Source: Lichenibacterium ramalinae (lineage in GTDB: Bacteria; Pseudomonadota; Alphaproteobacteria; Rhizobiales; Beijerinckiaceae). From it: a stretch of 64,000 nt of DNA. The position numbers were made by a program, and so were the translations under genes. The first letter of the stretch is position 1. Each line of letters opens with the position of its first letter. The DNA is taken from NCBI RefSeq assembly GCF_004137085.1, contig NZ_QYBC01000017.1:62001-126000 (forward strand). The letters are read 5' to 3'. Positions 1 to 64,000 of the stretch are shown piece after piece. The notes below the pieces were generated by a model that saw nothing but the letters and a program-made list of their open reading frames with translations, searched no databases and was not told where the DNA came from.

Positions 1-497
1 GCGACGAGGTCGTGTCGGGCCAGCAGGTCGATGTGAAGCCCGGCAACGCCATGCCGCTGGCCTCCATCCCGGTGGGCACCATCGTGCACAACATCGAGAT
101 GAAGATCGGCAAGGGCGGTGCCATCGCGCGGTCGGCCGGCTCCTACGCCCAGATCGTCGGCCGCGACGCCGGCTACGTCTCGCTGCGCCTGTCGTCGGGC
201 GAGCAGCGCCTGATCCACGGTGCCTGCTTCGCGACCGTCGGTTCGGTGTCGAACCCCGACCACATGAACATCTCCTACGGCAAGGCGGGTCGCCGCCGCT
301 GGCTCGGACGGCGCCCGCACAACCGCGGTGTCACGATGAACCCGGTCGACCATCCGCACGGCGGCGGCGAAGGCCGCACCTCCGGCGGCCGTCACCCGGT
401 CACGCCGTGGGGCAAGCCCACCAAGGGCAAGAAGACACGTACCAACAAGTCGACGGGCAAGTTCATCGTCGCCTCCCGCCACGCCCGTAAGAAGTAA
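1..497 (+). CDS. rplB: 50S ribosomal protein L2, 3' part only
   Basis: L2 is a primary 23S rRNA binding protein next to the peptidyl transferase centre. The 5' half of the gene lies before the window; reading frame 3 is open from the first base ([15 protein letters not shown]). The visible part carries the highly conserved block [14 protein letters not shown], which includes the histidine implicated in peptidyl transfer, and the basic C-terminus ending [12 protein letters not shown] at base 12 is an internal Val, not a start. It is followed 10 bases later by rpsS, as in the S10 operon. Confidence 0.98.
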
Positions 498-507
498 GGG
501 CTGATCC

Positions 508-783
508 ATGTCACGTTCGATCTGGAAGGGTCCCTTCGTCGACGGTTACCTGCTGAAGAAGGCAGATACCGTGCGCGGCAGCGGGCGTTCCGAAGTCATC
601 AAGATGTGGAGCCGTCGCTCCACCATCCTGCCGCAGTTCGTGGGCCTCACCTTCGGGGTTCACAACGGCCACAAGCACGTCCCGGTGACCGTCACCGAGG
701 ATATGATCGGCCACAAGTTCGGCGAGTTCTCGCCGACCCGCACGTTCCACGGCCACGCCGCGGACAAGAAGTCCAAGAGGTAA
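508..783 (+). CDS. rpsS: 30S ribosomal protein S19
   Basis: S19 binds the 16S rRNA 3' domain in the small-subunit head. The 91-residue product has the usual length and family sequence ([19 protein letters not shown] at the N-terminus, [20 protein letters not shown] near the C-terminus). It lies in the S10 operon between rplB and rplV; rplV begins three bases after the stop codon. Confidence 0.98.
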
Positions 784-786
784 GCG

Positions 787-1167
787 ATGAGCAAGCAGGC
801 CAAGCCCCGCGCGCTCCCCGAGAACGAGGCGAAGTGCGTCGCGCGCATGTTGCGCGTGTCCCCGCAGAAGCTGAACCTCCTGGCGCAGCTCATCCGCGGC
901 AAGAAGGTCGAGACGGCGCTCGCCGACCTCGAATTCTCGCGCAAGCGCATTTCGGTCGAGGTGAAGAAGGCGCTCGAGAGCGCCATCGCCAATGCCGAGA
1001 ACAACCATGAGCTCGACGTCGACGACCTCATCGTCTCCGAGGCCTATGTCGGCAAGGCGATGGTCATGAAGCGGTTCAGCCCCCGTGCCCGCGGCCGGGC
1101 CGGCCGGATCGAGAAGCCGTTTTCGAACCTCACGATCATCGTGCGGGAAGTCGCAGCCACGGCCTGA
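787..1167 (+). CDS. rplV: 50S ribosomal protein L22
   Basis: L22 lines the peptide exit tunnel of the large subunit. The product is 126 residues with family hallmarks ([20 protein letters not shown], then [15 protein letters not shown] and the tunnel-loop segment [15 protein letters not shown]). It starts directly after rpsS with an ATG and precedes rpsC by 12 bases. Confidence 0.98.
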
Positions 1168-1179
1168 GGATTTAATACG

Positions 1180-1935
1180 ATGGGTCAGAAGGTCAATCCG
1201 ATCGGGTTGCGGCTCGGCATCAACCGCACCTGGGATTCGCGCTGGTTCGCCAGCAAGGCCGAGTACGGCAAGCTGCTGCACGAGGACATGAAGATCCGCG
1301 AGGTCCTCATGGCGGCGTTGAAGCAGGCGGCGATCTCCAAGATCGTCATCGAGCGTCCGCACCGGAAGTGCCGCGTCACCATCCACTCGGCGCGTCCGGG
1401 CGTGGTGATCGGCAAGAAGGGCGCCGACATCGACAAGCTGCGCAAGATGGTGGGCAAGGTCACGACCTCCGAGGTGGTGATCAACATCGTCGAGGTCCGC
1501 AAGCCCGAGATCGACGCCACGCTGGTGGCCGATTCGATCGCCCAGCAGCTCGAGCGCCGCGTCGCGTTCCGTCGCGCCATGAAGCGCGCCGTGCAGTCCG
1601 CCATGCGCCTCGGCGCCGAGGGCATCCGGATCAACTGCTCGGGTCGCCTGGGCGGCGCCGAGATCGCCCGCCAGGAATGGTACCGTGAAGGCCGCGTGCC
1701 GCTGCATACGCTGCGCGCCGACGTCGACTACGGCGTCGCCACCGCCAACACGGCCTACGGCACTTGCGGCATCAAGGTGTGGATCTTCAAGGGCGAGATC
1801 CTCGAGCACGATCCCATGGCGCAGGACAAGCGCGCCGCCGCGCAGGAGCATGCGCCGGGTGGCGAGCGTCGCCGCCGCGACGACGACCGCGGGGGCCGCG
1901 ACCGCGATCGCGACCGCCGGCGCGAACGGGCCTGA
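1180..1935 (+). CDS. rpsC: 30S ribosomal protein S3
   Basis: S3 forms part of the mRNA entry site in the small subunit. The 251-residue product starts [14 protein letters not shown], contains the KH-domain segment [17 protein letters not shown] and ends in a charged tail of about 40 residues rich in Arg and Asp (for example [20 protein letters not shown]). Such low-complexity extensions are common in alphaproteobacterial S3. A 184-base spacer follows before rplP, longer than the other S10 operon gaps. Confidence 0.98.
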
Positions 1936-2119
1936 CCGGTCTGTCTCTCAAAGGGGCGCGGGCCGCCGTGAGGCAGGTTCGCGCCTTCGGTGCACGTTGA
2001 CAGTTGCGTGACGTGCTCCGGCATGAAATAGCAAGACCCATCGACCGACCTCGAGGGCTCCCACACGAGTCCCCGAGCGGTCCGGACGTGCTCCGAACGA
2101 TCTTTCAGGACCTGTTTCC

Positions 2120-2533
2120 ATGTTGCAACCCAAGCGAACCCGCTTTCGCAAGGCCTTCAAGGGCCGGATCAGCGGCGAGGCCAAAGGCGGCTTCGAACTG
2201 AACTTCGGCCAGTTCGGCCTTAAGGCGCTCGAGCCCGAGCGCGTCACGGCGCGTCAGATCGAGGCCGCCCGTCGCGCCCTGACCCGCCACATGAAGCGCG
2301 CCGGCCGCGTGTGGATCCGCATCTTCCCGGACCTCCCGGTCTCGAAGAAGCCCACCGAAGTCCGCATGGGCAAGGGCAAGGGCGCGCCCGAGTTCTGGGC
2401 CGCCCGCGTTCACCCCGGCCGCATCATGTTCGAGCTCGACGGCGTGCCGGTCGACCTCGCCCGCGAGGCGCTCCGGCTGGCGGCTGCCAAGCTGCCGATC
2501 AAGACGCGCTTCGTCGAGCGCATCGCCGAGTAA
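2120..2533 (+). CDS. rplP: 50S ribosomal protein L16
   Basis: L16 binds near the A site and is needed for 50S maturation. The 137-residue product begins [17 protein letters not shown] and has the conserved [14 protein letters not shown] block. It follows the 184-base gap after rpsC; rpmC starts 12 bases after its stop codon. Confidence 0.98.
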
Positions 2534-2545
2534 GGACGGACGACC

Positions 2546-2758
2546 ATGAAGACCAAGCAGCGCCTGTCCGACCTCTGGGTCATGTCGGACGACCAGCTCA
2601 ACGACGAAGTGCTTCGCCTGAAGCGCGAACAGTTCAACCTGCGCTTCCGGCGCGCCACGGGGCAGTTGGAGAACACCTCCACGGTCCGCATCGTGCGTCG
2701 CGACATCGCCCGGGCCAAGACCCTGGCGGCGATGAAGCGCGCCGCAGTGAACGGGTGA
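2546..2758 (+). CDS. rpmC: 50S ribosomal protein L29
   Basis: L29 sits at the tunnel exit beside L23, near the docking site for trigger factor and SRP. The product is 70 residues and predicted to be two helices, with family signature residues [20 protein letters not shown]. It lies between rplP and rpsQ at S10-operon spacing. Confidence 0.97.
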
Positions 2759-2767
2759 GAGAGACAG

Positions 2768-3025
2768 ATGCCGAAGCGAATCCTCCAGGGCGTGGTCGTC
2801 AGCGACAAGCAGGAGAAGACCATCGTGGTGAAGGTGGAGCGCCGCTTCACCCATCCGCTGCTGAAAAAAACCGTGCGCCGGTCGAAGAATTATCATGCGC
2901 ATGACGAAGCCAAGGCCTACAAGGTCGGCGACGTGGTCTCGATCGAAGAGACCCGTCCCATCTCCAAGCTGAAGCGCTGGACCGTGGTCGGCGCCGAGAT
3001 GATGCGCGGCCTGAAAGCCCGCTGA
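2768..3025 (+). CDS. rpsQ: 30S ribosomal protein S17
   Basis: S17 is an early-assembly OB-fold protein that binds the 16S 5' domain. The 85-residue product starts [20 protein letters not shown] and includes [20 protein letters not shown]. It is the last gene of the S10 unit; a 101-base spacer with a short GCGCCG/CGGCGC hairpin (3039-3053) separates it from rplN. Confidence 0.98.
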
Positions 3026-3126
3026 TCCGGAGGCCGGCGCGCCGTTTCGGCGCATCTCCTCCGCCAGGCGCAGTCCGGCTGACCGGGAAACCGGGCCGGA
3101 AACCGTTCTGACAGAAAGCATAGTCC

Positions 3127-3495
3127 ATGATTCAGATGCAGACTAACCTCGATGTCGCTGACAACTCCGGCGCCCGCCGTGTCATGTGCATCAAGGTCCT
3201 CGGCGGTTCCAAGCGGAAGTATGCCGGTGTGGGCGACATCATCGTCGTGTCCATCAAGGAGGCCATTCCGCGCGGCCGCGTGAAGAAGGGCGACGTGATG
3301 AAGGCCGTGGTGGTCCGCACCGCCAAGGACATCAAGCGCCCCGACGGCTCGGTGATCCGCTTCGACACGAATGCGGCCGTGATCGTCAACAACCAGTCGG
3401 AGCCGGTGGGCACCCGCATTTTCGGGCCGGTGCCGCGCGAGCTCCGCGCCAAGAACCACATGAAGATCATCTCTCTCGCCCCGGAGGTGCTGTGA
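3127..3495 (+). CDS. rplN: 50S ribosomal protein L14
   Basis: L14 contributes to intersubunit bridges. The 122-residue product has [20 protein letters not shown] at the N-terminus and the conserved [20 protein letters not shown] block. It opens the spc operon gene order. Its TGA overlaps the rplX ATG by one base (TGATG), which suggests coupled translation. Confidence 0.98.
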
Positions 3496-3812
3496 TGGCG
3501 GCCAAGATCAAGAAGGGCGACAAGGTCGTGGTCCTGGCGGGCCGTGACCGCGGCACGACGGGCGAAGTCCTGCAGGTCATGCCCAAGGACGAGCGCGCCA
3601 TCGTTCAGGGCGTCAACCTCGTCAAGCGCCACCAGGCGCAGTCCGCCCGCCAGGAAGGCGGCATCATCAGCAAGGAAGCGACGATCCATCTGTCGAACCT
3701 CGCCCTGCAGCACCCCACGACCGGCAAGCCGGTCCGGGTCGGCTTCAAGGTGCTCGAGGACGGCCGCAAGGTCCGCATCGCCAAGGGTTCGGGAGATCAG
3801 ATCGATGGCTGA
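3495..3812 (+). CDS. rplX: 50S ribosomal protein L24
   Basis: L24 initiates 50S assembly. The start is the ATG at 3495, which overlaps the rplN stop codon; the open frame upstream of it is only a readthrough of rplN in another frame. The 105-residue product starts [20 protein letters not shown] (a KOW motif) and has the typical HLSNLAL segment. Its 3' end overlaps the start of rplE by eight bases. Confidence 0.97.
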
Positions 3813-4461
3813 GGCTCAGGCAGCAGCGGGCGCCAAGGCGAAAGCCAAGGGCGCCAAGGAGAACCGCAAGTCCGGTTCCGACATCAACATGGAGGCCTCG
3901 CCGGCCGCCCCCGCCGGCTACGTGCCGCGGATGAAGCAGGTCTATGCCGACACCGTCCGTCAGGCGATGATCGAGCAGTTCGGCTACAAGAATGCGATGG
4001 CGGTGCCCCGGCTCGACAAGATCGTGCTGAACATGGGCGTCGGCGAGGCCGTCAACGACACCAAGAAGGTGACGAACGCCGCCTCCGACCTGTCGCTGAT
4101 CGCGGGCCAGAAGCCCGTCATCACCCATGCGCGCAACGCCATCTCGACCTTCAAGGTCCGCGAGAACATGCCGCTCGGCGCCAAGGTGACGCTGCGCGAC
4201 GTGCGCATGTACGAGTTCCTCGACCGCCTCATCACGATCGCGCTGCCGCGCGTCCGGGATTTCCGCGGCCTGAGCCCCAAGTCCTTCGATGGCCGTGGCA
4301 ACTTCGCCATGGGCATCAAGGAACACATCATCTTCCCCGAGATCGACTATGACAAGGCCGAGACGATGCTCGGCATGGACATCATCGTCTGCACGACGGC
4401 GAAGACCGACGACGAGGCGCGCGCGCTTCTTCGGGCATTCAATTTCCCGTTCCGGCAGTGA
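3805..4461 (+). CDS. rplE: 50S ribosomal protein L5, with N-terminal extension
   Basis: L5 binds 5S rRNA in the central protuberance. The ATG at 3805 overlaps rplX by eight bases and gives 218 residues, against about 180-190 usual. The extra roughly 35 N-terminal residues are Ala/Lys/Gly-rich ([19 protein letters not shown]) and precede the conserved body, which begins near [17 protein letters not shown]. An alternative ATG at 3889 would remove most of the extension but has no clear ribosome binding site. The body contains the conserved [20 protein letters not shown] block. Confidence 0.95.
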
Positions 4462-4466
4462 GGTCA

Positions 4467-4512
4467 GCGGGCACCGGGGTCGACCCGGTTCCCGCCCTGC
4501 AGCTCAGCAGGG
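4467..4512 (+). other. two adjacent intergenic hairpins between rplE and rpsN
   Basis: Six bases after the rplE stop lies GCGGG-c-ACCGGG, loop GTCGA, then CCCGGT-t-CCCGC (4467-4495): an 11-bp stem with one mismatch. It is directly followed by CCCTGC, loop AGCTCA, GCAGGG (4495-4512). No U-tract follows, so full termination is unlikely. A role in attenuation, RNA processing or 3'-end protection is inferred, not shown. Confidence 0.6.
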
Positions 4513-4542
4513 CTTCAGACGCGGAAAGGCGAGGATACCTCA

Positions 4543-4848
4543 ATGGCTAAGAAGAGTTCTGTCGAGAAGAACGAACACCGGCGAGCGCTGGTGAAGCAGT
4601 ATGCGGCGAAGCGGGCCCGGCTCAAGGGCATCGCCGACGATGCCAACCTCCCCATGGAGGAGCGGTTCGAGGCGCGGTTGAAGCTGTCCGAGCTTCCCCG
4701 CAACTCGGCCGCGGCGCGTATCCGCAACCGCTGCGAAGTCAGCGGCCGTGCGCGTTCGGTGTATCGCAAGATGAAGATGTCCCGCATCGCCCTGCGCGAG
4801 CTGGGCAACAAGGGCCTGATCCCAGGCCTCGTGAAGTCCAGCTGGTAA
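4543..4848 (+). CDS. rpsN: 30S ribosomal protein S14
   Basis: S14 assembles into the small-subunit head. The 101-residue product is the long, zinc-independent form: it lacks the CxxC pairs of the short form. It begins [20 protein letters not shown] and carries [18 protein letters not shown] and [18 protein letters not shown]. The 81-base upstream spacer holds two hairpins. Confidence 0.97.
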
Positions 4849-4861
4849 GGGGAGGCGCACC

Positions 4862-5260
4862 ATGTCCGTGAACGATCCCCTGGGTGACATGCTCACCCGT
4901 ATCCGCAATGCCCAGCTTCGCAAGAAGGGCAAGGTGTCGACGCCGGGCTCCCGCCTGCGCGCCAACGTGCTTGACGTGTTGGAGCAGGAAGGCTACATCC
5001 GCGGCTATTCGACGACCGACCACGGCAACGGGCGGACGGAGTTCGACATCGAACTCAAATATTTCGACAACGCCCCGGTCATCAAGCTGATCGAGCGCGT
5101 GTCGCGCCCCGGCCGCCGCGTCTACGCGGCTGTCGACGCCCTGCCGCGCGTCGCCAACGGCCTCGGCATCACCATCGTGTCGACGCCCAAGGGCGTCATG
5201 GCTGACCACGCCGCCCGCGACAACAATGTCGGCGGCGAGGTCCTTTGCAAGGTCTTCTGA
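4862..5260 (+). CDS. rpsH: 30S ribosomal protein S8
   Basis: S8 binds the central domain of 16S rRNA and, in Escherichia coli, represses the spc operon. The 132-residue product starts [20 protein letters not shown] and ends with the conserved GGEVLCKVF. Preceding bases GGGGAGG give a strong ribosome binding site. It lies in the standard spc order rpsN-rpsH-rplF. Confidence 0.98.
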
Positions 5261-5285
5261 CCTCAGGCCATGAAGGGTCCACAAT

Positions 5286-5819
5286 ATGTCCAGGGTCGGT
5301 AAAAAGCCGGTCGCGCTCCCCACGGGCGTGACCGCGACGGTTCAAGGCCAGTCGGTCTCGGTCAAGGGTGCCAAGGGGACTCTGTCCTTCGTGGTCCCCG
5401 AGGACTGCGACGTGGCGCTAAACGACAACGAAGTCTCGGTGAAGCCGCGTTCGGAGACGAAGCGCGCTCAGGCGATGTGGGGCATGTCCCGCGCCATGAT
5501 CAGCAACCTGGTCACGGGCGTGTCGGCGGGCTTCGAGCGCAAGCTCGAGATCACGGGCGTCGGCTACAAGGCCGCCGTCCAGGGAAAGCGGCTCGTCCTG
5601 TCGCTGGGCTACAGCCACGACGTCGACTTCCCGATCCCCGAGGGGATCACCATCGTGGCGACGCGCCCGACGGAGCTGATCATCACCGGCATCGACAAGC
5701 GCGAAGTCGGTCAGGTCGCCTCCGAGATCCGCGCGTTCCGTCCGCCGGAGCCCTACAAGGGCAAGGGCGTGAAATACGCGGGCGAGTTCATCTTCCGCAA
5801 GGAAGGCAAGAAGAAGTAA
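5286..5819 (+). CDS. rplF: 50S ribosomal protein L6
   Basis: L6 lies near the factor-binding region of the 50S subunit. The 177-residue product begins [19 protein letters not shown] and has the C-terminal signature [20 protein letters not shown]. rplR begins four bases after the stop codon. Confidence 0.98.
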
Positions 5820-5823
5820 GGCC

Positions 5824-6183
5824 ATGAGCAAGAGCGATCTTTCCGACCGCCGCAAGGCTCGTGTCCGTCTGGCGTTGCGCAAGAACGCCGGCGGCCGCCC
5901 GCGCCTTTCGGTCTTCCGGTCGTCCAAGCAGATCTACGCGCAGATCATCGACGACGCCCGCGGCGTGACCCTGGCCTCCGCCTCGTCCCTGGAAAAGGAC
6001 AGCCGGGGAACGCTGAAGACCGGGGCCGACAAGGCCGCCGCCAAGCACATCGGCGAACTCATCGCCAAGCGGGCCGTCGAGGCCGGCGTGAGCGAAGTGG
6101 TGTTCGACCGCGGCGCCTACATGTACCACGGCCGCGTCAAGGCGCTGGCCGACGGCGCCCGCGAGGGTGGCCTGAAGTTCTGA
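5824..6183 (+). CDS. rplR: 50S ribosomal protein L18
   Basis: L18 binds 5S rRNA together with L5. The 119-residue product has the conserved [20 protein letters not shown] segment and ends [18 protein letters not shown]. Its TGA lies within the left arm of a perfect 10-bp hairpin (6182-6206), so ribosomes finishing the gene would compete with folding of that hairpin. Confidence 0.97.
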
Positions 6184-6206
6184 TCCCCTCCCACCCGGAG
6201 GGGATC
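6182..6206 (+). other. perfect 10-bp hairpin overlapping the rplR stop codon
   Basis: GATCCCCTCC (6182-6191), loop CACCC, GGAGGGGATC (6197-6206). The stem includes the last two bases of the rplR TGA. No T-run follows. The remaining spacer to rpsE (about 180 bases) shows no open frame with normal codon use. Confidence 0.6.
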
Positions 6207-6385
6207 TCGATCCCATCGGTCCGGCTTGCCGTCGACGTCAGCGTCGGCTAGAGGTCGGCCCGTTCCCTTGCAGGTGGCGGTCGGCGCGGGGCGGTTCATC
6301 CGCATCCCCGCGCTTTCGCGCATCCTGCAGACCATCCCAGCGAGCGGCGCGCCTCCCGGCCGCCGCGTCAGTGACGGACAGAGAC

Positions 6386-6940
6386 ATGGCTCGTGAAAGA
6401 GAGCGCGACCGCGAGGATCGCGACAATGAATTCGTGGACAAGCTCGTCCACATCAACCGCGTCGCCAAGGTGGTGAAGGGCGGCCGGCGCTTCGGCTTCG
6501 CGGCGCTCGTCGTCGTCGGCGACCAGAAGGGCCGCGTCGGCTACGGTCACGGCAAGGCGCGCGAAGTGCCGGAAGCCATCCGCAAGGCGACGGAAGCCGC
6601 CAAGCGCGGCCTCATCCGCGTTCCGCTGCGCGAGGGCCGCACGCTGCACCACGACGTGAACGGCCGCCACGGCGCTGGTCGCGTCATCCTGCGCGCCGCC
6701 CCGGCCGGCACCGGCATCATCGCGGGCGGCCCGATGCGCGCCGTCTTCGAGACGCTCGGCGTCCACGACGTCGTCGCCAAGAGCCAGGGCTCGTCGAACC
6801 CCTACAACATGGTCCGCGCCACCTTCGACGCGCTGGCCCATGAGGATTCGCCCCGCCAGGTCGCGGCCCGCCGCAACATCAAGGTGTCCACCCTGCAGTC
6901 GCGCCGTCAGGGCGTGGATGCCGACGCCGTCGACGCGTGA
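6386..6940 (+). CDS. rpsE: 30S ribosomal protein S5
   Basis: S5 shapes the mRNA entry channel and affects decoding accuracy. The ATG at 6386 was chosen over a GTG five codons upstream because [11 protein letters not shown] matches the usual alphaproteobacterial start. The product is 184 residues. It has an Arg/Glu/Asp-rich N-terminus, then the conserved [19 protein letters not shown] and [21 protein letters not shown] 202-base spacer with a hairpin separates it from rplR. Confidence 0.96.
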
Positions 6941-6954
6941 TCGGGAGGACTGAC

Positions 6955-7152
6955 ATGATCTCTCAGAGCGAGACCAAGTTCGTCGTCGAGCAGACGAAGA
7001 GCCCCATCGGCCGCCCCGCCAGTCAGCGCCAGACGCTGGTTGCGCTCGGCCTCAACAAGATCGGCCGCCGCTCGTCGCTGATCGACAACCCCTCGACGCG
7101 TGGCATGGTGGCGAGCGTCGCTCACCTCGTCCGCATCGTCGAAGGCGCGTAG
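6955..7152 (+). CDS. rpmD: 50S ribosomal protein L30
   Basis: L30 is a small 50S protein. The ATG at 6955 follows the strong GGGAGG ribosome binding site at 6943-6948; an upstream in-frame GTG overlapping the rpsE stop has none. The product is 65 residues with the family pattern [20 protein letters not shown] and [15 protein letters not shown]. rplO follows after 10 bases. Confidence 0.96.
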
Positions 7153-7162
7153 GAGCGATCCG

Positions 7163-7648
7163 ATGAAACTCAACGAGATTCGCGACAACGAAGGCGCCAC
7201 CAAGGCCCGCATGCGCGTCGGCCGCGGCATCGGCTCGGGCAAGGGCAAGACCGGTGGACGCGGCGTGAAGGGCCAGAAGGCCCGGACCGGCGTGCGCATC
7301 AAGGGCTTCGAGGGTGGCCAGATGCCGCTCCATCGTCGCCTCCCGAAGCGCGGCTTCACCAACATCTTCCGCCTCGACTACAACGAGATCAACGTCGGCC
7401 GCATCCAGAAGGCGATCGACGAGGGCAAGCTGCAGGCGGGCCCGATCACCATCGAGACGCTGGTCGACGCCGGCCTCTGCACCAAGGCACGCGACGGCGT
7501 CAAGATCCTCGGGGCGGGCGAGATCTCGGCGAAGCTCGACTTCGAAGTGGCCCTGGCCTCGAAGTCTGCGATCGCCGCCATCGAGGCCGCGGGCGGCACC
7601 GTGAAGGTGTTGCGCGAGCCCAAGGCTGCTCCGGCCAAGGAGACCTGA
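7163..7648 (+). CDS. rplO: 50S ribosomal protein L15
   Basis: L15 is a late-assembly 50S protein. The ATG at 7163 is preceded by AGGAG overlapping the rpmD stop. The 161-residue product has [20 protein letters not shown], the glycine-rich [20 protein letters not shown] and the [12 protein letters not shown] motif. It is followed by an unusually long spacer before secY. Confidence 0.97.
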
Positions 7649-7978
7649 CCCCCGCGCTCCGCCGCGGCGGGGCAGGGCGGTTCTTCCGACGATCTTCGAC
7701 AGGGCGGCGGCGCGAGCCGGCCGCCCTGTCGTCGTATGGGGGACGCCGTGCGGCTGCCGGCGGGGCGGTCCGGCGACGCCACCGGCGCGCCACGTCTCGG
7801 GTCGCGCCGTTCCGGCTTCGCCGCCGTGTCGCCGATCCGCCGCCACGGTGGGCCTCCATCATGGCGCGCGGGCGACATCTCATCACTTCCTGCGCACCGG
7901 CCCTTCCGCAGGGCGGCAGAAGCGCGCTAATGATCGGCACGAACGACGTGCCTCGCGGCAGTCCCTTGGAGCAGATGT
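7649..7978 (+). other. 330-base spacer between rplO and secY
   Basis: No open frame here shows the third-position G/C bias of neighbouring genes. A long hairpin sits 48 bases after the rplO stop (7697-7731). A GGAG at 7968-7971 is the probable ribosome binding site of secY. No convincing sigma-70 promoter was found, but the length would allow separate control of secY-adk. Confidence 0.5.
7697..7731 (+). other. long intergenic hairpin between rplO and secY
   Basis: CGACAGGGCGGC (7697-7708) pairs perfectly with GCCGCCCTGTCG (7720-7731). Inside, GGC (7709-7711) can pair with GCC (7716-7718), extending the stem to about 15 bp with a one-base bulge. No T-run follows. Confidence 0.6.
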
Positions 7979-9316
7979 ATGGCGTCGGCAGCGGAACAGC
8001 TCGCAGCGAATATCAATTTCGCCTCGATCGGCAAGGCCGAGGAGCTCAAGAAGCGCATCTGGTTCACGCTGGGCGCCCTCATCGTCTACCGGCTCGGGAC
8101 CTACATCCCGCTCCCCGGCATCGACCCGGGGGCCTTCGAGGCCAATTTCTCGGGCCAGAAGCAGGGCGTGCTCGAGCTGTTCAACATGTTTTCGGGCGGG
8201 GCCGTGCAGCGCATGGCTATCTTCGCGCTGAACATCATGCCGTACATCTCGGCCTCCATCATCATCCAGCTCATGACCTCGGTCGTGCCCTCGCTGGAGA
8301 CGCTGAAGAAGGAGGGTGAGGCCGGCCGCAAGGTCATCAACCAGTACACCCGCTACCTCACCGTCATCCTGGCGGCATTCCAGGCCTACGGCATCTCGGT
8401 CGGGCTGGAGGGGCAGGCCGGCGTGGTGACGGACCCGGGCCTGTTCTTCCGCATCTCCTGCGTCATCACGCTGATGGGCGGGACCATGTTCCTGATGTGG
8501 CTCGGCGAGCAGATCACGTCGCGCGGCATCGGCAACGGCTCGTCGCTCATCATCTTCGCCGGCATCATCGCGGCCTTCCCGGCCGCCATCGGCCACACGC
8601 TGGAACTCGGCCGACAGGGCGCGATCTCGACGGTGTTCATCCTCGCCGTCGTGGTGGTGGCGATCGCCACCATCGCCTTCATCGTCTTCATGGAGCGGGC
8701 GCAGCGCCGCGTGCTCATCACCTATCCGAAACGGCAGGTCGGCAACCGCATGTTCGAGGGCCAGACCTCGTTCCTGCCCCTGAAGCTCAACACGGCGGGC
8801 GTCATCCCGCCGATCTTCGCCTCCTCGCTGCTGCTGCTCCCCACCACGGTGGCCAACTTCACCCAGATGAACGGCAACGGCGGCGGCTGGCTCGGCACCG
8901 TGACGAGCTTCCTGGCGCATGGGCGGCCGGCCTACATCGTCCTCTACCTGTTCCTGATCGTCTTCTTCGCCTTCTTCTACACCGCGGTGGTGTTCAATCC
9001 CGTGGAGACGGCCGACAACCTGCGCAAGCACGGCGGCTTCGTGCCGGGCGTGCGGCCGGGCGAGCGCACCGCTCAGTTCATCGACGCCATCCTCACCCGC
9101 ATCACCGTGCTGGGTGCCGCCTACCTCGCCATCATTTGCCTTCTGCCCGAGCTTCTGATCTCCTACGCGGCGCTGCCCTTCTATTTCGGCGGCACGTCCC
9201 TGCTGATCGTCGTGAGCGTGACGATGGACACCGTCGCCCAGGTCCACGGCCATCTGCAGGCCCAACAATATGAGAGCCTGATCAAGAAGTCGCGGCTCAG
9301 AGGGAAGAAGCGATGA
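7979..9316 (+). CDS. secY: protein translocase subunit SecY
   Basis: SecY is the channel of the Sec translocon in the cytoplasmic membrane. The 445-residue product begins [20 protein letters not shown] and contains ten predicted membrane segments. Family motifs include [14 protein letters not shown] (end of TM1), [15 protein letters not shown]-type TM2 residues and [14 protein letters not shown]. The start ATG has GGAG eight bases upstream. Its stop codon overlaps the adk start (ATGA), the conserved secY-adk pair. Confidence 0.97.
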
Positions 9317-9927
9317 GGATAGTGTTTCTGGGTCCGCCCGGTGCAGGGAAGGGGACGCAGGCAGCGCGGCTGATGCAGCGCCACGGGATACCGCAGCTCT
9401 CGACGGGCGACATGTTGAGGGCGGCCGTGAAGGCCGGCACGCCGGTGGGCCTCAAGGCCAAGGCCGTGATGGAGGCCGGTGGGCTCGTCTCGGACGCCGT
9501 CGTGGTCGGGATCGTGGCCGAGCGCATCATGGAGCCGGATGCCGCGCGGGGCTTCATCCTTGACGGCTTCCCCCGCACCGTGGCGCAGGCCGAGGCGCTC
9601 GACCTCGCGCTCGAACACCGTGGCCTCAGGCTCGACGCCGTGCTGGAACTCGAGGTCGATCCCACCGCGCTCGTGGCTCGGATCGAGAAGCGCGCCGCCG
9701 AGACGGTCGCGGCGGGCGGCACGGTGCGGCCCGACGACAAGCCGGACGTGCTGGCCAAGCGTCTCGAAACCTATCGGGAGCAGACCGCGCCGGTTTCGGC
9801 CTATTACGCCGAATCGGGCCGGCTGAAGGCCATCGACGGCATGGTGCCGATCGACGCCGTGTCGCAGGCGATCGACGCCGCCCTGGGCGACCGGGCCGGC
9901 CGGGATGCCGCCGTCGCGGCCCAGTAG
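9313..9927 (+). CDS. adk: adenylate kinase
   Basis: Catalyses ATP + AMP = 2 ADP. The P-loop [11 protein letters not shown] is at residues 7-17, the AMP-binding segment [10 protein letters not shown] follows, and [13 protein letters not shown] is typical. At 204 residues it is the short form: the LID region lacks the zinc-binding cysteines and is reduced, as is usual in alphaproteobacteria. The start overlaps the secY stop by four bases, so the two are probably translated together. Confidence 0.96.
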
Positions 9928-10032
9928 GGCGCGGAACTCCGGCGCGGTCCGTCGCTGCGGCGCGGATCGTCCCCAGGGGTGGTCGCCGCGGATCCGCGGT
10001 GGCGCCACTACCCCGATGTCGTCAACCGATCC

Positions 10033-10061
10033 TTGACGATCGATCGGGAAGCCGCTATGGC
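10033..10061 (+). promoter_or_regulatory. candidate sigma-70 promoter of the alpha operon
   Basis: TTGACG (10033-10038), a 17-base spacer and TATGGC (10056-10061, within GCTATGG) fit the alphaproteobacterial sigma-70 pattern. It lies in the 261-base adk-rpsM gap, about 130 bases upstream of rpsM, so rpsM-rpsK-rpoA-rplQ could have its own promoter. Inferred from pattern only. Confidence 0.45.
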
Positions 10062-10089
10062 GACCCTTGCGAGCCTACGACATAGCGGC

Positions 10090-10117
10090 GCCGGGTCGTC
10101 CCACGCGGGGACCCGGC
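10090..10117 (+). promoter_or_regulatory. hairpin in the rpsM leader
   Basis: GCCGGGTC (10090-10097) pairs with GACCCGGC (10110-10117), followed by CTTTAACC. It lies between the candidate promoter and the rpsM start, in the position of a leader element. In many bacteria the alpha operon leader is bound by S4, but rpsD is not in this operon here and no known S4 site was recognised. Confidence 0.4.
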
Positions 10118-10188
10118 CTTTAACCGTTGGCCGCATCCTAGGAACAGCGTCAATCGGCACGGCGGTGCCGGGCGCATGGAGACTACAC

Positions 10189-10557
10189 GTGGCCCGTATC
10201 GCTGGCGTCAACATCCCGACCAACAAGCGCGTGGTGATCGCGCTTCAGTACATCCACGGCATCGGTGGGCAGAAGGCCCAGGAGATCTGCGAGAAGGTCA
10301 ACATCCCGGCCGAGCGTCGCGTCGCTCAGCTGTCGGATGCCGAAGTCCTGCAGATCCGCGAGACGATCGACCGCGACTATCTCGTCGAGGGCGACCTGCG
10401 TCGTGAGAACTCGATCAACATCAAGCGCCTGATGGATCTCGGCTGCTACCGCGGCCTGCGCCATCGCCGCCAGCTGCCCGTCCGCGGCCAGCGCACCCAC
10501 ACCAACGCCCGCACCCGCAAGGGCAAGGCCAAGCCGATCGCCGGCAAGAAGAAGTAA
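10189..10557 (+). CDS. rpsM: 30S ribosomal protein S13
   Basis: S13 sits in the 30S head and touches tRNA and the 50S subunit. The GTG at 10189 is chosen because GGAG lies seven bases upstream and [20 protein letters not shown] is the standard start; the frame is open further upstream but without family sequence. The product is 122 residues and ends with the basic segment [15 protein letters not shown]. It is the first gene of the alpha operon. Confidence 0.97.
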
Positions 10558-10662
10558 GGCGCCCCTCGGGGCACCCGTCTCCGGACATGATCCGGGGATC
10601 GTCGAGATTTTTCCCGAGCGCCTGGCATCACGGGCGCGCTTGAAGGACCAGGACTGGATATT

Positions 10663-11052
10663 ATGGCTAAAGAGGCAAACCGCGTCCGCCGTCGTGAACG
10701 CAAGAACATCGCGTCGGGCATCGCCCACGTGAATTCGACGTTCAACAACACGATGATCACCATCACGGACGCGCAGGGCAACACCATCTCGTGGTCGTCC
10801 GCCGGCACCATGGGATTCAAGGGCTCGCGCAAGTCGACCCCCTACGCCGCCCAGATGGCGGCCGAAGACGCGGCCCGCAAGGCCGCCGAGCACGGCATGC
10901 GCCTGCTCGAAGTCGAAGTGTCGGGCCCCGGTTCGGGGCGTGAATCGGCGCTCCGCGCCATCCAGGCCTCGGGCTTCACCGTGACGTCCATCCGCGACGT
11001 CACTCCGATCCCGCACAACGGCTGCCGCCCGCGCAAGCGCCGCCGCGTCTGA
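10663..11052 (+). CDS. rpsK: 30S ribosomal protein S11
   Basis: S11 lines the mRNA exit platform. The 129-residue product has the family motif [20 protein letters not shown] and ends [15 protein letters not shown]. The 105-base upstream spacer holds two short hairpins (GCCCC/GGGGC at 10561-10572 and CCGGA/TCCGG nearby). Confidence 0.98.
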
Positions 11053-11071
11053 TCGCCTGAACCCTTCGGGG

Positions 11072-11100
11072 CGGGGCGGCATCGTTTCGATGCTGCCCCG
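11072..11100 (+). other. 13-bp hairpin between rpsK and rpoA
   Basis: CGGGGCGGCATCG (11072-11084), loop TTT, CGATGCTGCCCCG (11088-11100): 13 pairs including one G-U. It starts 20 bases after the rpsK stop and has no following U-tract. rpoA lies 168 bases further on and must still be transcribed through it unless it has its own promoter. Confidence 0.65.
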
Positions 11101-11268
11101 TCTCGCGTTCCGCCGCTCCCCGCCGCCACACTCCGGGGGCGGCCCCGTCGACACCTCGGGCGCCTTCGCCGAGCGGAAGCTCCGTCGCTTCCCGCTCCGC
11201 CAAGGTGCCCATCATCAGCCCGAAGCCGGCCGCCCGCCGCGGCCCGCCTGAGGCTCGGAAAGTTCGCC

Positions 11269-12294
11269 ATGACCACCGTGATCTCGAAGAACTGGCAGGA
11301 CCTCATCAAGCCCAACAAGCTCGAGGTGCAAGTGGGCGACGACGCCAAGCGCGTCGCCACCGTCGTGGCGGAGCCGCTGGAGCGCGGCTTCGGCCTCACC
11401 ATGGGCAATGCGCTCCGCCGCATCCTCCTGTCGTCGCTGCAGGGCGCGGCCGTCACGGCCGTGCAGATCGACGGCGTGCTGCACGAGTTCTCCTCCATCC
11501 CCGGCGTCCGCGAGGACGTGACCGACATCGTCCTCAACATCAAGGACATCTCGATCAAGATGGTGGGCGAGGGCCCGAAGCGCATGGTCCTCAAGAAGTC
11601 CGGCCCCGGCGCCGTCAAGGCCGGCGACATCCAGGTCGTCAACGACGTGTCGGTGCTGAACCCGGAACTCGTGATCTGCACGCTCGACGAGGGCGCCGAG
11701 ATCCGCATGGAATTCACCGTCAACACCGGCAAGGGCTATGTCCCGGCCGACCGCAACCGCAACGAGGACGCGCCGATCGGCCTCATCCCGGTCGACAGCC
11801 TGTATTCGCCGGTCAAGAAGGTGTCGTACCGGGTCGAGAACACCCGCGCCGGCCAGATCCTCGACTACGACAAGCTGACCATGACGGTGGAAACCAACGG
11901 CGGCATCTCCCCCGAGGATGCGATCGCCTATTCGGCCCGCATCCTGCAGGACCAGCTCAACGTCTTCGTCAACTTCGAGGAGCCGCGCCGCGAGGAGGTT
12001 TCGGCCTCGATCCCGGAACTCGCCTTCAACCCGGCGCTGCTGAAGAAGGTGGACGAGCTCGAGCTGTCAGTCCGCTCGGCCAACTGCCTGAAGAACGACA
12101 ACATCGTCTACATCGGCGACCTCATTCAGAAGTCCGAGGCCGAAATGCTGCGGACCCCGAACTTCGGCCGCAAGTCGCTGAACGAAATCAAGGAAGTGCT
12201 GGCCCAGATGGGACTGCACCTCGGCATGGAGATTTCCGGCTGGCCGCCGGAGAACATCGACGAACTCGCCAAGCGGTTCGAAGAGCATTACTGA
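11269..12294 (+). CDS. rpoA: DNA-directed RNA polymerase subunit alpha
   Basis: RpoA scaffolds RNA polymerase assembly and contacts promoter UP elements and activators. The 341-residue product has the N-terminal assembly domain ([20 protein letters not shown]) and the C-terminal domain ([35 protein letters not shown]). It lies in the standard alpha-operon place between rpsK and rplQ. Confidence 0.98.
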
Positions 12295-12304
12295 GCTTTG
12301 ACGA

Positions 12305-12326
12305 GGCGGGCCGGGACCGGCCCGCC
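12305..12326 (+). other. inverted repeat between rpoA and rplQ
   Basis: GGCGGGCCGG (12305-12314) and CCGGCCCGCC (12317-12326) are perfect inverted arms with two bases between, so about nine pairs can form around a four-base loop. It begins 11 bases after the rpoA stop. No T-run follows. Confidence 0.55.
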
Positions 12327-12384
12327 GCAAAGAGAGCGGCCGTTCCTTGGCACGGCGGCCGCATAACAACCCAAGGAGCCACCC

Positions 12385-12804
12385 ATGTATCACGGTCACA
12401 AGAAGCGCCGGTTCGGCCGCACCGCCGAGCACCGCAAGGCGATGTTCGCCAACATGTGCGCGAACCTCATCCACCACGAGCAGATCGTCACGACCCTGCC
12501 CAAGGCCAAGGACCTGCGTCCGGTGGTCGAGAAGCTCGTGACGCTCGGCAAGCGCGGCGACCTGCATGCCCGCCGCATGGCCATGGCCGAGGTGCGCCAG
12601 GCCGCCATCGTCAAGAAGCTCTTCGACGTCATCGGCCCGCGCTACAAGGAGCGCCAGGGCGGCTACACCCGCGTGTTGAAGGCCGGCTTCCGCTTCGGCG
12701 ACAACGCCCCGCTCGCCGTCATCGAATTCGTCGACCGCGACGTGGATGCCAAGGGCTCGTCGCTCGGCAAGTACACGGCCTCGCCCGAGGTCGACGCGGC
12801 CTGA
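12385..12804 (+). CDS. rplQ: 50S ribosomal protein L17
   Basis: L17 lies near the tunnel exit on the 50S subunit. The 139-residue product starts [20 protein letters not shown]. The region [20 protein letters not shown] is conserved in the family. It is the last gene of the alpha operon and is followed 56 bases later by a clear terminator. Confidence 0.98.
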
Positions 12805-12860
12805 ACGACGCCATCGGGATGACGCCATTCCGATCATAGGCATGGCGTGACACGCCGAAG

Positions 12861-12891
12861 AGGGCCGGGGCTCACGCCGCCGGCCCTTTTT
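12861..12891 (+). terminator. intrinsic terminator after rplQ
   Basis: AGGGCCGG (12861-12868) pairs with CCGGCCCT (12880-12887), followed by a run of five T (12887-12891). This is the only hairpin in the ribosomal region with a proper U-tract and marks the end of the alpha operon. Confidence 0.85.
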
Positions 12892-13031
12892 CTCGCCGTC
12901 CCCCGCCGTCCCTCGCGGGGCTGTCGGGACGGTTTCCCCGCCGCCGGGGCCGCGGGGGCTTTCGCAACGGCCCGCGACGCCATAACTGGTCGTTGGACCC
13001 CGCCCGAGCCCCGACGAGGAAGCCCGCCTCC

Positions 13032-14456
13032 ATGCCGACCCGCCTCCGAGCCGCCGCCCTGTCCGCCGCCGTGTCCGCCGCCTTGGCGCTGCCCCTTCTC
13101 CTGGCCGGCCCGTCGTCCCGGGCCGAGGAGCGCCAGGTGCCGATGGCGAAGAGCGACGTCGTCCTGTCCTTCGCGCCGGTGGTGAAGCGGGTCGCCCCCG
13201 CCGTCGTCAACGTCTACGCGTCGCGGGTCGAGAAGCGGCCGCGCAACAGCCTGCTCGACGACCCGATCTTTCGCCAGTTCTTCGGCGGCCACGACAGGCC
13301 CGGCAACCCCACCGCGCAGTCGCTCGGTTCGGGCGTCATCGTGGACGACGCCGGTCTCGTCGTCACCAACTACCACGTGATCGAGGGCATGACGGACGTG
13401 CGCGTCGCCATGGCGGACAAGCACGAATATCCCGCCGACATCGTGCTGCGCGACGAGCGCACCGACCTCGCGGTGCTTCGCCTCAAGGGGGCCCGGAACC
13501 TCCCCGTGATGGACCTCGGCGATTCCGACGCCCTGGAGGTCGGCGACATCGTCCTCGCGGTCGGCGACCCCTTCGGCGTCGGCCAGACCGTGACGCAGGG
13601 CATCGTGTCGGGCCTCGCCCGCAGCCAGATCGGCAAGAGCGCCTATCAGTATTTCGTCCAGACCGATGCCGCCATCAACCCGGGCAACTCCGGCGGCGCC
13701 CTCGTCGACATGAAGGGCCGCCTCGTCGGCATCAACTCGGCGATCTATTCCCAGTCGGGCGGCAGCGTCGGCATCGGCTTCGCCATCCCGGTCAACATGG
13801 TCAAGAGCGTGATCGTGGCGGCGAAGGCCGGGGCGGATCGCGTGCGGCGGCCGTGGCTCGGCGCCAGCCTGCAGGGCATCACGCGCGACATGGGCGAGGC
13901 GCTGGGTCTCGACAGGCCGGCGGGCGTGCTGGTGTCGGACTTCGTCGACGGCAGCCCCGCCGAGGCCGGCGGCCTCAAGCGGGGAGACGTCATCACGGCC
14001 GTCGATGGCGCACCCGTGGACGACCCCGATGCCTTCGGCTACCGCATCGCCACCAAGCCGCTCGGCGGCAGCGTCGACCTCACGCTGCGCCGCGGCACGC
14101 AGACGGAGCACGCCGTGCTGAAGCTGGTGGCGGCGCCCGAGACGCCGGCCCGCGACCCCGTCACGCTCAACAACGACTCGCCCTTCTCGGGCGCCACGGT
14201 GGTGAACTACTCGCCGGCGGTCGCCGACGACCTGCAGCTCAACGGCGTGCGCCAGGGCGTCGTGGTGACGGCGGTCGGCGACAATTCCAATGCCGCCATG
14301 ACGGGCATCCAGAAGGGCGACGTCATCCTGGGCCTCGGCCGCGCCAAGGTCACCACCACGCGCCAGTTCGAGAAGGCGACGGGGACGCACCAGGACTTCT
14401 GGCACGTCACCATCGACCGGGGCGGCCAGGTCATCGATTCCGAACTCGGCGGCTGA
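13032..14456 (+). CDS. DegP/DegQ-type periplasmic serine protease (Do family)
   Basis: A trypsin-like chaperone-protease for misfolded envelope proteins. The ATG at 13032 opens a signal peptide (basic PTRLRA, then an Ala/Leu core and a likely cut after PSSRA); a TTG upstream would only add Pro-rich residues. The catalytic triad is visible: His115 (TNYHVIEG), Asp145 (RTDLAVL) and Ser220 (GNSGGAL). Two PDZ domains follow (about 280-365 and 395-470). The 474-residue length fits the Do family. It starts a new unit after the rplQ terminator, and rarA follows 37 bases on. A specific assignment to degP or degQ is not made. Confidence 0.93.
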   Translation: MPTRLRAAALSAAVSAALALPLLLAGPSSRAEERQVPMAKSDVVLSFAPVVKRVAPAVVNVYASRVEKRPRNSLLDDPIFRQFFGGHDRPGNPTAQSLGSGVIVDDAGLVVTNYHVIEGMTDVRVAMADKHEYPADIVLRDERTDLAVLRLKGARNLPVMDLGDSDALEVGDIVLAVGDPFGVGQTVTQGIVSGLARSQIGKSAYQYFVQTDAAINPGNSGGALVDMKGRLVGINSAIYSQSGGSVGIGFAIPVNMVKSVIVAAKAGADRVRRPWLGASLQGITRDMGEALGLDRPAGVLVSDFVDGSPAEAGGLKRGDVITAVDGAPVDDPDAFGYRIATKPLGGSVDLTLRRGTQTEHAVLKLVAAPETPARDPVTLNNDSPFSGATVVNYSPAVADDLQLNGVRQGVVVTAVGDNSNAAMTGIQKGDVILGLGRAKVTTTRQFEKATGTHQDFWHVTIDRGGQVIDSELGG

Positions 14457-14493
14457 CGGCTCCGGGTCCGGCGAGCGGGAAGGCGGCGGGGCG

Positions 14494-15855
14494 ATGAGCG
14501 ACCTGTTTTCCCGGGCCGGGCTGGAGGCCGGGGCCCCGGCAGGGACCTCGGCCGGAACCGACGCGGCACCCGGTGGCCCCGGCCCGGCGCGGCCCCTCGC
14601 CGACCGGCTGCGGCCGCGCACGCTCGACGAGGTGGCGGGGCAGGAGCACCTCGTAGGGCCCGACGGAGCCCTGACCCGGCTCCTGTCGGGCGGGGCGCCG
14701 GGATCCCTGGTCTTCTGGGGACCGCCTGGCACCGGCAAGACCACGGTGGCGCGCCTGCTCGCCGGTGCCACGAGCCTCGACTTCGTCGCCGCCTCGGCCA
14801 TCTTCACCGGCGTCGCCGACCTCAAGAAGCTCTTCGACGAGGCCCGCGTCCGCCGCCGCGCCGGTCGCGGCACGCTGCTCTTCGTCGACGAGATCCACCG
14901 CTTCAACCGCGCCCAGCAGGACGGATTCCTGCCCGTGATGGAGGACGGCACCGTGACGCTGGTCGGCGCCACGACCGAGAACCCCTCCTTCGAGCTCAAC
15001 GGCGCCCTGCTGTCGCGGTCCCGCGTGCTCGTGTTCCGCGCCCTCGATGCGACGGCCCTCGGCGACCTCCTGGCCCGGGCCGAGGCGACGGAGGGGCGGG
15101 TGCTGCCGCTCACGCCCGAGGCGCGCGAGGCCCTGGCCGGCATGGCGGACGGCGACGGGCGCGCGCTGCTCAACCTCGCCGAGGACGTGTGGCGGGCGGC
15201 CCGGCCCGGCGAGGTGCTGGACGCGGCGCGCCTCGTCGCCGTGGTGCAGCGCCGCGCGCCGCTCTACGACAAGGGCCAGGACGGCCACTACAACCTGGTC
15301 TCGGCGCTGCACAAGGCGGTGCGGGGCTCCGACCCTGACGCTGCCCTCTACTACCTCGCCCGCATGCTCGACGCCGGCGAGGACCGGCTGTTCCTGGCGC
15401 GGCGCATCGTCCGCATGGCCTCGGAGGACATCGGCATGGCGGATCCCCAGGCGCTGGTGGTGGCCAATGCCGCCAAGGACACGTTCGACTTCCTCGGCAG
15501 CCCCGAGGGCGAACTCGCCATCGCGCAGGCGGTCGTCTATCTGGCGACCGCGCCCAAGAGCAACGCCGTCTACACGGCCTTCAAGGCCGCCATGGCGCTG
15601 GCCCGCCACCACGGCTCCGTCCTGCCGCCCAAGGCCATCCTCAACGCCCCCACCAAGGTGATGAAGCGCGAAGGCTACGGGGAGGGCTATCGCTACGACC
15701 ACGACGAGCCCGACGCCTTCTCGGGCCAGAACTATTGGCCCGACGCCATCGGTCGCCAGAGCCTGTACCGACCCACCGAGCGCGGCTTCGAGCGCGATGT
15801 GGCCCGGCGCATGGCCTGGTGGGACGCGCGCCGCAAGGACCGCGACGCGCCCTGA
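14494..15855 (+). CDS. rarA: replication-associated recombination protein A (AAA+ ATPase)
   Basis: RarA (MgsA) acts at stalled replication forks and belongs to the clamp-loader-like AAA+ group. The Walker A motif GPPGTGKTT is at residues 76-84 and Walker B LLFVDEIHRF at 128-137. The sensor region GATTENPSFELNGALLSR and the C-terminal tetramerisation domain (YNLVSALHKAVRGSDPDAAL, IVRMASEDIGMADPQAL) are clear. At 453 residues it has the usual length. A degP-type gene directly upstream of rarA is a common arrangement in alphaproteobacteria. Confidence 0.95.
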   Translation: MSDLFSRAGLEAGAPAGTSAGTDAAPGGPGPARPLADRLRPRTLDEVAGQEHLVGPDGALTRLLSGGAPGSLVFWGPPGTGKTTVARLLAGATSLDFVAASAIFTGVADLKKLFDEARVRRRAGRGTLLFVDEIHRFNRAQQDGFLPVMEDGTVTLVGATTENPSFELNGALLSRSRVLVFRALDATALGDLLARAEATEGRVLPLTPEAREALAGMADGDGRALLNLAEDVWRAARPGEVLDAARLVAVVQRRAPLYDKGQDGHYNLVSALHKAVRGSDPDAALYYLARMLDAGEDRLFLARRIVRMASEDIGMADPQALVVANAAKDTFDFLGSPEGELAIAQAVVYLATAPKSNAVYTAFKAAMALARHHGSVLPPKAILNAPTKVMKREGYGEGYRYDHDEPDAFSGQNYWPDAIGRQSLYRPTERGFERDVARRMAWWDARRKDRDAP

Positions 15856-15935
15856 CGCCGCGAACCCGGAGCGCCGGGGACCGCCCCGGGGTGGCGGGCC
15901 ACGGGGCGCTTCGCGGCGCGGGGCCGCTGGGGTGG

Positions 15936-16319
15936 TCAGGATGCGGGGTCGAGCTTCACCACGACGGCCTTGGGCACGTGGGTGTAGAAGGCGCCGTCCT
16001 GGACGTCGATGACGCGGCCGAGCGCGTCGGAGGTGGCGGCGAGGCGGGACGCCTTGGCGATGGCGTCCGCGTTCGGCTGGGCCTCGCTGGTCAGCGTCTG
16101 GGTGGCGTAGCCGGGCTTGCTGATCGTGATGCCGAAGTTGTCGCGCCGCGGCCCCGCAACCGTGCAGGGCGACGTGCAGGTCGTGCCCGTGGTCGCCACC
16201 ACGTTGGCGCCGGGCGGGTCAGTGACCACGGGCACGTCGTCGAGCGTGCCGTGGTCCAGCGTGGCGCAGCCGGCGAGCGACAGCGCCGCGACGAGCATCA
16301 GCGCGCGAGGGGAGGTCAT
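15936..16319 (-). CDS. small lipoprotein with a PEGA-like domain (copy 1)
   Basis: Function unknown. The start is the ATG at 16319, which has TGAGG eight bases upstream; a GTG three codons earlier lacks one. The lipobox LAGC puts the lipidated Cys at residue 18, so the mature protein is about 110 residues and membrane-anchored. The pattern DPPGANVVATTG with paired cysteines in CTSPC and a later KPGYATQTLT resembles the beta-rich PEGA-like fold that occurs in many surface lipoproteins. It lies 10 bases downstream of a paralogue sharing the same pattern, so the pair is probably one transcript and a tandem duplication. Confidence 0.8.
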   Translation of the reverse strand: MTSPRALMLVAALSLAGCATLDHGTLDDVPVVTDPPGANVVATTGTTCTSPCTVAGPRRDNFGITISKPGYATQTLTSEAQPNADAIAKASRLAATSDALGRVIDVQDGAFYTHVPKAVVVKLDPAS

Positions 16320-16329
16320 GGCGGGCACC

Positions 16330-16758
16330 TCAGCCGGTGCGGCGGCGCGTGCGCCGAGGCGCCCCCGGCGCGACCGGAGCCAGGCTCACCAGGGTGACGC
16401 TGACGGGGTTCGGCACATGCTCCAGCGCGGCGCCGGTGGCGGCATCCACGACGATGCCGAGACCCGCCGTCGCGATGTTCTCGCTCGCCATGGCGGCGCC
16501 CTCGCCCGCGATGCGGGTCGCCACCGGCACGGTCTGGCTGGCGAAGCCGGGCTTCGCCACCGTCACGGTGAAGGTCGCGTCCCGGGCGACGACGAGGGAG
16601 CAGGGCGTCGCCGCGCAACTGGCGCCGACGCTCGACGTCACGCTGGCGCCGGCCGGCTCGGACAGGATCGCGATCTCGTCGCGCGTGCCCCGCGTCAGCG
16701 TCGCGCAGCCGCCGAGCCCCACCGCCACCATCAGTCCCGTTGCCGCTAGGCGACGCAT
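16330..16758 (-). CDS. small lipoprotein with a PEGA-like domain (copy 2)
   Basis: Function unknown. The lipobox LGGC places the lipidated Cys at residue 18 of 142. It matches the downstream gene in order of motifs: CATL(T/D)xGT after the lipobox, SEPAGASVTSSVG, paired cysteines CAATPC, KPGFASQTVPV, then a segment with the phrase GxxxDxxxGAxxxHVPxxVxVxL. It has a longer Arg-rich tail (PRRTRRRTG). It is transcribed first of the two, convergent with rarA and divergent from dusA. Confidence 0.82.
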   Translation of the reverse strand: MRRLAATGLMVAVGLGGCATLTRGTRDEIAILSEPAGASVTSSVGASCAATPCSLVVARDATFTVTVAKPGFASQTVPVATRIAGEGAAMASENIATAGLGIVVDAATGAALEHVPNPVSVTLVSLAPVAPGAPRRTRRRTG

Positions 16759-16941
16759 CCCACGATCTCCCGAGCCTATGGCTTAGGACAGCATAACTCA
16801 GTCAAGCCTTAGTCAAAAGGGCCCGGCTCGGCCGATGCCGCGGTTTTCCCCGGTCCTCCGGCGGGTTGGGCGGCGATGCGGGCCGTGGTACAGCTGCGGC
16901 AGCGCGGGAGGACGGCGGCGAGCCTCGAAACGGGTGGGACC

Positions 16942-17979
16942 ATGCAGGCGGGCGGCACGACGGTGGAAGGCTATGGGCGCGGCATCACGGGGGCGGCCCG
17001 CTATTCCGTCGCGCCCATGATGGACTGGACGGACACGCATTGCCGGGTCTTCCACCGCATCCTGACGCGCCGGGCGCTGCTCTACACCGAGATGGTCACC
17101 ACCGGCGCCGTCATCCACGGGCCGCGGGCGCGGCTGCTCGCCCATCACGCGTCGGAGCACCCCGTCGCCCTGCAGCTCGGCGGCAGCGATCCCGCCGACC
17201 TCGCCGAGGCGGCGCGGATCGCCGAGGGGTTCGGCTACGACGAGGTCAACCTCAACTGTGGTTGCCCGTCCGACCGCGTGCAGAACGGCCGCTTCGGCGC
17301 CTGCCTGATGCGCGAGCCCGAGCTCGTCGGCCGCTGCGTGGCGGCGCTGAAGGCCGCGACGCGCCTGCCCGTGACGGTGAAGTGCCGCATCGGCGTCGAC
17401 GACCAGGACCCGCGGCTCGCCCTCGAGGCGCTCGTCGCCGCCGTGGTGGCGGCCGGGGTCGACGGCGTGATCGTGCACGCCCGAAAGGCCTGGCTGCAGG
17501 GGCTGTCGCCCAAGGAGAACCGCGACGTGCCGCCGCTCGACTACGGGCTGGTCCACGCGCTGAAGCGTGGGCACCCCGAACTCTTCGTCGCCATCAACGG
17601 CGGCATCGCCGACAACGCGGCCGCGGCCAGCCAGCTCGCGGCGGTCGACGGCGTCATGGTGGGCCGCGCCGCCTATCACACGCCCGAGATGCTGCTCGAC
17701 GTCGACGCCCGGTTCTTCGGCGGCCAGCGCCCCGTGCCGGATGCCGCCGCGGCCGTCGCGCTCTACATGCCCTACATGGCGGGGCGGCTCGAGACCGGCG
17801 TTCGCCTGCACGACATGACGCGCCACCTGCTCGGCCTCTTCACGGGCCTGCCGGGGGCCCGGGCCTGGCGCCGGCACCTCGCCACCGAGGCCGTCAAGCC
17901 CGGCGCCGGGCTCGACGTGGTGCGCGACGCCCTGGCCAAGGTCGACCTGCGGGCGGAGCCCGTGGAACGCGCCGCCTGA
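16942..17979 (+). CDS. dusA: tRNA-dihydrouridine(20/20a) synthase DusA
   Basis: FMN- and NADPH-dependent reduction of uridine 20/20a in tRNA D-loops. The N-terminal FMN-barrel shows SVAPMMDWTDTHCR, YTEMVTTGAVIHG and the catalytic cysteine in NLNCGCPSDRV; VHARKAWLQGLSPKENR and INGGI are DusA-type. The chosen ATG at 16942 gives 345 residues, the usual DusA length; an upstream ATG at 16876 adds 22 residues that do not look like the family. It stands alone and divergent from the lipoprotein pair. Confidence 0.93.
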   Translation: MQAGGTTVEGYGRGITGAARYSVAPMMDWTDTHCRVFHRILTRRALLYTEMVTTGAVIHGPRARLLAHHASEHPVALQLGGSDPADLAEAARIAEGFGYDEVNLNCGCPSDRVQNGRFGACLMREPELVGRCVAALKAATRLPVTVKCRIGVDDQDPRLALEALVAAVVAAGVDGVIVHARKAWLQGLSPKENRDVPPLDYGLVHALKRGHPELFVAINGGIADNAAAASQLAAVDGVMVGRAAYHTPEMLLDVDARFFGGQRPVPDAAAAVALYMPYMAGRLETGVRLHDMTRHLLGLFTGLPGARAWRRHLATEAVKPGAGLDVVRDALAKVDLRAEPVERAA

Positions 17980-18177
17980 GCCCTCCCGGCACCGTGATGT
18001 TTTGGGCAGGATGCCGGCGATCTGCCCACGACATGCCGTTTATGCTTCTCGATTGTGTCGCGATGCCGGCTTAAATTCTGTTTTACATACGGGTTACAGT
18101 CGCAGGGCGACGCGACATCTCGCCCGCTCCAGCAACGCTTACGGCCTGTCGGGCGTTGGAGGGCCGGGAGTACATCC

Positions 18178-21100
18178 ATGGGCCTCGTCCTCTACGCATT
18201 GAAGAACCGCATCACCTTCTACGTGATGGGGCTTCTGATCCTGCTCGCCGGCATCGGCACATCGGCCATCGCGCCGAAGGACGTGCTGCCCGCGGTCGAC
18301 ATCCCCGTGGTCGTCATCGTGTGGACCTACACGGGCCTCGACACGACCGACATGGCCCAGCGCATCACCACCTACAGCGAGTTTTCGCTGTCCAACAACG
18401 TCAACGACATCAAGCAGATGGAAAGCCAGACGCTGCCCGGCGTCGCCGTCGAGCGCATCTTCTTCCAGCCGAACGTGTCGATCGACCTCGCCATCGCCCA
18501 GGTGGTGTCGGCGATGAACTCCATCCGTGCCGTCATGCCCACGGGGGTGCAGCCCCCCGTGGTGATGCGCTTCTCGGCCTCCTCGGTGCCGGTGATCCAG
18601 CTGGCCCTGTCATCCGAGACCGAGAGCGGCGCCAAGCTCTACGACTACGGCCAGTACCGCATCCGCCAGACGCTGACGCAGGTGCCGGGCTCGACCCTGC
18701 CGGCCCCCTACGGCGGCGCCCCCCGGCAGATCATGGTGGACCTCGACCTCCACGCGCTCCAGGCGCATGGCCTGACGCCGACGGACGTCACCAGCGCCAT
18801 CACGGCCCAGAACATCGTCGTGCCGTCGGGGCTGTCGAAGATCGGCGAGCAGCAATATCCCATCCGGCTCAACATGAGCCCGGAGGTGGTCGACGACCTC
18901 AACCGCGTCCCCGTCAAGGTCGTGAACGGCTCGCCGATCCTCATCCGCGACGTGGCGCACGTGCGCGACGGCGCCCCGCCCCAGCTCAACATCGTGCGGT
19001 CGGACGGCCGCCACTCGGTGCTGGTGACGATCCTCAAGAACGGCAACGCCTCGACGCTCTCCGTCGTCGACGCCGTGAAGAGCTTCCTGCCGACGATCCG
19101 GGCGGCCGCCCCGAAGGACATGAAGATCACGCCGCTGTTCGACCAGTCGGTCTTCGTGTCGGGCGCCATCTCGGACGTGGTCCGGGAAGGCGTCATCGCG
19201 GCCGGGCTCACCGGCGCCATGATCCTGCTCTTCCTCGGCTCCTGGCGCTCGACCCTCATCGTGCTGGTGTCGATCCCGCTCGCCATCCTGACGTCGCTGA
19301 CGGTGCTGTATTTCCTCGGCGAGACCATCAACATCATGACGTTGGGCGGGCTGGCGCTCGCGGTCGGCATCCTGGTCGACGACGCCACCGTGGCGATCGA
19401 GAACACCTATCGGCTGATGGAGGAGGGGCGCAGCTTCAAGGATTCGGTGGTGGAGGGCGGCGCCGGAATCGCCAAGCCGGCCCTGATCTCGACGCTGTCG
19501 ATCTGCTCGGCCTTCGTGTCGGTGTTCTTCCTCACCGACACGCCCCGCTACCTCTTCGTGCCCCAGGCGATGGCGGTGGTCTTCGCCATGCTGGCCTCCT
19601 ACCTGCTGTCGCGCACGCTGGTGCCGATCCTCATCGACGTGCTGGTGCGGCGCGAATACGACCAGCGCCGCGAGCACGAGGGCGGCGGTGGTGCTGCGCC
19701 GAAGGGTTTCTTCGCCCGGTTCCATGCCGGGTTCGAAGCGCGCTTCGCCCGCTTCCACCGCGGCTACATCGGCCTGCTGCGCGGTGCCATCGACCACAAG
19801 CTGGCGACCTTCGCGGTGGTGGGCTGCGTGCTGCTGATGGGCGGCACGCTGCTGGAGTTCGTCGGGCGGGACTATTTCCCCCAGATCGACGCCGGCGCCA
19901 TGACGCTGCACATCCGCACCCGCCCCGGCCAGCGTATCGAGACGGCCGAGCAGCGCTTCGCCGAGGTCGAGGCAGTGGTCAAGCAGGTGGTGCCGCCGAA
20001 AGACCTCGAGCTCATCCTCGACAACATCGGCCTACCCTCCATCAACTACAACTTCGCCTTCGGCGACGGCTCCTTCGTCGCCTACAACGACGGCCAGATG
20101 CTGGTGTCGCTGAAGCAGGGGCATGCGCCCACCGCCGGCTACATGAAGACGCTGCGTGAAGTGCTGCCCGAGCGCTTCCCCGACACGATCTTCTACTTCC
20201 AGCCGAGCGACATCATCACCCAGACGTTGGACTTCGGGACCATCACGGCCGTCGACGTGCAGGTGAACGGCCGCAACCAGCCGAAGGACCTCGCCGCCGC
20301 GCGGGCCATCGAGGCCAAGCTGCGGCTCGTCAAGGGCGCCGTCGATGTCCACATCCAGCAGGTGCTCGACACGCCGGAATTCATGGCCGACGTCGACCGC
20401 CGCATGGCGTCCGAGATGGGGCTCACCGAGCAGCAGATCGCCAATGCGATGAACATCTCGCTGTCGGGCTCCTACCAGGTGACGCCGAACTTCTGGGCCG
20501 ACCCGAAATCCGGCATCCCCTACCAGCTCTGGGTGCAGACGCCGGAGTACCGCAACGACAGCCTGACGGCGCTGAAGAACACGCCGCTGTTCGTCCCGGC
20601 CGCCGCCAGCCAGTCCGCCGCCAACCCGGCCGGGAGCACGACCGGCGATGCCCTCGACATGCTGACCAGCGTCGCCACGCTGCGGCGCACCTCCGAGCAG
20701 ACCGTCGTCAACCACGTCAACACCCAGCCGACCTACGACGTCTTCGCCTCCGTGCAGGACCGGGACCTCGGCTCCGTGCAGTCGGACATCGCCCGCATCG
20801 TCGCCGAGGAGCAGCAGACGCTGCCGGCGCCCGACAAGATCACGGTCCGCGGGCAGATCGAGAGCATGGATTCGGCGTTTCAGCACATCGAGATCGGCCT
20901 CGCCATCGCCGTCGTCGCCGTCTACCTGCTGATGGCGGTGAACTTCCAAAGCTGGGGCGACCCCTTCGTGGTGATCTGCGCGCTGCCGATCGCCTTCTGC
21001 GGCATCATGTTCAGCCTGTTCGTCACCGGCACGACGCTGTCGATCCCCTCGCTCTTCGGTGCCATCATGGCGGTGGGGGTGGCGAGCGCCAATTCCATCC

Positions 21101-21396
21101 TGCTCGTCACCTTTGCGCGCGAGCACCGCGAGGAGACCGGATGCTCGGCTGCCGAGGCGGCCATCGCGGCGGGCGAGACGCGGCTGCGCCCCGTGCTGAT
21201 GACGGCCGGCGCCATGTTCGTGGGCCTGATCCCCATGGCGATCGGCATCGGCGAGGGATCGGAGCAGAATGCCGCGCTGGCCCGCGCCGTGCTGGGCGGC
21301 GTCGCCTTCGGCACCTGCGCGACGCTGGTCCTCGTACCCTTCCTCTATGCCCTGCTGCGCCGCGGCAGGTTCCAGCCCGTCGAGGACTACCGCTGA
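18178..21396 (+). CDS. RND efflux permease (HAE1/AcrB family)
   Basis: Inner-membrane proton/drug antiporter of a tripartite pump. The ATG at 18178 has GGGAG eight bases upstream and gives 1,072 residues, the family length. TM1 follows the start (ALKNRITFYVMGLLILLAG), a large periplasmic loop follows, and TM4 holds LAVGILVDDATVAIENTYRL with the paired Asp of the proton relay. TM10-12 include the LFGAIMAVGVASANSILLVT block. The gene overlaps the adaptor gene by one base. No outer-membrane channel gene is nearby. The substrate cannot be predicted. The 198-base upstream gap has an A/T-rich block near 18071-18092, the likely promoter. Confidence 0.93.
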   Translation: MGLVLYALKNRITFYVMGLLILLAGIGTSAIAPKDVLPAVDIPVVVIVWTYTGLDTTDMAQRITTYSEFSLSNNVNDIKQMESQTLPGVAVERIFFQPNVSIDLAIAQVVSAMNSIRAVMPTGVQPPVVMRFSASSVPVIQLALSSETESGAKLYDYGQYRIRQTLTQVPGSTLPAPYGGAPRQIMVDLDLHALQAHGLTPTDVTSAITAQNIVVPSGLSKIGEQQYPIRLNMSPEVVDDLNRVPVKVVNGSPILIRDVAHVRDGAPPQLNIVRSDGRHSVLVTILKNGNASTLSVVDAVKSFLPTIRAAAPKDMKITPLFDQSVFVSGAISDVVREGVIAAGLTGAMILLFLGSWRSTLIVLVSIPLAILTSLTVLYFLGETINIMTLGGLALAVGILVDDATVAIENTYRLMEEGRSFKDSVVEGGAGIAKPALISTLSICSAFVSVFFLTDTPRYLFVPQAMAVVFAMLASYLLSRTLVPILIDVLVRREYDQRREHEGGGGAAPKGFFARFHAGFEARFARFHRGYIGLLRGAIDHKLATFAVVGCVLLMGGTLLEFVGRDYFPQIDAGAMTLHIRTRPGQRIETAEQRFAEVEAVVKQVVPPKDLELILDNIGLPSINYNFAFGDGSFVAYNDGQMLVSLKQGHAPTAGYMKTLREVLPERFPDTIFYFQPSDIITQTLDFGTITAVDVQVNGRNQPKDLAAARAIEAKLRLVKGAVDVHIQQVLDTPEFMADVDRRMASEMGLTEQQIANAMNISLSGSYQVTPNFWADPKSGIPYQLWVQTPEYRNDSLTALKNTPLFVPAAASQSAANPAGSTTGDALDMLTSVATLRRTSEQTVVNHVNTQPTYDVFASVQDRDLGSVQSDIARIVAEEQQTLPAPDKITVRGQIESMDSAFQHIEIGLAIAVVAVYLLMAVNFQSWGDPFVVICALPIAFCGIMFSLFVTGTTLSIPSLFGAIMAVGVASANSILLVTFAREHREETGCSAAEAAIAAGETRLRPVLMTAGAMFVGLIPMAIGIGEGSEQNAALARAVLGGVAFGTCATLVLVPFLYALLRRGRFQPVEDYR

Positions 21397-22787
21397 TGGA
21401 CCAGATGACGCCCCGGCGGCCCGACGACGGCGAGGACGCCCCCGACCACGACATCCTGACCCTGACGCCGGAGGCCGGAACCGCGTCCGAGGGGGCGCCG
21501 GGCGAGGCTGGCGAGGGCGCGGGCGCCCCGTCCGGCATGCCGTCCCGCTGGATCTTCGTCGGCGTCGCGGTAGTGCTGGCGCTGGCGCTCGCCTGGGGCG
21601 CCTATGGACACTGGCAGAAGGACGCCGCCGCCACCGCCACGCAGGACCGGCAGGCCAATGCGCTGCCGAAGGTCCGCACCGTCGCCGCCAAGGCCGAGGA
21701 CGGCCCGATCGACCTGACGCTGCCGGGCGAGACCCAGCCCTTCGCCACCGCCGCCATCTTCGCCCGGGCCACCGGCTACATCACCGAGCGCCGCGTCGAC
21801 ATCGGGTCGCGGGTGAAGAAGGGCGACCTCCTCGTCCACATCTCGGCGCCGGACCTCGACCAGCAGCTCGCCCAGGCCGTCGCCACGCTCGGTCAGGTCG
21901 ATGCGGCGCTGCTGCAGGCCCAGGCCAACGTCAGCCAGTCGGAAGCCAACCTCAACCTCGCCAAGGTGAACCTGCAGCGCGCCCAGGCGCTGGTGGGGCA
22001 GGGGTTCGAGACGCTGCAGAACCGCGACCAGCTGCAGGCCAACCAGGTCGCCCAGGGCGCCAACCTCGACGCCTCGCGGGCGGGCGTGAAGGTGGCGCAG
22101 GCCAACGTGAAGGCCCAGCAGGCCACCATCGATCGGCTGAAGGCGCTGACCGGCTTCGAGGACGTGCGGGCGCCCTTCGACGGCGTCGTCACGGTGCGCA
22201 ACGTCGATCTCGGCACCCTCGTCAACGCCGACACCGCCACCGGCACGCCGATGTTCACGGTGGACGAGGACGACGTGCTGCGCGTCCTCGTGCAGGTGCC
22301 GCAGAATGCCGCTCTCGGCGTGCGCGACGGGCTGCAGGCGAAGATCACGGTGCCGCAGATGCCGGGCCGGACCTTCGTCGGCACGGTGTCGCGCTCCTCC
22401 TCGGCGCTGCAGTCCTCGGCCCGCACCCTGACGGTGGAGGTCGACGTGCCCAACGAGGCCGGCGTGCTGCGCTCGGGCCTGTTCACCTACGTGACGCTCG
22501 ACATCCCCCGCACCCACCCCGACGTGGTGCTGCCGTCCGAGACGCTGATCTTCGACCAGGCGGGCACGCATGTGGCCGTGGTGGGCGATGACGATAAGGT
22601 CCGGATGGTGCCGGTCACGATCAAGCGCGACTTCGGCACCGCGTTCGAGATCGACCAAGGCCCCAAGGGCGGCGACACCGTCGTGCTGAGCCCGCCGGCC
22701 TCGCTGCGCGACGGTGCCAAGGTGGCGGTGCAGCGCGACGATGCCGGCGGCGGGGCGCCGGGGCCTGAAAAGGTGTCGGAGAAGTGA
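21396..22787 (+). CDS. RND efflux periplasmic adaptor (membrane fusion protein)
   Basis: Links the permease to an outer-membrane channel. The ATG overlaps the permease TGA (TGATG). The 463-residue protein has an acidic N-terminal stretch of about 50 residues, a membrane anchor at 52-70 rather than a lipobox, a split biotinyl-lipoyl domain (FARATGYITERRVDIGSRVK and later FEDVRAPFDGVVTVRNVDLG), a coiled-coil hairpin between them (Gln/Ala/Asn-rich, about 150-255), and a beta-barrel domain. Permease-then-adaptor order is the reverse of the usual arrangement. Confidence 0.92.
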   Translation: MDQMTPRRPDDGEDAPDHDILTLTPEAGTASEGAPGEAGEGAGAPSGMPSRWIFVGVAVVLALALAWGAYGHWQKDAAATATQDRQANALPKVRTVAAKAEDGPIDLTLPGETQPFATAAIFARATGYITERRVDIGSRVKKGDLLVHISAPDLDQQLAQAVATLGQVDAALLQAQANVSQSEANLNLAKVNLQRAQALVGQGFETLQNRDQLQANQVAQGANLDASRAGVKVAQANVKAQQATIDRLKALTGFEDVRAPFDGVVTVRNVDLGTLVNADTATGTPMFTVDEDDVLRVLVQVPQNAALGVRDGLQAKITVPQMPGRTFVGTVSRSSSALQSSARTLTVEVDVPNEAGVLRSGLFTYVTLDIPRTHPDVVLPSETLIFDQAGTHVAVVGDDDKVRMVPVTIKRDFGTAFEIDQGPKGGDTVVLSPPASLRDGAKVAVQRDDAGGGAPGPEKVSEK

Positions 22788-22869
22788 CGCGGGACGGCTG
22801 CCCGACGGGTCGCACCGGGATCAGGCCGGCGGGCCCGGTGAGGGATCGGGCTCGCCCGAGCGTCGCCGG

Positions 22870-23775
22870 TCAAGCTGCGCCGCGCTGCGGATGCTGGCGG
22901 GCGTAGGTCGTCGGCGGGGCGCCGACATGGCGGGTGAACGCGACACTGAACGCGCTCGCTGAACCGTAGCCGACGCGGCGAGAGACCTCCCCGACGGTGA
23001 GGTCGGTGCCGCGCAACAGATCCCTGGCGATCGCCATGCGCCAGCCGAGCAGATAGGCCATGGGAGCGACGCCCACCTCGCGGCGGAACCGGTCGCAGAA
23101 GGTGGAGCGCGATAGGCCACAGTCTCTCGCCAGGTCGCCGATGGCCCATGGGCGGGTCGTCTCGCCATGAATCAGGCGCAGCGCCACCGCGAGCCTTTTG
23201 TCGGCAAGCCCACGCAGCAGCCCGGGTGCGGCGGTCGGCTCCGCCGTGGCGCGGAACGCCTCGATCAGCAGCACTTCCAGGAGGCGAGACAGCACGGCAT
23301 CGCGGCCAGGGCGGTCCGCGCCAGCCTCCTCGCTCAACAGCTCCACCAACGTCGTCAGCCGCCTCGCACCGCGCACCACCACGATGTTGGGCAGCAGCGA
23401 AACCAGCAGTCCGGCGTCGGGTGACCCGAAGGCGCAATGGCCCACCAACATGCGGACATCGGGTGTGTCCGACGCCCCGAGGTGGAACAGGCCCGGGCTC
23501 ACCTCCGATGGTTCGGTCACGACCTCTTCGGGCGGCCGTCCCAGGCTCGTCACCGTGAAATCGCTGGCGGCCGGGACCAGCATGAAATCACCCTCGCCCA
23601 ACCTCAAGGGTTCACGCCCGGCGATCGACAACTCACAGCCGCCGTCGAGCATCGCCCCATAGAACGGGTCCGTGGCGGGCGGGCGCACGGCCCAGCAACC
23701 GGAGCCGGTGACCAGTTTGGAGAAGGACGCGCTGGGCCGGAGCAGGCTGATCACCTGAGCGAGTGGGTCAGGCAA
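22870..23775 (-). CDS. AraC-family transcriptional regulator with cupin N-terminus
   Basis: The 301-residue product has an N-terminal cupin-type sensing domain (DPLAQVISLLRPSASFSKLV, then GGCELSI and LRLGEGDFMLVPA) and a C-terminal double helix-turn-helix: IGDLARDCGLSRSTFCDRFR and VGEVSRRVGYGSASAFSVAF. The start is a TTG at 23775, which best fits the family start; a GTG seven codons in is possible. It is divergent from the SDR gene across 93 bases. This pairing is common in proteobacteria and implies that the regulator controls the dehydrogenase, which is an inference. The ligand is unknown. Confidence 0.88.
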   Translation of the reverse strand: MPDPLAQVISLLRPSASFSKLVTGSGCWAVRPPATDPFYGAMLDGGCELSIAGREPLRLGEGDFMLVPAASDFTVTSLGRPPEEVVTEPSEVSPGLFHLGASDTPDVRMLVGHCAFGSPDAGLLVSLLPNIVVVRGARRLTTLVELLSEEAGADRPGRDAVLSRLLEVLLIEAFRATAEPTAAPGLLRGLADKRLAVALRLIHGETTRPWAIGDLARDCGLSRSTFCDRFRREVGVAPMAYLLGWRMAIARDLLRGTDLTVGEVSRRVGYGSASAFSVAFTRHVGAPPTTYARQHPQRGAA

Positions 23776-23868
23776 AACCGGACGATCTCGAATGGGATAC
23801 GGACGCCCGATGATAGCCCGTCCTCCGGCCGCGGGCTATCGCTCGTCGATCGTCGCGAGGAGCCTTCC

Positions 23869-24627
23869 ATGAACACCGTCCTGATCACCGGCTGCTCGAC
23901 CGGCTTCGGCCGCGAGACCGCCATCCATTTCCTCGAACGAGGGTGGAACGTCGTCGCCACGATGCGCGACCTTTCGACGAATACCCTGCCGGAGTCCGAC
24001 CGGCTGCGCTCGCTTCGCCTCGACGTCACCGATGCCGACAGCATCGCGGCGGCGGTCGCCACGGCGGGCACGATCGACGTGCTGGTCAAGAACGCAGGCG
24101 TCGGTTGGCTCAATGCCGTGGAAGGCACCTCGATGGCCACGGTACGCCGGATCTTCGAGACCAACACCTTCTCGACGGTGGCGATGATGCAGGCGGTAAT
24201 CCCCGGCATGCGCGAACGGCGGACTGGCGCGATCGTCAATGTCGGCTCCAGCACCACCATCAGGTCGCTGCCGCTCCTCTCGATCTATCGCGCCAGCAAA
24301 GCGGCCGTGAATGCGCTGACCGAATCCGCCGCGCTGGAACTGGCGGAATTCGGCATTCGCGCTCGGGTGGTGATGCCGGGCGCGGCGCCCACGACCAGCT
24401 TCGGCGGCTCGGCGCGGACGCAGATCATGGCGCAGGGCGGCTTCCCGGACCCCTACGCCGATTTCGTCCAACAGACCGTGGCCGCCATGCAGCGTCACAC
24501 CGCCGGCGGTGACGTGACGACGCCGCAGGACGTCGCGGAAGCGATCTACCGCGCGGCGACCGATCAAGACTGCCCGATGATCCTGCCGGCCGGTGCCGAC
24601 GCGATCGCCTGGTCGGAGGGTCGCTGA
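23869..24627 (+). CDS. short-chain dehydrogenase/reductase
   Basis: NAD(P)-dependent oxidoreductase with unknown substrate. The ATG at 23869 has GAGGAG about eight bases upstream; the long open frame before it is a shadow of the regulator. The 252-residue product has the Rossmann motif TGCSTGFG (residues 7-14), NAG at 75-77, the catalytic Ser at about 127/128, and YxxxK as Tyr140 and Lys144. The usual NNAG is KNAG here; the second Asn is kept. It lies alone on its strand, divergent from the AraC-type gene. Confidence 0.88.
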   Translation: MNTVLITGCSTGFGRETAIHFLERGWNVVATMRDLSTNTLPESDRLRSLRLDVTDADSIAAAVATAGTIDVLVKNAGVGWLNAVEGTSMATVRRIFETNTFSTVAMMQAVIPGMRERRTGAIVNVGSSTTIRSLPLLSIYRASKAAVNALTESAALELAEFGIRARVVMPGAAPTTSFGGSARTQIMAQGGFPDPYADFVQQTVAAMQRHTAGGDVTTPQDVAEAIYRAATDQDCPMILPAGADAIAWSEGR

Positions 24628-24849
24628 TCGACCTCGTGGAGCGCTTCCGCTCGGCGCGGGTCCGGGACGTGCCCCGATGCGGCAGGGACGCCGTCGCCGC
24701 GACCCATGGTCCGCCGGAACGGACCCGGCCGTCGACGCGGCAAGCCCGAGCTTCGCAAACCGAGGCCGCCGAACGAGCGCCCCGTCCGGACCGGTCCCCC
24801 GTCGCCGTCGAAAGCCTCGTCGGCGCCGCCGCGACGTCCCGCTCCGGCC

Positions 24850-25488
24850 CTATCGCCCCCGCATCACCAGCTTGTCGTTCGACACCGTGAAGCTTTCGAG
24901 CTTGTTGAGGTAGCTCATGCCGAGCAGGTTCTCGTGCAGGGCACCCGCCTTCTCCACCAACGCCCTCACGTTGGTCTGGGTCAGCGGCCCGATGGTGAGC
25001 GAGGGCAGCAGGACCTCGGCGGCGAGCCCGCGGCCGTTGGCCGTCATCACCTCGACGTCGTAGGCGAGCTGGCGCACCGGGATCTTGAGCCGCAGCGCGT
25101 CCTCCCAGCGCAGGACCACCGAGGAGGCGCCGGTGTCCAGCGTGAAGGGGACGCGGACCTTGCCGACGCTGCCGTCGATCGTGAAGCCGCCGTCCGGCCG
25201 GCGGAACACCGTCACCTCGCGGGGGCCGGTCTCCACGACGGTGCCGGGCATCAGCACCGCCAGGACGCGTTCCGCCACCGTGCCGAGCTCGAACCGGTAG
25301 GCATAGCCGGCCAGCACCGCGGCCAGCAGCACCACCCACAGCCCGAGGCTGGCGAGGCCGGCGAGGATGCGGCCGCGAAACAGGCCCGGGATGACGACGG
25401 CCAGCGAGGTCGCGAAGGCCCCGTAGACGGCGAGCCTCGTCCAGTCGTCCGCCGTCAGTTCGCTCCAGTCCACGGGCACCCGGTCCAT
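24850..25488 (-). CDS. membrane-anchored retropepsin-like aspartic protease, TIGR02281 family
   Basis: The 212-residue product has two hydrophobic segments (about 19-37 and 44-63) and then a periplasm-facing clan AA aspartic protease domain with a single catalytic DTG in FTLDTGASSVVL (near residue 118). Such enzymes work as dimers. Family features include MTANGRGLAAEVLLPSLTIG and LLGMSYLNKLESF. The ATG at 25488 was chosen because it gives the family start; the longer upstream frame is a shadow of the DUF1289 and cobS region. It follows the DUF1289 gene by 35 bases, so cobS-DUF1289-protease is probably one transcript. The natural substrate of the family is unknown. Confidence 0.85.
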   Translation of the reverse strand: MDRVPVDWSELTADDWTRLAVYGAFATSLAVVIPGLFRGRILAGLASLGLWVVLLAAVLAGYAYRFELGTVAERVLAVLMPGTVVETGPREVTVFRRPDGGFTIDGSVGKVRVPFTLDTGASSVVLRWEDALRLKIPVRQLAYDVEVMTANGRGLAAEVLLPSLTIGPLTQTNVRALVEKAGALHENLLGMSYLNKLESFTVSNDKLVMRGR

Positions 25489-25523
25489 CTGCCGCCCGAG
25501 AACCGGGACGGCTGACCCCAGAG

Positions 25524-25772
25524 CTATGGGCCCGCGGCGCCGGCGTCCAGAGGCGCGGCACCGCGCGCCGCCACTCCCGGCTCGCCCGCGCCGCCGCGGC
25601 GGCGGAAAGCCGCGAGGCGCCCCGGCAGCAGCGCCATGGTGCGGAGCCGCTCCGCCTCGGTCAGGCCGCTCCAGGCCGCGATCTCGACGAGGCTGCGTCC
25701 GCAGCCGCGGCACAGGCCGCCCGGATCGTCGATGGCGCAGAGGCCCCTGCAGGGCGAGGATGGTTTGAGCAT
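25524..25772 (-). CDS. DUF1289 domain protein
   Basis: An 82-residue protein with the DUF1289 cysteine pattern SPCRGLCAIDDPGGLCRGCG, in which four cysteines form a likely metal site, followed by EIAAWSGLTEAERLR. The C-terminal 30 residues are Ala/Gly/Pro-rich and look unstructured. It starts nine bases after cobS and precedes the TIGR02281 protease gene. The family's function is unknown. Confidence 0.88.
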   Translation of the reverse strand: MLKPSSPCRGLCAIDDPGGLCRGCGRSLVEIAAWSGLTEAERLRTMALLPGRLAAFRRRGGAGEPGVAARGAAPLDAGAAGP

Positions 25773-25781
25773 GGGCCCTGG

Positions 25782-26603
25782 TTAGCCGGGCCGGCCCCCG
25801 ACGAGAAGCCCGATCAGCATCGCGGCCTCGCAGAGCTGTTGACAGGCGCCCGCGACGTCGCCGGTGAAGCCCCCGACCTGGCGGGCGGCGAGCCGCGTCG
25901 TGCCGGCCGCCGCCAGGCCCGCCAGGCCGAGGGCCAGGGCCGCGCGGGCCGCGCCGGCGCCGGCGAGGATCGGCAGCGCGAGGCCGATGGCGCCGCCGAG
26001 CCATGCGGCGGTGCGGAACACCGCGCCCGGCATGGCGCCGGCCCCATGGCCGAGGCCGTCGGCGCGGGCCGGCGGCAGCCGCGCCAGGGGCAGGAGGCCG
26101 AAGCCGCGCGAGGCCGCGCCGGCCGCCACCAGTGCGGCTCCCGCCAGCCCGGCGCCGCCGCGCTCGCCGAGCGCCGCCAGGCAGGCCGCCCGCAGCAGGA
26201 GCGACAGGCCGAGCGCCAGGGCCCCGTAGGTGCCGATGCGGCTGTCGCGCATGATGGCGAGCTTGCGCTCGCGCGTGCGCCCGCCGCCGAAACCGTCGGC
26301 CATGTCGGCGAGCCCGTCCTCATGCAGCGCGCCGCCGACCAGAAGGGTGGCGCCGAGGGCCAGGAGCGCGCCGACGGACGGCGGCAGGCCGAGCGCCGCC
26401 GCGCCCGCCAACACCGCGGCCCCGCAGGCCCCGACGACGGCGCCCGCCAGCGGTGCCCAGGCGAGGCAGCGCGCGAAGGGTTCGGGCGGATGCGCGGCCT
26501 CGACGGTCAGCGGCGGCACGGGCAGGCGCGTGTAGAAGCGCAGCGCCGTGAGGAGTTCGGCGGCGAAGGCCGCGGCAGGGCCGGGGATGGGGAGCGCTGG
26601 CAT
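25782..26603 (-). CDS. cobS: adenosylcobinamide-GDP ribazoletransferase
   Basis: Joins adenosylcobinamide-GDP and alpha-ribazole (phosphate) in the last steps of coenzyme B12 synthesis, at the cytoplasmic membrane. The 273-residue product is very hydrophobic and has the family motif [19 protein letters not shown] with its acidic residues, followed by [19 protein letters not shown]. It is divergent from cobT across 74 bases, too short for a cobalamin riboswitch, and none was recognised. Confidence 0.95.
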
Positions 26604-26677
26604 GGTGCGGGGCTTGTGCCATAGAAGGGACCGACCCGCGACGGCCGAGCCGTCCTCCGCCCGCCCACGAGCCCCTC

Positions 26678-27694
26678 ATGTCCAACAGCGGCCTGCCCTT
26701 CGACGACATCCGCGCGCTCCTGGCGCATCTTCCGCCGCTCGACGAGGAGGCCGCGGCGGCGATCCGCGCCCGCGACGCCGAACTCACCAAGCCGCCGGGC
26801 TCCCTGGGGCGGCTCGAAGCCCTGACGGTCTGGCTCGGGTCCGTGCAGGCCAAGGCGCTCCCCACCGCGTCGCGTCCGCTCGTGGCGGTCTTCGCCGGCA
26901 ACCATGGCGTGACGGCGCAGGGCGTGTCGCCCTATCCGGCCTCGGTGACGGCCGCCATGGTGGCCAATTTCGCCGCCAACGGCGCCGCCATCAACCAGAT
27001 CTGCGCGCAGCTCGGGCTCGGCCTCAAGGTCTTCGAGCTGGCCCTCGAGATCCCCACCGCCGACATCACCGCCGAGCCCGCCATGGACGAGGCGGGCTGC
27101 GCCGCCACCATCGCGTTCGGCATGGAGGCCATCCACGGCACCGACCTGCTGGCGCTCGGCGAGATGGGCATCGGCAACACCACGGTGGCGGCCGCCGTCT
27201 ACGCGGCGCTCTATGGCGGCGAGGTCGCCCAATGGGTCGGGCGCGGCACGGGGGTCGACGAGGCCGGCTATGCCCGCAAGGTCGCGGCCGTCGGGGCGGC
27301 GCTGGCGCTCCACCGCGACCACCTCGGCGACCCGCTCGAAGTGCTGCGCCGCCTCGGGGGCCGCGAGGTGGCCGCCATGGTGGGCGCCATCCTGGCGGCG
27401 CGCATCGAGCGCATCCCCGTGATCCTCGACGGCTACGTGGTCTGCGCGGCCGCCGCGGTGCTGCACGCGCTCGATCCCGCGGCACTCGACCATTGCGTGG
27501 CGGGGCACCGCTCGGCGGAAGGCGCCCACGGCGAGGTGCTGCGGCGGCTCGGCAAGGAACCCCTGCTCGACCTCGGCCTGCGGCTCGGGGAGGGGACCGG
27601 GGCCGCGCTGGCGGCCGGGATCGTCCGCACGGCCCTCGCCTGCCACACCGGCATGGCCACCTTCGCCGAGGCGGGCGTCGCCGACAAGGCGTGA
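26678..27694 (+). CDS. cobT: nicotinate-nucleotide--dimethylbenzimidazole phosphoribosyltransferase
   Basis: Makes alpha-ribazole 5'-phosphate, the lower-ligand nucleotide that CobS uses. The 338-residue product has family motifs KPPGSLGRLEALTVWLGSVQ, VAVFAGNHGVTAQGVSPYP, GEMGIGNTTVAAAV and the C-terminal catalytic region (LGEGTGAALAAGIVRTALA). The length is normal. It is divergent from cobS and ends 15 bases before the stop codon of the convergent kinase gene. Confidence 0.95.
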   Translation: MSNSGLPFDDIRALLAHLPPLDEEAAAAIRARDAELTKPPGSLGRLEALTVWLGSVQAKALPTASRPLVAVFAGNHGVTAQGVSPYPASVTAAMVANFAANGAAINQICAQLGLGLKVFELALEIPTADITAEPAMDEAGCAATIAFGMEAIHGTDLLALGEMGIGNTTVAAAVYAALYGGEVAQWVGRGTGVDEAGYARKVAAVGAALALHRDHLGDPLEVLRRLGGREVAAMVGAILAARIERIPVILDGYVVCAAAAVLHALDPAALDHCVAGHRSAEGAHGEVLRRLGKEPLLDLGLRLGEGTGAALAAGIVRTALACHTGMATFAEAGVADKA

Positions 27695-27709
27695 GCCGGA
27701 TCGGCCCGC

Positions 27710-29266
27710 TCAGGCCGCCGGGCGATGGCTGCGGCGGCCGGTGCGGGCGGGCCGCTCGACCGGCGCTTCGGGGTCGAGCGCGGGCAGGGCGTCGATGACG
27801 CGCTCCGGTGGCAGGATCACGATCACCTCGGTGCCTTCGCGCACCTTGGAGCGGATCGTGAAGGAGCCGCCGTGCAGTTCCACCAGGCCCTTGACGATCG
27901 GCAGCCCCAGCCCCGACCCTTCCTCGGCGTTCTTCTGTGCCAGCGTGCCCCGCCCGAAGGACGACATCACGATGGGGATCTCGGCCTCGGGGATGCCGGG
28001 GCCGGTGTCGCGGATGGCGAGATACTGGCCGCCCTGACCGGTCCAGCCGACCTTCACCGTCACGGTGCCGCCCTGGGGCGTGAACTTGATGGCGTTGGAG
28101 AGCAGGTTCAGCACGACCTGGCGGATGGCGCGCTCGTCGGCCCAGATGGGCGGCAGGCGCGGCTCGATCAGCTCCGTCACGGTGATCTCGCGCTTGGAGG
28201 CGCGCAGGGCGAGCAGGTGCTGGCAGTCCTCGGCGATCAGCGCCAGCGACGTCGGCTCCTCCTTCAGCTCGTAGCGCCCCGCCTCGACGCGCGACAGGTC
28301 GAGGATCTCGTTGATCAGCATGAGCAGGTGCTGGCCGCTGGAATGGATGTCGGCGGAATAGTCCCGGTAGACGGCGACGCTGTGCTGCCCGAACAATTCC
28401 CCCTTCATCACCTCGGAGAAACCCAGGATGGCGTTGAGCGGCGTGCGCAATTCGTGGCTCATCGTGGCGAGGAAGCGGCTCTTGGCGAGGCTCGCCTCCT
28501 CGGCGCGGCGCCGGGCCTCGTCGGAGTTCAGCTTCGACTGTTCGAGCTCGACGATCAGCGCGTCCTTCTCGGCCTGAAACGAGAGCGTCGCCAGCGTCGT
28601 GGCGTAGAGCCGGCGCGCCAGCACGACGAAGTACAGTTGGGCCCCGCCCGCCACCGCCAGCACGGGCAGGAACTGGTAGCCGACGGCGGGCCGGGCGAAG
28701 GCCGCGATGGCCAGCGTCATGGGCGCCAGCCCGGCATAGACGGCGTTGGGCAGGGTGGCGGAGATCATGGCCGTCATGGCGCCGACGAGCAGCAGCACGA
28801 AGAGCACGAAGGTTTGGGCGGCGGCATCGTGAGCGCCGATGACCAGCAGCACGCTCGACGCCCAGACGGCACCCTGCAGGGCTTCGGCCAGCACGAAGGC
28901 GCGCGTCCAGGCGGCCAGCCTGGCGGTGACGGCCGACTGCTTCAGGAACACCCGGGCCAGGATCGCCACGCCCAGCATCGCCGACAGCGTCAGGCCCAGC
29001 CAGGCCCCGGTCTCCACCTGCGACACCCACAGCCGCAGCACGCCGGCCGTGACGGTGGCCAGGACGGCCTGCGCCGCCGTGGCGCCGCGCCGCCCGCTGG
29101 CGAAGAGCCGCAGGAGTTCGAGATCGAACGTGTGGCTTCCCGTGCCGGTCGACGTCAGCTTCTCGCGCGCTTCCTTCAGCTGGGAAGCGGTGCGCCGGCG
29201 CTGCGAGGACCTGTCGCTGTCCGAACCGCGCCCGCGCTCGATCATCTCCGCGGTCACGTCGTCCAT
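27710..29266 (-). CDS. membrane sensor histidine kinase (orphan)
   Basis: The N-terminal half (about 60-220) is hydrophobic with around six membrane segments and no recognised sensor domain. A short coiled coil (about 230-265) leads to the DHp domain with His271 in FLATMSHELRTPLNAI, then the ATPase domain: N-box Asn391 (LNLLSNAIKFTP), G1 DTGPGIP and G2 GSGLGLPIVKG. The H-box resembles the PleC/DivJ group. The 518-residue start at 29266 is preferred over a GTG four codons upstream, but neither has a strong ribosome binding site. No response regulator is adjacent, so its partner is unknown. Confidence 0.88.
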   Translation of the reverse strand: MDDVTAEMIERGRGSDSDRSSQRRRTASQLKEAREKLTSTGTGSHTFDLELLRLFASGRRGATAAQAVLATVTAGVLRLWVSQVETGAWLGLTLSAMLGVAILARVFLKQSAVTARLAAWTRAFVLAEALQGAVWASSVLLVIGAHDAAAQTFVLFVLLLVGAMTAMISATLPNAVYAGLAPMTLAIAAFARPAVGYQFLPVLAVAGGAQLYFVVLARRLYATTLATLSFQAEKDALIVELEQSKLNSDEARRRAEEASLAKSRFLATMSHELRTPLNAILGFSEVMKGELFGQHSVAVYRDYSADIHSSGQHLLMLINEILDLSRVEAGRYELKEEPTSLALIAEDCQHLLALRASKREITVTELIEPRLPPIWADERAIRQVVLNLLSNAIKFTPQGGTVTVKVGWTGQGGQYLAIRDTGPGIPEAEIPIVMSSFGRGTLAQKNAEEGSGLGLPIVKGLVELHGGSFTIRSKVREGTEVIVILPPERVIDALPALDPEAPVERPARTGRRSHRPAA

Positions 29267-29446
29267 CGGTCGCCACACTCACAGACGCTTGTCGCCACGT
29301 CGACAACATGGATCGGAAACCTTAATGGAGGGCTCACGGGATCGTTCGACCTGTGGACCATCCTCCGCCCGGCGCCGCGCCTCCCCGGCTGCCCGGCCGG
29401 GCCCGGCATGGGGCCGGCCCGCCGAACCACCGGCAGAACCGCTTCC

Positions 29447-30088
29447 ATGGATCTCGACCCGCCCGACGCAAGCATCGCGACCCTGGCGGCCGCCATGCGG
29501 CGGTGCCGCATCTGCGTCGAGCGCCCGCGTGGCGCGGCGCTGCCGCATTCGCCCCGTCCCATCTTCCAGGTCGCGCCCGGCGTCCGCCTCGTCGTCGCCA
29601 GCCAGGCCCCCGGGATCCGCGCCCACGTGAGCGGCATCCCGTTCCAGGACCCGTCGGGGCTGCGGCTGCGGGACTGGATGGCGATCGACGAGGCGCGCTT
29701 CTACGACCCCCGGCGCCTCGCCATCCTGCCGATGGGCTTCTGCTTCCCGGGGCACGACGCCGCGAAGGGCGACCTGCCGCCGCGTCCCGAATGCCGGCCC
29801 GCCTGGCACGATGCGGTCTTCGCCGCACTGCCGGACGTGGAGACCATCCTGGCCATCGGCCTCCACGCAATCCGCTACCACGCCCCCCGGCTCGGCGTGC
29901 CGCGCCCGGCCGGGCAGGGGCTCGGCGACACGGTGGCGGACTGGCGCCGGTACTTCGAGCGTCCGGCGCCCCGCATGCTGCCGCTGCCGCACCCGTCCTG
30001 GCGCAACAGCGCCTGGCTGAACCGGAACCCCTGGTTCGCCGCGGACCTGTTGCCGGTGCTGCGGGCCGAGGTGCGGCGCCTGACGTGA
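29447..30088 (+). CDS. uracil-DNA glycosylase family protein with likely 4Fe-4S cluster
   Basis: The 213-residue product has a family 4/5-like cysteine arrangement: Cys20 and Cys23 (CRIC), Cys99 and Cys116, that is CX2C, a long gap, then CX16C. The glycosylase core shows ASQAPGIRAHVSGIPFQDPS, similar to the usual GEAPG water-activating motif but with Gln in place of Glu, and the closing motif PLPHPSWRNSAWLNRNPWF. Because of these differences uracil excision is not assured. The ATG at 29447 was chosen; an in-frame ATG at 29408 would add 13 residues. It stands between the divergent kinase gene and the prolyl oligopeptidase gene. Confidence 0.82.
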   Translation: MDLDPPDASIATLAAAMRRCRICVERPRGAALPHSPRPIFQVAPGVRLVVASQAPGIRAHVSGIPFQDPSGLRLRDWMAIDEARFYDPRRLAILPMGFCFPGHDAAKGDLPPRPECRPAWHDAVFAALPDVETILAIGLHAIRYHAPRLGVPRPAGQGLGDTVADWRRYFERPAPRMLPLPHPSWRNSAWLNRNPWFAADLLPVLRAEVRRLT

Positions 30089-30185
30089 TGACGCCGGTGG
30101 GGCCGGGGCCCTGCCGGCCTTGACCGGGCCCCGACGATCGCTTCAGACTCCGTGACGGTCTCGAGCTGGCGCCTGGATGCCCTCT

Positions 30186-30215
30186 GAAACCATCGAGAGA
30201 ACTCTCCTGGTTTTC
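30186..30215 (+). repeat. imperfect palindrome upstream of the prolyl oligopeptidase gene
   Basis: GAAACCA (30186-30192), TC, GAGAG, AA, CTCTC, C, TGGTTTTC (30208-30215). The two pairs of arms can form a hairpin ending in TTTTC, so it may be the terminator of the preceding gene (stop at 30088) or an operator for the following gene (start at 30287). A related but less palindromic sequence lies at 36252-36290. Confidence 0.4.
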
Positions 30216-30286
30216 GGGGACGAGGGCGTCCACGCACGGACTCTCGGGCTTCGCGGCACGGCGCCGGAGGGCCGCCAGGAGGCACC

Positions 30287-32383
30287 ATGAGCGACAGGAC
30301 CGATCTCCCGACACTCGCGGCACCCGACGACGATCCCTTCCTGTGGCTGGAAGAGGTCGAGGGCGAGCGCGCGACCGCCTGGGTGGACCGGCAGACGGCC
30401 GACACGGTGCGGCGCTTCGGCGGCCCGCGCCGCGACGGCGATGCCGCGACCCTGGCGGCGCTTCTCGACCGCCCCGACAAGATCCCCGGCGTCACCCGGC
30501 GGGGCGACCACCTGTTCAACGTGTGGCAGGATGCCGAGAACCCCCGCGGCCTGTGGCGCCGCACGACGCTGGACTCCTACCGGGAGGCCGAGCCCCGTTG
30601 GGAGGTGCTGCTCGACGTCGACGCGCTGGCCCGGGCCGAGGGGGAGGACTGGGTCTTCGCCGGCGCCGCCATCGAGCCCGAGGGCCGGCGCCGCGCCATG
30701 CTGCGCCTGTCGCGCGGGGGCAGCGACGCCGTCGTGCTGCGCGAGTTCGACGTCGAGGCCCGCGCCTTCGTGCCGAACGGCTTCGCCGTGCCGGAAGCCA
30801 AGGGCGGGGTCGTGTGGGTCGACGCGGACCGGCTGCTGCTGTCGAGCACGGTCGACGCCGGCGGGGCGCCTGAGGGCGGCTTCGCGACGCGCTCGGGCTA
30901 TGCCAGGACGGTGCGGCTGTGGCGGCGAGGGCAGGGGATCGCGGAGGCGGCGGTGCTGTTCGCGGCCGGCGACGCCTCCATGGCGGCGGGCGCGCATGTC
31001 GATCGCTCCACGGCCCGGCACCGCGTCTGGTTCACTGACACGATCGCCTTCTTCGACGCCGTCCACTGGCTGGGCGACGGCGACGGCCCGCGGCTGAAGC
31101 TCGACCTGCCCACCGATGCCGTGTCCGACGCGCATGGCGACACGCTGCTGGTGAAACCCCGCACGCCCTGGACGGTGGCGGGCCGGACCCACGCGCCGGA
31201 CGAGCTGCTGGCCTGCTCGCTGGAGCGGTTCCTGGCGGGGGAGCGGAGCTTCGACCTCCTGTTCGCGCCGGGGCCGCGCCGCTCCCTCGAGGGCTTCTTC
31301 TGGGCCGGCGACCGCCTCGTCCTGTCGATCCTCGACGACCTCGTGCCGCGGTTCCAGCTGTTCACGCGGGCGCGGGACGGCTGGACGCGGCACGACCTCG
31401 ACGGCCTGCCGGCGACCGGCGTCGTTACGCTCGGCACGCTCGACGCCCGGGCCGAGGACAGCGACGGCACGCTGGTGGTCGGCGCGCAGGACCCGCTCAC
31501 GCCGGCCCGCACCCTGCTGTTCGACGTTTCCGGCGCCGCGCCCTTCCCGGCGCCCACGCTGCTCAAGGCGAGCCCCGCCGGCTTCGACGCCGCCGGCCTG
31601 ACGGTGACGCGCCACGAAGCGGTCTCATCCGACGGCGAGCGGATCCCCTACGTGCAGACCGGACCGGCCGGCGAGACAGGGGACGCCCCGGTGCATCTCA
31701 GCGGCTACGGCGGCTTCGCGGTGTCGGAGCGACCCTATCACCGCGTCGGCATCGGCAAGCTGTGGCTGGAGCGGGGCGGCACGGCCGTGACGGCGAACCT
31801 GCGCGGCGGCGGCGAGTTCGGCACGCGCTGGCACGAGGCCGGGCGCCGGGAGGGCAAGCGCCTCGCCCACGACGACTTCGCCGCCGTCGCCGCCGACCTC
31901 GTGCGCCGGGGCGTGACGCGCCCGGGCCGCATCGCCGCCGAGGGCGGCTCCAACGGCGGTCTGCTCATCGCCAACATGCTGACGCGCTGTCCCGAGCGCT
32001 TCGGCGCGCTGTTCTGCACCATCCCGCTCATCGACATGCGCCGCTATTCCAAGCTCCTCGCCGGCGCCAGCTGGATCGCCGAATACGGCGACCCGGACGT
32101 GCCGGAGGACTGGGCCTTCCTGCAGCACATGTCGGCCTACCACACGGCCGTGCCGGACCGCCCGTACCCGCCGATCCTCATCGCGACCACGCGCCGCGAC
32201 GACCGCGTCCACCCCGGCCACGCGCGCAAGATGGCGGCCAAGCTCCAGGCTATGGGCTACCCGGCCCATCTCTACGAGCCGGCCGCGGGCGGCCACGGCT
32301 ACGGTAAGGACAATGCCGAGCGCGCCGCCTTCGTGGCCCTGGGCTATGCCTTCCTGCGGGACGCCATCGGCTGGGACGCCTGA
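30287..32383 (+). CDS. prolyl oligopeptidase family serine peptidase (S9A)
   Basis: A cytoplasmic-type peptidase expected to cut short peptides after proline. The 698-residue product has an N-terminal beta-propeller (about 70-400; DPFLWLEEVEGERATAWVDR is the family start) and a C-terminal alpha/beta-hydrolase with Ser555 in AAEGGSNGGLLIAN, Asp638/639 in RRDDRVHPGH and His670 in AGGHGYG. The RGGGEFGTRWHEAGRR segment is typical of S9A. No signal peptide is seen. It is convergent with the TonB-family gene, and an imperfect CGGG-CGGCC hairpin spans the 46-base gap. Confidence 0.92.
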   Translation: MSDRTDLPTLAAPDDDPFLWLEEVEGERATAWVDRQTADTVRRFGGPRRDGDAATLAALLDRPDKIPGVTRRGDHLFNVWQDAENPRGLWRRTTLDSYREAEPRWEVLLDVDALARAEGEDWVFAGAAIEPEGRRRAMLRLSRGGSDAVVLREFDVEARAFVPNGFAVPEAKGGVVWVDADRLLLSSTVDAGGAPEGGFATRSGYARTVRLWRRGQGIAEAAVLFAAGDASMAAGAHVDRSTARHRVWFTDTIAFFDAVHWLGDGDGPRLKLDLPTDAVSDAHGDTLLVKPRTPWTVAGRTHAPDELLACSLERFLAGERSFDLLFAPGPRRSLEGFFWAGDRLVLSILDDLVPRFQLFTRARDGWTRHDLDGLPATGVVTLGTLDARAEDSDGTLVVGAQDPLTPARTLLFDVSGAAPFPAPTLLKASPAGFDAAGLTVTRHEAVSSDGERIPYVQTGPAGETGDAPVHLSGYGGFAVSERPYHRVGIGKLWLERGGTAVTANLRGGGEFGTRWHEAGRREGKRLAHDDFAAVAADLVRRGVTRPGRIAAEGGSNGGLLIANMLTRCPERFGALFCTIPLIDMRRYSKLLAGASWIAEYGDPDVPEDWAFLQHMSAYHTAVPDRPYPPILIATTRRDDRVHPGHARKMAAKLQAMGYPAHLYEPAAGGHGYGKDNAERAAFVALGYAFLRDAIGWDA

Positions 32384-32429
32384 CGCGGGACGGCCTGTCG
32401 GGAGAACGGCGCCGGGCCGCCCGTCATCG

Positions 32430-33536
32430 TCACGGCCCGAAGCTCAGCGCCGGCGTGAAGCTGCGCTGGGCTTCGGGGGGCGGGGGCGGGAAGGGGGCGG
32501 CGGAGCGGATCATCTCGAGGCCCAGGGCGTCGACGTCCGCGTTGCCGCTCGATTGCACCACGGCGAGCTGGGTGAGCTGGCCGGTGTCGTCGATCGTGAA
32601 GGCGACGATCACCTGCCCCTTCAGGTGCTGGCGCTGCGCCCGTTCCGAGATGGCGGCGTTGCGGTTGAAGCGGCCGAAGACGAGGCCCTTGTAGGCGGCG
32701 CTGACCTGGGCGCCGTTGCCCGCCAGCACGCTGCGAAAGCTCATCGGCATGGCGCTCGTGTCCATGGGCAGGGCGGCGGCGAGCTTGTCGGCCTCGCTCG
32801 GCACCGTCTTGAGCACCGGCGGCGCCGGCTTCGGCAGCGGATCGGGCTTGGGCGGCAGCGGCAGCGGCACCGCGAATGCGGCGTCGGGAGCGCTGGTGGC
32901 GAGCGTCTGCGGGACGTCGGCCGGACGCGCCTCGTGCGTCGCCGCGTCGGTGCGGTCCCGCTCGGGCGCGAGGTTGGCGGGCTTGGCGTCCCGGTCCTGG
33001 GTGGCGGCCCGGGCCGGTTCCGGGGGCGGGGCCACGAGCTTCGGCGCCGCGGCGTCGCCCTCGGCCGACGAAGGAGGCTGCTGCGGCACGACCTCGGGCT
33101 TGGGCTCGGGCGGCGGTGGCACCGGCTGAACGTGGGGCGGGGCCGGCGGGTGGGGATCGGGCGCCACCGGAGGTGACGGCGGCGGCGTCATGGGTGGTGC
33201 CAGCGCCTGCTGGAGGGCGTCCGGCGCCTTCGGCCGGGCGGCGGCTGCCGGCGCCTTGGGAGCCTCGGGCGGGGCCGTCACCATCTCGACCGGGATCTCG
33301 ATCTCGCGGGGGCGCGGGATCTCGCGCTGTGTCAACAGTAGCAGCAGCGCCGCCGCGAAGCCGACATGGACCAGGGCGGCCGGCACCAGGGCTCGCGCCG
33401 CACCGCGCAGGCGATCGGCGTGCGACAGCGGTCGGTCCTGCTGCAGCACATGGCGCGGTGCGAGGTCGAGCCGCGGCGAGGGGACGTGCAGGGCCTGGAG
33501 ATGCGGGGCGTCCCCGAGGCGGGCGTCCGGAGGCAC
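32430..33536 (-). CDS. TonB-family energy transducer-like protein
   Basis: The 368-residue product has an N-terminal cytoplasmic stretch of about 48 residues, one membrane segment at 49-68 (ALVPAALVHVGFAAALLLLL), a long Pro/Ala-rich periplasmic linker, and a C-terminal TonB domain (HLKGQVIVAFTIDDTGQLTQ, then SSGNADVDALGLEMIRSAAP). The start is a GTG at 33536. No exbB, exbD or TonB-dependent receptor lies nearby, so its partner is unknown. It follows the aldolase gene by 167 bases on the same strand. Confidence 0.8.
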   Translation of the reverse strand: MPPDARLGDAPHLQALHVPSPRLDLAPRHVLQQDRPLSHADRLRGAARALVPAALVHVGFAAALLLLLTQREIPRPREIEIPVEMVTAPPEAPKAPAAAARPKAPDALQQALAPPMTPPPSPPVAPDPHPPAPPHVQPVPPPPEPKPEVVPQQPPSSAEGDAAAPKLVAPPPEPARAATQDRDAKPANLAPERDRTDAATHEARPADVPQTLATSAPDAAFAVPLPLPPKPDPLPKPAPPVLKTVPSEADKLAAALPMDTSAMPMSFRSVLAGNGAQVSAAYKGLVFGRFNRNAAISERAQRQHLKGQVIVAFTIDDTGQLTQLAVVQSSGNADVDALGLEMIRSAAPFPPPPPEAQRSFTPALSFGP

Positions 33537-33703
33537 GTCGGCGGAGGTGGGTCCGCGCGTGTCGATCGAGATCAGGCCGGTGCTCCGTCATACGCCGTCG
33601 GCGGCCGCGCCCCACCCGAGGACCGCCCATCTCGCGTCTGGATAGAGGGCCGCGGCGCAAATGGGAAGGGGATCGCCCTCCCGTCCGCGCCCGGCCGCTC
33701 CCG

Positions 33704-34600
33704 TCAGGCCTTGTCGACCGACGCCCGGTAGATCTTGTCGATCGAGGTGCCCAGCGTCTTGTCGAACTCGGCGTCGCTCAACCCGTGACGCAGGTCGTCG
33801 ATCAGCGCGCGCGAGAAGCTGGCGATCATGCCGTGGTTGTGGCGCAGCTGCTCGCAGGCCTCGTCGCGCGGGTAGCCGCCCGACAGCGCCACGACGCGCA
33901 GCACGCGCTCGTTCTCGCCGAGGCCGCGGTACAGGTCCGCCTCCGTCGGGATGGTGAGCTTCAGCATCACCTTCTGGCCGGCCGGCAAGGCCTTGAGATG
34001 CTTCTCGATCTCGTCCCGCAGCATGCGCTCGGCTTCCGCCTTGTCGGGCGCCTTGATGGAGACTTCGGGCTCGATGATCGGCATCAGACCGTGGCGGGCG
34101 ATCTGGGCCGCCACCTCGAACTGCTGCGCCACGATGGCGGCGATGCCGGATGCCGAGGCGCGGTTGATGACGGACCGCATCTTGGTGCCGTAGACGCCGA
34201 GCTTGGCGGCGCGGGCCAGCAGCTCGTCGAGCTTGGGCATGGGCTTCATCAGCTGGACGCCGTCGGCTTCGGCTTCGAGCCCCTTGTCGACCTTGACGAA
34301 GGGGACGATGCCGCGCTTCTCCCACAGGTAGGACGGGACGGGCTGCCCTTCGACGTCCCCGTCCATCGTGCCTTCGAACAGGATGGCGCCGATCACCTTG
34401 TCGCCCGAGAAGGCCGGGGCCGTCATGATGCGGACCCGCATCTTGTGGATCTCGCCGAACATGGCGGCCTCGCCGCTATAGGCGGTCTCGGGGACGCCAT
34501 ACTGCGCGAGGGCCTTGGGCGTCGATCCGCCGCTCTGGTCGAGCGCGGCGATGAAGCCGCCCTTTTGCGACATCTGCGTCATCTTGGAGTCGTTCGCCAT
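33704..34600 (-). CDS. class I fructose-bisphosphate aldolase
   Basis: Reversible cleavage of fructose 1,6-bisphosphate to the two triose phosphates. The 298-residue sequence is the bacterial class I (Schiff-base) type of COG3588, not the zinc class II enzyme. It contains the start GGFIAALDQSGGSTPKAL, RIMTAPAF, and the likely Schiff-base Lys214 in VMLKLTIPTEADLY; GLMPIIEPEVSI is also conserved. It is the last enzyme gene of the carbohydrate cluster, 183 bases after pgl; a 6-bp hairpin (34754-34777) lies in that gap. Confidence 0.9.
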   Translation of the reverse strand: MANDSKMTQMSQKGGFIAALDQSGGSTPKALAQYGVPETAYSGEAAMFGEIHKMRVRIMTAPAFSGDKVIGAILFEGTMDGDVEGQPVPSYLWEKRGIVPFVKVDKGLEAEADGVQLMKPMPKLDELLARAAKLGVYGTKMRSVINRASASGIAAIVAQQFEVAAQIARHGLMPIIEPEVSIKAPDKAEAERMLRDEIEKHLKALPAGQKVMLKLTIPTEADLYRGLGENERVLRVVALSGGYPRDEACEQLRHNHGMIASFSRALIDDLRHGLSDAEFDKTLGTSIDKIYRASVDKA

Positions 34601-34783
34601 AGCCGTCGTTCTCGCGTGAAGCCGGGCGTTCCGGATCGCTCCGGCACCCTGTGATCCCCTGGGTCAGGGGAAGTCGTAAACACGCTGCGGGCCCATGGGA
34701 ACCACCCGCGGCGCCCCAGCCTCAAGAAACCCCGGCGGCCGCTGTCGCGCCCCGCCCGTTAGGGCTTGCCGACGGGCGCGCCG

Positions 34784-35518
34784 TCAGGAGCCGGCGGCGG
34801 CGCGGTCCACGAACCAATGCGCCTCGCCCGCCGAGCGCAGGCGCCCGGCCGGCACGTCCTCGGCGCCGGAGCGGACATGCGCCAGCATCTCGGCCTTCTC
34901 GGCCCCCGTCACCAGGAAGGCGATGGCGCGCGAGGAAGCGATGACCGGATAGGTGAGGGTGAGCCGCGCTTCCGGCCGGCCCTCGGTGACGGCCGCGGCC
35001 CAACGCTCGTGCTCGTCGAGCACGGGCTGGCCCGGGATCAGCGAGGCCGTGTGGCCGTCCGGCCCGAGGCCGAGCAACGTCACGTCGAAGAGCGGCTTGG
35101 CGGGGTCGAGCGCCCCGGCGCCGTAGAAGCGCTTCAGCTCCTCCTCGTAGGCGCGCGCCGCCTCCTGGGGCGAGGCGAGGGCCGTGTCGAAGGGGTGGAC
35201 GCTGGCCTGCGGCGCCGGCACGCGCGACAGCATGGCCTCGTTCACCATGCGGAAGTTGCTGTCCCGGTCGTCCTGCGGCACGAAACGCTCGTCGCCGAAG
35301 AACCATTCCGTCCTGCCCCAGGGAAAGCGGTCGCGATAGGCCGGGCCCGCCAGCCGCTCGTAGAGCCGCTTGGGGGTCGAGCCGCCCGAAAGGCTGACGG
35401 TGAAGCGCGACTTCCCGGCCGACTGGGCGAGGAGCCAGGACGCCACCGCCTCGGCCACGGCATCGGCGTCGGCATGGACCGACATCGGCCCGGCACTGAC
35501 CTTGGGCTCCGCCATCAT
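34784..35518 (-). CDS. pgl: 6-phosphogluconolactonase
   Basis: Hydrolyses 6-phosphogluconolactone between Zwf and Gnd. The 244-residue product is the DevB/SugAR type with LSGGSTPKRLYERLA, TEWFFGDERFVPQDDRDSNF, LLGLGPDGHTASLIPG and the C-terminal AEKAEML region. The ATG at 35518 overlaps the rpe stop by four bases (ATGA), so rpe and pgl are probably translationally coupled. The frame stays open far upstream, but that part is a shadow of rpe. Confidence 0.95.
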   Translation of the reverse strand: MMAEPKVSAGPMSVHADADAVAEAVASWLLAQSAGKSRFTVSLSGGSTPKRLYERLAGPAYRDRFPWGRTEWFFGDERFVPQDDRDSNFRMVNEAMLSRVPAPQASVHPFDTALASPQEAARAYEEELKRFYGAGALDPAKPLFDVTLLGLGPDGHTASLIPGQPVLDEHERWAAAVTEGRPEARLTLTYPVIASSRAIAFLVTGAEKAEMLAHVRSGAEDVPAGRLRSAGEAHWFVDRAAAGS

Positions 35519-36198
35519 CGTGTCTCCCCTTGGGCTGCGGCGGCGCTGCGCAGGGCCGCGATCCGTTCGGCGTAGTCGGGCGCGTCGAACACGTAGGAGC
35601 CCGCCACGAAGACGTCGGCCCCCGCCACCACGCCCGCCCCGATGGTGTCGGCATTGATGCCGCCGTCCAGCATGACCCGCGCCCCGAGCCCGCGATCGCG
35701 CAGGCGCTGGCGGATCGCCCGGACCTTGGGCAGCATCTCGGGCAGGAAGCTCTGGCCGCCGAAGCCCGGGTTCACCGTCATGACGATGACGACGTCGCAC
35801 AGGTGCAGCACGTAGTCGACGAGTTCGGGCGGGCTGGCGGGGTTCAGCGCCACGCCGGCCTGCTTGCCGAGCGCGCGGATCTGGCCGAGCACGCGATGGA
35901 GGTGGATGGTGGAGGAGGATTCCGCCTGCACGACAATGGAATCGGCGCCGCTCTTCACGAAATCCGCGATGAAGTTTTCGGGCTCCACGATCATGAGGTG
36001 GAGGTTGAGGTGCCGGTCCGTCGCCTTGCGGATGGCGGCCACGATGCCGGGGCCGAAGGTGATGTTGGGGACGAAGCGCCCGTCCATGATGTCGACGTGC
36101 AGCCAGTCCGCGCCGGCCGCGTCCACGGCGCGGCAATCCTCGGCGAGGCGGCCGAAATCCGCCGACAGGACGGAGGGGGCGATCAGCACGTCGTTCAT
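35515..36198 (-). CDS. rpe: ribulose-phosphate 3-epimerase
   Basis: Interconverts ribulose 5-phosphate and xylulose 5-phosphate. The ATG at 36198 has GGAGG eight bases upstream; an earlier in-frame start adds 16 Arg-rich residues unlike the family. The 227-residue TIM barrel shows APSVLSADFGRL, the metal-binding LHVDIMDGRFVPNITFG, VMTVNPGFGGQSFLP and LDGGIN. It overlaps pgl by four bases and follows the HAD gene by 110 bases. Confidence 0.96.
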   Translation of the reverse strand: MNDVLIAPSVLSADFGRLAEDCRAVDAAGADWLHVDIMDGRFVPNITFGPGIVAAIRKATDRHLNLHLMIVEPENFIADFVKSGADSIVVQAESSSTIHLHRVLGQIRALGKQAGVALNPASPPELVDYVLHLCDVVIVMTVNPGFGGQSFLPEMLPKVRAIRQRLRDRGLGARVMLDGGINADTIGAGVVAGADVFVAGSYVFDAPDYAERIAALRSAAAAQGETR

Positions 36199-36308
36199 CG
36201 GATCGGACCTCCGGAGTTCGCGGCCGTCTCGAACGCGTGCCCGCATGCCTCGGAAACCATGGAAGGGTTCTCTCCGTCTTCGGCGACCGCGGCCGTCATC
36301 ACACCCTC

Positions 36309-37142
36309 TCAGCCGGCCTGGCCGGCGGGAAGCAGGAAGTCCTCGATGGCCTTGGCGAAGCCCTCGTCGTCGAAGCCGGCCGTGACGGCCGAGGCCTGCG
36401 CCTTCACGGCGTCGCTGGCATTGCCCATGGCGATGGAGAAGCCGCTGCGCTTGAACATGTTCACGTCGTTGGGCATGTCGCCGATCGTGGCGATCTCGGC
36501 CGTGGGGATGCCCAGCGTCTTCGACAGGGTCTCGACGACGTCGCCCTTGTTGGCGTGGGGATGGGTGACGTCGAGATAATAGGGCTGGGACCGGGCGGCG
36601 GAGGCGCCCTCGCCCAGGGCCGCCTGGACGTCCTTCTCGGCCTTTTCCACGGCGGCGAGGTCGTCGGACACGCCGACCACCTTCACGGCCCGATCGAGGT
36701 CGGCGTCCGAGAAGGAGCCCACGACCTTGGGCTCGAACTTCACCGTCCAGGCTTCCCGCTCGACATGCGGCGCGCCCGCCGCCGTGATGAACCAGTCCTC
36801 GGCCGTATACAGCCAGGCATCGAGCCCGTGCTCCTTGATGAGCGCGATCGCCTTGCGCGTCACCTCGGGCGACAGGGTCTTTTCCTCGATGACGGAAAGG
36901 TCCGGCTTCACCATGGCGCCGCCGTTGAAGCCGGCGATCATGGTGGTGATGTGCAGCGGCGCGATTAGCATGGCCATGCCGCGCGGCGGCCGGCCGCTCG
37001 TCACGGCGAACCTGATGCCGGCCTTCTCCAGCGCCGCCACGGCCGCGACGGCCCGCGGCGTCAGCACCTTGTCCTTGGTGACGACCGTGCCGTCCACGTC
37101 GGCGAGCAGCAGCGAGATCTTGCCCTTGGGTCGCTCGGCCAT
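36309..37142 (-). CDS. HAD-IIB (Cof-type) sugar-phosphate phosphatase, copy 1
   Basis: A haloacid-dehalogenase-superfamily phosphatase of 277 residues. Catalytic Asp15 and Asp17 lie in LLADVDGTVV, motif II Thr/Ser in VTSGRPPRGM, motif III Lys in HANKGDVVETL, and motif IV in TIGDMPNDVNMF. The type IIB cap is between. It starts one base after the stop of its paralogue and shares with it the YYLDVT-P-A-KG block and the tail GFAKAIE. The context suggests a phosphatase of pentose-phosphate-pathway sugar phosphates or damaged by-products; the substrate is unknown. Confidence 0.88.
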   Translation of the reverse strand: MAERPKGKISLLLADVDGTVVTKDKVLTPRAVAAVAALEKAGIRFAVTSGRPPRGMAMLIAPLHITTMIAGFNGGAMVKPDLSVIEEKTLSPEVTRKAIALIKEHGLDAWLYTAEDWFITAAGAPHVEREAWTVKFEPKVVGSFSDADLDRAVKVVGVSDDLAAVEKAEKDVQAALGEGASAARSQPYYLDVTHPHANKGDVVETLSKTLGIPTAEIATIGDMPNDVNMFKRSGFSIAMGNASDAVKAQASAVTAGFDDEGFAKAIEDFLLPAGQAG

Positions 37143-37143
37143 G

Positions 37144-37992
37144 TCAGCTCCTCCCCGAAGCGCCTTGCGAACCGAGCGCGTAGAGCTCGATCGCCTTGGC
37201 GAAACCGTCGTTCTCGCAATCGTCCGTAACGGCCCGGGCCGCGGCCTTGACGGCCTCCGAGCCGTTGCCCATGGCGACGCCGAACCCCGCCGCCTGCAGC
37301 ATGGGGATGTCGTTGGTGCCGTCGCCGATGGTCAGGACGGCGGAGACCGGCACGCCGAAGGCCTCGGCGAGGCTCTTCACCGCCTCGCCCTTGTGGGCGG
37401 CGGGGTTGGTGACGTCGAGGTAATAGCTCTGCGACCGGGTGGCGATGGCGTCGCCGCCCAGCTCCCGCTGCAGGTCGGTCTCGCAGCGGGCCAGCAGCGC
37501 GTGGTCGTTGCAGGAGCCGATAACCTTCAGCACGTGCCCGTAGAGCTCCGGGCCGAAGTCCTCCACCACGACCGGGTCCTGGCCGATGGTCCGCGTTTCG
37601 AGCCCGACATTGTCGCCGTCGGGATCGCGGAGGTACCAGTGCGTGTCGGTGAACAGCCAGGGGTCGAGGCCGCGTCCGCGCAGGAAGGCCACGGCCCGCC
37701 GGGCGACGTCGGGGGCGAGCAGCTTCTCGGCGATGACGTTGAAGGCGCCGTCGACGATGGCGCCGCCGTTGATGGCGGCCGCCGTCACCTGCAGGCCCAG
37801 CATGGCGTAGATCGGCCGCAGGCCGACGGGCGGGCGCGCCGTCGTGACGGTGAAGCCGATGCCGGCCCGTTCGAGCGCCGCAATGGCGGCCCGGGTGCGC
37901 GGCGTCAGCTCCTTCGCGTGGTTGACCAGCGTGCCGTCGATGTCGGAGACGACGAGGCGGATGGGCTCGGCGGGCCTTGGGCCGTCGCTCAC
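37144..37992 (-). CDS. HAD-IIB (Cof-type) sugar-phosphate phosphatase, copy 2
   Basis: Paralogue of the next gene downstream, 282 residues. Asp17 and Asp19 are in [11 protein letters not shown], motif II in TTARPPVGL, the motif III Lys in [11 protein letters not shown], and motif IV in [12 protein letters not shown]. The start is a GTG at 37992 that overlaps the zwf stop (GTGA), giving tight coupling to glucose-6-phosphate dehydrogenase. The substrate is not known; members of this family often act on hexose phosphates or cofactors. Confidence 0.88.
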
Positions 37993-39593
37993 TGGTCCGA
38001 TTCCCTGATCTTGCGCGGGCCGGGATCGAGCTTCACGGGACGCCAGGTCCGACCGCCGTCGCGCGCCAGCAGCAGGTCGGCGGCGAGCGGCCCGGACGTG
38101 CCGGCGATGTAGTTGGGGAAGTCCTCGGGCGGCACCTTGCCCCAGTGGTGCAGCACGTCGCCCACGATGCGCCAGCCCTCCTCGACTTGGTCGGCGCGCT
38201 GGAACAGCGTCTGGTCGCCGGTCATCACGTCGTAGATCAGCGTCTCGTAGCCGACGTTCTGCTGGGGCGGAAACCAGTCCTTGTAGGCGAAATTCATCTT
38301 CACGCTCTTGAGATCGACGGCCGGGCCGGGTCGCTTGATCTCGAACTGCAGCGAGATGCCTTCGTCGGGCTGGATGCGGATCACCAGCCAGTTGGCGGCG
38401 ATGTCGGCGGAGGGCGTATTGTGGAACAGCGCCATCGGGGCCGTCTTGAAGCGGATGGCGATCTCGCTGGTGCGGGTCGTCATGTACTTGCCGGTGCGCA
38501 GGTAGAAGGGCACGCCGGCCCAGCGCCAGTTGTCGATGGTCAGCTTCAGCGCCGCGAAGGTCTCGGTCTTCGAGCGGGGGTCGACCTTGGGTGATTCGCG
38601 GTAGCCCTTGACCTGCTTGCCGAGCACGACGCCGCCGTCGTACTGGCCCCGCACGGCCTGGGCGGGCTCGATCGTCTTGATCGACTTGAACACATCGACC
38701 TTCTTGGAACGCACGTCATCGGCGTCGAACGACACCGGAGGCTCCATGGCGGTCATGGCGACGAGCTGGAAGACGTGGTTCGGCACCATGTCGCGCAGGG
38801 CGCCCGTCCCCTCGTAGAAGGCGCCGCGCTGCTCGACCCCCACGGTTTCGGCGACGGTGATCTGCACGTGGTCGATGCGGTCGCGGTTCCACAGAGGCTC
38901 GAAGAGGCCGTTGGCGAAGCGGAACGCCATGATGTTCTGGACCGTCTCCTTGCCGAGGAAATGGTCGATGCGGTAGATCTGGTCCTCGTTCAGCACCTTG
39001 AGGATGCGGGCGTTGAGCGCCTGCGCCGAGGGCAGGTCGTGGCCGAAGGGCTTCTCGATGACGACCCGGCGCCAGGGCGCCGTGCCGGCATCGTCGTCGG
39101 TGTCGGGCTGGACCAGCTTCGCTTCGCCCAGCTTGTCGACGACCGTGCCGAAGAACCGGTCGGCCACCGCCAGGTAGAACAGCACGTTGCCGCCCGTCTT
39201 GTGGCTGCCCTCGAAGGCGCCGAGCCGGTCCTTCACGGCCGCATAGGTCTTGGGGTCCTCGAAGTCCCCCTTGAGGTAGAACATGCGCTCCTTGAGCCAG
39301 TCCCAGGCCGTCATGTCGATCTTGGACGGGTCGAACTCGCCGGTGCCGCCGATGAAGCTCTGCATCATCTCGGTGAGGCTGTCCCGCCAGGAGGCGTCGG
39401 AACCGTCGGAATGATCGACGCCCAGGATGGCAAAGTCGTCCGGCAGCAGCCGCGTCGTGGCGAGGTTGTAGAGCGCCGGGGTGACGAGGCGTTTGGTGAG
39501 ATCGCCCCCGCCCCCGAAGATCACCATGGCGCAGGGGCCGGCCTTGGGGACCGACTCGCTCGGCGCCCCGGACATGCTGACGGTCTGGTCCAT
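37989..39593 (-). CDS. zwf: glucose-6-phosphate 1-dehydrogenase
   Basis: First enzyme of the oxidative pentose phosphate and Entner-Doudoroff routes. The ATG at 39593 is preceded by a GAGGGG-type ribosome binding site and gives 534 residues. NAD(P)-binding motif [20 protein letters not shown] is near the N-terminus and the substrate signature [20 protein letters not shown] in the middle; [14 protein letters not shown] is also conserved. It begins 14 bases after gnd and overlaps the first HAD gene. Confidence 0.96.
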
Positions 39594-39607
39594 GGTGGAG
39601 GTCCCCC

Positions 39608-40633
39608 TCAGCGCGGCGTGGGTTCGGTGCTGGCCCCCTCGGGCGCCGGCGCGTCGCGGTGCTCGACGTGGCCGCCGAAGCCGAAGCGCATGGCCGACAG
39701 GGCCTTCTCGCCGAACGTGTGCTCTTCGCGCGAGCGGAAGCGGGCATAGAGGGCGGCCGACAGCACGTTGGCCGGCACCGCCTCCTCGATGGCGGCCTCG
39801 ATGGTCCATCGCCCCTCGCCGGAATCGTCCACCACGCCCGAGAAATGCTCGAGCTTGGGGCTCGCCGTCAGCGCCGAGGCGGTGAGGTCGAGCAGCCAGG
39901 ACGAGATCACGCTGCCGCGGCGCCAGACTTCGGCGATGTCCGTGAGGTTGAGGTCGAAGCGCTCGCTCTCGGTGAGTTCGGGAGAATCCTTCTTCTTCAG
40001 GATGTCGAAGCCCTCGGCATAGGCCTGCATCAAGCCGTATTCGATGCCGTTGTGCACCATCTTGACGAAGTGGCCGGCGCCGGTCGGGCCCGCGTGGATG
40101 TAGCCGCGCTCGGCACGGGTGTCGGTGAGCTTCTCGCGGCCCGGCGTGCGGGGGATGTCGCCGATCCCGGGCGCCAGCGCGTCGAGGATGGGGTCGATGG
40201 TGTCGACCGCTTCCTTGGCGCCGCCCACCATCATGCAATAGCCGCGCTCCAGGCCCCAAACGCCGCCCGACGTCCCGACGTCGACGTAATGGATGCCCTT
40301 CTCCTTCAGCGCCTGGCCGCGATGGATGTCGTCCTTGTAGAACGAATTGCCGCCGTCGATCAGGATGTCGCCGGAGGACAGGAGCTTGCCGAGCGCGTCG
40401 ACGGTCTCGCCCGTGATGGTGCCGGCGGGCAGCATGACCCAAACGACGCGCGGCGTTTCGGTGAACTTCGACACGAGGTCCTCGAGCCCCTCGGCGCCGG
40501 CGGCGCCGGCCTCGACGAGGTCGCCGACCGCCCGCGCGTTGCGGTCGTAGGCGATGCACTGGTGTCCATGCTTCTGGAGACGCCGGACGATGTTGCCGCC
40601 CATCCGGCCGAGACCGATCACGCCGATTTGCAT
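39608..40633 (-). CDS. gnd: 6-phosphogluconate dehydrogenase, short NAD-type
   Basis: Oxidative decarboxylation of 6-phosphogluconate to ribulose 5-phosphate. The 341-residue length and pattern fit the short, usually NAD-preferring (YqeC-like) form rather than the roughly 470-residue enzyme. Motifs are [50 protein letters not shown] and [19 protein letters not shown]. The ATG at 40633 has AAAGG eight bases upstream. The frame is open for another 64 codons through a 15-bp repeat array, which is thought to be untranslated. Confidence 0.93.
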
Positions 40634-40646
40634 CGCTGAAGCCTTT

Positions 40647-40750
40647 GTCGAGAGTTGCGTCGTCGAGAGGTGCTTGATCGAGAGGTGCTTGGTCGAGAGG
40701 TGCTCGGTCGAACTTGCGTCCTCGAGACTCGCGTCGTCGAGACTCGCAGC
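40647..40750 (-). repeat. 15-bp tandem repeat array directly upstream of gnd
   Basis: Seven diverged units in tandem (plus-strand consensus GTCGAGAGGTGCTTG): 40647-40661, 40662-40676, 40677-40691, 40692-40706, 40707-40720 (14 bases), 40721-40735, 40736-40750. The three central units differ at only one or two positions. The array begins 13 bases upstream of the gnd ATG and is in phase with it; if translated it would read as five-residue repeats such as STKHL. Confidence 0.8.
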
Positions 40751-40909
40751 ACCTTCAGCCCGGCCCGGCCCCTCGGATGGCGGGGCTGCGGCGGACGGCA
40801 GGCGCCGGCCTGAGCCGGTCTTCACGATGTAGGGACCATCGCCGCCGTGATGCGCGATGGGGTGCAGGGGCGGGACCGCCGTCCCTGCACGGAAGCTGGA
40901 AGCGCCGCT

Positions 40910-42034
40910 TCAGGCCGCCTTGCTGAACTCGCTGCGGCGTTTCTTCACGCCGCCGATCAGGTTGTCGAAGGCTTCCTCGAACTTCTTGATGCCGTCGAGC
41001 ACCAGTTCGTGGGTGATGTCGTCGAGGGAGATGCCGAGCTTTTCCAGGGCCTGCAGCGTCGCCTCGGCGCCGGCCACGTCGCTCTCGATCGAGTCCTTGA
41101 TGGCCGTGCCGTGGTCGCGGAAGGCCTTCATCGTGGCGGGCGGCATCGTGTTCACGGTGTCGCGGCCGATGATGTTGTCGACGTAGTAGGTGTCGGGCAG
41201 GGACTTGTCCTTGGTGCCGGTCGACGCCCACAGCAGCCGCTGCGGATGCGCGCCCTTGGCGGCCAGCTTCTCCCAACGCGGGCCCGAGAAGATCGCCTTG
41301 GAGCGCTGGTAGGCGCGCTTGGCGTTGGCGATGGCGACCTTGTGGAGGGTCTTCTCGACCAGTGCCGGGTCGGCGTCCTTCAGGGCGGTGATCTTGCTGT
41401 CGGCCGCCGCGTCGATGCGGCTGAGGAAGAAGCTCGCCACCGAAGCGACGCGGGATACGTCCCCGCCCTTGGCGGCCAGTTCCTCCAGGCCCGCGATATA
41501 GGCCTGGGCCACGTCCTCGTAGGCCTTCACGGCGAAGAGCAGCGTCACGTTGACGTTGATGCCTTCCGCGATCGTGGCCTGGATGGCGGGGGTGCCGGCG
41601 TCGGTGCCGGGGATCTTGATCATCAGGTTGGGGCGGTGCACGGCGGCCCAAAGGCGCTTGGCGTCGGCCTTGGTGGCATCCGTGTCGTTGGCGATGTTGG
41701 GCGCCACCTCGAGGCTGACGAAGCCGTCGGCGCCGTTGGCCGCCTCGTAGACGCTCCGGAAGGCGTCGGCGGCTGCCTGGATGTCGGCGATCGCGATGGT
41801 CTCGTAGACCGTCATGTCGTCGGCCTTGCCGTCGCCGAGCATCTGCTTCAGCACGTCGTCGTAGTCGTGGGTCGAGCCGATCGCCTTCTCGAAGATCGAC
41901 GGGTTCGAGGTCAGCCCCTTGAGCCCGTCCTTTTCGATGAGCCCGGCCAGTTCGCCGGACGACATCAGGGTCTTGTGGAGGTCGTCGAGCCAGGGGGACT
42001 GGCCGCAGGCTTCGAGGTCTTTCATCGGGTTCAT
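40910..42034 (-). CDS. tal: transaldolase
   Basis: Transfers a dihydroxyacetone unit between sugar phosphates in the non-oxidative pentose phosphate branch. The ATG at 42034 has GAGGAG upstream, and the 374 residues fit the long (mycobacterial/cyanobacterial-type) transaldolase. The Schiff-base Lys lies in LMIKIPGTDAGTPAIQAT; GLTSNPSIFEKAI and RLLWASTGTKDKSLPDTYYV are characteristic. It is not fused to glucose-6-phosphate isomerase as in some relatives. A strong hairpin separates it from tkt. Confidence 0.95.
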   Translation of the reverse strand: MNPMKDLEACGQSPWLDDLHKTLMSSGELAGLIEKDGLKGLTSNPSIFEKAIGSTHDYDDVLKQMLGDGKADDMTVYETIAIADIQAAADAFRSVYEAANGADGFVSLEVAPNIANDTDATKADAKRLWAAVHRPNLMIKIPGTDAGTPAIQATIAEGINVNVTLLFAVKAYEDVAQAYIAGLEELAAKGGDVSRVASVASFFLSRIDAAADSKITALKDADPALVEKTLHKVAIANAKRAYQRSKAIFSGPRWEKLAAKGAHPQRLLWASTGTKDKSLPDTYYVDNIIGRDTVNTMPPATMKAFRDHGTAIKDSIESDVAGAEATLQALEKLGISLDDITHELVLDGIKKFEEAFDNLIGGVKKRRSEFSKAA

Positions 42035-42068
42035 GGCGTGCTCCTCACGGGCAGGACGGCGCGGACGG

Positions 42069-42094
42069 GGGGCGCCGGATCGGTCCGGCGCCCC
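42069..42094 (-). other. perfect 11-bp hairpin between tkt and tal
   Basis: GGGGCGCCGGA (42069-42079), loop TCGG, TCCGGCGCCCC (42084-42094). On the minus strand it begins five bases after the tkt stop. No U-tract follows, and tal begins 34 bases later, so it may limit readthrough or protect the tkt message. Confidence 0.65.
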
Positions 42095-42099
42095 GGGCA

Positions 42100-44181
42100 T
42101 CACTCGGCGGCGTGGTTCCCTGCGGATTTCTGCTTCTCGATCTGCTGCTTGGCGTGCTCGACGATCTTCTCGGGGGTGAAGCCGAACTTCGAGAGCAGCG
42201 ACTTCAGCGGCGCCGAAGCGCCGAAGGTGTGCATCCCCACGACGGCGCCGAGACGGCCGGTATATTTCTCCCAACCCATCGTGGCGGCCTGCTCCACGGC
42301 GACGCGGGCCGCGATCGCGGGCGGCAGCACCTCGTCCTGGTACGCCTGGTCCTGCAGCTCGAACTGCTCCCAGCACGGCATGGAGACCACGCGGGCCGGG
42401 ATGCCCTCCTTGGCGAGGGCCTCGTAGGCCTGGACGCAGAGGTAGAGCTCCGAGCCCGTGCCCATCAGGATGACCTGCGGGGCCTGTCCGTCCTTCGGAT
42501 CGGCGAGCACGTAGGCACCCTTCTGCACGCCGGCTGCCGGCTTGAAGACCGTGCGGTCCAGCGTCGGCATGGGCTGGCGCGACAGGATCAGCGCGGCGGG
42601 ATTGCGCTGGAGGCCGATGGCGAACTTCCACGCCTCGGCCGCCTCGTTGGCGTCGCCGGGGCGCAGCACGAAGAGCCCGGGGATGGCGCGCAGGCTCGGC
42701 ACCTGTTCGACCGGCTGGTGCGTCGGCCCGTCCTCGCCGACGCCGATCGAATCATGCGTGAAGATCCAGAGGGACGGCAGTTCCATCAGGGACGACAGGC
42801 GGATCGCCGGCCGCATGTAGTCCGAGAAGATCAGGAAGGTGGCGCCGTAGGGGCGCAGCCCCGACAGGGCGAGGCCGTTGCAGATGGCGCCCATGGCGTG
42901 TTCGCGCACGCCGAAATGGATGTTGCGGCCGCCGCGGCTCTCGGGCTTTAAGGTCCCGGCCTCCTTGGCGGTCTGGTTGGTCTTGGTCGATTCGTCGAGG
43001 TCGGCCGAGCCGCCGATCAGCCAGGGATAGTGCGGTGCCAGGGCGTTCTCGGCCTTGGAGGCGGATTCGCGCGTCGCCATGCCCTTCTCGTCGGCGGGGA
43101 AGACCGGGATGGCGTCGAAGGCGGCCTGCGGCACTGTCTTGGAGATGATGGCGTCGAGCGCCACGCCCTCCTCCGGGTACTTCTCCTTGTAGGCGGCGAA
43201 CAGGTCGGCCCACCGGGCGTGGAGGTCGCCGCCGCGCTTCCCCATCGTGTCGGCGAAGCGCTCGTAGACGCCGTCCGGCACCAGGAACTCGGAATCCTCC
43301 GGCCAACCGTAGAACTTCTTGGTCAGCCTGACCTCGTCGGCGCCGAGCGGCGAGCCGTGGGACTTGTTGGAATCCTGCTTGTTGGGCGAGCCGTAGCCGA
43401 TGTGGCTCTCCACGATGATCATCGTGGGGCGGGACTTCTCCTCCTCGAAGGCCGAGTAGGCGGCGGCGACCTGCTTGAGGTCGTTGGCGTCGCGCACGTG
43501 GACGACGTTCCAGCCATAGGCCAGGAAGCGGGCGCCGACGTCCTCGCTGAAGGCCCAGCCGGCCGGGCCGTCGAGCGTCACGTTGTTGGAATCGTAGATC
43601 CAGCAGAGGTTGTCGAGCTTCCAATGGGCGGCGAGCGAGGCCGCCTCGGAGCCGATGCCCTCCATCATCTCGCCGTCCGACGTGATGGCGTAGATGTTGT
43701 AGTCGAAGAGCTGGAAATCCGGCTTGTTGTAGTGGGCCGCCAGCCACTTCTCCGACAGGGCCATGCCGACCGACATGGCAATGCCCTGGCCGAGCGGGCC
43801 GGTCGTCGCCTCGACGCCCGTGGTCATGCCGTATTCGGGGTGGCCGGGCGTGTAGGAGCCCGCCTGGCGGAAGCTCTTCACGTCGTCCATCGACACCGCG
43901 AGGCGGTTCAGCTTCTGCCCGTCATGGTCGACGGCCTCGACCTTGGTCAGGTGCAGCATCGAGTAGAGCAGCATGGAGGCGTGGCCGGCCGATAGGACGA
44001 AGCGGTCGCGGTTGGGCCAGAGCGGGTTCTTGGGGTCGTAGCGGAGGCGCTCCGTCCAAAGGTCGTAGGTGGGGGCCGCCATGCCCATCGGGGCGCCGGG
44101 ATGTCCGGAATTGGCTTTCTGGATCGCGTCGATCGAGAGCGTGCGGATCGTGTTGATGCACAGTTGATCGATGTCGCTCAT
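42100..44181 (-). CDS. tkt: transketolase
   Basis: Thiamine-diphosphate enzyme moving two-carbon units between sugar phosphates. The 693-residue product has GHPGAPMGMAAPTYDLW, RFVLSAGHASMLLYSMLHL, the cofactor motif TSDGEMMEGIGSEAASLAAH (SDG in place of GDG, as in many bacterial enzymes) and the C-terminal GVGEDGPTHQPVEQ. It is first in the minus-strand carbohydrate cluster, divergent from the DUF2937 gene over 253 bases that must hold its promoter; no clear promoter was recognised. Confidence 0.97.
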   Translation of the reverse strand: MSDIDQLCINTIRTLSIDAIQKANSGHPGAPMGMAAPTYDLWTERLRYDPKNPLWPNRDRFVLSAGHASMLLYSMLHLTKVEAVDHDGQKLNRLAVSMDDVKSFRQAGSYTPGHPEYGMTTGVEATTGPLGQGIAMSVGMALSEKWLAAHYNKPDFQLFDYNIYAITSDGEMMEGIGSEAASLAAHWKLDNLCWIYDSNNVTLDGPAGWAFSEDVGARFLAYGWNVVHVRDANDLKQVAAAYSAFEEEKSRPTMIIVESHIGYGSPNKQDSNKSHGSPLGADEVRLTKKFYGWPEDSEFLVPDGVYERFADTMGKRGGDLHARWADLFAAYKEKYPEEGVALDAIISKTVPQAAFDAIPVFPADEKGMATRESASKAENALAPHYPWLIGGSADLDESTKTNQTAKEAGTLKPESRGGRNIHFGVREHAMGAICNGLALSGLRPYGATFLIFSDYMRPAIRLSSLMELPSLWIFTHDSIGVGEDGPTHQPVEQVPSLRAIPGLFVLRPGDANEAAEAWKFAIGLQRNPAALILSRQPMPTLDRTVFKPAAGVQKGAYVLADPKDGQAPQVILMGTGSELYLCVQAYEALAKEGIPARVVSMPCWEQFELQDQAYQDEVLPPAIAARVAVEQAATMGWEKYTGRLGAVVGMHTFGASAPLKSLLSKFGFTPEKIVEHAKQQIEKQKSAGNHAAE

Positions 44182-44434
44182 GGTGTCCCCTCTCGCCGCA
44201 CGCGGCAGGTCTGTCGGTCCCGAGCCTGTGCTAGCTCAAGCTTGGCTGGTCGTCCACGCGCTGCCCATCGTCGCCGGGCTCGAATCCGTCTCAAGCGAAA
44301 CCGCTCCCCGTCGAATTTTGTTCAACGGCTCCTGAGGCTTTCGCCCGGGGACCCGGCCCGCCAACCCGCGCTTGCGCTCGCGCTCCGCCCGCCGCATGGA
44401 AGACCGGGATCAACGACCGTGGGATGACGGTGCC

Positions 44435-44935
44435 ATGCTGGCGAGGCGGTTTGCACTGGCGTTCGGGCTGCTCCTGGCCGTTGTCCTGTCCCAGGTGCCG
44501 GAATTCGTGCAGCAGTACCGCCAGCGCCTCGGCGGCGCGGTCGACGAGTTGCGGCGCATCGTGGCGCAATTCGACGAGGAGGCGCAGGCCCAGTCGATCG
44601 ACCGCGACGCCGGCATCGCCCGACTGCGGTCGAACGCCGATCCGCTGGTCCAGGCCCGCGGCTTCGACCTCCAGGCGGCCGTGGACCGCGAGCGCCGCCT
44701 CGAGGCGCAGGACAGGGCCTTCGCCGAAGCCGGCCCGCTCAGCACCTATGCGGTCTTCGCCGAAGGGTTCGACCCGGAACTCGCCAGGCGCACCTATGCG
44801 ATCTTCCAGCCCGCCGTGCCGGTGACGAGTGCAGGGTTCGTGGCCGGGGCAGGGGGTTTCCTCCTCGGCTACGGCGGCCTGCGCGCCGCCGCCGCGCCCT
44901 TCCGCCGCCGCCGCAGGGCCGCGCTCGCGGCCTGA
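44435..44935 (+). CDS. DUF2937 membrane protein
   Basis: The 166-residue product has a membrane segment near the N-terminus (ALAFGLLLAVVLSQVPEF), the family signature FVQQYRQRLGGAVDELRRIV, a charged helical middle region, and a second hydrophobic segment near residues 130-148 (SAGFVAGAGGFLLGYGGL). The function of the family is unknown. The ATG at 44435 was chosen over one 21 codons upstream, since MLARRFALAFG fits the family start. It is divergent from tkt and precedes def by 67 bases. Confidence 0.82.
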   Translation: MLARRFALAFGLLLAVVLSQVPEFVQQYRQRLGGAVDELRRIVAQFDEEAQAQSIDRDAGIARLRSNADPLVQARGFDLQAAVDRERRLEAQDRAFAEAGPLSTYAVFAEGFDPELARRTYAIFQPAVPVTSAGFVAGAGGFLLGYGGLRAAAAPFRRRRRAALAA

Positions 44936-45002
44936 GCCCGCCCGAATTGACCGCGGCGGATCGGCTCCCTATGTCCAGGTCTGCCCCTCCCCAGAGTCCG
45001 CC

Positions 45003-45602
45003 ATGGCCGTCCGCCCGATCATCACGCTGCCCGACACCCTCCTGCGCCAGCGTTCCGAGCCCGTCGGCACCGTGGATGCCTCGATCCGGGCGACGCTCGA
45101 CGACATGATCGACACCATGTACGACGCGCCCGGCATCGGCCTCGCCGGCGTGCAGGTCGGCGTCATGAAGCGCCTCGTCGTGCTCGACACGGCCCGCAAG
45201 GACGAGGCGCCCCAGCCGTTGTTCCTGGTGGATCCCGAGATCGTCGCGGTGTCGCAGGAGCGGATGATCTACGAGGAGGGTTGCCTGTCGATCCCCGACT
45301 ATTACGAGGACGTCGAGCGACCCGAGCGCGTGCGCGTGCGCTTCAAGGATCGGGACGGCGCCGAATGCGAGATGGAGGCCGAGGGCCTGCTCGCCATCGC
45401 CATCCAGCACGAGGTGGACCACCTCAACGGCGTGCTCTTCATCGACCACATCTCGCGTTTGAAGCGCGAGCGCGTCGTCAAGAAGTTCGCCAAGGCGGCG
45501 CGCCTCGCCCAGGAGGAGGGCCGCGCCTACGATGCCCGGTCCGAGCCGCGCGAGGCCATGGGCGCGCGCAAGCCGCCCCGCCCCGCCGAACCCGCCGCCT
45601 GA
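45003..45602 (+). CDS. def: peptide deformylase
   Basis: Metalloenzyme removing the N-formyl group from new proteins. All three motifs are present: [15 protein letters not shown] (metal-ligand Cys) and QHEVDHLNG (two His and the catalytic Glu). The length is 199 residues, with an unstructured C-terminal tail (about 180-199). The ATG at 45003 follows a short purine-rich stretch. fmt starts 13 bases after its stop. Confidence 0.96.
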
Positions 45603-45615
45603 ACCGGCCCGGGCC

Positions 45616-46542
45616 ATGCGCATCGTCTTCATGGGCACGCCGGCCTTCGCGGTGCCGACACTCAGCGAGATCGTCGGGCAGGGGCACGAGGTCGTCGCCG
45701 TCTACACGCGGGCGCCGGCGCGCTCCGGCCGCGGCATGGCCGAGGCGCCCTCGCCCGTCCACGCCCTGGCGTCCCGGCTCGGCCTCCCGGTGCACCATCC
45801 GGCGAGCCTCAAGGGCGACGCGATGGCCGAGAGTTTTCGGGCCCATGGCGCCGACCTCGGCATCGTCGTGGCCTTCGGCATGATCCTGCCCCTGGCGTGC
45901 CTCGACGCGCCGGCACTCGGCTGCGTCAACCTCCATGCCTCGCTCCTGCCGCGCTGGCGCGGTGCGGCGCCGATCCAGCGCGCCGTCATGGCGGGCGATG
46001 CGGAGGCGGGCGTCGGCGTGATGCGGATGGAGGTGGGGCTCGACACCGGCCCGGTCGGCATGGAGGAGCGCATCCGCCTCACCCCCGACATGACGGCCGG
46101 CGACCTGCACGACCGGCTGGCGCCGGTCGGCGCCGACCTCATGGGCCGCGCCGTCGGCGCGCTGGAGCGCGGCACCCTGCAGTTCCGGCCGCAGCCCGCC
46201 GAGGGCGTCACCTATGCGGCCAAGATCGACAAGGCGGAGGCGCGCATCGACTGGTCGCGCGAGGCCGGCGCGGTGCTGCGCCAGGTCATGGGCCTGTCGC
46301 CGTTCCCGGGCGCCTTCTTCGAGGCCGATCTCGGCCATGGCGTCGAGCGCGTCAAGGTGCTGCGGGCGCGCCCGTCGGACGGGTCCGGCCCGCCCGGCAC
46401 GGCGCTCGACGATGCCCTGACGGTGGCCTGCGGCGCCGGCGCGGTGGCGTTGACGCAGGTGCAGCGCGCCGGCAAGGGGCCGGTGTCGGCGGCCGAGTTC
46501 CTGCGCGGGCGGCCCATGCCGGCGGGGCTGCGGCTGGGCTGA
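45616..46542 (+). CDS. fmt: methionyl-tRNA formyltransferase
   Basis: Formylates initiator Met-tRNA. The 308-residue product begins [19 protein letters not shown] and has the formyl-folate site with the signature [20 protein letters not shown] (the catalytic Asn/His), followed by GLDTGPV. The C-terminal OB-like domain is present. def-fmt form a functional pair, and its TGA overlaps the truA ATG by one base. Confidence 0.96.
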
Positions 46543-47282
46543 TGCCCCGCTACAAGCTGACGATCGAATATGACGGCACCGGCTTCGTGGGCTGGCAGCG
46601 CCAGGCCAACGGGCTCTCGGTGCAGGAGGCGCTCGAGACCGCGGCGGCGCCGCTGGGCTGCCCGCCCGGCGGCATCCGCGGCGCGGGCCGCACGGATGCC
46701 GGCGTGCACGCCACCGGGCAGGTGGCGCATCTCGACCTCGTCAAGCCCTACCGCACCGACAGCGTCCGCGACGCCGTGAACAGCCGGCTGAAGCCGCACC
46801 GCATCGCGGTCCGGGCGGTCGAGGCCGTGGCGGAGGACTTCGACGCCCGCCATTCCGCCGTGCGGCGCCACTACCTCTACCGGATCGTCAACCGCCGGGC
46901 GCCGCTGGCGCTCGACGCGGGACAGTGCTGGCTGGTCAAGCCCGCGCTCGACGCGGAGGCGATGCGGGGCGCCGCGCGCGGCCTGCTCGGCCTCCACGAC
47001 TTCTCCACCTTCCGGGACAGCGAATGCCAGGCGGCCAGCCCCGTGCGCACCCTCGACGGGTTCGACGTGGCGCGGGACGGGGAGCGGGTCGAGATCCGGG
47101 TCTGGGCGCGGTCCTTCCTGCATCGCCAGGTGCGGTCGATGGTGGGGTCGCTCGCCTATGTCGGGCTCGGCAAGTGGACGGCGGCCGACCTCCGGGCCGC
47201 CCTCGACGCCCGCGATCGCCGCCGCTGCGGCCAGGTGGCGCCGTCTGATGGGCTCTACCTGACGGCCGTCGACTACCCCTGA
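46542..47282 (+). CDS. truA: tRNA pseudouridine(38-40) synthase
   Basis: Makes pseudouridine at positions 38-40 of the anticodon arm. The start ATG overlaps the fmt stop (TGATG). The 246-residue product has YKLTIEYDGTGFVGWQRQ, the catalytic Asp in GAGRTDAGVHATGQ, and SFLHRQVRSMVGSLAYVG. The def-fmt-truA order is a widely conserved arrangement. A 7-bp hairpin with an AAAA-containing loop (47303-47321) lies in the 106-base gap before the convergent hpnG. Confidence 0.96.
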   Translation: MPRYKLTIEYDGTGFVGWQRQANGLSVQEALETAAAPLGCPPGGIRGAGRTDAGVHATGQVAHLDLVKPYRTDSVRDAVNSRLKPHRIAVRAVEAVAEDFDARHSAVRRHYLYRIVNRRAPLALDAGQCWLVKPALDAEAMRGAARGLLGLHDFSTFRDSECQAASPVRTLDGFDVARDGERVEIRVWARSFLHRQVRSMVGSLAYVGLGKWTAADLRAALDARDRRRCGQVAPSDGLYLTAVDYP

Positions 47283-47388
47283 GCGTCTGCGGACGACGGT
47301 CCTCGTCGGCAAAACCGACGACGACGAGCGATGCCAGAGGTTTGCAAGACCACGTTCGGGTCGTTTACGAACTCCGAGCCCGACGGGG

Positions 47389-48141
47389 TCAGCCGGCCCG
47401 CACCTCGTCGCCGAGGCCGGTCTCGTGCCCGAAGGCGGTGTCGCCGGCCGGCTCGGCCCAGGCCGCGCGGGCGCCGTCGCGGTCGAACAGGCCGGCGAGC
47501 GCGCGCCGGCTCGCCTTCAGCGCCGAGAAGGCGGCCTGGGCGTCGAGGCCGGTGCGGATCAGCCCGGGCAGCTGGCGCGGCGCCCGTCCCAAGGCGCGCA
47601 GCACGGCGCCGAGGTCCGTGGTCCCGTCGGGCCGCATGCCGACGAGGGCGGCGGGCGGCAGCGTCCGCTCCGCCGGGTCGGCCACGACGCGCAGCGCCGC
47701 GAAGGGCAGGCCGTGCAGGGCGGCGAGGCGGGCGGCCACGTGGGATTCCATGTCGACCGCCGCCGCGCCCGTGCGCCGGTGCAGCGCCGCCTTGTCGCCG
47801 GCGCCCGCCACCGCGGCGTCGACGCCCGCGAGGTCGGCCAGCCGGGCACCCGGCAGGGCTTCGGCGAGCCGCGCCACCCAGGCGGCCGAGGTCGGGGTGC
47901 GGAGGTCGCCGTCGTGCACGGCCCGGGCCAGCAGCACGCTGCCCGGCACGAGGCCGGGCTCGAGGCCGCCGGCGATGCCGAAGCTGATGACGGCGCGGGC
48001 GCCGCGGTCCATGGCGGCCTGGAGCAGCAGCGCCAGCCGGGCGGGATCGCCGCCGCCCGCGACCGTGACGACGCCGGCGCCCGAGGCGATGCGGGCTTCC
48101 GCGAGCAGGCCCGTGACGGCGAGGACCGGGAGGGCGCTCAC
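47389..48141 (-). CDS. hpnG: hopanoid-associated nucleoside phosphorylase HpnG
   Basis: Removes adenine from adenosylhopane to give ribosylhopane, on the route to bacteriohopanetetrol. The 250-residue product is a purine-nucleoside-phosphorylase-type fold: SFGIAGGLEPGLVPGSVLL, and AVDMESHVAARLAALHGLPF with the conserved MES motif. The start is a GTG at 48141 that overlaps the shc stop (GTGA), so it is coupled to squalene-hopene cyclase. The hpnH gene, often near, is not in this window. Confidence 0.9.
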   Translation of the reverse strand: MSALPVLAVTGLLAEARIASGAGVVTVAGGGDPARLALLLQAAMDRGARAVISFGIAGGLEPGLVPGSVLLARAVHDGDLRTPTSAAWVARLAEALPGARLADLAGVDAAVAGAGDKAALHRRTGAAAVDMESHVAARLAALHGLPFAALRVVADPAERTLPPAALVGMRPDGTTDLGAVLRALGRAPRQLPGLIRTGLDAQAAFSALKASRRALAGLFDRDGARAAWAEPAGDTAFGHETGLGDEVRAG

Positions 48142-50144
48142 ATGCCCACCATGACGGTGCGGGAGTTCGAGTGTTTCAGGTTGCGGTACCGCGCCAGTGC
48201 CCACAGCGGGAAGAACTTCGGGTAGCCGTGATAGCGCAGGTAGAACACCCGCGGGAACCCCGTTCCGGTGAAGAACTCTTCCGGCCAGAACCCGTCTTCC
48301 GTCTGGCTGGCGCGGAGGTAGGCGATGCCGCGCTCCACCGCGGGGTGGTCGACCTCGCCGGCCGCCATGAGGGCGATGGCGGCCCAGGCGGTCTGCGACG
48401 CCGTGCTGGGGGCAGGGCTGTAGCCCTTGTAGGCGAGGTCGTACCCCTTGTCGTCCTCGCCCCATCCGCCGTCGGCGTTCTGGATCGAGAGCAGCCAGGC
48501 GACCGCCCGGCGCACGGGGGCGGCGTCGCCCGGGAGCCCGGCCGCGTTGAGGGCGCAGAGGACCGACCAGGTGCCGTAGATGAAGTTGAACCCCCACCGG
48601 CCGTACCAGCCGCCCTCGGGGTGCTGCTCGGCCAGGAGGTAGTCGAGGCCGCGCTTCATGGCCGGGCTGGTGTCGGGCACCTCGCCGAGCTGCGCCAGCA
48701 TGGAGACGACCCGCGCCGTGACGTCGGCGGTGGGCGGGTCGAGCAGGGCGCCGTGGTCGGCGAAGGGGATGTAGTTGAGGTAGGTGGCGGTATTGTCGGC
48801 GTCGAAGGCCGCCCAGCCGCCGTTCTTCGACTGCAGTCCCACGACCCATTCCCGCGCGCGGGCGATCGACTCGTTGAAGCCGGCGTCGCCCGAATGGCTG
48901 CGCGCCCGGTCCATCGCCATCACCACGACGGCCGTGTCGTCGAGGTCGGGGTAGTGGTCGTTGCGGTATTGAAAGGCCCAGCCGCCCGGCCGCACGTCGG
49001 GCCTGCGCTCCGCCCAGTCGCCCTTGACGTCGAGCACCTGGAGGGGCTTTAGCCAGGCGAGGCCGCGCTCGGCGGCCCGGGTGCTCGCCCCACCGGCCTC
49101 GATCAGCGCGTGGGCCGACAGCGCCGTGTCCCACACGGGGGACAGCGCGGGCTGGCAGAAGGCCTCGTCGTCCTTGATGGCGAGCAGCTTGTCGACGGCG
49201 GCGCGGGCCAGCACGACGTCCGGATGGTCGTCCGGCACGCCGAGCACGCGGAACATCATCACGGTGTTGGCCATGGCGGGGTAGATGGCGCCGAGCCCGT
49301 CCTCGCCGTTGAGCCGCGCCCGCACGAAGGCCACGGCCTTGTCGATGGCGCTCTGGCGCTTGCCCTTGGGGAAATAGGGTTCGGCGGCCTGCAGGACCTT
49401 GTCGAGCGCGCCGAAGATGATGCCCCAGCCGCCCACCTGGTTGGTGCCCTTGGGCCAGATGCGGACGCGCTCGGGCGGCGTCACGAAGAGTTCGGGGATG
49501 TCGATGCCGCGCGGGTTCACGCCCCGGGGCTTCAGCGCCATCAGCACCAGCAGCGGCACCAGCGTGTCGCGGGCCCAGTAGGAGATCCGGTAGATGTGGA
49601 AGGGGAACCACGACGGCGCGTTCATGATCTCGATCGGCATGACCGGCACGGCGCGCCACGGCACCATCCCGAACAGCGCCAGGGCGGTTCGGGTGAAGAC
49701 ATTGGAATGGGCGGCGCCGCCGGCCGCCAGGATGGCGTCGCGGGCCTTCAGCATGTGGGGGGCCGCGGCGGCGTCGCCGACCATGCGCAGCGCCACGTAG
49801 GCCTTGACGCTGGCCGACACGTTGAGGGGGCCGCCGTGCAGCAGCGGCCAGCCGCCGTGCGCCTCCTGGGTGCGGCGCAGGTAGGCGCCGATCTTGGCCT
49901 CGATGGTGTCGTCCGGCTCGCCGAGGAAGTGGCGCAGCATCACGTATTCGGCCGGGATGGTGGCGTCGGCTTCGAGGTCGAAGGCGAAATGCCCGTCTCC
50001 CCGCTGTTCGCGCCGCAGCGCCACCGCGGCGCGGTCGATCGCCAGATCGAGATCGTCGATGACCGAAGCCGGGACGGAGGCGGGCTGGTGGGCGGCGACG
50101 GCGGCGAGCGACATTAGCGGGCTGGACTCGATTGTGGTTTCCAC
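48138..50144 (-). CDS. shc: squalene--hopene cyclase
   Basis: Cyclises squalene to hopene/hopanol at the cytoplasmic membrane. The 668-residue product has the catalytic DXDD-type motif DLDDTAVVVMAMDRA near residue 398 and many QW-type repeats (for example QTEDGFWPEEFF, QNADGGWGEDDKGY, QSKNGGWAAFDADN). GGWYGRWGFNFIYGTW is typical near the C-terminus. The start METTIESSPL has no better alternative. It is divergent from the MFS transporter gene over 303 bases and overlaps hpnG. Confidence 0.96.
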   Translation of the reverse strand: METTIESSPLMSLAAVAAHQPASVPASVIDDLDLAIDRAAVALRREQRGDGHFAFDLEADATIPAEYVMLRHFLGEPDDTIEAKIGAYLRRTQEAHGGWPLLHGGPLNVSASVKAYVALRMVGDAAAAPHMLKARDAILAAGGAAHSNVFTRTALALFGMVPWRAVPVMPIEIMNAPSWFPFHIYRISYWARDTLVPLLVLMALKPRGVNPRGIDIPELFVTPPERVRIWPKGTNQVGGWGIIFGALDKVLQAAEPYFPKGKRQSAIDKAVAFVRARLNGEDGLGAIYPAMANTVMMFRVLGVPDDHPDVVLARAAVDKLLAIKDDEAFCQPALSPVWDTALSAHALIEAGGASTRAAERGLAWLKPLQVLDVKGDWAERRPDVRPGGWAFQYRNDHYPDLDDTAVVVMAMDRARSHSGDAGFNESIARAREWVVGLQSKNGGWAAFDADNTATYLNYIPFADHGALLDPPTADVTARVVSMLAQLGEVPDTSPAMKRGLDYLLAEQHPEGGWYGRWGFNFIYGTWSVLCALNAAGLPGDAAPVRRAVAWLLSIQNADGGWGEDDKGYDLAYKGYSPAPSTASQTAWAAIALMAAGEVDHPAVERGIAYLRASQTEDGFWPEEFFTGTGFPRVFYLRYHGYPKFFPLWALARYRNLKHSNSRTVMVGM

Positions 50145-50447
50145 GGGGCGTCGCCGAGACTTTCCACGTCGCCCGGGGGGCTACAAGCCGGAAAGCCGGG
50201 CCGCGCCCGCGAAGCGCCGTGCCCGTGTCGTTCGAGTAACAATGGACTCAGAAAGGTTGACGTCGCCTTGCCGCGGAACGGGCCGCAACCGCCGCCGGGC
50301 GGGCCGCAACCCCCGCCGAGGCGCGATCCTGCCGCATGGCAGACCCGCTCGGGAGCGATCCGGCGTGGCGTTGCATGCGCGGCGGGCCTAGAACCGGTGC
50401 GGGAGGGGACCGCTCGACGGAGCGGTGCGCCGAAGGGGACGATCACC
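50145..50447 (+). other. 303-base divergent promoter region between shc and the MFS gene
   Basis: No open frame with the local codon bias. It holds two near-copies of a GGGCCGCAACC-type sequence about 19 bases apart near 50280-50310, and a TTGACG at 50257-50262 that lacks a matching -10 at the usual spacing. An AAGGGGA-type ribosome binding site precedes the transporter start at 50448. The promoter positions of both genes remain unknown. Confidence 0.4.
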
Positions 50448-51674
50448 ATGGACGACAGAGTGACCGGCGCGACCGTCGCCGGAACCGGCCGCGCCCCCGT
50501 GCCGCGCCTGAAGCCCGTCATGGCGGTGCTGGGGGCCGCGGCCCTGTCGCACGGGATGAACGACCTCCTGCAGAGCCTCATCCCCGCCGTCTACCCCATC
50601 CTGAAGCAGGAGTTCACGCTGAGCTTCGGGCAGATCGGGCTCATCACCCTGGTGTTTCAGCTCACGGCGTCGCTGCTGCAGCCCTTCGTCGGGCTCTACA
50701 CCGACCACCGGCCCTTGCCCTATTCGCTCCCGGTCGGCATGGCGGTGACGCTGTCGGGACTGCTGCTGCTGGCGATGGCGCCGAGCTTCGAGGTGATCTT
50801 GCTGGCCGCCGGCCTCGTCGGCGTCGGCTCGTCGATCTTCCACCCCGAAGCGTCGCGGGTGGCGCGCCTCGCCTCAGGCGGGCGTTACGGCTTCGCGCAA
50901 TCGCTGTTCCAGGTCGGCGGCAACGGCGGCACGGCGCTCGGGCCCCTGCTCGCCGCCTTCATCGTGGTGCCGCGCGGTCAGGCGAGCATCGCCTGGTTCG
51001 CCCTGGTGGCGCTGGCCGCCATCCTGGTTCTCTCCGCCATCGGCCGGTGGTATGCCGCCCGCCTCGGCGAGGTGCGCGGCAAGCCCGCCGCGCCCGCCGT
51101 CGCCGGGCTGCCACGTCGCAAGGTGTTGATGGCCGTGACGGTGCTGATGCTGCTGGTCTTCTCGAAGTACATCTACCTGTCCAGCCTCACCAGCTACTAC
51201 CCGTTCTACCTCATGACCAAGTTCGGCATCGGCAAGCAGGACGCGCTGGTCCACCTGTTCATCTTCCTCGGCGCGGTCGCGGTCGGCACCATCGTCGGCG
51301 GCCCGGTGGGGGACCGGTTCGGCCGCAAGCTCGTCATCTGGGGCTCGATCCTGGGCGTGCTGCCCTTCACGCTGATGCTGCCCCACGCCGACCTGTTCTG
51401 GACCACCGTCCTGTCGGTCATCATCGGCGTGATCCTGGCGTCGGCCTTCTCGGCCATCCTGGTCTTCGCCCAGGACCTTGTGCCCGGGAAGGTCGGGATG
51501 ATCTCGGGCCTGTTCTTCGGCTTCGCCTTCGGCATGGCGGGGCTCGGCGCCGCCGTGCTCGGCATGGTGGCCGACCGCACCAGCATCACCTTCGTGTATC
51601 AGGTTTGCGCCTTCATGCCGGTGCTCGGCCTGCTGACTTACTTCCTGCCCGACATGGAACGCCGGGCCCGCTGA
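50448..51674 (+). CDS. MFS transporter, fosmidomycin resistance (Fsr) type
   Basis: The 408-residue product has about 12 membrane segments. Family features are LSHGMNDLLQSLIPAVYPIL near the first segment, GLYTDHRPLPYSLPVGM, VGVGSSIFHPEASRVAR and PVGDRFGRKLVIWGSILG, which match the Fsr group that exports fosmidomycin in Escherichia coli. The physiological substrate is not known. The ATG at 50448 follows a purine-rich ribosome binding site; the longer upstream frame lacks family sequence. The stop codon lies in a 35-bp tandem duplication. Confidence 0.88.
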   Translation: MDDRVTGATVAGTGRAPVPRLKPVMAVLGAAALSHGMNDLLQSLIPAVYPILKQEFTLSFGQIGLITLVFQLTASLLQPFVGLYTDHRPLPYSLPVGMAVTLSGLLLLAMAPSFEVILLAAGLVGVGSSIFHPEASRVARLASGGRYGFAQSLFQVGGNGGTALGPLLAAFIVVPRGQASIAWFALVALAAILVLSAIGRWYAARLGEVRGKPAAPAVAGLPRRKVLMAVTVLMLLVFSKYIYLSSLTSYYPFYLMTKFGIGKQDALVHLFIFLGAVAVGTIVGGPVGDRFGRKLVIWGSILGVLPFTLMLPHADLFWTTVLSVIIGVILASAFSAILVFAQDLVPGKVGMISGLFFGFAFGMAGLGAAVLGMVADRTSITFVYQVCAFMPVLGLLTYFLPDMERRAR

Positions 51675-51739
51675 CGCCGCGCCAGCGGCTTCAGGGCGTG
51701 CAGAGCTGACGCCGCGCCGGCGGCTTCAGGGCGTGCAGA
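51670..51739 (+). repeat. 35-bp tandem duplication between two convergent gene ends
   Basis: Copies 51670-51704 and 51705-51739 differ at one base (CGCCAGCGG versus CGCCGGCGG). The first copy contains the transporter stop (51672-51674). The second holds the end of the convergent lipoprotein gene, whose last residues QLCTP and stop are thus present twice on the minus strand (stops at 51726 and, in a second copy, at 51691). Confidence 0.9.
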
Positions 51740-51902
51740 GCTGGTCGCCGCCCATGCAGGGCAGCCAGCGCGGCTGACCGTTCGGCCGGTCCAGCGCCCC
51801 CGAGGGGTGGTCGCGCACCAGGCGGTCCGGGCCTGTGGCGCAGCCCGCCAGGGTGGCCAGCACGAGGGCCGCGAGCGCGGCGAGGGCGAAGGGGCGTGTC
51901 AT
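51726..51902 (-). CDS. very small lipoprotein of unknown function
   Basis: A 58-residue product with a clear signal and lipobox: MTRPFALAALAALVLATLAG then Cys21. The mature part is only about 38 residues (GALDRPNGQPRWLPCMGGDQ) and contains two further Cys. The ATG at 51902 was chosen because it opens the signal peptide; an upstream in-frame start adds residues without signal character. Its 3' end was copied by a 35-bp tandem duplication. The family was not recognised. Confidence 0.65.
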   Translation of the reverse strand: MTRPFALAALAALVLATLAGCATGPDRLVRDHPSGALDRPNGQPRWLPCMGGDQLCTP

Positions 51903-52046
51903 GGCGCGACTGTGCCTGCCGGGCGCGTGGCCGTCCACCGCTTCCCATCACGGCTCCCCGTCACCGCGGCAAATGTCCGCGCGGGGGAGCCGGGTTCGGC
52001 GGCATCGCGTTCGCAGCGGGTCCCACCCCGCATCACGAGATCCGCC

Positions 52047-52340
52047 ATGCCATCCGCCAGCTCCTGGACCGCCATCACCGACCACGATGCCGTCGCGAGC
52101 GGCGCCGCCATCCTCATCGATCGGGGCTACAGCGACGTGCCACCCCAGAACGGCGAGGAGATCGCGGTGGCGCACGGCGCCTCGGGCCGGGTCACGCGCG
52201 TCACGGTCGTGTCCTCGGCGGCCGACCGGCTCGAAGTCAGCGACGGCCGCAGCTACTTCGTCTTGAAGCCGCTCGCCGCGACCCGCCCGAACGTGCTCGA
52301 CCCGGACGGCCGCTACCGCGAAGGCTGGGTGGTGGCCTGA
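52047..52340 (+). CDS. small hypothetical protein
   Basis: A 97-residue product starting MPSASSWTAITDHDAVASGA. Third codon positions are almost all G or C, which supports coding in this frame and not in the overlapping antisense frame. Visible features are AAILIDRGYSDVPPQNGEEI and VTRVTVVSSAADRLEVSDGR; the alternating pattern suggests a small beta-rich soluble protein. No signal peptide or membrane segment. It is convergent with the YihY gene; the family was not recognised. Confidence 0.6.
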   Translation: MPSASSWTAITDHDAVASGAAILIDRGYSDVPPQNGEEIAVAHGASGRVTRVTVVSSAADRLEVSDGRSYFVLKPLAATRPNVLDPDGRYREGWVVA

Positions 52341-52368
52341 CGCCAGCGGCCGCCTCGGCGCCGGGACG

Positions 52369-53373
52369 TCACGGTTTCGGGAAGCGCGAGCGCCGTTCCG
52401 CCAGCATGGTGACGTTGCTGATGGTGCGGGGCTCGGCCACGGCGGCCCGCCGCCGGATGATGGCGGCGTTGAGCTCTCCGCCGTAGACGAAGATGCTGGC
52501 CAGGGCATAGAGGAACAGCAGCGCGATCATCACCGAGGCGAGGCCGCCGTAGGTCGTGACGTAGTTGCGGGCGTATTCCGACAGGTAGGCCCCGAAGGCC
52601 ATGCTGAAGAGCAGCGACAGCACCACGGTGAGCACGATTCCGGGGGCGATCTGGCCGAAGGTGCGGCGCTCCGCCGGCAGCCACTTGTGGGCGATGACGA
52701 GGGCGCCGATCAAGATCAGCGACACCACGCCGTAGCGCAGCACCGTGACGAGGCGGCCGAGCCGGTCGAGTTCGGGCAGCAGCGCCACGATCGCGCCCCA
52801 GAACAGCGGCGTCAGCACGACGAGGAAGGCCAGGGCCAGCAGCGCCACCGCCCCCACCAGCACGTAGGCGATGGATTCGAGGCGCAAGAGCCACCAGGTG
52901 CGCCGCTCCCGCACCCCGTAGGCGCGGTTCAGCCCCACCCGGAAGGCTTCGACGCCGCTCGACGAGAAGTAGATGGCCAGAAGCGCGCCGATGGTCAGCA
53001 GGCCGCCGTGGGCCGTGGTCAGCACGGCATGGATCTCGTGGGCGATCGGGGCGGCGACCTGCCGGGGCCACACGTCGAACAGCAGGTTGGCGGCGCTTTC
53101 GCTGAGCTCCGCCGAGCCGAAGAAGCCCGCCAGCGCCGTCACGAAGATCAGGAAGGGGAACAGCGACGTCAGGGTCGACATGGCGAGATGGCTGGCGATG
53201 GCCCAGCCGTCGTCCTCGGCGAGGCGCCAATAGGCGTCCATGACGACCTCGAAGACGACCTTCACGCGTCCCATGGCCGTCGGTGCCGCCGGGCCGCGAT
53301 GGCCGTCGCCACCGCTCGCCCCCGCCTCGGATCGGCCGGTCACGCCGCCCCGTCCAGGCCCGCGGCTCCACAT
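52369..53373 (-). CDS. YihY/BrkB-family membrane protein
   Basis: Inner-membrane protein of unclear function with six or so membrane segments (for example STLTSLFPFLIFVTALAGFF, TIGALLAIYFSSSGVEAF and ASVMIALLFLYALASIFVYG). Family motifs include DGWAIASHLAMSTLTSLFPF and NAIIRR-type residues near the C-terminus (YGGELNAAIIRRR). The ATG at 53373 overlaps the recN stop (TGATG); a GTG one codon earlier gives a GTGA overlap. The first 34 residues are Gly/Arg-rich, so a start at residue 34 is possible. It lies where other alphaproteobacteria often carry ligA. Confidence 0.88.
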   Translation of the reverse strand: MWSRGPGRGGVTGRSEAGASGGDGHRGPAAPTAMGRVKVVFEVVMDAYWRLAEDDGWAIASHLAMSTLTSLFPFLIFVTALAGFFGSAELSESAANLLFDVWPRQVAAPIAHEIHAVLTTAHGGLLTIGALLAIYFSSSGVEAFRVGLNRAYGVRERRTWWLLRLESIAYVLVGAVALLALAFLVVLTPLFWGAIVALLPELDRLGRLVTVLRYGVVSLILIGALVIAHKWLPAERRTFGQIAPGIVLTVVLSLLFSMAFGAYLSEYARNYVTTYGGLASVMIALLFLYALASIFVYGGELNAAIIRRRAAVAEPRTISNVTMLAERRSRFPKP

Positions 53374-55043
53374 CACGTCGCGGTCTCGATGAGGCGCCGC
53401 GCCGCCGCCCGCGCCTCCTCGGTGATGGTGGCACCGGCCAGCATCCGGGCGATCTCCTCGCGGCGGCTGTCGTCGACCAGCGTGGTGACGCGGGTGGCGA
53501 CCCGGCCCTCGCCCTTGAGGGCGCTCTTGGAGATGCGCAGGTGGCTGGCCGAACGCGCCGCCACCTGGGGGGCATGGGTGACGGCCAGAACCTGGATCTT
53601 GCCGGACAGCCGCGCCAGCCGCGAGCCGATGGCATCCGCCACCGCGCCGCCGACGCCCGTGTCGATCTCGTCGAAGACCAGGGTGGGCGCGGAGCCGCGG
53701 TCCGCCAGCGACACCTTGAGGGCCAGCATGAACCGCGCGAGCTCGCCGCCCGACGCCACCTTGGTCAGCGGGCCGGGGCGCGTGCCCGGGTTGGTCGACA
53801 CCCAGAACTCCACGCGGTCGATGCCGTCGGGGCCGGCCGTCGCCGGGTCGGATTCGATCTGCGTCGAGAAGCGCGCCCGCTCGAGCTTGAGCGGCCCGAG
53901 CTCCCGGTTCACCGCGACGTCGAGCTTGGACGAGGCCGCCTGGCGGGCCTTCGACAGGTCCTCGGCGGCCTTGCGGTAGGCGTCGCGCGCGGCGTCGACC
54001 GCCTTGGCGAGGGCGGCGAGGCGCGTCTCGCCGGCGTCGAGCGCCTCGATGTCGCGCGTGAAGCGCTCCAGCAGCTCGGGCAGCGCCTCGACGCCGACGG
54101 AATGTTTGCGGGCCGCGGCGCGCAGCGCGAAGAGCCGTTCCTCCACGGCTTCGAGCTCGCGCGGATCGAAATCGGCGGCCTGGAGCGCCTCGTCGAGCGC
54201 CGCCGTGGCGCCGTCGAGCGCGACCAGCACGGAGTCGAGCGCCTTCAGGCAGGGCTCGATGAGGTCGGGGGCCTGGCCGGCCCGCCGCTCCAGCCGCCGC
54301 AGCAGGGCCGAGAAGGTGCTGGTGGGCGATCCTTCGCCGCCGACGCTCTCGTAGGCGTCGCGCAGGTCGCCCGACACCTTCTCGGACTGCTGCATGAGGG
54401 CGCGACGCTCGCTCAGCGCTTCCTCCTCGCCGCCCTTCGGGTTCAGCTTGGCGAGTTCCTCGTGGACGTGGTGGAGGTAGTCGGCGTCGGCCCGCGCCTT
54501 GGCGATGCGGGCCTGTTCGTCCTCGTGGAGGCGTTCGGCCGCCTTGCGGGCCGCGTAGGTGCCGCGCACGGCCTCGAGACGCCGTTCCAACCCGCCATAG
54601 GCGTCGAGCAGGGTGCGGTGGGCCGCCGGGTCCACGAGCGCGCGGTCGTCGTGCTGGCCGTGGATCTCGACCAGCCGCCGGCTCACCTCGCGCAGCGTCT
54701 GGGCGCTGATCGGGGCATCGTTGAGGAAGGCGCGGGTCCGCCCGTCGGGCATCTGCACGCGCCGCAGGATGAGGGTGCCGTCGGGCTCGAGGTCCTGGGC
54801 GCGGACGACATCCCAGGCCGGGTGGTCGAGGGCGAGGTCGAAGACGGCCGTCACCTGGCCCTGCTTCTCGCCCTGGCGCACCATCGAACCGTCGCCGCGC
54901 CCTCCCAGCGCCAACGCCAGCGAGTCGAGCAGGATCGATTTGCCCGCACCGGTCTCGCCGGTAAGGACCGTCAGCCCCGTGCCGAACTGAAGGTCCAGCC
55001 GGTCGATCAGGACGATGTCACGGATATTGAGCTGGGCGAGCAT
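53373..55043 (-). CDS. recN: DNA repair protein RecN
   Basis: SMC-like ATPase in double-strand-break repair. The 556-residue product has Walker A GETGAGKS at 29-36, a long coiled-coil middle with the family's Arg/Ala/Glu pattern, the ABC-type signature near SGGELARFMLALK and Walker B PTLVFDEIDTGVGG. The length is normal. It overlaps the YihY gene and follows bamD by 108 bases. Confidence 0.96.
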   Translation of the reverse strand: MLAQLNIRDIVLIDRLDLQFGTGLTVLTGETGAGKSILLDSLALALGGRGDGSMVRQGEKQGQVTAVFDLALDHPAWDVVRAQDLEPDGTLILRRVQMPDGRTRAFLNDAPISAQTLREVSRRLVEIHGQHDDRALVDPAAHRTLLDAYGGLERRLEAVRGTYAARKAAERLHEDEQARIAKARADADYLHHVHEELAKLNPKGGEEEALSERRALMQQSEKVSGDLRDAYESVGGEGSPTSTFSALLRRLERRAGQAPDLIEPCLKALDSVLVALDGATAALDEALQAADFDPRELEAVEERLFALRAAARKHSVGVEALPELLERFTRDIEALDAGETRLAALAKAVDAARDAYRKAAEDLSKARQAASSKLDVAVNRELGPLKLERARFSTQIESDPATAGPDGIDRVEFWVSTNPGTRPGPLTKVASGGELARFMLALKVSLADRGSAPTLVFDEIDTGVGGAVADAIGSRLARLSGKIQVLAVTHAPQVAARSASHLRISKSALKGEGRVATRVTTLVDDSRREEIARMLAGATITEEARAAARRLIETAT

Positions 55044-55121
55044 GGGGGACGCGCATCAGGCTGACGGGACGGCTGGTCTGTAGCACGAGGCCGCCCGGGC
55101 CGGGAAACAAAAGGCGAACGA

Positions 55122-55144
55122 TCGCGGCCCGCCCGCCGCCGCGA
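55122..55144 (-). terminator. candidate terminator between bamD and recN
   Basis: On the minus strand TCGCGGC (55144-55138), a nine-base loop and GCCGCGA (55128-55122) are followed by TCGTTCGCCTTTTGTTT. It lies just after the bamD stop (55152). The T-rich stretch is about nine bases after the stem, so efficiency is uncertain. Confidence 0.45.
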
Positions 55145-55151
55145 CCCTGCG

Positions 55152-56021
55152 TCAGCCGACGACCTTGTGGTAGGTCCGCGAGATCCACGACGTCGGATCC
55201 TCGTTGGGCTCGAGGCCGTCGGCCTGGAGCTTGGCGAAGGCATCCTTGTACCAGGGGCTGTCGGGGAAATTGTGGCCGAGCACGGCCGCCGCGGTCTGGG
55301 CCTCGCCGGTGATGCCGAGGGCGAGATAGGCCTCGGTGAGCCGTTCCAGCGCCTCTTCGGTGTGCCGCGTCGTCTGGTACTTCGCCAGCACCTCGCGGAA
55401 GCGGTTGATGGCGGCCGTGTAGTTGCGCCGGTTCAGGTAGAACCGCCCGGTCGACATCTCCTTGCCGGCCAGCTGATCGCGCGTCACCTGGATCTTGTAC
55501 TTGGAATCGTCGACATATTCCGACGACGGGTACTTGGTCACGATCTGCTGGAAGAGGTCGAGCGCCTTGGCGGCGTTCTCCTGGTCGCGCGACACGTCGG
55601 GGATCTGCTGGTAGTAGGACATCGCCTGCAGATACAGCGCGTAGGGCGCGTCGGGCGCGTTCGGATACAGCTGGTAGAAGTGCTTGCCGGTGGTGATGGC
55701 GGTGTCGTAGTCGCCCGCCTGGTAGTTGGCGTAGGTCTGCATCATCAGACCTTTGCGCGACCAATCCGAGAAGGGATATTGCTTGTCGAGTTCGGCGAAC
55801 TTCTTCGCCGCCCCGGCGCCGTCCTTCTTCTGCAGGCGGGCGAGGCCCTGGTCGTAGATGTCGGTGGCCGGCGTCTCGGCCAGGATCTTGGTCTCGTATT
55901 TCTCGCCGGCACCGAAGGGGTTGATCGTGTCCAGGGCCGAGCAGCCGGCCAGGGGAACGGCCAGCAGCGCCACGACGGGCACCATTCGGACGGCCATTCG
56001 GAACCGGTCAGACACCATCAT
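55152..56021 (-). CDS. bamD: outer membrane protein assembly factor BamD
   Basis: Lipoprotein of the BAM complex that inserts outer-membrane beta-barrels. The start ATG at 56021 (followed by a second ATG) gives 289 residues; the lipobox LAGC puts the lipidated Cys at residue 27. Tetratricopeptide-type helices follow: AAKKFAELDKQYPFSDWSRK, YDTAITTGKHFYQLYPNAPD and YTAAINRFREVLAKYQTT. It sits between lpxC and recN as in many alphaproteobacteria. Three short direct repeats lie in its upstream region. Confidence 0.95.
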   Translation of the reverse strand: MMVSDRFRMAVRMVPVVALLAVPLAGCSALDTINPFGAGEKYETKILAETPATDIYDQGLARLQKKDGAGAAKKFAELDKQYPFSDWSRKGLMMQTYANYQAGDYDTAITTGKHFYQLYPNAPDAPYALYLQAMSYYQQIPDVSRDQENAAKALDLFQQIVTKYPSSEYVDDSKYKIQVTRDQLAGKEMSTGRFYLNRRNYTAAINRFREVLAKYQTTRHTEEALERLTEAYLALGITGEAQTAAAVLGHNFPDSPWYKDAFAKLQADGLEPNEDPTSWISRTYHKVVG

Positions 56022-56088
56022 GGGGGCTCGATCTGCTGGTGAGGGGGCGGGGCGCGCCGCCGTGAGAACACGATCCATGGGAACAGGC

Positions 56089-56159
56089 AATAAGGCCCGG
56101 CGGAGTTGGGAATAAGGCCCAGTTCCCTCCGGTGCCGCACCTTCCCCTGAAAAAGGCCC
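56089..56159 (-). repeat. three 10-bp direct repeats upstream of bamD
   Basis: AATAAGGCCC at 56089-56098 and 56111-56120, and AAAAAGGCCC at 56150-56159, all in the same orientation. The first two are 22 bases apart, about two helical turns. They lie 68-138 bases upstream of the bamD start (minus strand). Binding by a regulator is an inference. Confidence 0.45.
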
Positions 56160-56275
56160 GGTGTTGCGGAGCTGCAACGGCCGCCACGGCGGGGCGCCGG
56201 AATGGCGGGGTGCCGGACATGCGGGAGCGACGCCCTCGCTGCAGCGGGGCGTTCCTCGGCCGCGGCGGCCTCGGT

Positions 56276-57223
56276 TCAGTTGATCTCGGCCGCGAAGGCT
56301 GCGACGGGGGAGAAGGCGCCGAAATCGGCGAAGCCGGAGGCGACCGGAGCCGGGGCCTCGACGAAGCTGTAGGCGGTGCGGTCGGCGAACAGGGCCTGGA
56401 GCACCAGGAAGTTCATCTTGTGGCCGGGGCAGAAGGCCGAGTAGCGGCCCAGGATGGGCGCGCCGGCGAGGGCGAGGTCGCCGACGGCGTCGAGCATCTT
56501 GTGCGACACGAATTCGTCGCTGGAACGCAGACCCTCGGGGTTGAGGATGCGGTCGTCGTCCACCGCGACGGAATTCTCGAGGGAGGACCCGAGGGCGAAG
56601 CCGAGCTTCCAGAGCCGCTCGACGTCGCGCAGCAGCCCGAAGGTGCGGGCCCGGGAGATTTCGCGGCGGAAGGAGGTCGGCGTCAGATCCACCACCTTGC
56701 GGTGGCGGCCGATGGCTTCGACCGGATAGTCGATCTCGACATCGAGCGAGAAGCCGCCGTCGGCCGGGCGCAGCTCCGAGAAGGACCGGCCGTGCTCGAT
56801 GCGGACCGTCTTCAGGATCTTGAGGAAGCGGCGCGGGGCCGAGAGCGACCGAAGGCCGACCTTGTCGATGGCGGCCACGAAGGAGGCCGAGGAGCCGTCC
56901 ATGATGGGCACTTCGGGTCCGTCGACCTCGATGAGTGCGTTGTCGACGCCGAGGCCCGCCAGGGCGGCGAGCAGGTGCTCGACGGTGGAGACGGAGCCGA
57001 GCGACACGTCGCCCAGCACGGTGCAGAGGTCGGTCGCCGAAACGCGGGACCACTTGGCCTCGATGCGCCGGGTGGCACCGTCGGGGAGGTTTGTGCGGAG
57101 GAAGACGATGCCGCTGTCGGGCGCGGCGGGATGCAGGATCAGGGTGACGGGAGCATTCGAATGGACGCCGTTGCCGGTGAGGACACACCGTTTGCGCAGG
57201 GTCGTCTGCTTCGGAAACTTCAT
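56276..57223 (-). CDS. lpxC: UDP-3-O-acyl-N-acetylglucosamine deacetylase
   Basis: Zinc-dependent committed step of lipid A synthesis. The 315-residue product has STVEHLLAALAGLGVDNALI (a zinc His), DEFVSHKMLDAVGDLALAG (the other zinc His and Asp) and GRYSAFCPGHKMNFLVLQAL (the catalytic His). GPEVPIMDGSSASFV is also conserved. The ATG at 57223 (MKFPKQTTLRKRC) matches the family start. It lies between ftsZ and bamD, the conserved alphaproteobacterial order. Confidence 0.97.
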   Translation of the reverse strand: MKFPKQTTLRKRCVLTGNGVHSNAPVTLILHPAAPDSGIVFLRTNLPDGATRRIEAKWSRVSATDLCTVLGDVSLGSVSTVEHLLAALAGLGVDNALIEVDGPEVPIMDGSSASFVAAIDKVGLRSLSAPRRFLKILKTVRIEHGRSFSELRPADGGFSLDVEIDYPVEAIGRHRKVVDLTPTSFRREISRARTFGLLRDVERLWKLGFALGSSLENSVAVDDDRILNPEGLRSSDEFVSHKMLDAVGDLALAGAPILGRYSAFCPGHKMNFLVLQALFADRTAYSFVEAPAPVASGFADFGAFSPVAAFAAEIN

Positions 57224-57456
57224 GCCACTCCGCTCCACTCCACTGGACCCCGGGTCCGGACCCGGCGCGACGCCGCGCCTCAACTCCGCCGTAGGGTCGG
57301 CTCCGATTCGTCGCCCGCCAGGGGCGCATCATGCGGAGCTCCACGCCTCCCGCGCCGTCGGGCATCGCCCGGGTCGCGCGGTTCGGCCGCCGTTGACCAT
57401 GACCCTACGCGGGGAGCCGAGGCGCGCCAAATCACTCTTTCTTACGGTCTGTTACA

Positions 57457-57474
57457 AAAGCCCGGCGGGTTTTC
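57457..57474 (-). terminator. candidate bidirectional terminator between ftsZ and lpxC
   Basis: AAAAGCCC, loop GGC, GGGTTTT: three G-C, one G-U and three A-T pairs, with A/T runs on both sides. On the minus strand it would end transcripts that passed the larger hairpin at 57521-57546. The short stem makes this tentative. Confidence 0.35.
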
Positions 57475-57520
57475 GGAAAAAGCCGCGGGGCTGAAATCAC
57501 AGCCGATACAAACACTTGAA

Positions 57521-57546
57521 GCCGCCGCCCGGGATCGGGCGGCGGC
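57521..57546 (-). other. perfect 11-bp hairpin downstream of ftsZ
   Basis: GCCGCCGCCCG (57521-57531), loop GGAT, CGGGCGGCGGC (57536-57546). On the minus strand it lies 26 bases after the ftsZ stop and is followed by TTCAAGTGTTTG, only weakly T-rich. It may act as a terminator or 3'-end stabiliser. Confidence 0.55.
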
Positions 57547-57572
57547 GTTTGGCGACCGGAACCGCGGGGGCG

Positions 57573-59369
57573 TCAGTTGGACTGGCGGCGCAGGAAGGCC
57601 GGGATCTCCAGCTGGTCGTCGTCGAAGGCGCGGGCCGGGGGAAGGGCACGGCCGTGCTGGTCGGTCGGGCCGCCGGCGTGACGCGGGCTCGGCTGCAGGT
57701 TCGGCCGCTTGGCGTAGTCGCCCTGGGGTGCCTGCGGGGCACGGGGCGCGTGACCCTGCGGGGCATGGCCCTGCGGGGCGTGCTGGGGCGGCTGGCCGTA
57801 GGGCATGGGGGCCTGCGGCAGCCGGGGGGCCGGCATGGGGGCGGCGGGCTGGCGCTGCGGGGCGGCGGCCGCCACCTCGTCCTGGCGGCTCATGCCGAAG
57901 GAGGCGAGGCGCTCCAGCAGCGTGCGGCGCTTGGTATCGGAGCCGCCGTGCATCTCGGGGGCGCCCTGCTCGCCGCGCTGGGCGCGGATCTGCTGCTGCA
58001 CGGGCAGCGGCAGGTCCTCGATCTGCGGCATGCGCTGGGGCCGCTGGGGCTGCTGGGCCGCCGGCGGGATGAAGGGGCCGGCGTCGTGGTAGTCGTGCCG
58101 AGCCGGCTCCGGGGCGGGCGGGGGGGCGTAGCTGTTGCCCTTGGGGGCGGCGACCGGCTTGATCTCCACGTCGCCCGCCACCTGCGCCTGGGGGGCGTAG
58201 CCGGCGTTCGGGGCGACGAAGTTCTGCGGCACCACGAAATGGTGCTGGGCGGGGGGCGCCGACGGCGCGGCCTCGTAGGCGGCCGGCTCCGACGTCATCA
58301 CCGGGCGGGAGATGGCCTCCTGGCGCGCGGCGCTCTGGGCGCGGAGCTTCTGGGCGACTTCGGCGATGCGCGATTCGCCGGAGTTCAGGTCCTTGGCGCC
58401 GAGCGGCTGGTCGATGCCGGTGGCCACGACCGAGACCCGCACGATGCCGTCGAGGTTCGAATCGAAGGTGGCGCCAAGGATGATGTTGGCGTCCTCGTCG
58501 ACCTCCTGGCGGATGCGGCTCGCCGCCTCGTCGACCTCGTAGAGGGTGAGGTCGTTGCCGCCCGTGATGGAGATGAGGAGGCCGCGGGCGCCCTTCATCG
58601 AGACTTCGTCGAGCAGCGGGTTGGCGATGGCGGCCTCGGCGGCCAGGATGGCGCGCTTGTCGCCCGAAGCCTCGCCCGTGCCCATCATGGCCTTGCCCAT
58701 CTCGCGCATGATGGCGCGGACGTCGGCGAAGTCGAGGTTGATCAGGCCTTCCTTGACCATGAGGTCGGTGATGCAGGCCACGCCCGAATACAGGACCTGG
58801 TCGGCCATCGAGAAGGCGTCGGCGAAGGTCGTGCGCTCGTTGGCGACGCGGAACAGGTTTTGGTTCGGGATGCAGATCAGCGTGTCGACGCTCTTCTGCA
58901 GCTCGTTGATGCCGGCCTCGGCGACGCGGGCGCGGCGCGCGCCCTCGAACTGGAACGGCTTGGTGACGACGCCGACGGTGAGGATGCCCATGTCGCGCGC
59001 CGTGCGGGCGATGACGGGCGCGGCGCCGGTGCCGGTGCCGCCGCCCATGCCGGCGGTGACGAAGCACATGTGGGCGCCGGCGAGGTGATCGCGGATCTCC
59101 TCGATGGCCTCTTCGGCGGCCGCCCGGCCCACCTCGGGCTGCGAGCCGGCGCCGAGCCCCTCGGTGACCTGCAGGCCCATCTGGATGATGCGCTCGGCCT
59201 TGGACGAGGTCAGGGCCTGGGCGTCGGTGTTGGCCACGATGAAGTCGACCCCGACGAGGCCCGACACGATCATGTTGTTGACCGCGTTGCCGCCGGCGCC
59301 GCCGACGCCGCAGACCATGATGCGGGGCTTGAGTTCGCGCAGTTCGGGCATCTTCAGGTTGATCGTCAT
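57573..59369 (-). CDS. ftsZ: cell division protein FtsZ
   Basis: Tubulin-like GTPase that forms the division ring. The ATG at 59369 has GAGAGG upstream and gives 598 residues; an earlier start adds 12 residues. The GTPase core shows [15 protein letters not shown], the tubulin signature [15 protein letters not shown] and the T7-loop NLDFADV. A long Pro/Gln/Ala-rich linker (about 330-580), with a small GHAPQ repeat, leads to the conserved C-terminal peptide [13 protein letters not shown], which binds FtsA and other partners. It follows ftsA by 190 bases that look like a promoter region. Confidence 0.97.
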
Positions 59370-59464
59370 GGTGTGGCCTCTCATGTCCCCTCGGGCCGCT
59401 CGCATCGGCCCTGAATGTGCCTGTTGCCGCTACCGGGCCGCCGCCGCTGTCCGGAGATTGTCGT

Positions 59465-59510
59465 CAAACCCTTAACAAATCCCTTACGGTTAACGCCTTT
59501 GCGTTAACTC
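59465..59510 (-). promoter_or_regulatory. A/T-rich candidate ftsZ promoter with TTAA elements and an inverted repeat
   Basis: GTTAACGC, loop CTTT, GCGTTAAC (59489-59508) is a perfect 8-bp inverted repeat. Nearby TTAA or TTAC elements are at 59472, 59484, 59490 and 59504. The master cell-cycle regulator CtrA binds TTAA-N7-TTAA in related bacteria; spacing here is eight or ten bases, not seven, so a CtrA site is only suggested. Confidence 0.4.
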
Positions 59511-59521
59511 CTCCCGCCTCG

Positions 59522-59554
59522 CCGGGCGCCTCCCTCGTGGAGGGGGGCGCCCGG
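59522..59554 (-). other. 15-bp hairpin between ftsA and ftsZ
   Basis: CCGGGCGCC-T-CCCTC (59522-59536), loop GTG, GAGGG-G-GGCGCCCGG (59540-59554): 15 pairs including one G-U. On the minus strand it begins five bases after the ftsA stop, and no U-tract follows. It could terminate or slow ftsQA transcripts ahead of the ftsZ promoter region. Confidence 0.65.
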
Positions 59555-59559
59555 ACAGG

Positions 59560-60876
59560 TTAAAAGCTGTCCTTCAGCCAGCGGCTCACGCGCGCCATGT
59601 AGCCGTCGGTGCCGGTCGCCTGCAGCGGCACGTCGCGCCGCGGCTCGAAATGCTCGATGCTGGCCACCTGCGGGTAGATCAGCAGCCCGACGCTGGCGGC
59701 GAAGGCGGGGCTCTTGGCCGATTCCGGCAGCCCCTGGATGCCCAGGGGACGGCCGATGCGCACCTGGGGCGACAGGATGCGCCGGGCCGCCTCGGCCATG
59801 CCGGTCAGCTGGCAGGCGCCGCCCGTCAGTACCAGGCGGCGCCCGGCATGGGCCGGGAAGCCGGCGGCGTTCAGCCGGTCGCGCACGAGCTCGAGGATCT
59901 CCTCGACCCGGGGCCGGATGATGCGCACGAGATGCGACTTCGGCATGTGGTTCGGGTGGTCGTGCTCGTCCCCCACCTGCGGCACCGCGATGGTTTCGCG
60001 CTCGTCCGACGCCGACACGATGCAGGTCCCGTGCAGGGTCTTCAGCCGCTCGGCATCGCTGAGCCGCGTCGTCAAACCGCGGGCGATGTCGGTGGTGACG
60101 TGGTTCCCGCCCACCGCCACGGCGTCGACGTGGGCGAGGTGCCCGCCCGCGAAGACGCCGACCGAGGTCGTGCCGCCCCCCATGTCGATCAGCGCGACGT
60201 CGAGCTCGGCCTCGTCGTCGGCCAGGACGGAAAGGCCGGCCGAATAGGGCGTCGCCACCAGGGCGTCGACCTGCAGGTGGCAGCGCTCGATCACCAGCAT
60301 GAGGTTGCGGGCCGCGGCGGCGTCGCAGCCCACCACGTGCATGTCGGCGCCGAGTTCGTCGCCGATCATGCCCTTGGGGTCGCGGATCTGGCGCGTGCGG
60401 TCGAGCGAGAACCCCGTCGGCAGCGAATGCAGCACGGCCCGGCCCTGGCGCGCCATGGTGGCGCAGGAGGCTTCGAGCACCCGGTGCACGTCGTAGTCCG
60501 ACACGGCCTTGCCGCCCACCGCCACCTTGGCGTTGTAGTGCTGCGAGGACAGGCGCCCGCCCGTGATGTTGACGATGACGGAGCCGACCTCGACGCCCGC
60601 CATGCGCTCGGCCGCGTCCACGGCGAGGCGGATGGCGTTCTCGGCCTCCTCCATGTCCACCACCGCGCCGCCCTTGATGCCGCGGGAGCGCTGGTGGCCG
60701 ATGCCGAGGATGCGGCAGCGGTGGGTGCGGCCGGGCAGCGTGTCGGAGGCTTCGGCCGGGTTCAGCTTGGCGATCAGGCAGGCGATCTTGGACGTGCCGA
60801 TGTCGAGCACGCACAGGATGGCGCTGCGGCGCGCCGAAAGGGGGCGCATGCGCCGGGGCATCAGGCGGTTGCTCAT
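59560..60876 (-). CDS. ftsA: cell division protein FtsA
   Basis: Actin-like ATPase that anchors FtsZ to the membrane. The 438-residue product has the nucleotide-binding segments ILCVLDIGTSKIACLIAKLN and ALIDMGGGTTSVGVF, GNHVTTDIARGL in the SHS2/1A context, and a C-terminal amphipathic helix (VSRWLKDSF) for membrane binding. Its ATG overlaps the ftsQ stop by four bases, so translation is coupled. Confidence 0.96.
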   Translation of the reverse strand: MSNRLMPRRMRPLSARRSAILCVLDIGTSKIACLIAKLNPAEASDTLPGRTHRCRILGIGHQRSRGIKGGAVVDMEEAENAIRLAVDAAERMAGVEVGSVIVNITGGRLSSQHYNAKVAVGGKAVSDYDVHRVLEASCATMARQGRAVLHSLPTGFSLDRTRQIRDPKGMIGDELGADMHVVGCDAAAARNLMLVIERCHLQVDALVATPYSAGLSVLADDEAELDVALIDMGGGTTSVGVFAGGHLAHVDAVAVGGNHVTTDIARGLTTRLSDAERLKTLHGTCIVSASDERETIAVPQVGDEHDHPNHMPKSHLVRIIRPRVEEILELVRDRLNAAGFPAHAGRRLVLTGGACQLTGMAEAARRILSPQVRIGRPLGIQGLPESAKSPAFAASVGLLIYPQVASIEHFEPRRDVPLQATGTDGYMARVSRWLKDSF

Positions 60877-61853
60877 GCCGGGTCAGCCTTGTGCTTGGGA
60901 CGTTTCGCCAGCATGGCGGCGCGCTGCGCCGCGGCATCCTCGCTGAGCCGCGCCGTGAGGCGGCCGGGGATGCGCAGGTCGACCGACAGGACGTCCTTTT
61001 CGAGGATGTGGGATTGGCGCTCGATGTCGGCGAGGCGCTTCAACGTGTCGACGGCGTCGAGTTCCGGCAGCTGCACCTCGACGCCCGAGGTCATCTGCAG
61101 GGTCCAGCGCCGCTGGCCCACGAAGATGCCGGCCCGGACCTTGTCGCGCAGCTCGCCGGCCGCCGCCAGCAGCGCCTGGAACTCGCCGACGCGCGTGTTG
61201 GCGCCGTCGCCCACCACGAAGGGCAGGGCGTTGAACCGGTCGTCGCGCACGGCATCGATCGGGGTGCCGTCGGTCGATACCAGGCTCAGCTGGCCGTCCT
61301 TCTGCCACACGGCGGCGGCGTCGCGCTCGGTGACGGCGATGTGGAGGTCGTTGGGGAACAGCTTGCGCACCGAAACGTCCTGCACGAGCGCCACGGACTT
61401 CAGGCGGTCGCGCAGCGCGCCCGGGTCGAGCAGCGCCAGCGAGTTGCGGCCGCTCACGCCCCCGTCGCGCAGGATCTCGCCCGGCGTCAGGGACTTCAGG
61501 CCCGAGATCGTCACGGCGTCGATGGAGAAGCCCAGGGCCTTGGCGACGAGGTCGGCCGGCGCGCCGTTCTCGGCCACGAAGGTCGCGTATTGGCCGTTGC
61601 GAACGGCGCCGTAGAGGGCCGTGCCGCCGAGCAGCGCCAGGACCAGAAGGGTGCCGAGCCCCGGCAGGGGGCGGCGGCGCGGCTCGGCGGCGGCGCGCTG
61701 CAGGCGCCGCCGCTTCCGGACGGGCGCCGCCTGGATGGGGCGGGCCGTGCCGGCGAGCAGGGAGAAGGGGCTGACGATGCGGGACCGGGCGCCCTCCGGC
61801 AGGCCGAAGCCGGCCTCGCTCACCGTTCGCAGGAGGCGTCCTCCACCATCCAT
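60873..61853 (-). CDS. ftsQ: cell division protein FtsQ
   Basis: Bitopic division protein in the FtsQBL complex. The 326-residue product has a basic cytoplasmic region of about 64 residues (VRKRRRLQRAAAEPRRR), one membrane segment at 65-83 (GLGTLLVLALLGGTALYGA), a POTRA domain (KALGFSIDAVTISGLKSLT) and the FtsQ domain (VRKLFPNDLHIAVTERDAAA). It overlaps ddlB by 34 bases and ftsA by four bases. Confidence 0.95.
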   Translation of the reverse strand: MDGGGRLLRTVSEAGFGLPEGARSRIVSPFSLLAGTARPIQAAPVRKRRRLQRAAAEPRRRPLPGLGTLLVLALLGGTALYGAVRNGQYATFVAENGAPADLVAKALGFSIDAVTISGLKSLTPGEILRDGGVSGRNSLALLDPGALRDRLKSVALVQDVSVRKLFPNDLHIAVTERDAAAVWQKDGQLSLVSTDGTPIDAVRDDRFNALPFVVGDGANTRVGEFQALLAAAGELRDKVRAGIFVGQRRWTLQMTSGVEVQLPELDAVDTLKRLADIERQSHILEKDVLSVDLRIPGRLTARLSEDAAAQRAAMLAKRPKHKADPA

Positions 61854-62743
61854 CGTACAAGCCCACCAAACGAGTACCCGGCGTCAGCCGCCATCTCGGG
61901 GACCAGCGACGTCTCGGTCATGCCGGGCTGCGTATTGACCTCCAGCACGACGAGTTGCCCGCTGCCCTCGGGGCGGTCGTCGTACCGGAAGTCCGTCCGG
62001 CTCACCCCGCGGCAGCCGAGAGCCGCATGGGCCCGCAACGCCAACTCTTGGACATGTTGGTAAACATTTTCCTTCAAATCCGCCGGAAGCACGTGAATCG
62101 ACCCGCCGGGGGCGTATTTGGCGTCGTAGTCGTAGAAGACGTGGTCGTCGGCCTTGATGTCGATGACGGCCGTCGGCTTGCCGGCGATGACCGCGCAGGT
62201 CAGCTCCCGTCCCGCCACGAAGGTTTCGGCCAGCAGGGCGTCGCCGTGGGCCCAATCGGGCCGGCCGATCTCCTGCGGCGGGTGGCTGCGGTCGGCCCGC
62301 ACGATGACGACGCCGACCGAGGAGCCCTCGTTGACGGGCTTCAACACGTAGGGGGGCGGCAGGACGTGGCGTTTGGCGGCCTCGTGCCGGTCCACCACCA
62401 GCCCGTGCGCCACCGGGATGCCCGCCGCCGCCATGACGAGCTTGGCCTTGTCCTTCTGCATGGCCAGCGCCGAAGCCAGCACGCCCGAATGCGTGTAGGG
62501 GACGCGCATGACCTCCAGGATGCCCTGGATGGTGCCGTCCTCGCCGACGCGGCCGTGCAGGGCGTTGAACGCGACGTCGGGCTTGAGGCGGCCCAGCACG
62601 TCGGCGATGTCGCGCGCGACGTCGACGCGGGTGACGCGGAAGCCCTCGCCCTCGAGGGCCCGCGCGCAGGCCTCGCCCGACCGCAGCGAGACTTCGCGTT
62701 CGGCGGACCAGCCGCCCATCAGGACTGCGACGTGTTGGCTCAT
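61820..62743 (-). CDS. ddlB: D-alanine--D-alanine ligase
   Basis: ATP-grasp enzyme making D-Ala-D-Ala for peptidoglycan. The 307-residue product begins MSQHVAVLMGGWSAEREVSL and has ALHGRVGEDGTIQG, the ATP-binding YVLKPVNEGSSVGVVI, and EVNTQPGMTETSLVPEMA with magnesium-binding residues. The ATG at 62743 has GGAG just upstream. Its 3' end overlaps ftsQ by 34 bases. Within the upstream 189-base gap a TTAACCAT, a CtrA half-site, lies at 62838-62845 on the minus strand. Confidence 0.96.
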   Translation of the reverse strand: MSQHVAVLMGGWSAEREVSLRSGEACARALEGEGFRVTRVDVARDIADVLGRLKPDVAFNALHGRVGEDGTIQGILEVMRVPYTHSGVLASALAMQKDKAKLVMAAAGIPVAHGLVVDRHEAAKRHVLPPPYVLKPVNEGSSVGVVIVRADRSHPPQEIGRPDWAHGDALLAETFVAGRELTCAVIAGKPTAVIDIKADDHVFYDYDAKYAPGGSIHVLPADLKENVYQHVQELALRAHAALGCRGVSRTDFRYDDRPEGSGQLVVLEVNTQPGMTETSLVPEMAADAGYSFGGLVRWMVEDASCER

Positions 62744-62932
62744 CGGCTCCGTTCCGGCGTGAGGGGGCGCGATGCCGGCGGCGGCGCGCCACGCGCGCGG
62801 CCCCCCGGCACCGTGAACCCCGAGTCCGCGATCCGGCATGGTTAACGCCGAGATGGTTTCCGAAATCTTAAAGGCGGGGCGGGCGATTGCCGGCCGCTCC
62901 GATGCCGCGAGCGTCCCGGTGCGCCCGGTGCC

Positions 62933-63850
62933 TCACGCGACCCTCGGCACGCCGAGCCGCTTGATCTCCCATTCGAGGCTCGTGCCGCTGTGCTGGCGCA
63001 CGCGCCGCCGCACCTCCTCGCCGAGCGCCTCGATGTCGCCCGCGCTGGCCTTGCCGCGGTTGATGAGGAAGTTGCAGTGCATCTCCGACATCTGGGCGTC
63101 GCCGACCGCGAGCCCCCGGCAACCCGCCGCGTCGATCAGCTGCCAGGCCTTGCCGCCGGGCGGGTTCTTGAAGGTCGAGCCGCCGGTCTTCTCGCGGATC
63201 GGCTGCGACGCTTCGCGGGCCGCCGTGATGCGATCCATCTCGGCCTGGATGGCGGCGGGCTCGCCCGGCCGTCCCTGGAACAGGGCTTCGGTGAAGACGA
63301 TGGACGCCGGTGCCGCGCAATGGCGGTAGGTGAAGCCCATGGCGTCCCGGTCGAAGACCCGCAGGCTCCCGTCGCGGTCGACGCCGCGAGCCGACACCAG
63401 CACGTCCGTGGTTTCGCCGCCGTGGGCGCCGGCGTTCATGCGCAGCGCGCCCCCGATCGAGCCCGGGATGCCGCGGAAGAAGGCGAGGCCGTCGATGGCG
63501 GCATCGGCGGCGGCGCGGGCGACCTTGACGTCCGGCACGGCGGCGCCGGCCCGCACGCGGTGCCCGGCCTCGATGGCGATGGAGCCGAAGCCGCGCCCGA
63601 GCTTGACCACCACGCCGGGCACGCCGCCGTCGCGCAGGATGACGTTGGAGCCGAGGCCCAGCGCCGTCACCGGGACTTCGGCCGGGATGCGGGCGAGCGC
63701 GTAGGCGAGGTCGGCCTCGTCGGCCGGCACCAGCAGCACTTCGGCGGGTCCGCCGACGCGGAACCAGCTCAGGGCCGCGAGGCTGTCGCCGGCCGTCAGG
63801 CGGCCGCGCAGCTCGGGCAGGCGGGGGCGGAGGTCGTCGGCGAGGCTCAC
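62933..63850 (-). CDS. murB: UDP-N-acetylenolpyruvoylglucosamine reductase
   Basis: FAD enzyme that reduces the enolpyruvyl group to form UDP-MurNAc. The start is a GTG at 63850, overlapping the murC stop (GTGA). The 305-residue product has [51 protein letters not shown], the active-site Ser in [15 protein letters not shown] and the C-terminal catalytic Glu in [11 protein letters not shown] 189-base gap follows before ddlB. Confidence 0.96.
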
Positions 63851-64000
63851 GCGACGTCCCCCGCGGCGAGCTCGCCCGGCAGCGCATAGGCCCATTGGGT
63901 GATGTTGCCGGCCCCGAGGCACACCACGTAGTCGCCGGGTTTCGCCAGGGTCCGCACCACGCCGGCGAGCGCCGCCGGCCCCTCGAGCGCCACGACGTTG
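63847..64000 (-). CDS. murC: UDP-N-acetylmuramate--L-alanine ligase, 3' end only
   Basis: Adds L-Ala to UDP-MurNAc. Only the last 50 residues are in the window; the start lies beyond base 64000. The visible end includes [20 protein letters not shown], typical of the MurC C-terminus. The stop codon overlaps the murB GTG. It is upstream of murB in the dcw order. Confidence 0.95.

Follow-up and report, generated by a model that had tools for sequence, protein, structure and literature searches.

Introduction

Minisatellites are by definition head-to-tail copies of a unit of about 10–60 bases. Bacterial intergenic minisatellites and VNTR loci serve in MLVA typing. Repeat tracts in phase-variable promoters and leaders change by slipped-strand mispairing. 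Here, we analysed a tandem array upstream of gnd in a stretch of 64,000 nucleotides of the Lichenibacterium ramalinae genome (in the following called the window; positions are counted from its first base).

The gnd array resembles intergenic minisatellites and VNTR loci in that it consists of short tandem units in a spacer, is lineage-restricted, has diverged copies and belongs to a genome with many such loci. VNTR loci are defined by a unit number that differs between strains; our comparison covered one genome per species, and the five congeners lack the array. As in phase-variable promoter and leader tracts, the repeats are located upstream of a start codon, but the units of the gnd array are longer and diverged, and no promoter elements of the sigma-70 type were found in 40560–41000. 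We conclude that the array is very probably a lineage-specific intergenic minisatellite that is untranslated and affects gnd little or not at all.

Table 1. Features of the tal-gnd region (window positions)
Feature	Position	Strand	Remark
gnd, short-type 6-phosphogluconate dehydrogenase, 341 aa	39608..40633	(-)	Position 1 of the models NF007161 and TIGR00872 falls on the ATG
tal-gnd intergenic spacer, 276 bases	40634..40909	(-)	182 bases in G002, 121 in G001
AAAGGCTTCAGCG, with likely ribosome-binding site AAAGG	40634..40646	(-)	13 of 13 bases common to congener G002, last 10 to congener G001
Tandem array, seven diverged units of ~15 bases (e.g. CTCTCGACCAAGCAC)	40647..40750	(-)	Cores 2 and 3 are 14 bases apart
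Open frame of 64 codons preceding gnd, from GTG 40825	40634..40825	(-)	Judged untranslated

Results and discussion

Structure and position of the array

An earlier note on this DNA had described seven diverged units at about 40647–40750 that end 13 bases before gnd, and our analysis agrees with that description. On the minus strand, the tal stop ends at 40910 upstream of gnd, and the gnd ATG (40633) follows 13 bases beyond the end of the array. A TCGA core is present in every one of the seven units. Tandem Repeats Finder gave a period of 15 and 6.5 copies, with matches at 79% and indels at 7%. At lag 15, the array had an identity of 0.73 across 105 bases, the top value among the 105-base segments of the 64 kb (steps of 5, lags 7–35). 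None of 2000 dinucleotide shuffles of the array attained this value (largest shuffle value: 0.51). The array is real, and a chance pattern is excluded.

The array thus shows what defines a minisatellite, namely head-to-tail copies beyond chance. It is also placed outside coding sequence: it is flanked by the tal stop on one side and the conserved gnd ATG on the other, its phase is broken, and an extension of gnd is not conserved. The codon score over the array, which is best of six in the gnd frame, points in the opposite direction and is considered below.

Comparison with congeners and wider relatives

We searched 60 genomes, including that of L. ramalinae itself, with gnd as query and obtained a match in 57, many of which are merely distant dehydrogenases. 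The closest congeners by gnd identity are G002 (91%) and G001 (89%), and in both of them gnd is preceded by tal, as in L. ramalinae. The 10 bases next to the gnd ATG (GGCTTCAGCG) agree in all three genomes, and the agreement with G002 extends over 13 bases. The tal-gnd spacer comprises 182 bases in G002 and 121 in G001 versus 276 here; the remainder of these two spacers neither aligned to the L. ramalinae spacer nor contained a tandem array. In none of the five congeners examined did the 300 bases preceding gnd contain an array. Absence in all relatives had been named beforehand in the earlier note as an argument for a neutral expansion, and by that criterion the result argues for one.

Repeat rows were detected in three of 106 gnd upstream regions (≤300 bases); the two outside L. 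ramalinae end 197 and 220 bases away from the gene. Among these 106 regions, which stem mostly from distant relatives and partly from the best 80 of at least 589 matching stretches, an array adjoining gnd occurs only in the L. ramalinae genome. The named relatives in this set are those best 80, from which our own or very near records are perhaps missing; they have ~54–71% identity and are therefore distant. Excluded from the set were L028–L030 (distant dehydrogenases, 36–39%) and L012 (gnd cut at the contig end). The gene start of G004 was taken from another contig (L178). The region of L023, with only 30 bases, was removed for its shortness, so that 106 of 107 regions remained.

When the array DNA was compared with 298 genomes of the family, including our own, five matched at E 0.001. 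The four matches outside L. ramalinae (L150–L153) extend over 21–48 bases and, by length and E-value, were taken as chance. A search of literature titles and abstract openings found no array before gnd, which does not exclude that one exists in print.

Tandem arrays elsewhere in the genome

With the 200 bases that precede the gnd ATG as query, no second array was found in the L. ramalinae genome, and the best other spacer matches reached 36.5 bits (E 0.012). When up to two mismatches were allowed, the unit pattern and its reversed control occurred equally often in this genome (61+71 and 61+72, respectively). Outside the array, the unit is present as an exact single copy on contig C2.

Other tandem arrays are frequent. 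Our sample of the genome (1.264 Mb: the window and 60 stretches from eight large contigs) contained 69 non-overlapping arrays scoring ≥80 (54.6 per Mb), of which 23 had ≥3.4 copies. The corresponding numbers were seven arrays (17.6 per Mb), one with ≥3.4 copies, in 0.398 Mb of G001 and two (5.0 per Mb), again one with ≥3.4 copies, in 0.400 Mb of G003; the small sample of G002 (0.140 Mb) had none in either class. The samples of G001 and G003 consisted of 20 evenly spaced stretches each; among the 20 stretches from G002, 14 were complete short contigs. The number of tandem arrays per Mb is about three times or more that of the congener samples, which are not matched to ours, and a species-level excess is possible. 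GC content alone fails to explain the difference from G001 because it is nearly equal in the two (0.705 in G001 vs 0.713). Given the many arrays in our sample, the gnd array is one of many in a repeat-rich genome.

The units of the listed arrays look unrelated by eye. Four of ten arrays called non-coding have 16-base units, which break a reading frame. These calls come from a rough home-made gene caller, and two adjacent arrays of L211, perhaps also that of L160, are probably coding despite the call. Three further arrays were compared with the two close congeners. At L163, no array is present at the corresponding place in G001 or G002. At L222, there is none beside the G002 ortholog, and a close G001 ortholog was not found. 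In L160, other repeats occur at the same place in both G001 and G002, which gives the lineage-specific picture no support; not every array of this genome is therefore lineage-specific. The array at L222 (3357–3522) has a 16-base unit in 10.4 copies with 98% matches. In G002, a repeat of two copies occurs about 600 bases upstream of the place equivalent to L163, but it is unrelated.

Origin of the array and possible effects on gnd

We propose that the array arose in the tal-gnd spacer through repeated duplication, probably by replication slippage, of ~15 bases that immediately precede the gnd ribosome-binding site. Substitutions and the deletion of one base would then have made the copies diverge. 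The array may be transcribed, though not translated, if a common transcript covers tal and gnd. It is probably neutral, although neutrality is beyond what a sequence can show.

Alternatively, the array could be a variable-number repeat leader, in which slippage alters the unit number beside the ribosome-binding site and thereby tunes gnd translation or mRNA stability. The position of the array, immediately ahead of the ribosome-binding site, makes an effect on translation physically possible, and its short unit is present in seven copies. We nevertheless regard this explanation as unlikely. The divergence of the units (79% matches) should lower slippage, the array is absent in the five congeners examined, and many further tandem arrays occur in the same genome. 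Moreover, the predicted fold of the RNA from the array into gnd was equalled or exceeded in stability by 109 of 200 shuffles (z 0.12). We found no sigma-70-type promoter or terminator in 40560–41000 and no match to Rfam families in 40400–41100 up to E 1. The array thus has neither the family match nor the structure beyond chance that would characterize a structured cis-regulatory RNA leader. The suggestion that it tunes gnd expression, also made in the earlier note, is possible but gained no positive support from these results. Still less probable, in our estimation, is a wider scenario in which a burst of short tandem-array births set one of them against the gnd ribosome-binding site, with the unit number tuning the oxidative pentose phosphate flux.

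The open frame upstream of gnd

The frame from GTG 40825 is open through the array into gnd, as had been noted before; with 64 additional residues, the protein would comprise 405 instead of 341 aa. Translation of this frame as an N-terminal extension with five-residue repeats would be consistent with its openness and with the codon scores, but we consider it highly improbable for several reasons. Both NF007161 and TIGR00872, the best-matching family models, start at ATG 40633 even when the longer frame is scanned, and the 64-residue extension had no match in Pfam up to E 1. The AAAGG motif is located eight bases upstream of the gnd ATG, and no ribosome-binding site was found by eye before GTG 40825. 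These data support the earlier view that the array is most likely an untranslated leader or spacer and that gnd starts at its own ATG. The program-made list of open reading frames puts the gnd start 64 codons too early.

The reading phase within the array gives the same answer. The array had been called 'in-phase', and most of its units are indeed spaced by 15 bases, but a spacing of 14 between cores 2 and 3 breaks the phase. Along the array, the TCGA cores are spaced by 15, 14, 15, 15, 15 and 15 bases, and their phases relative to the gnd ATG are 2, 2, 0, 0, 0, 0 and 0. One base is absent between units 2 and 3, which shifts the reading phase of the unit, so that units 1 and 2 would encode a different pentapeptide from the later units. 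Stop codons are absent from the array in all three minus-strand frames, which keeps the frame open; two of the three plus-strand frames are open as well. The open frame is thus weak evidence for coding. In G002, an in-frame stop precedes gnd by 22 codons. The frame before gnd in G001 is open over 52 codons, but its sequence is unrelated and its first part lies within the end of tal. A coding repeat should keep its phase and be conserved as protein; in the array, the phases shift, and the congeners lack it.

Codon scores, based on the codon use of four genes of the window, were −0.18 bits per codon in the gnd frame over the array, the best of six, and −0.78 to −1.95 in the other frames. The gnd gene itself scored well above this (+0.68 bits per codon), and GC at third codon positions was 0.77 in the array versus 0.92 in gnd. 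The score of the array leans towards coding, but seven copies of a single unit hardly amount to an independent sample.

Finally, tandem protein-binding sites (operators) controlling gnd would agree with the seven copies of the TCGA core but hardly deserve credence, since no promoter-like site was found in 40560–41000 (sigma-70 type only), a spacing of 15 puts the sites off one face of the DNA helix (~10.5 bases per turn), the array is absent in congeners, and no second such array was found in the L. ramalinae genome.

Implications and further repeats in the window

On its own, the array is of little importance. Should its unit number turn out to vary, it would be a marker for strain typing. 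It also shows how a coding extension can be mimicked by a frame that stays open across a GC-rich repeat.

The rest of the tal-gnd spacer gave only short matches elsewhere in six genomes of the genus, the best being 34 bases in G001 (89%). This match overlaps the region of an inverted repeat, GTGCAGGG ... CCCTGCAC, which is located in the spacer at 40862–40890 and is present as a single copy in the window. The top-scoring tandem repeat row of the window (score 141) is located at 51670–51751 and has a 35-base unit in 2.3 copies with 93% matches.
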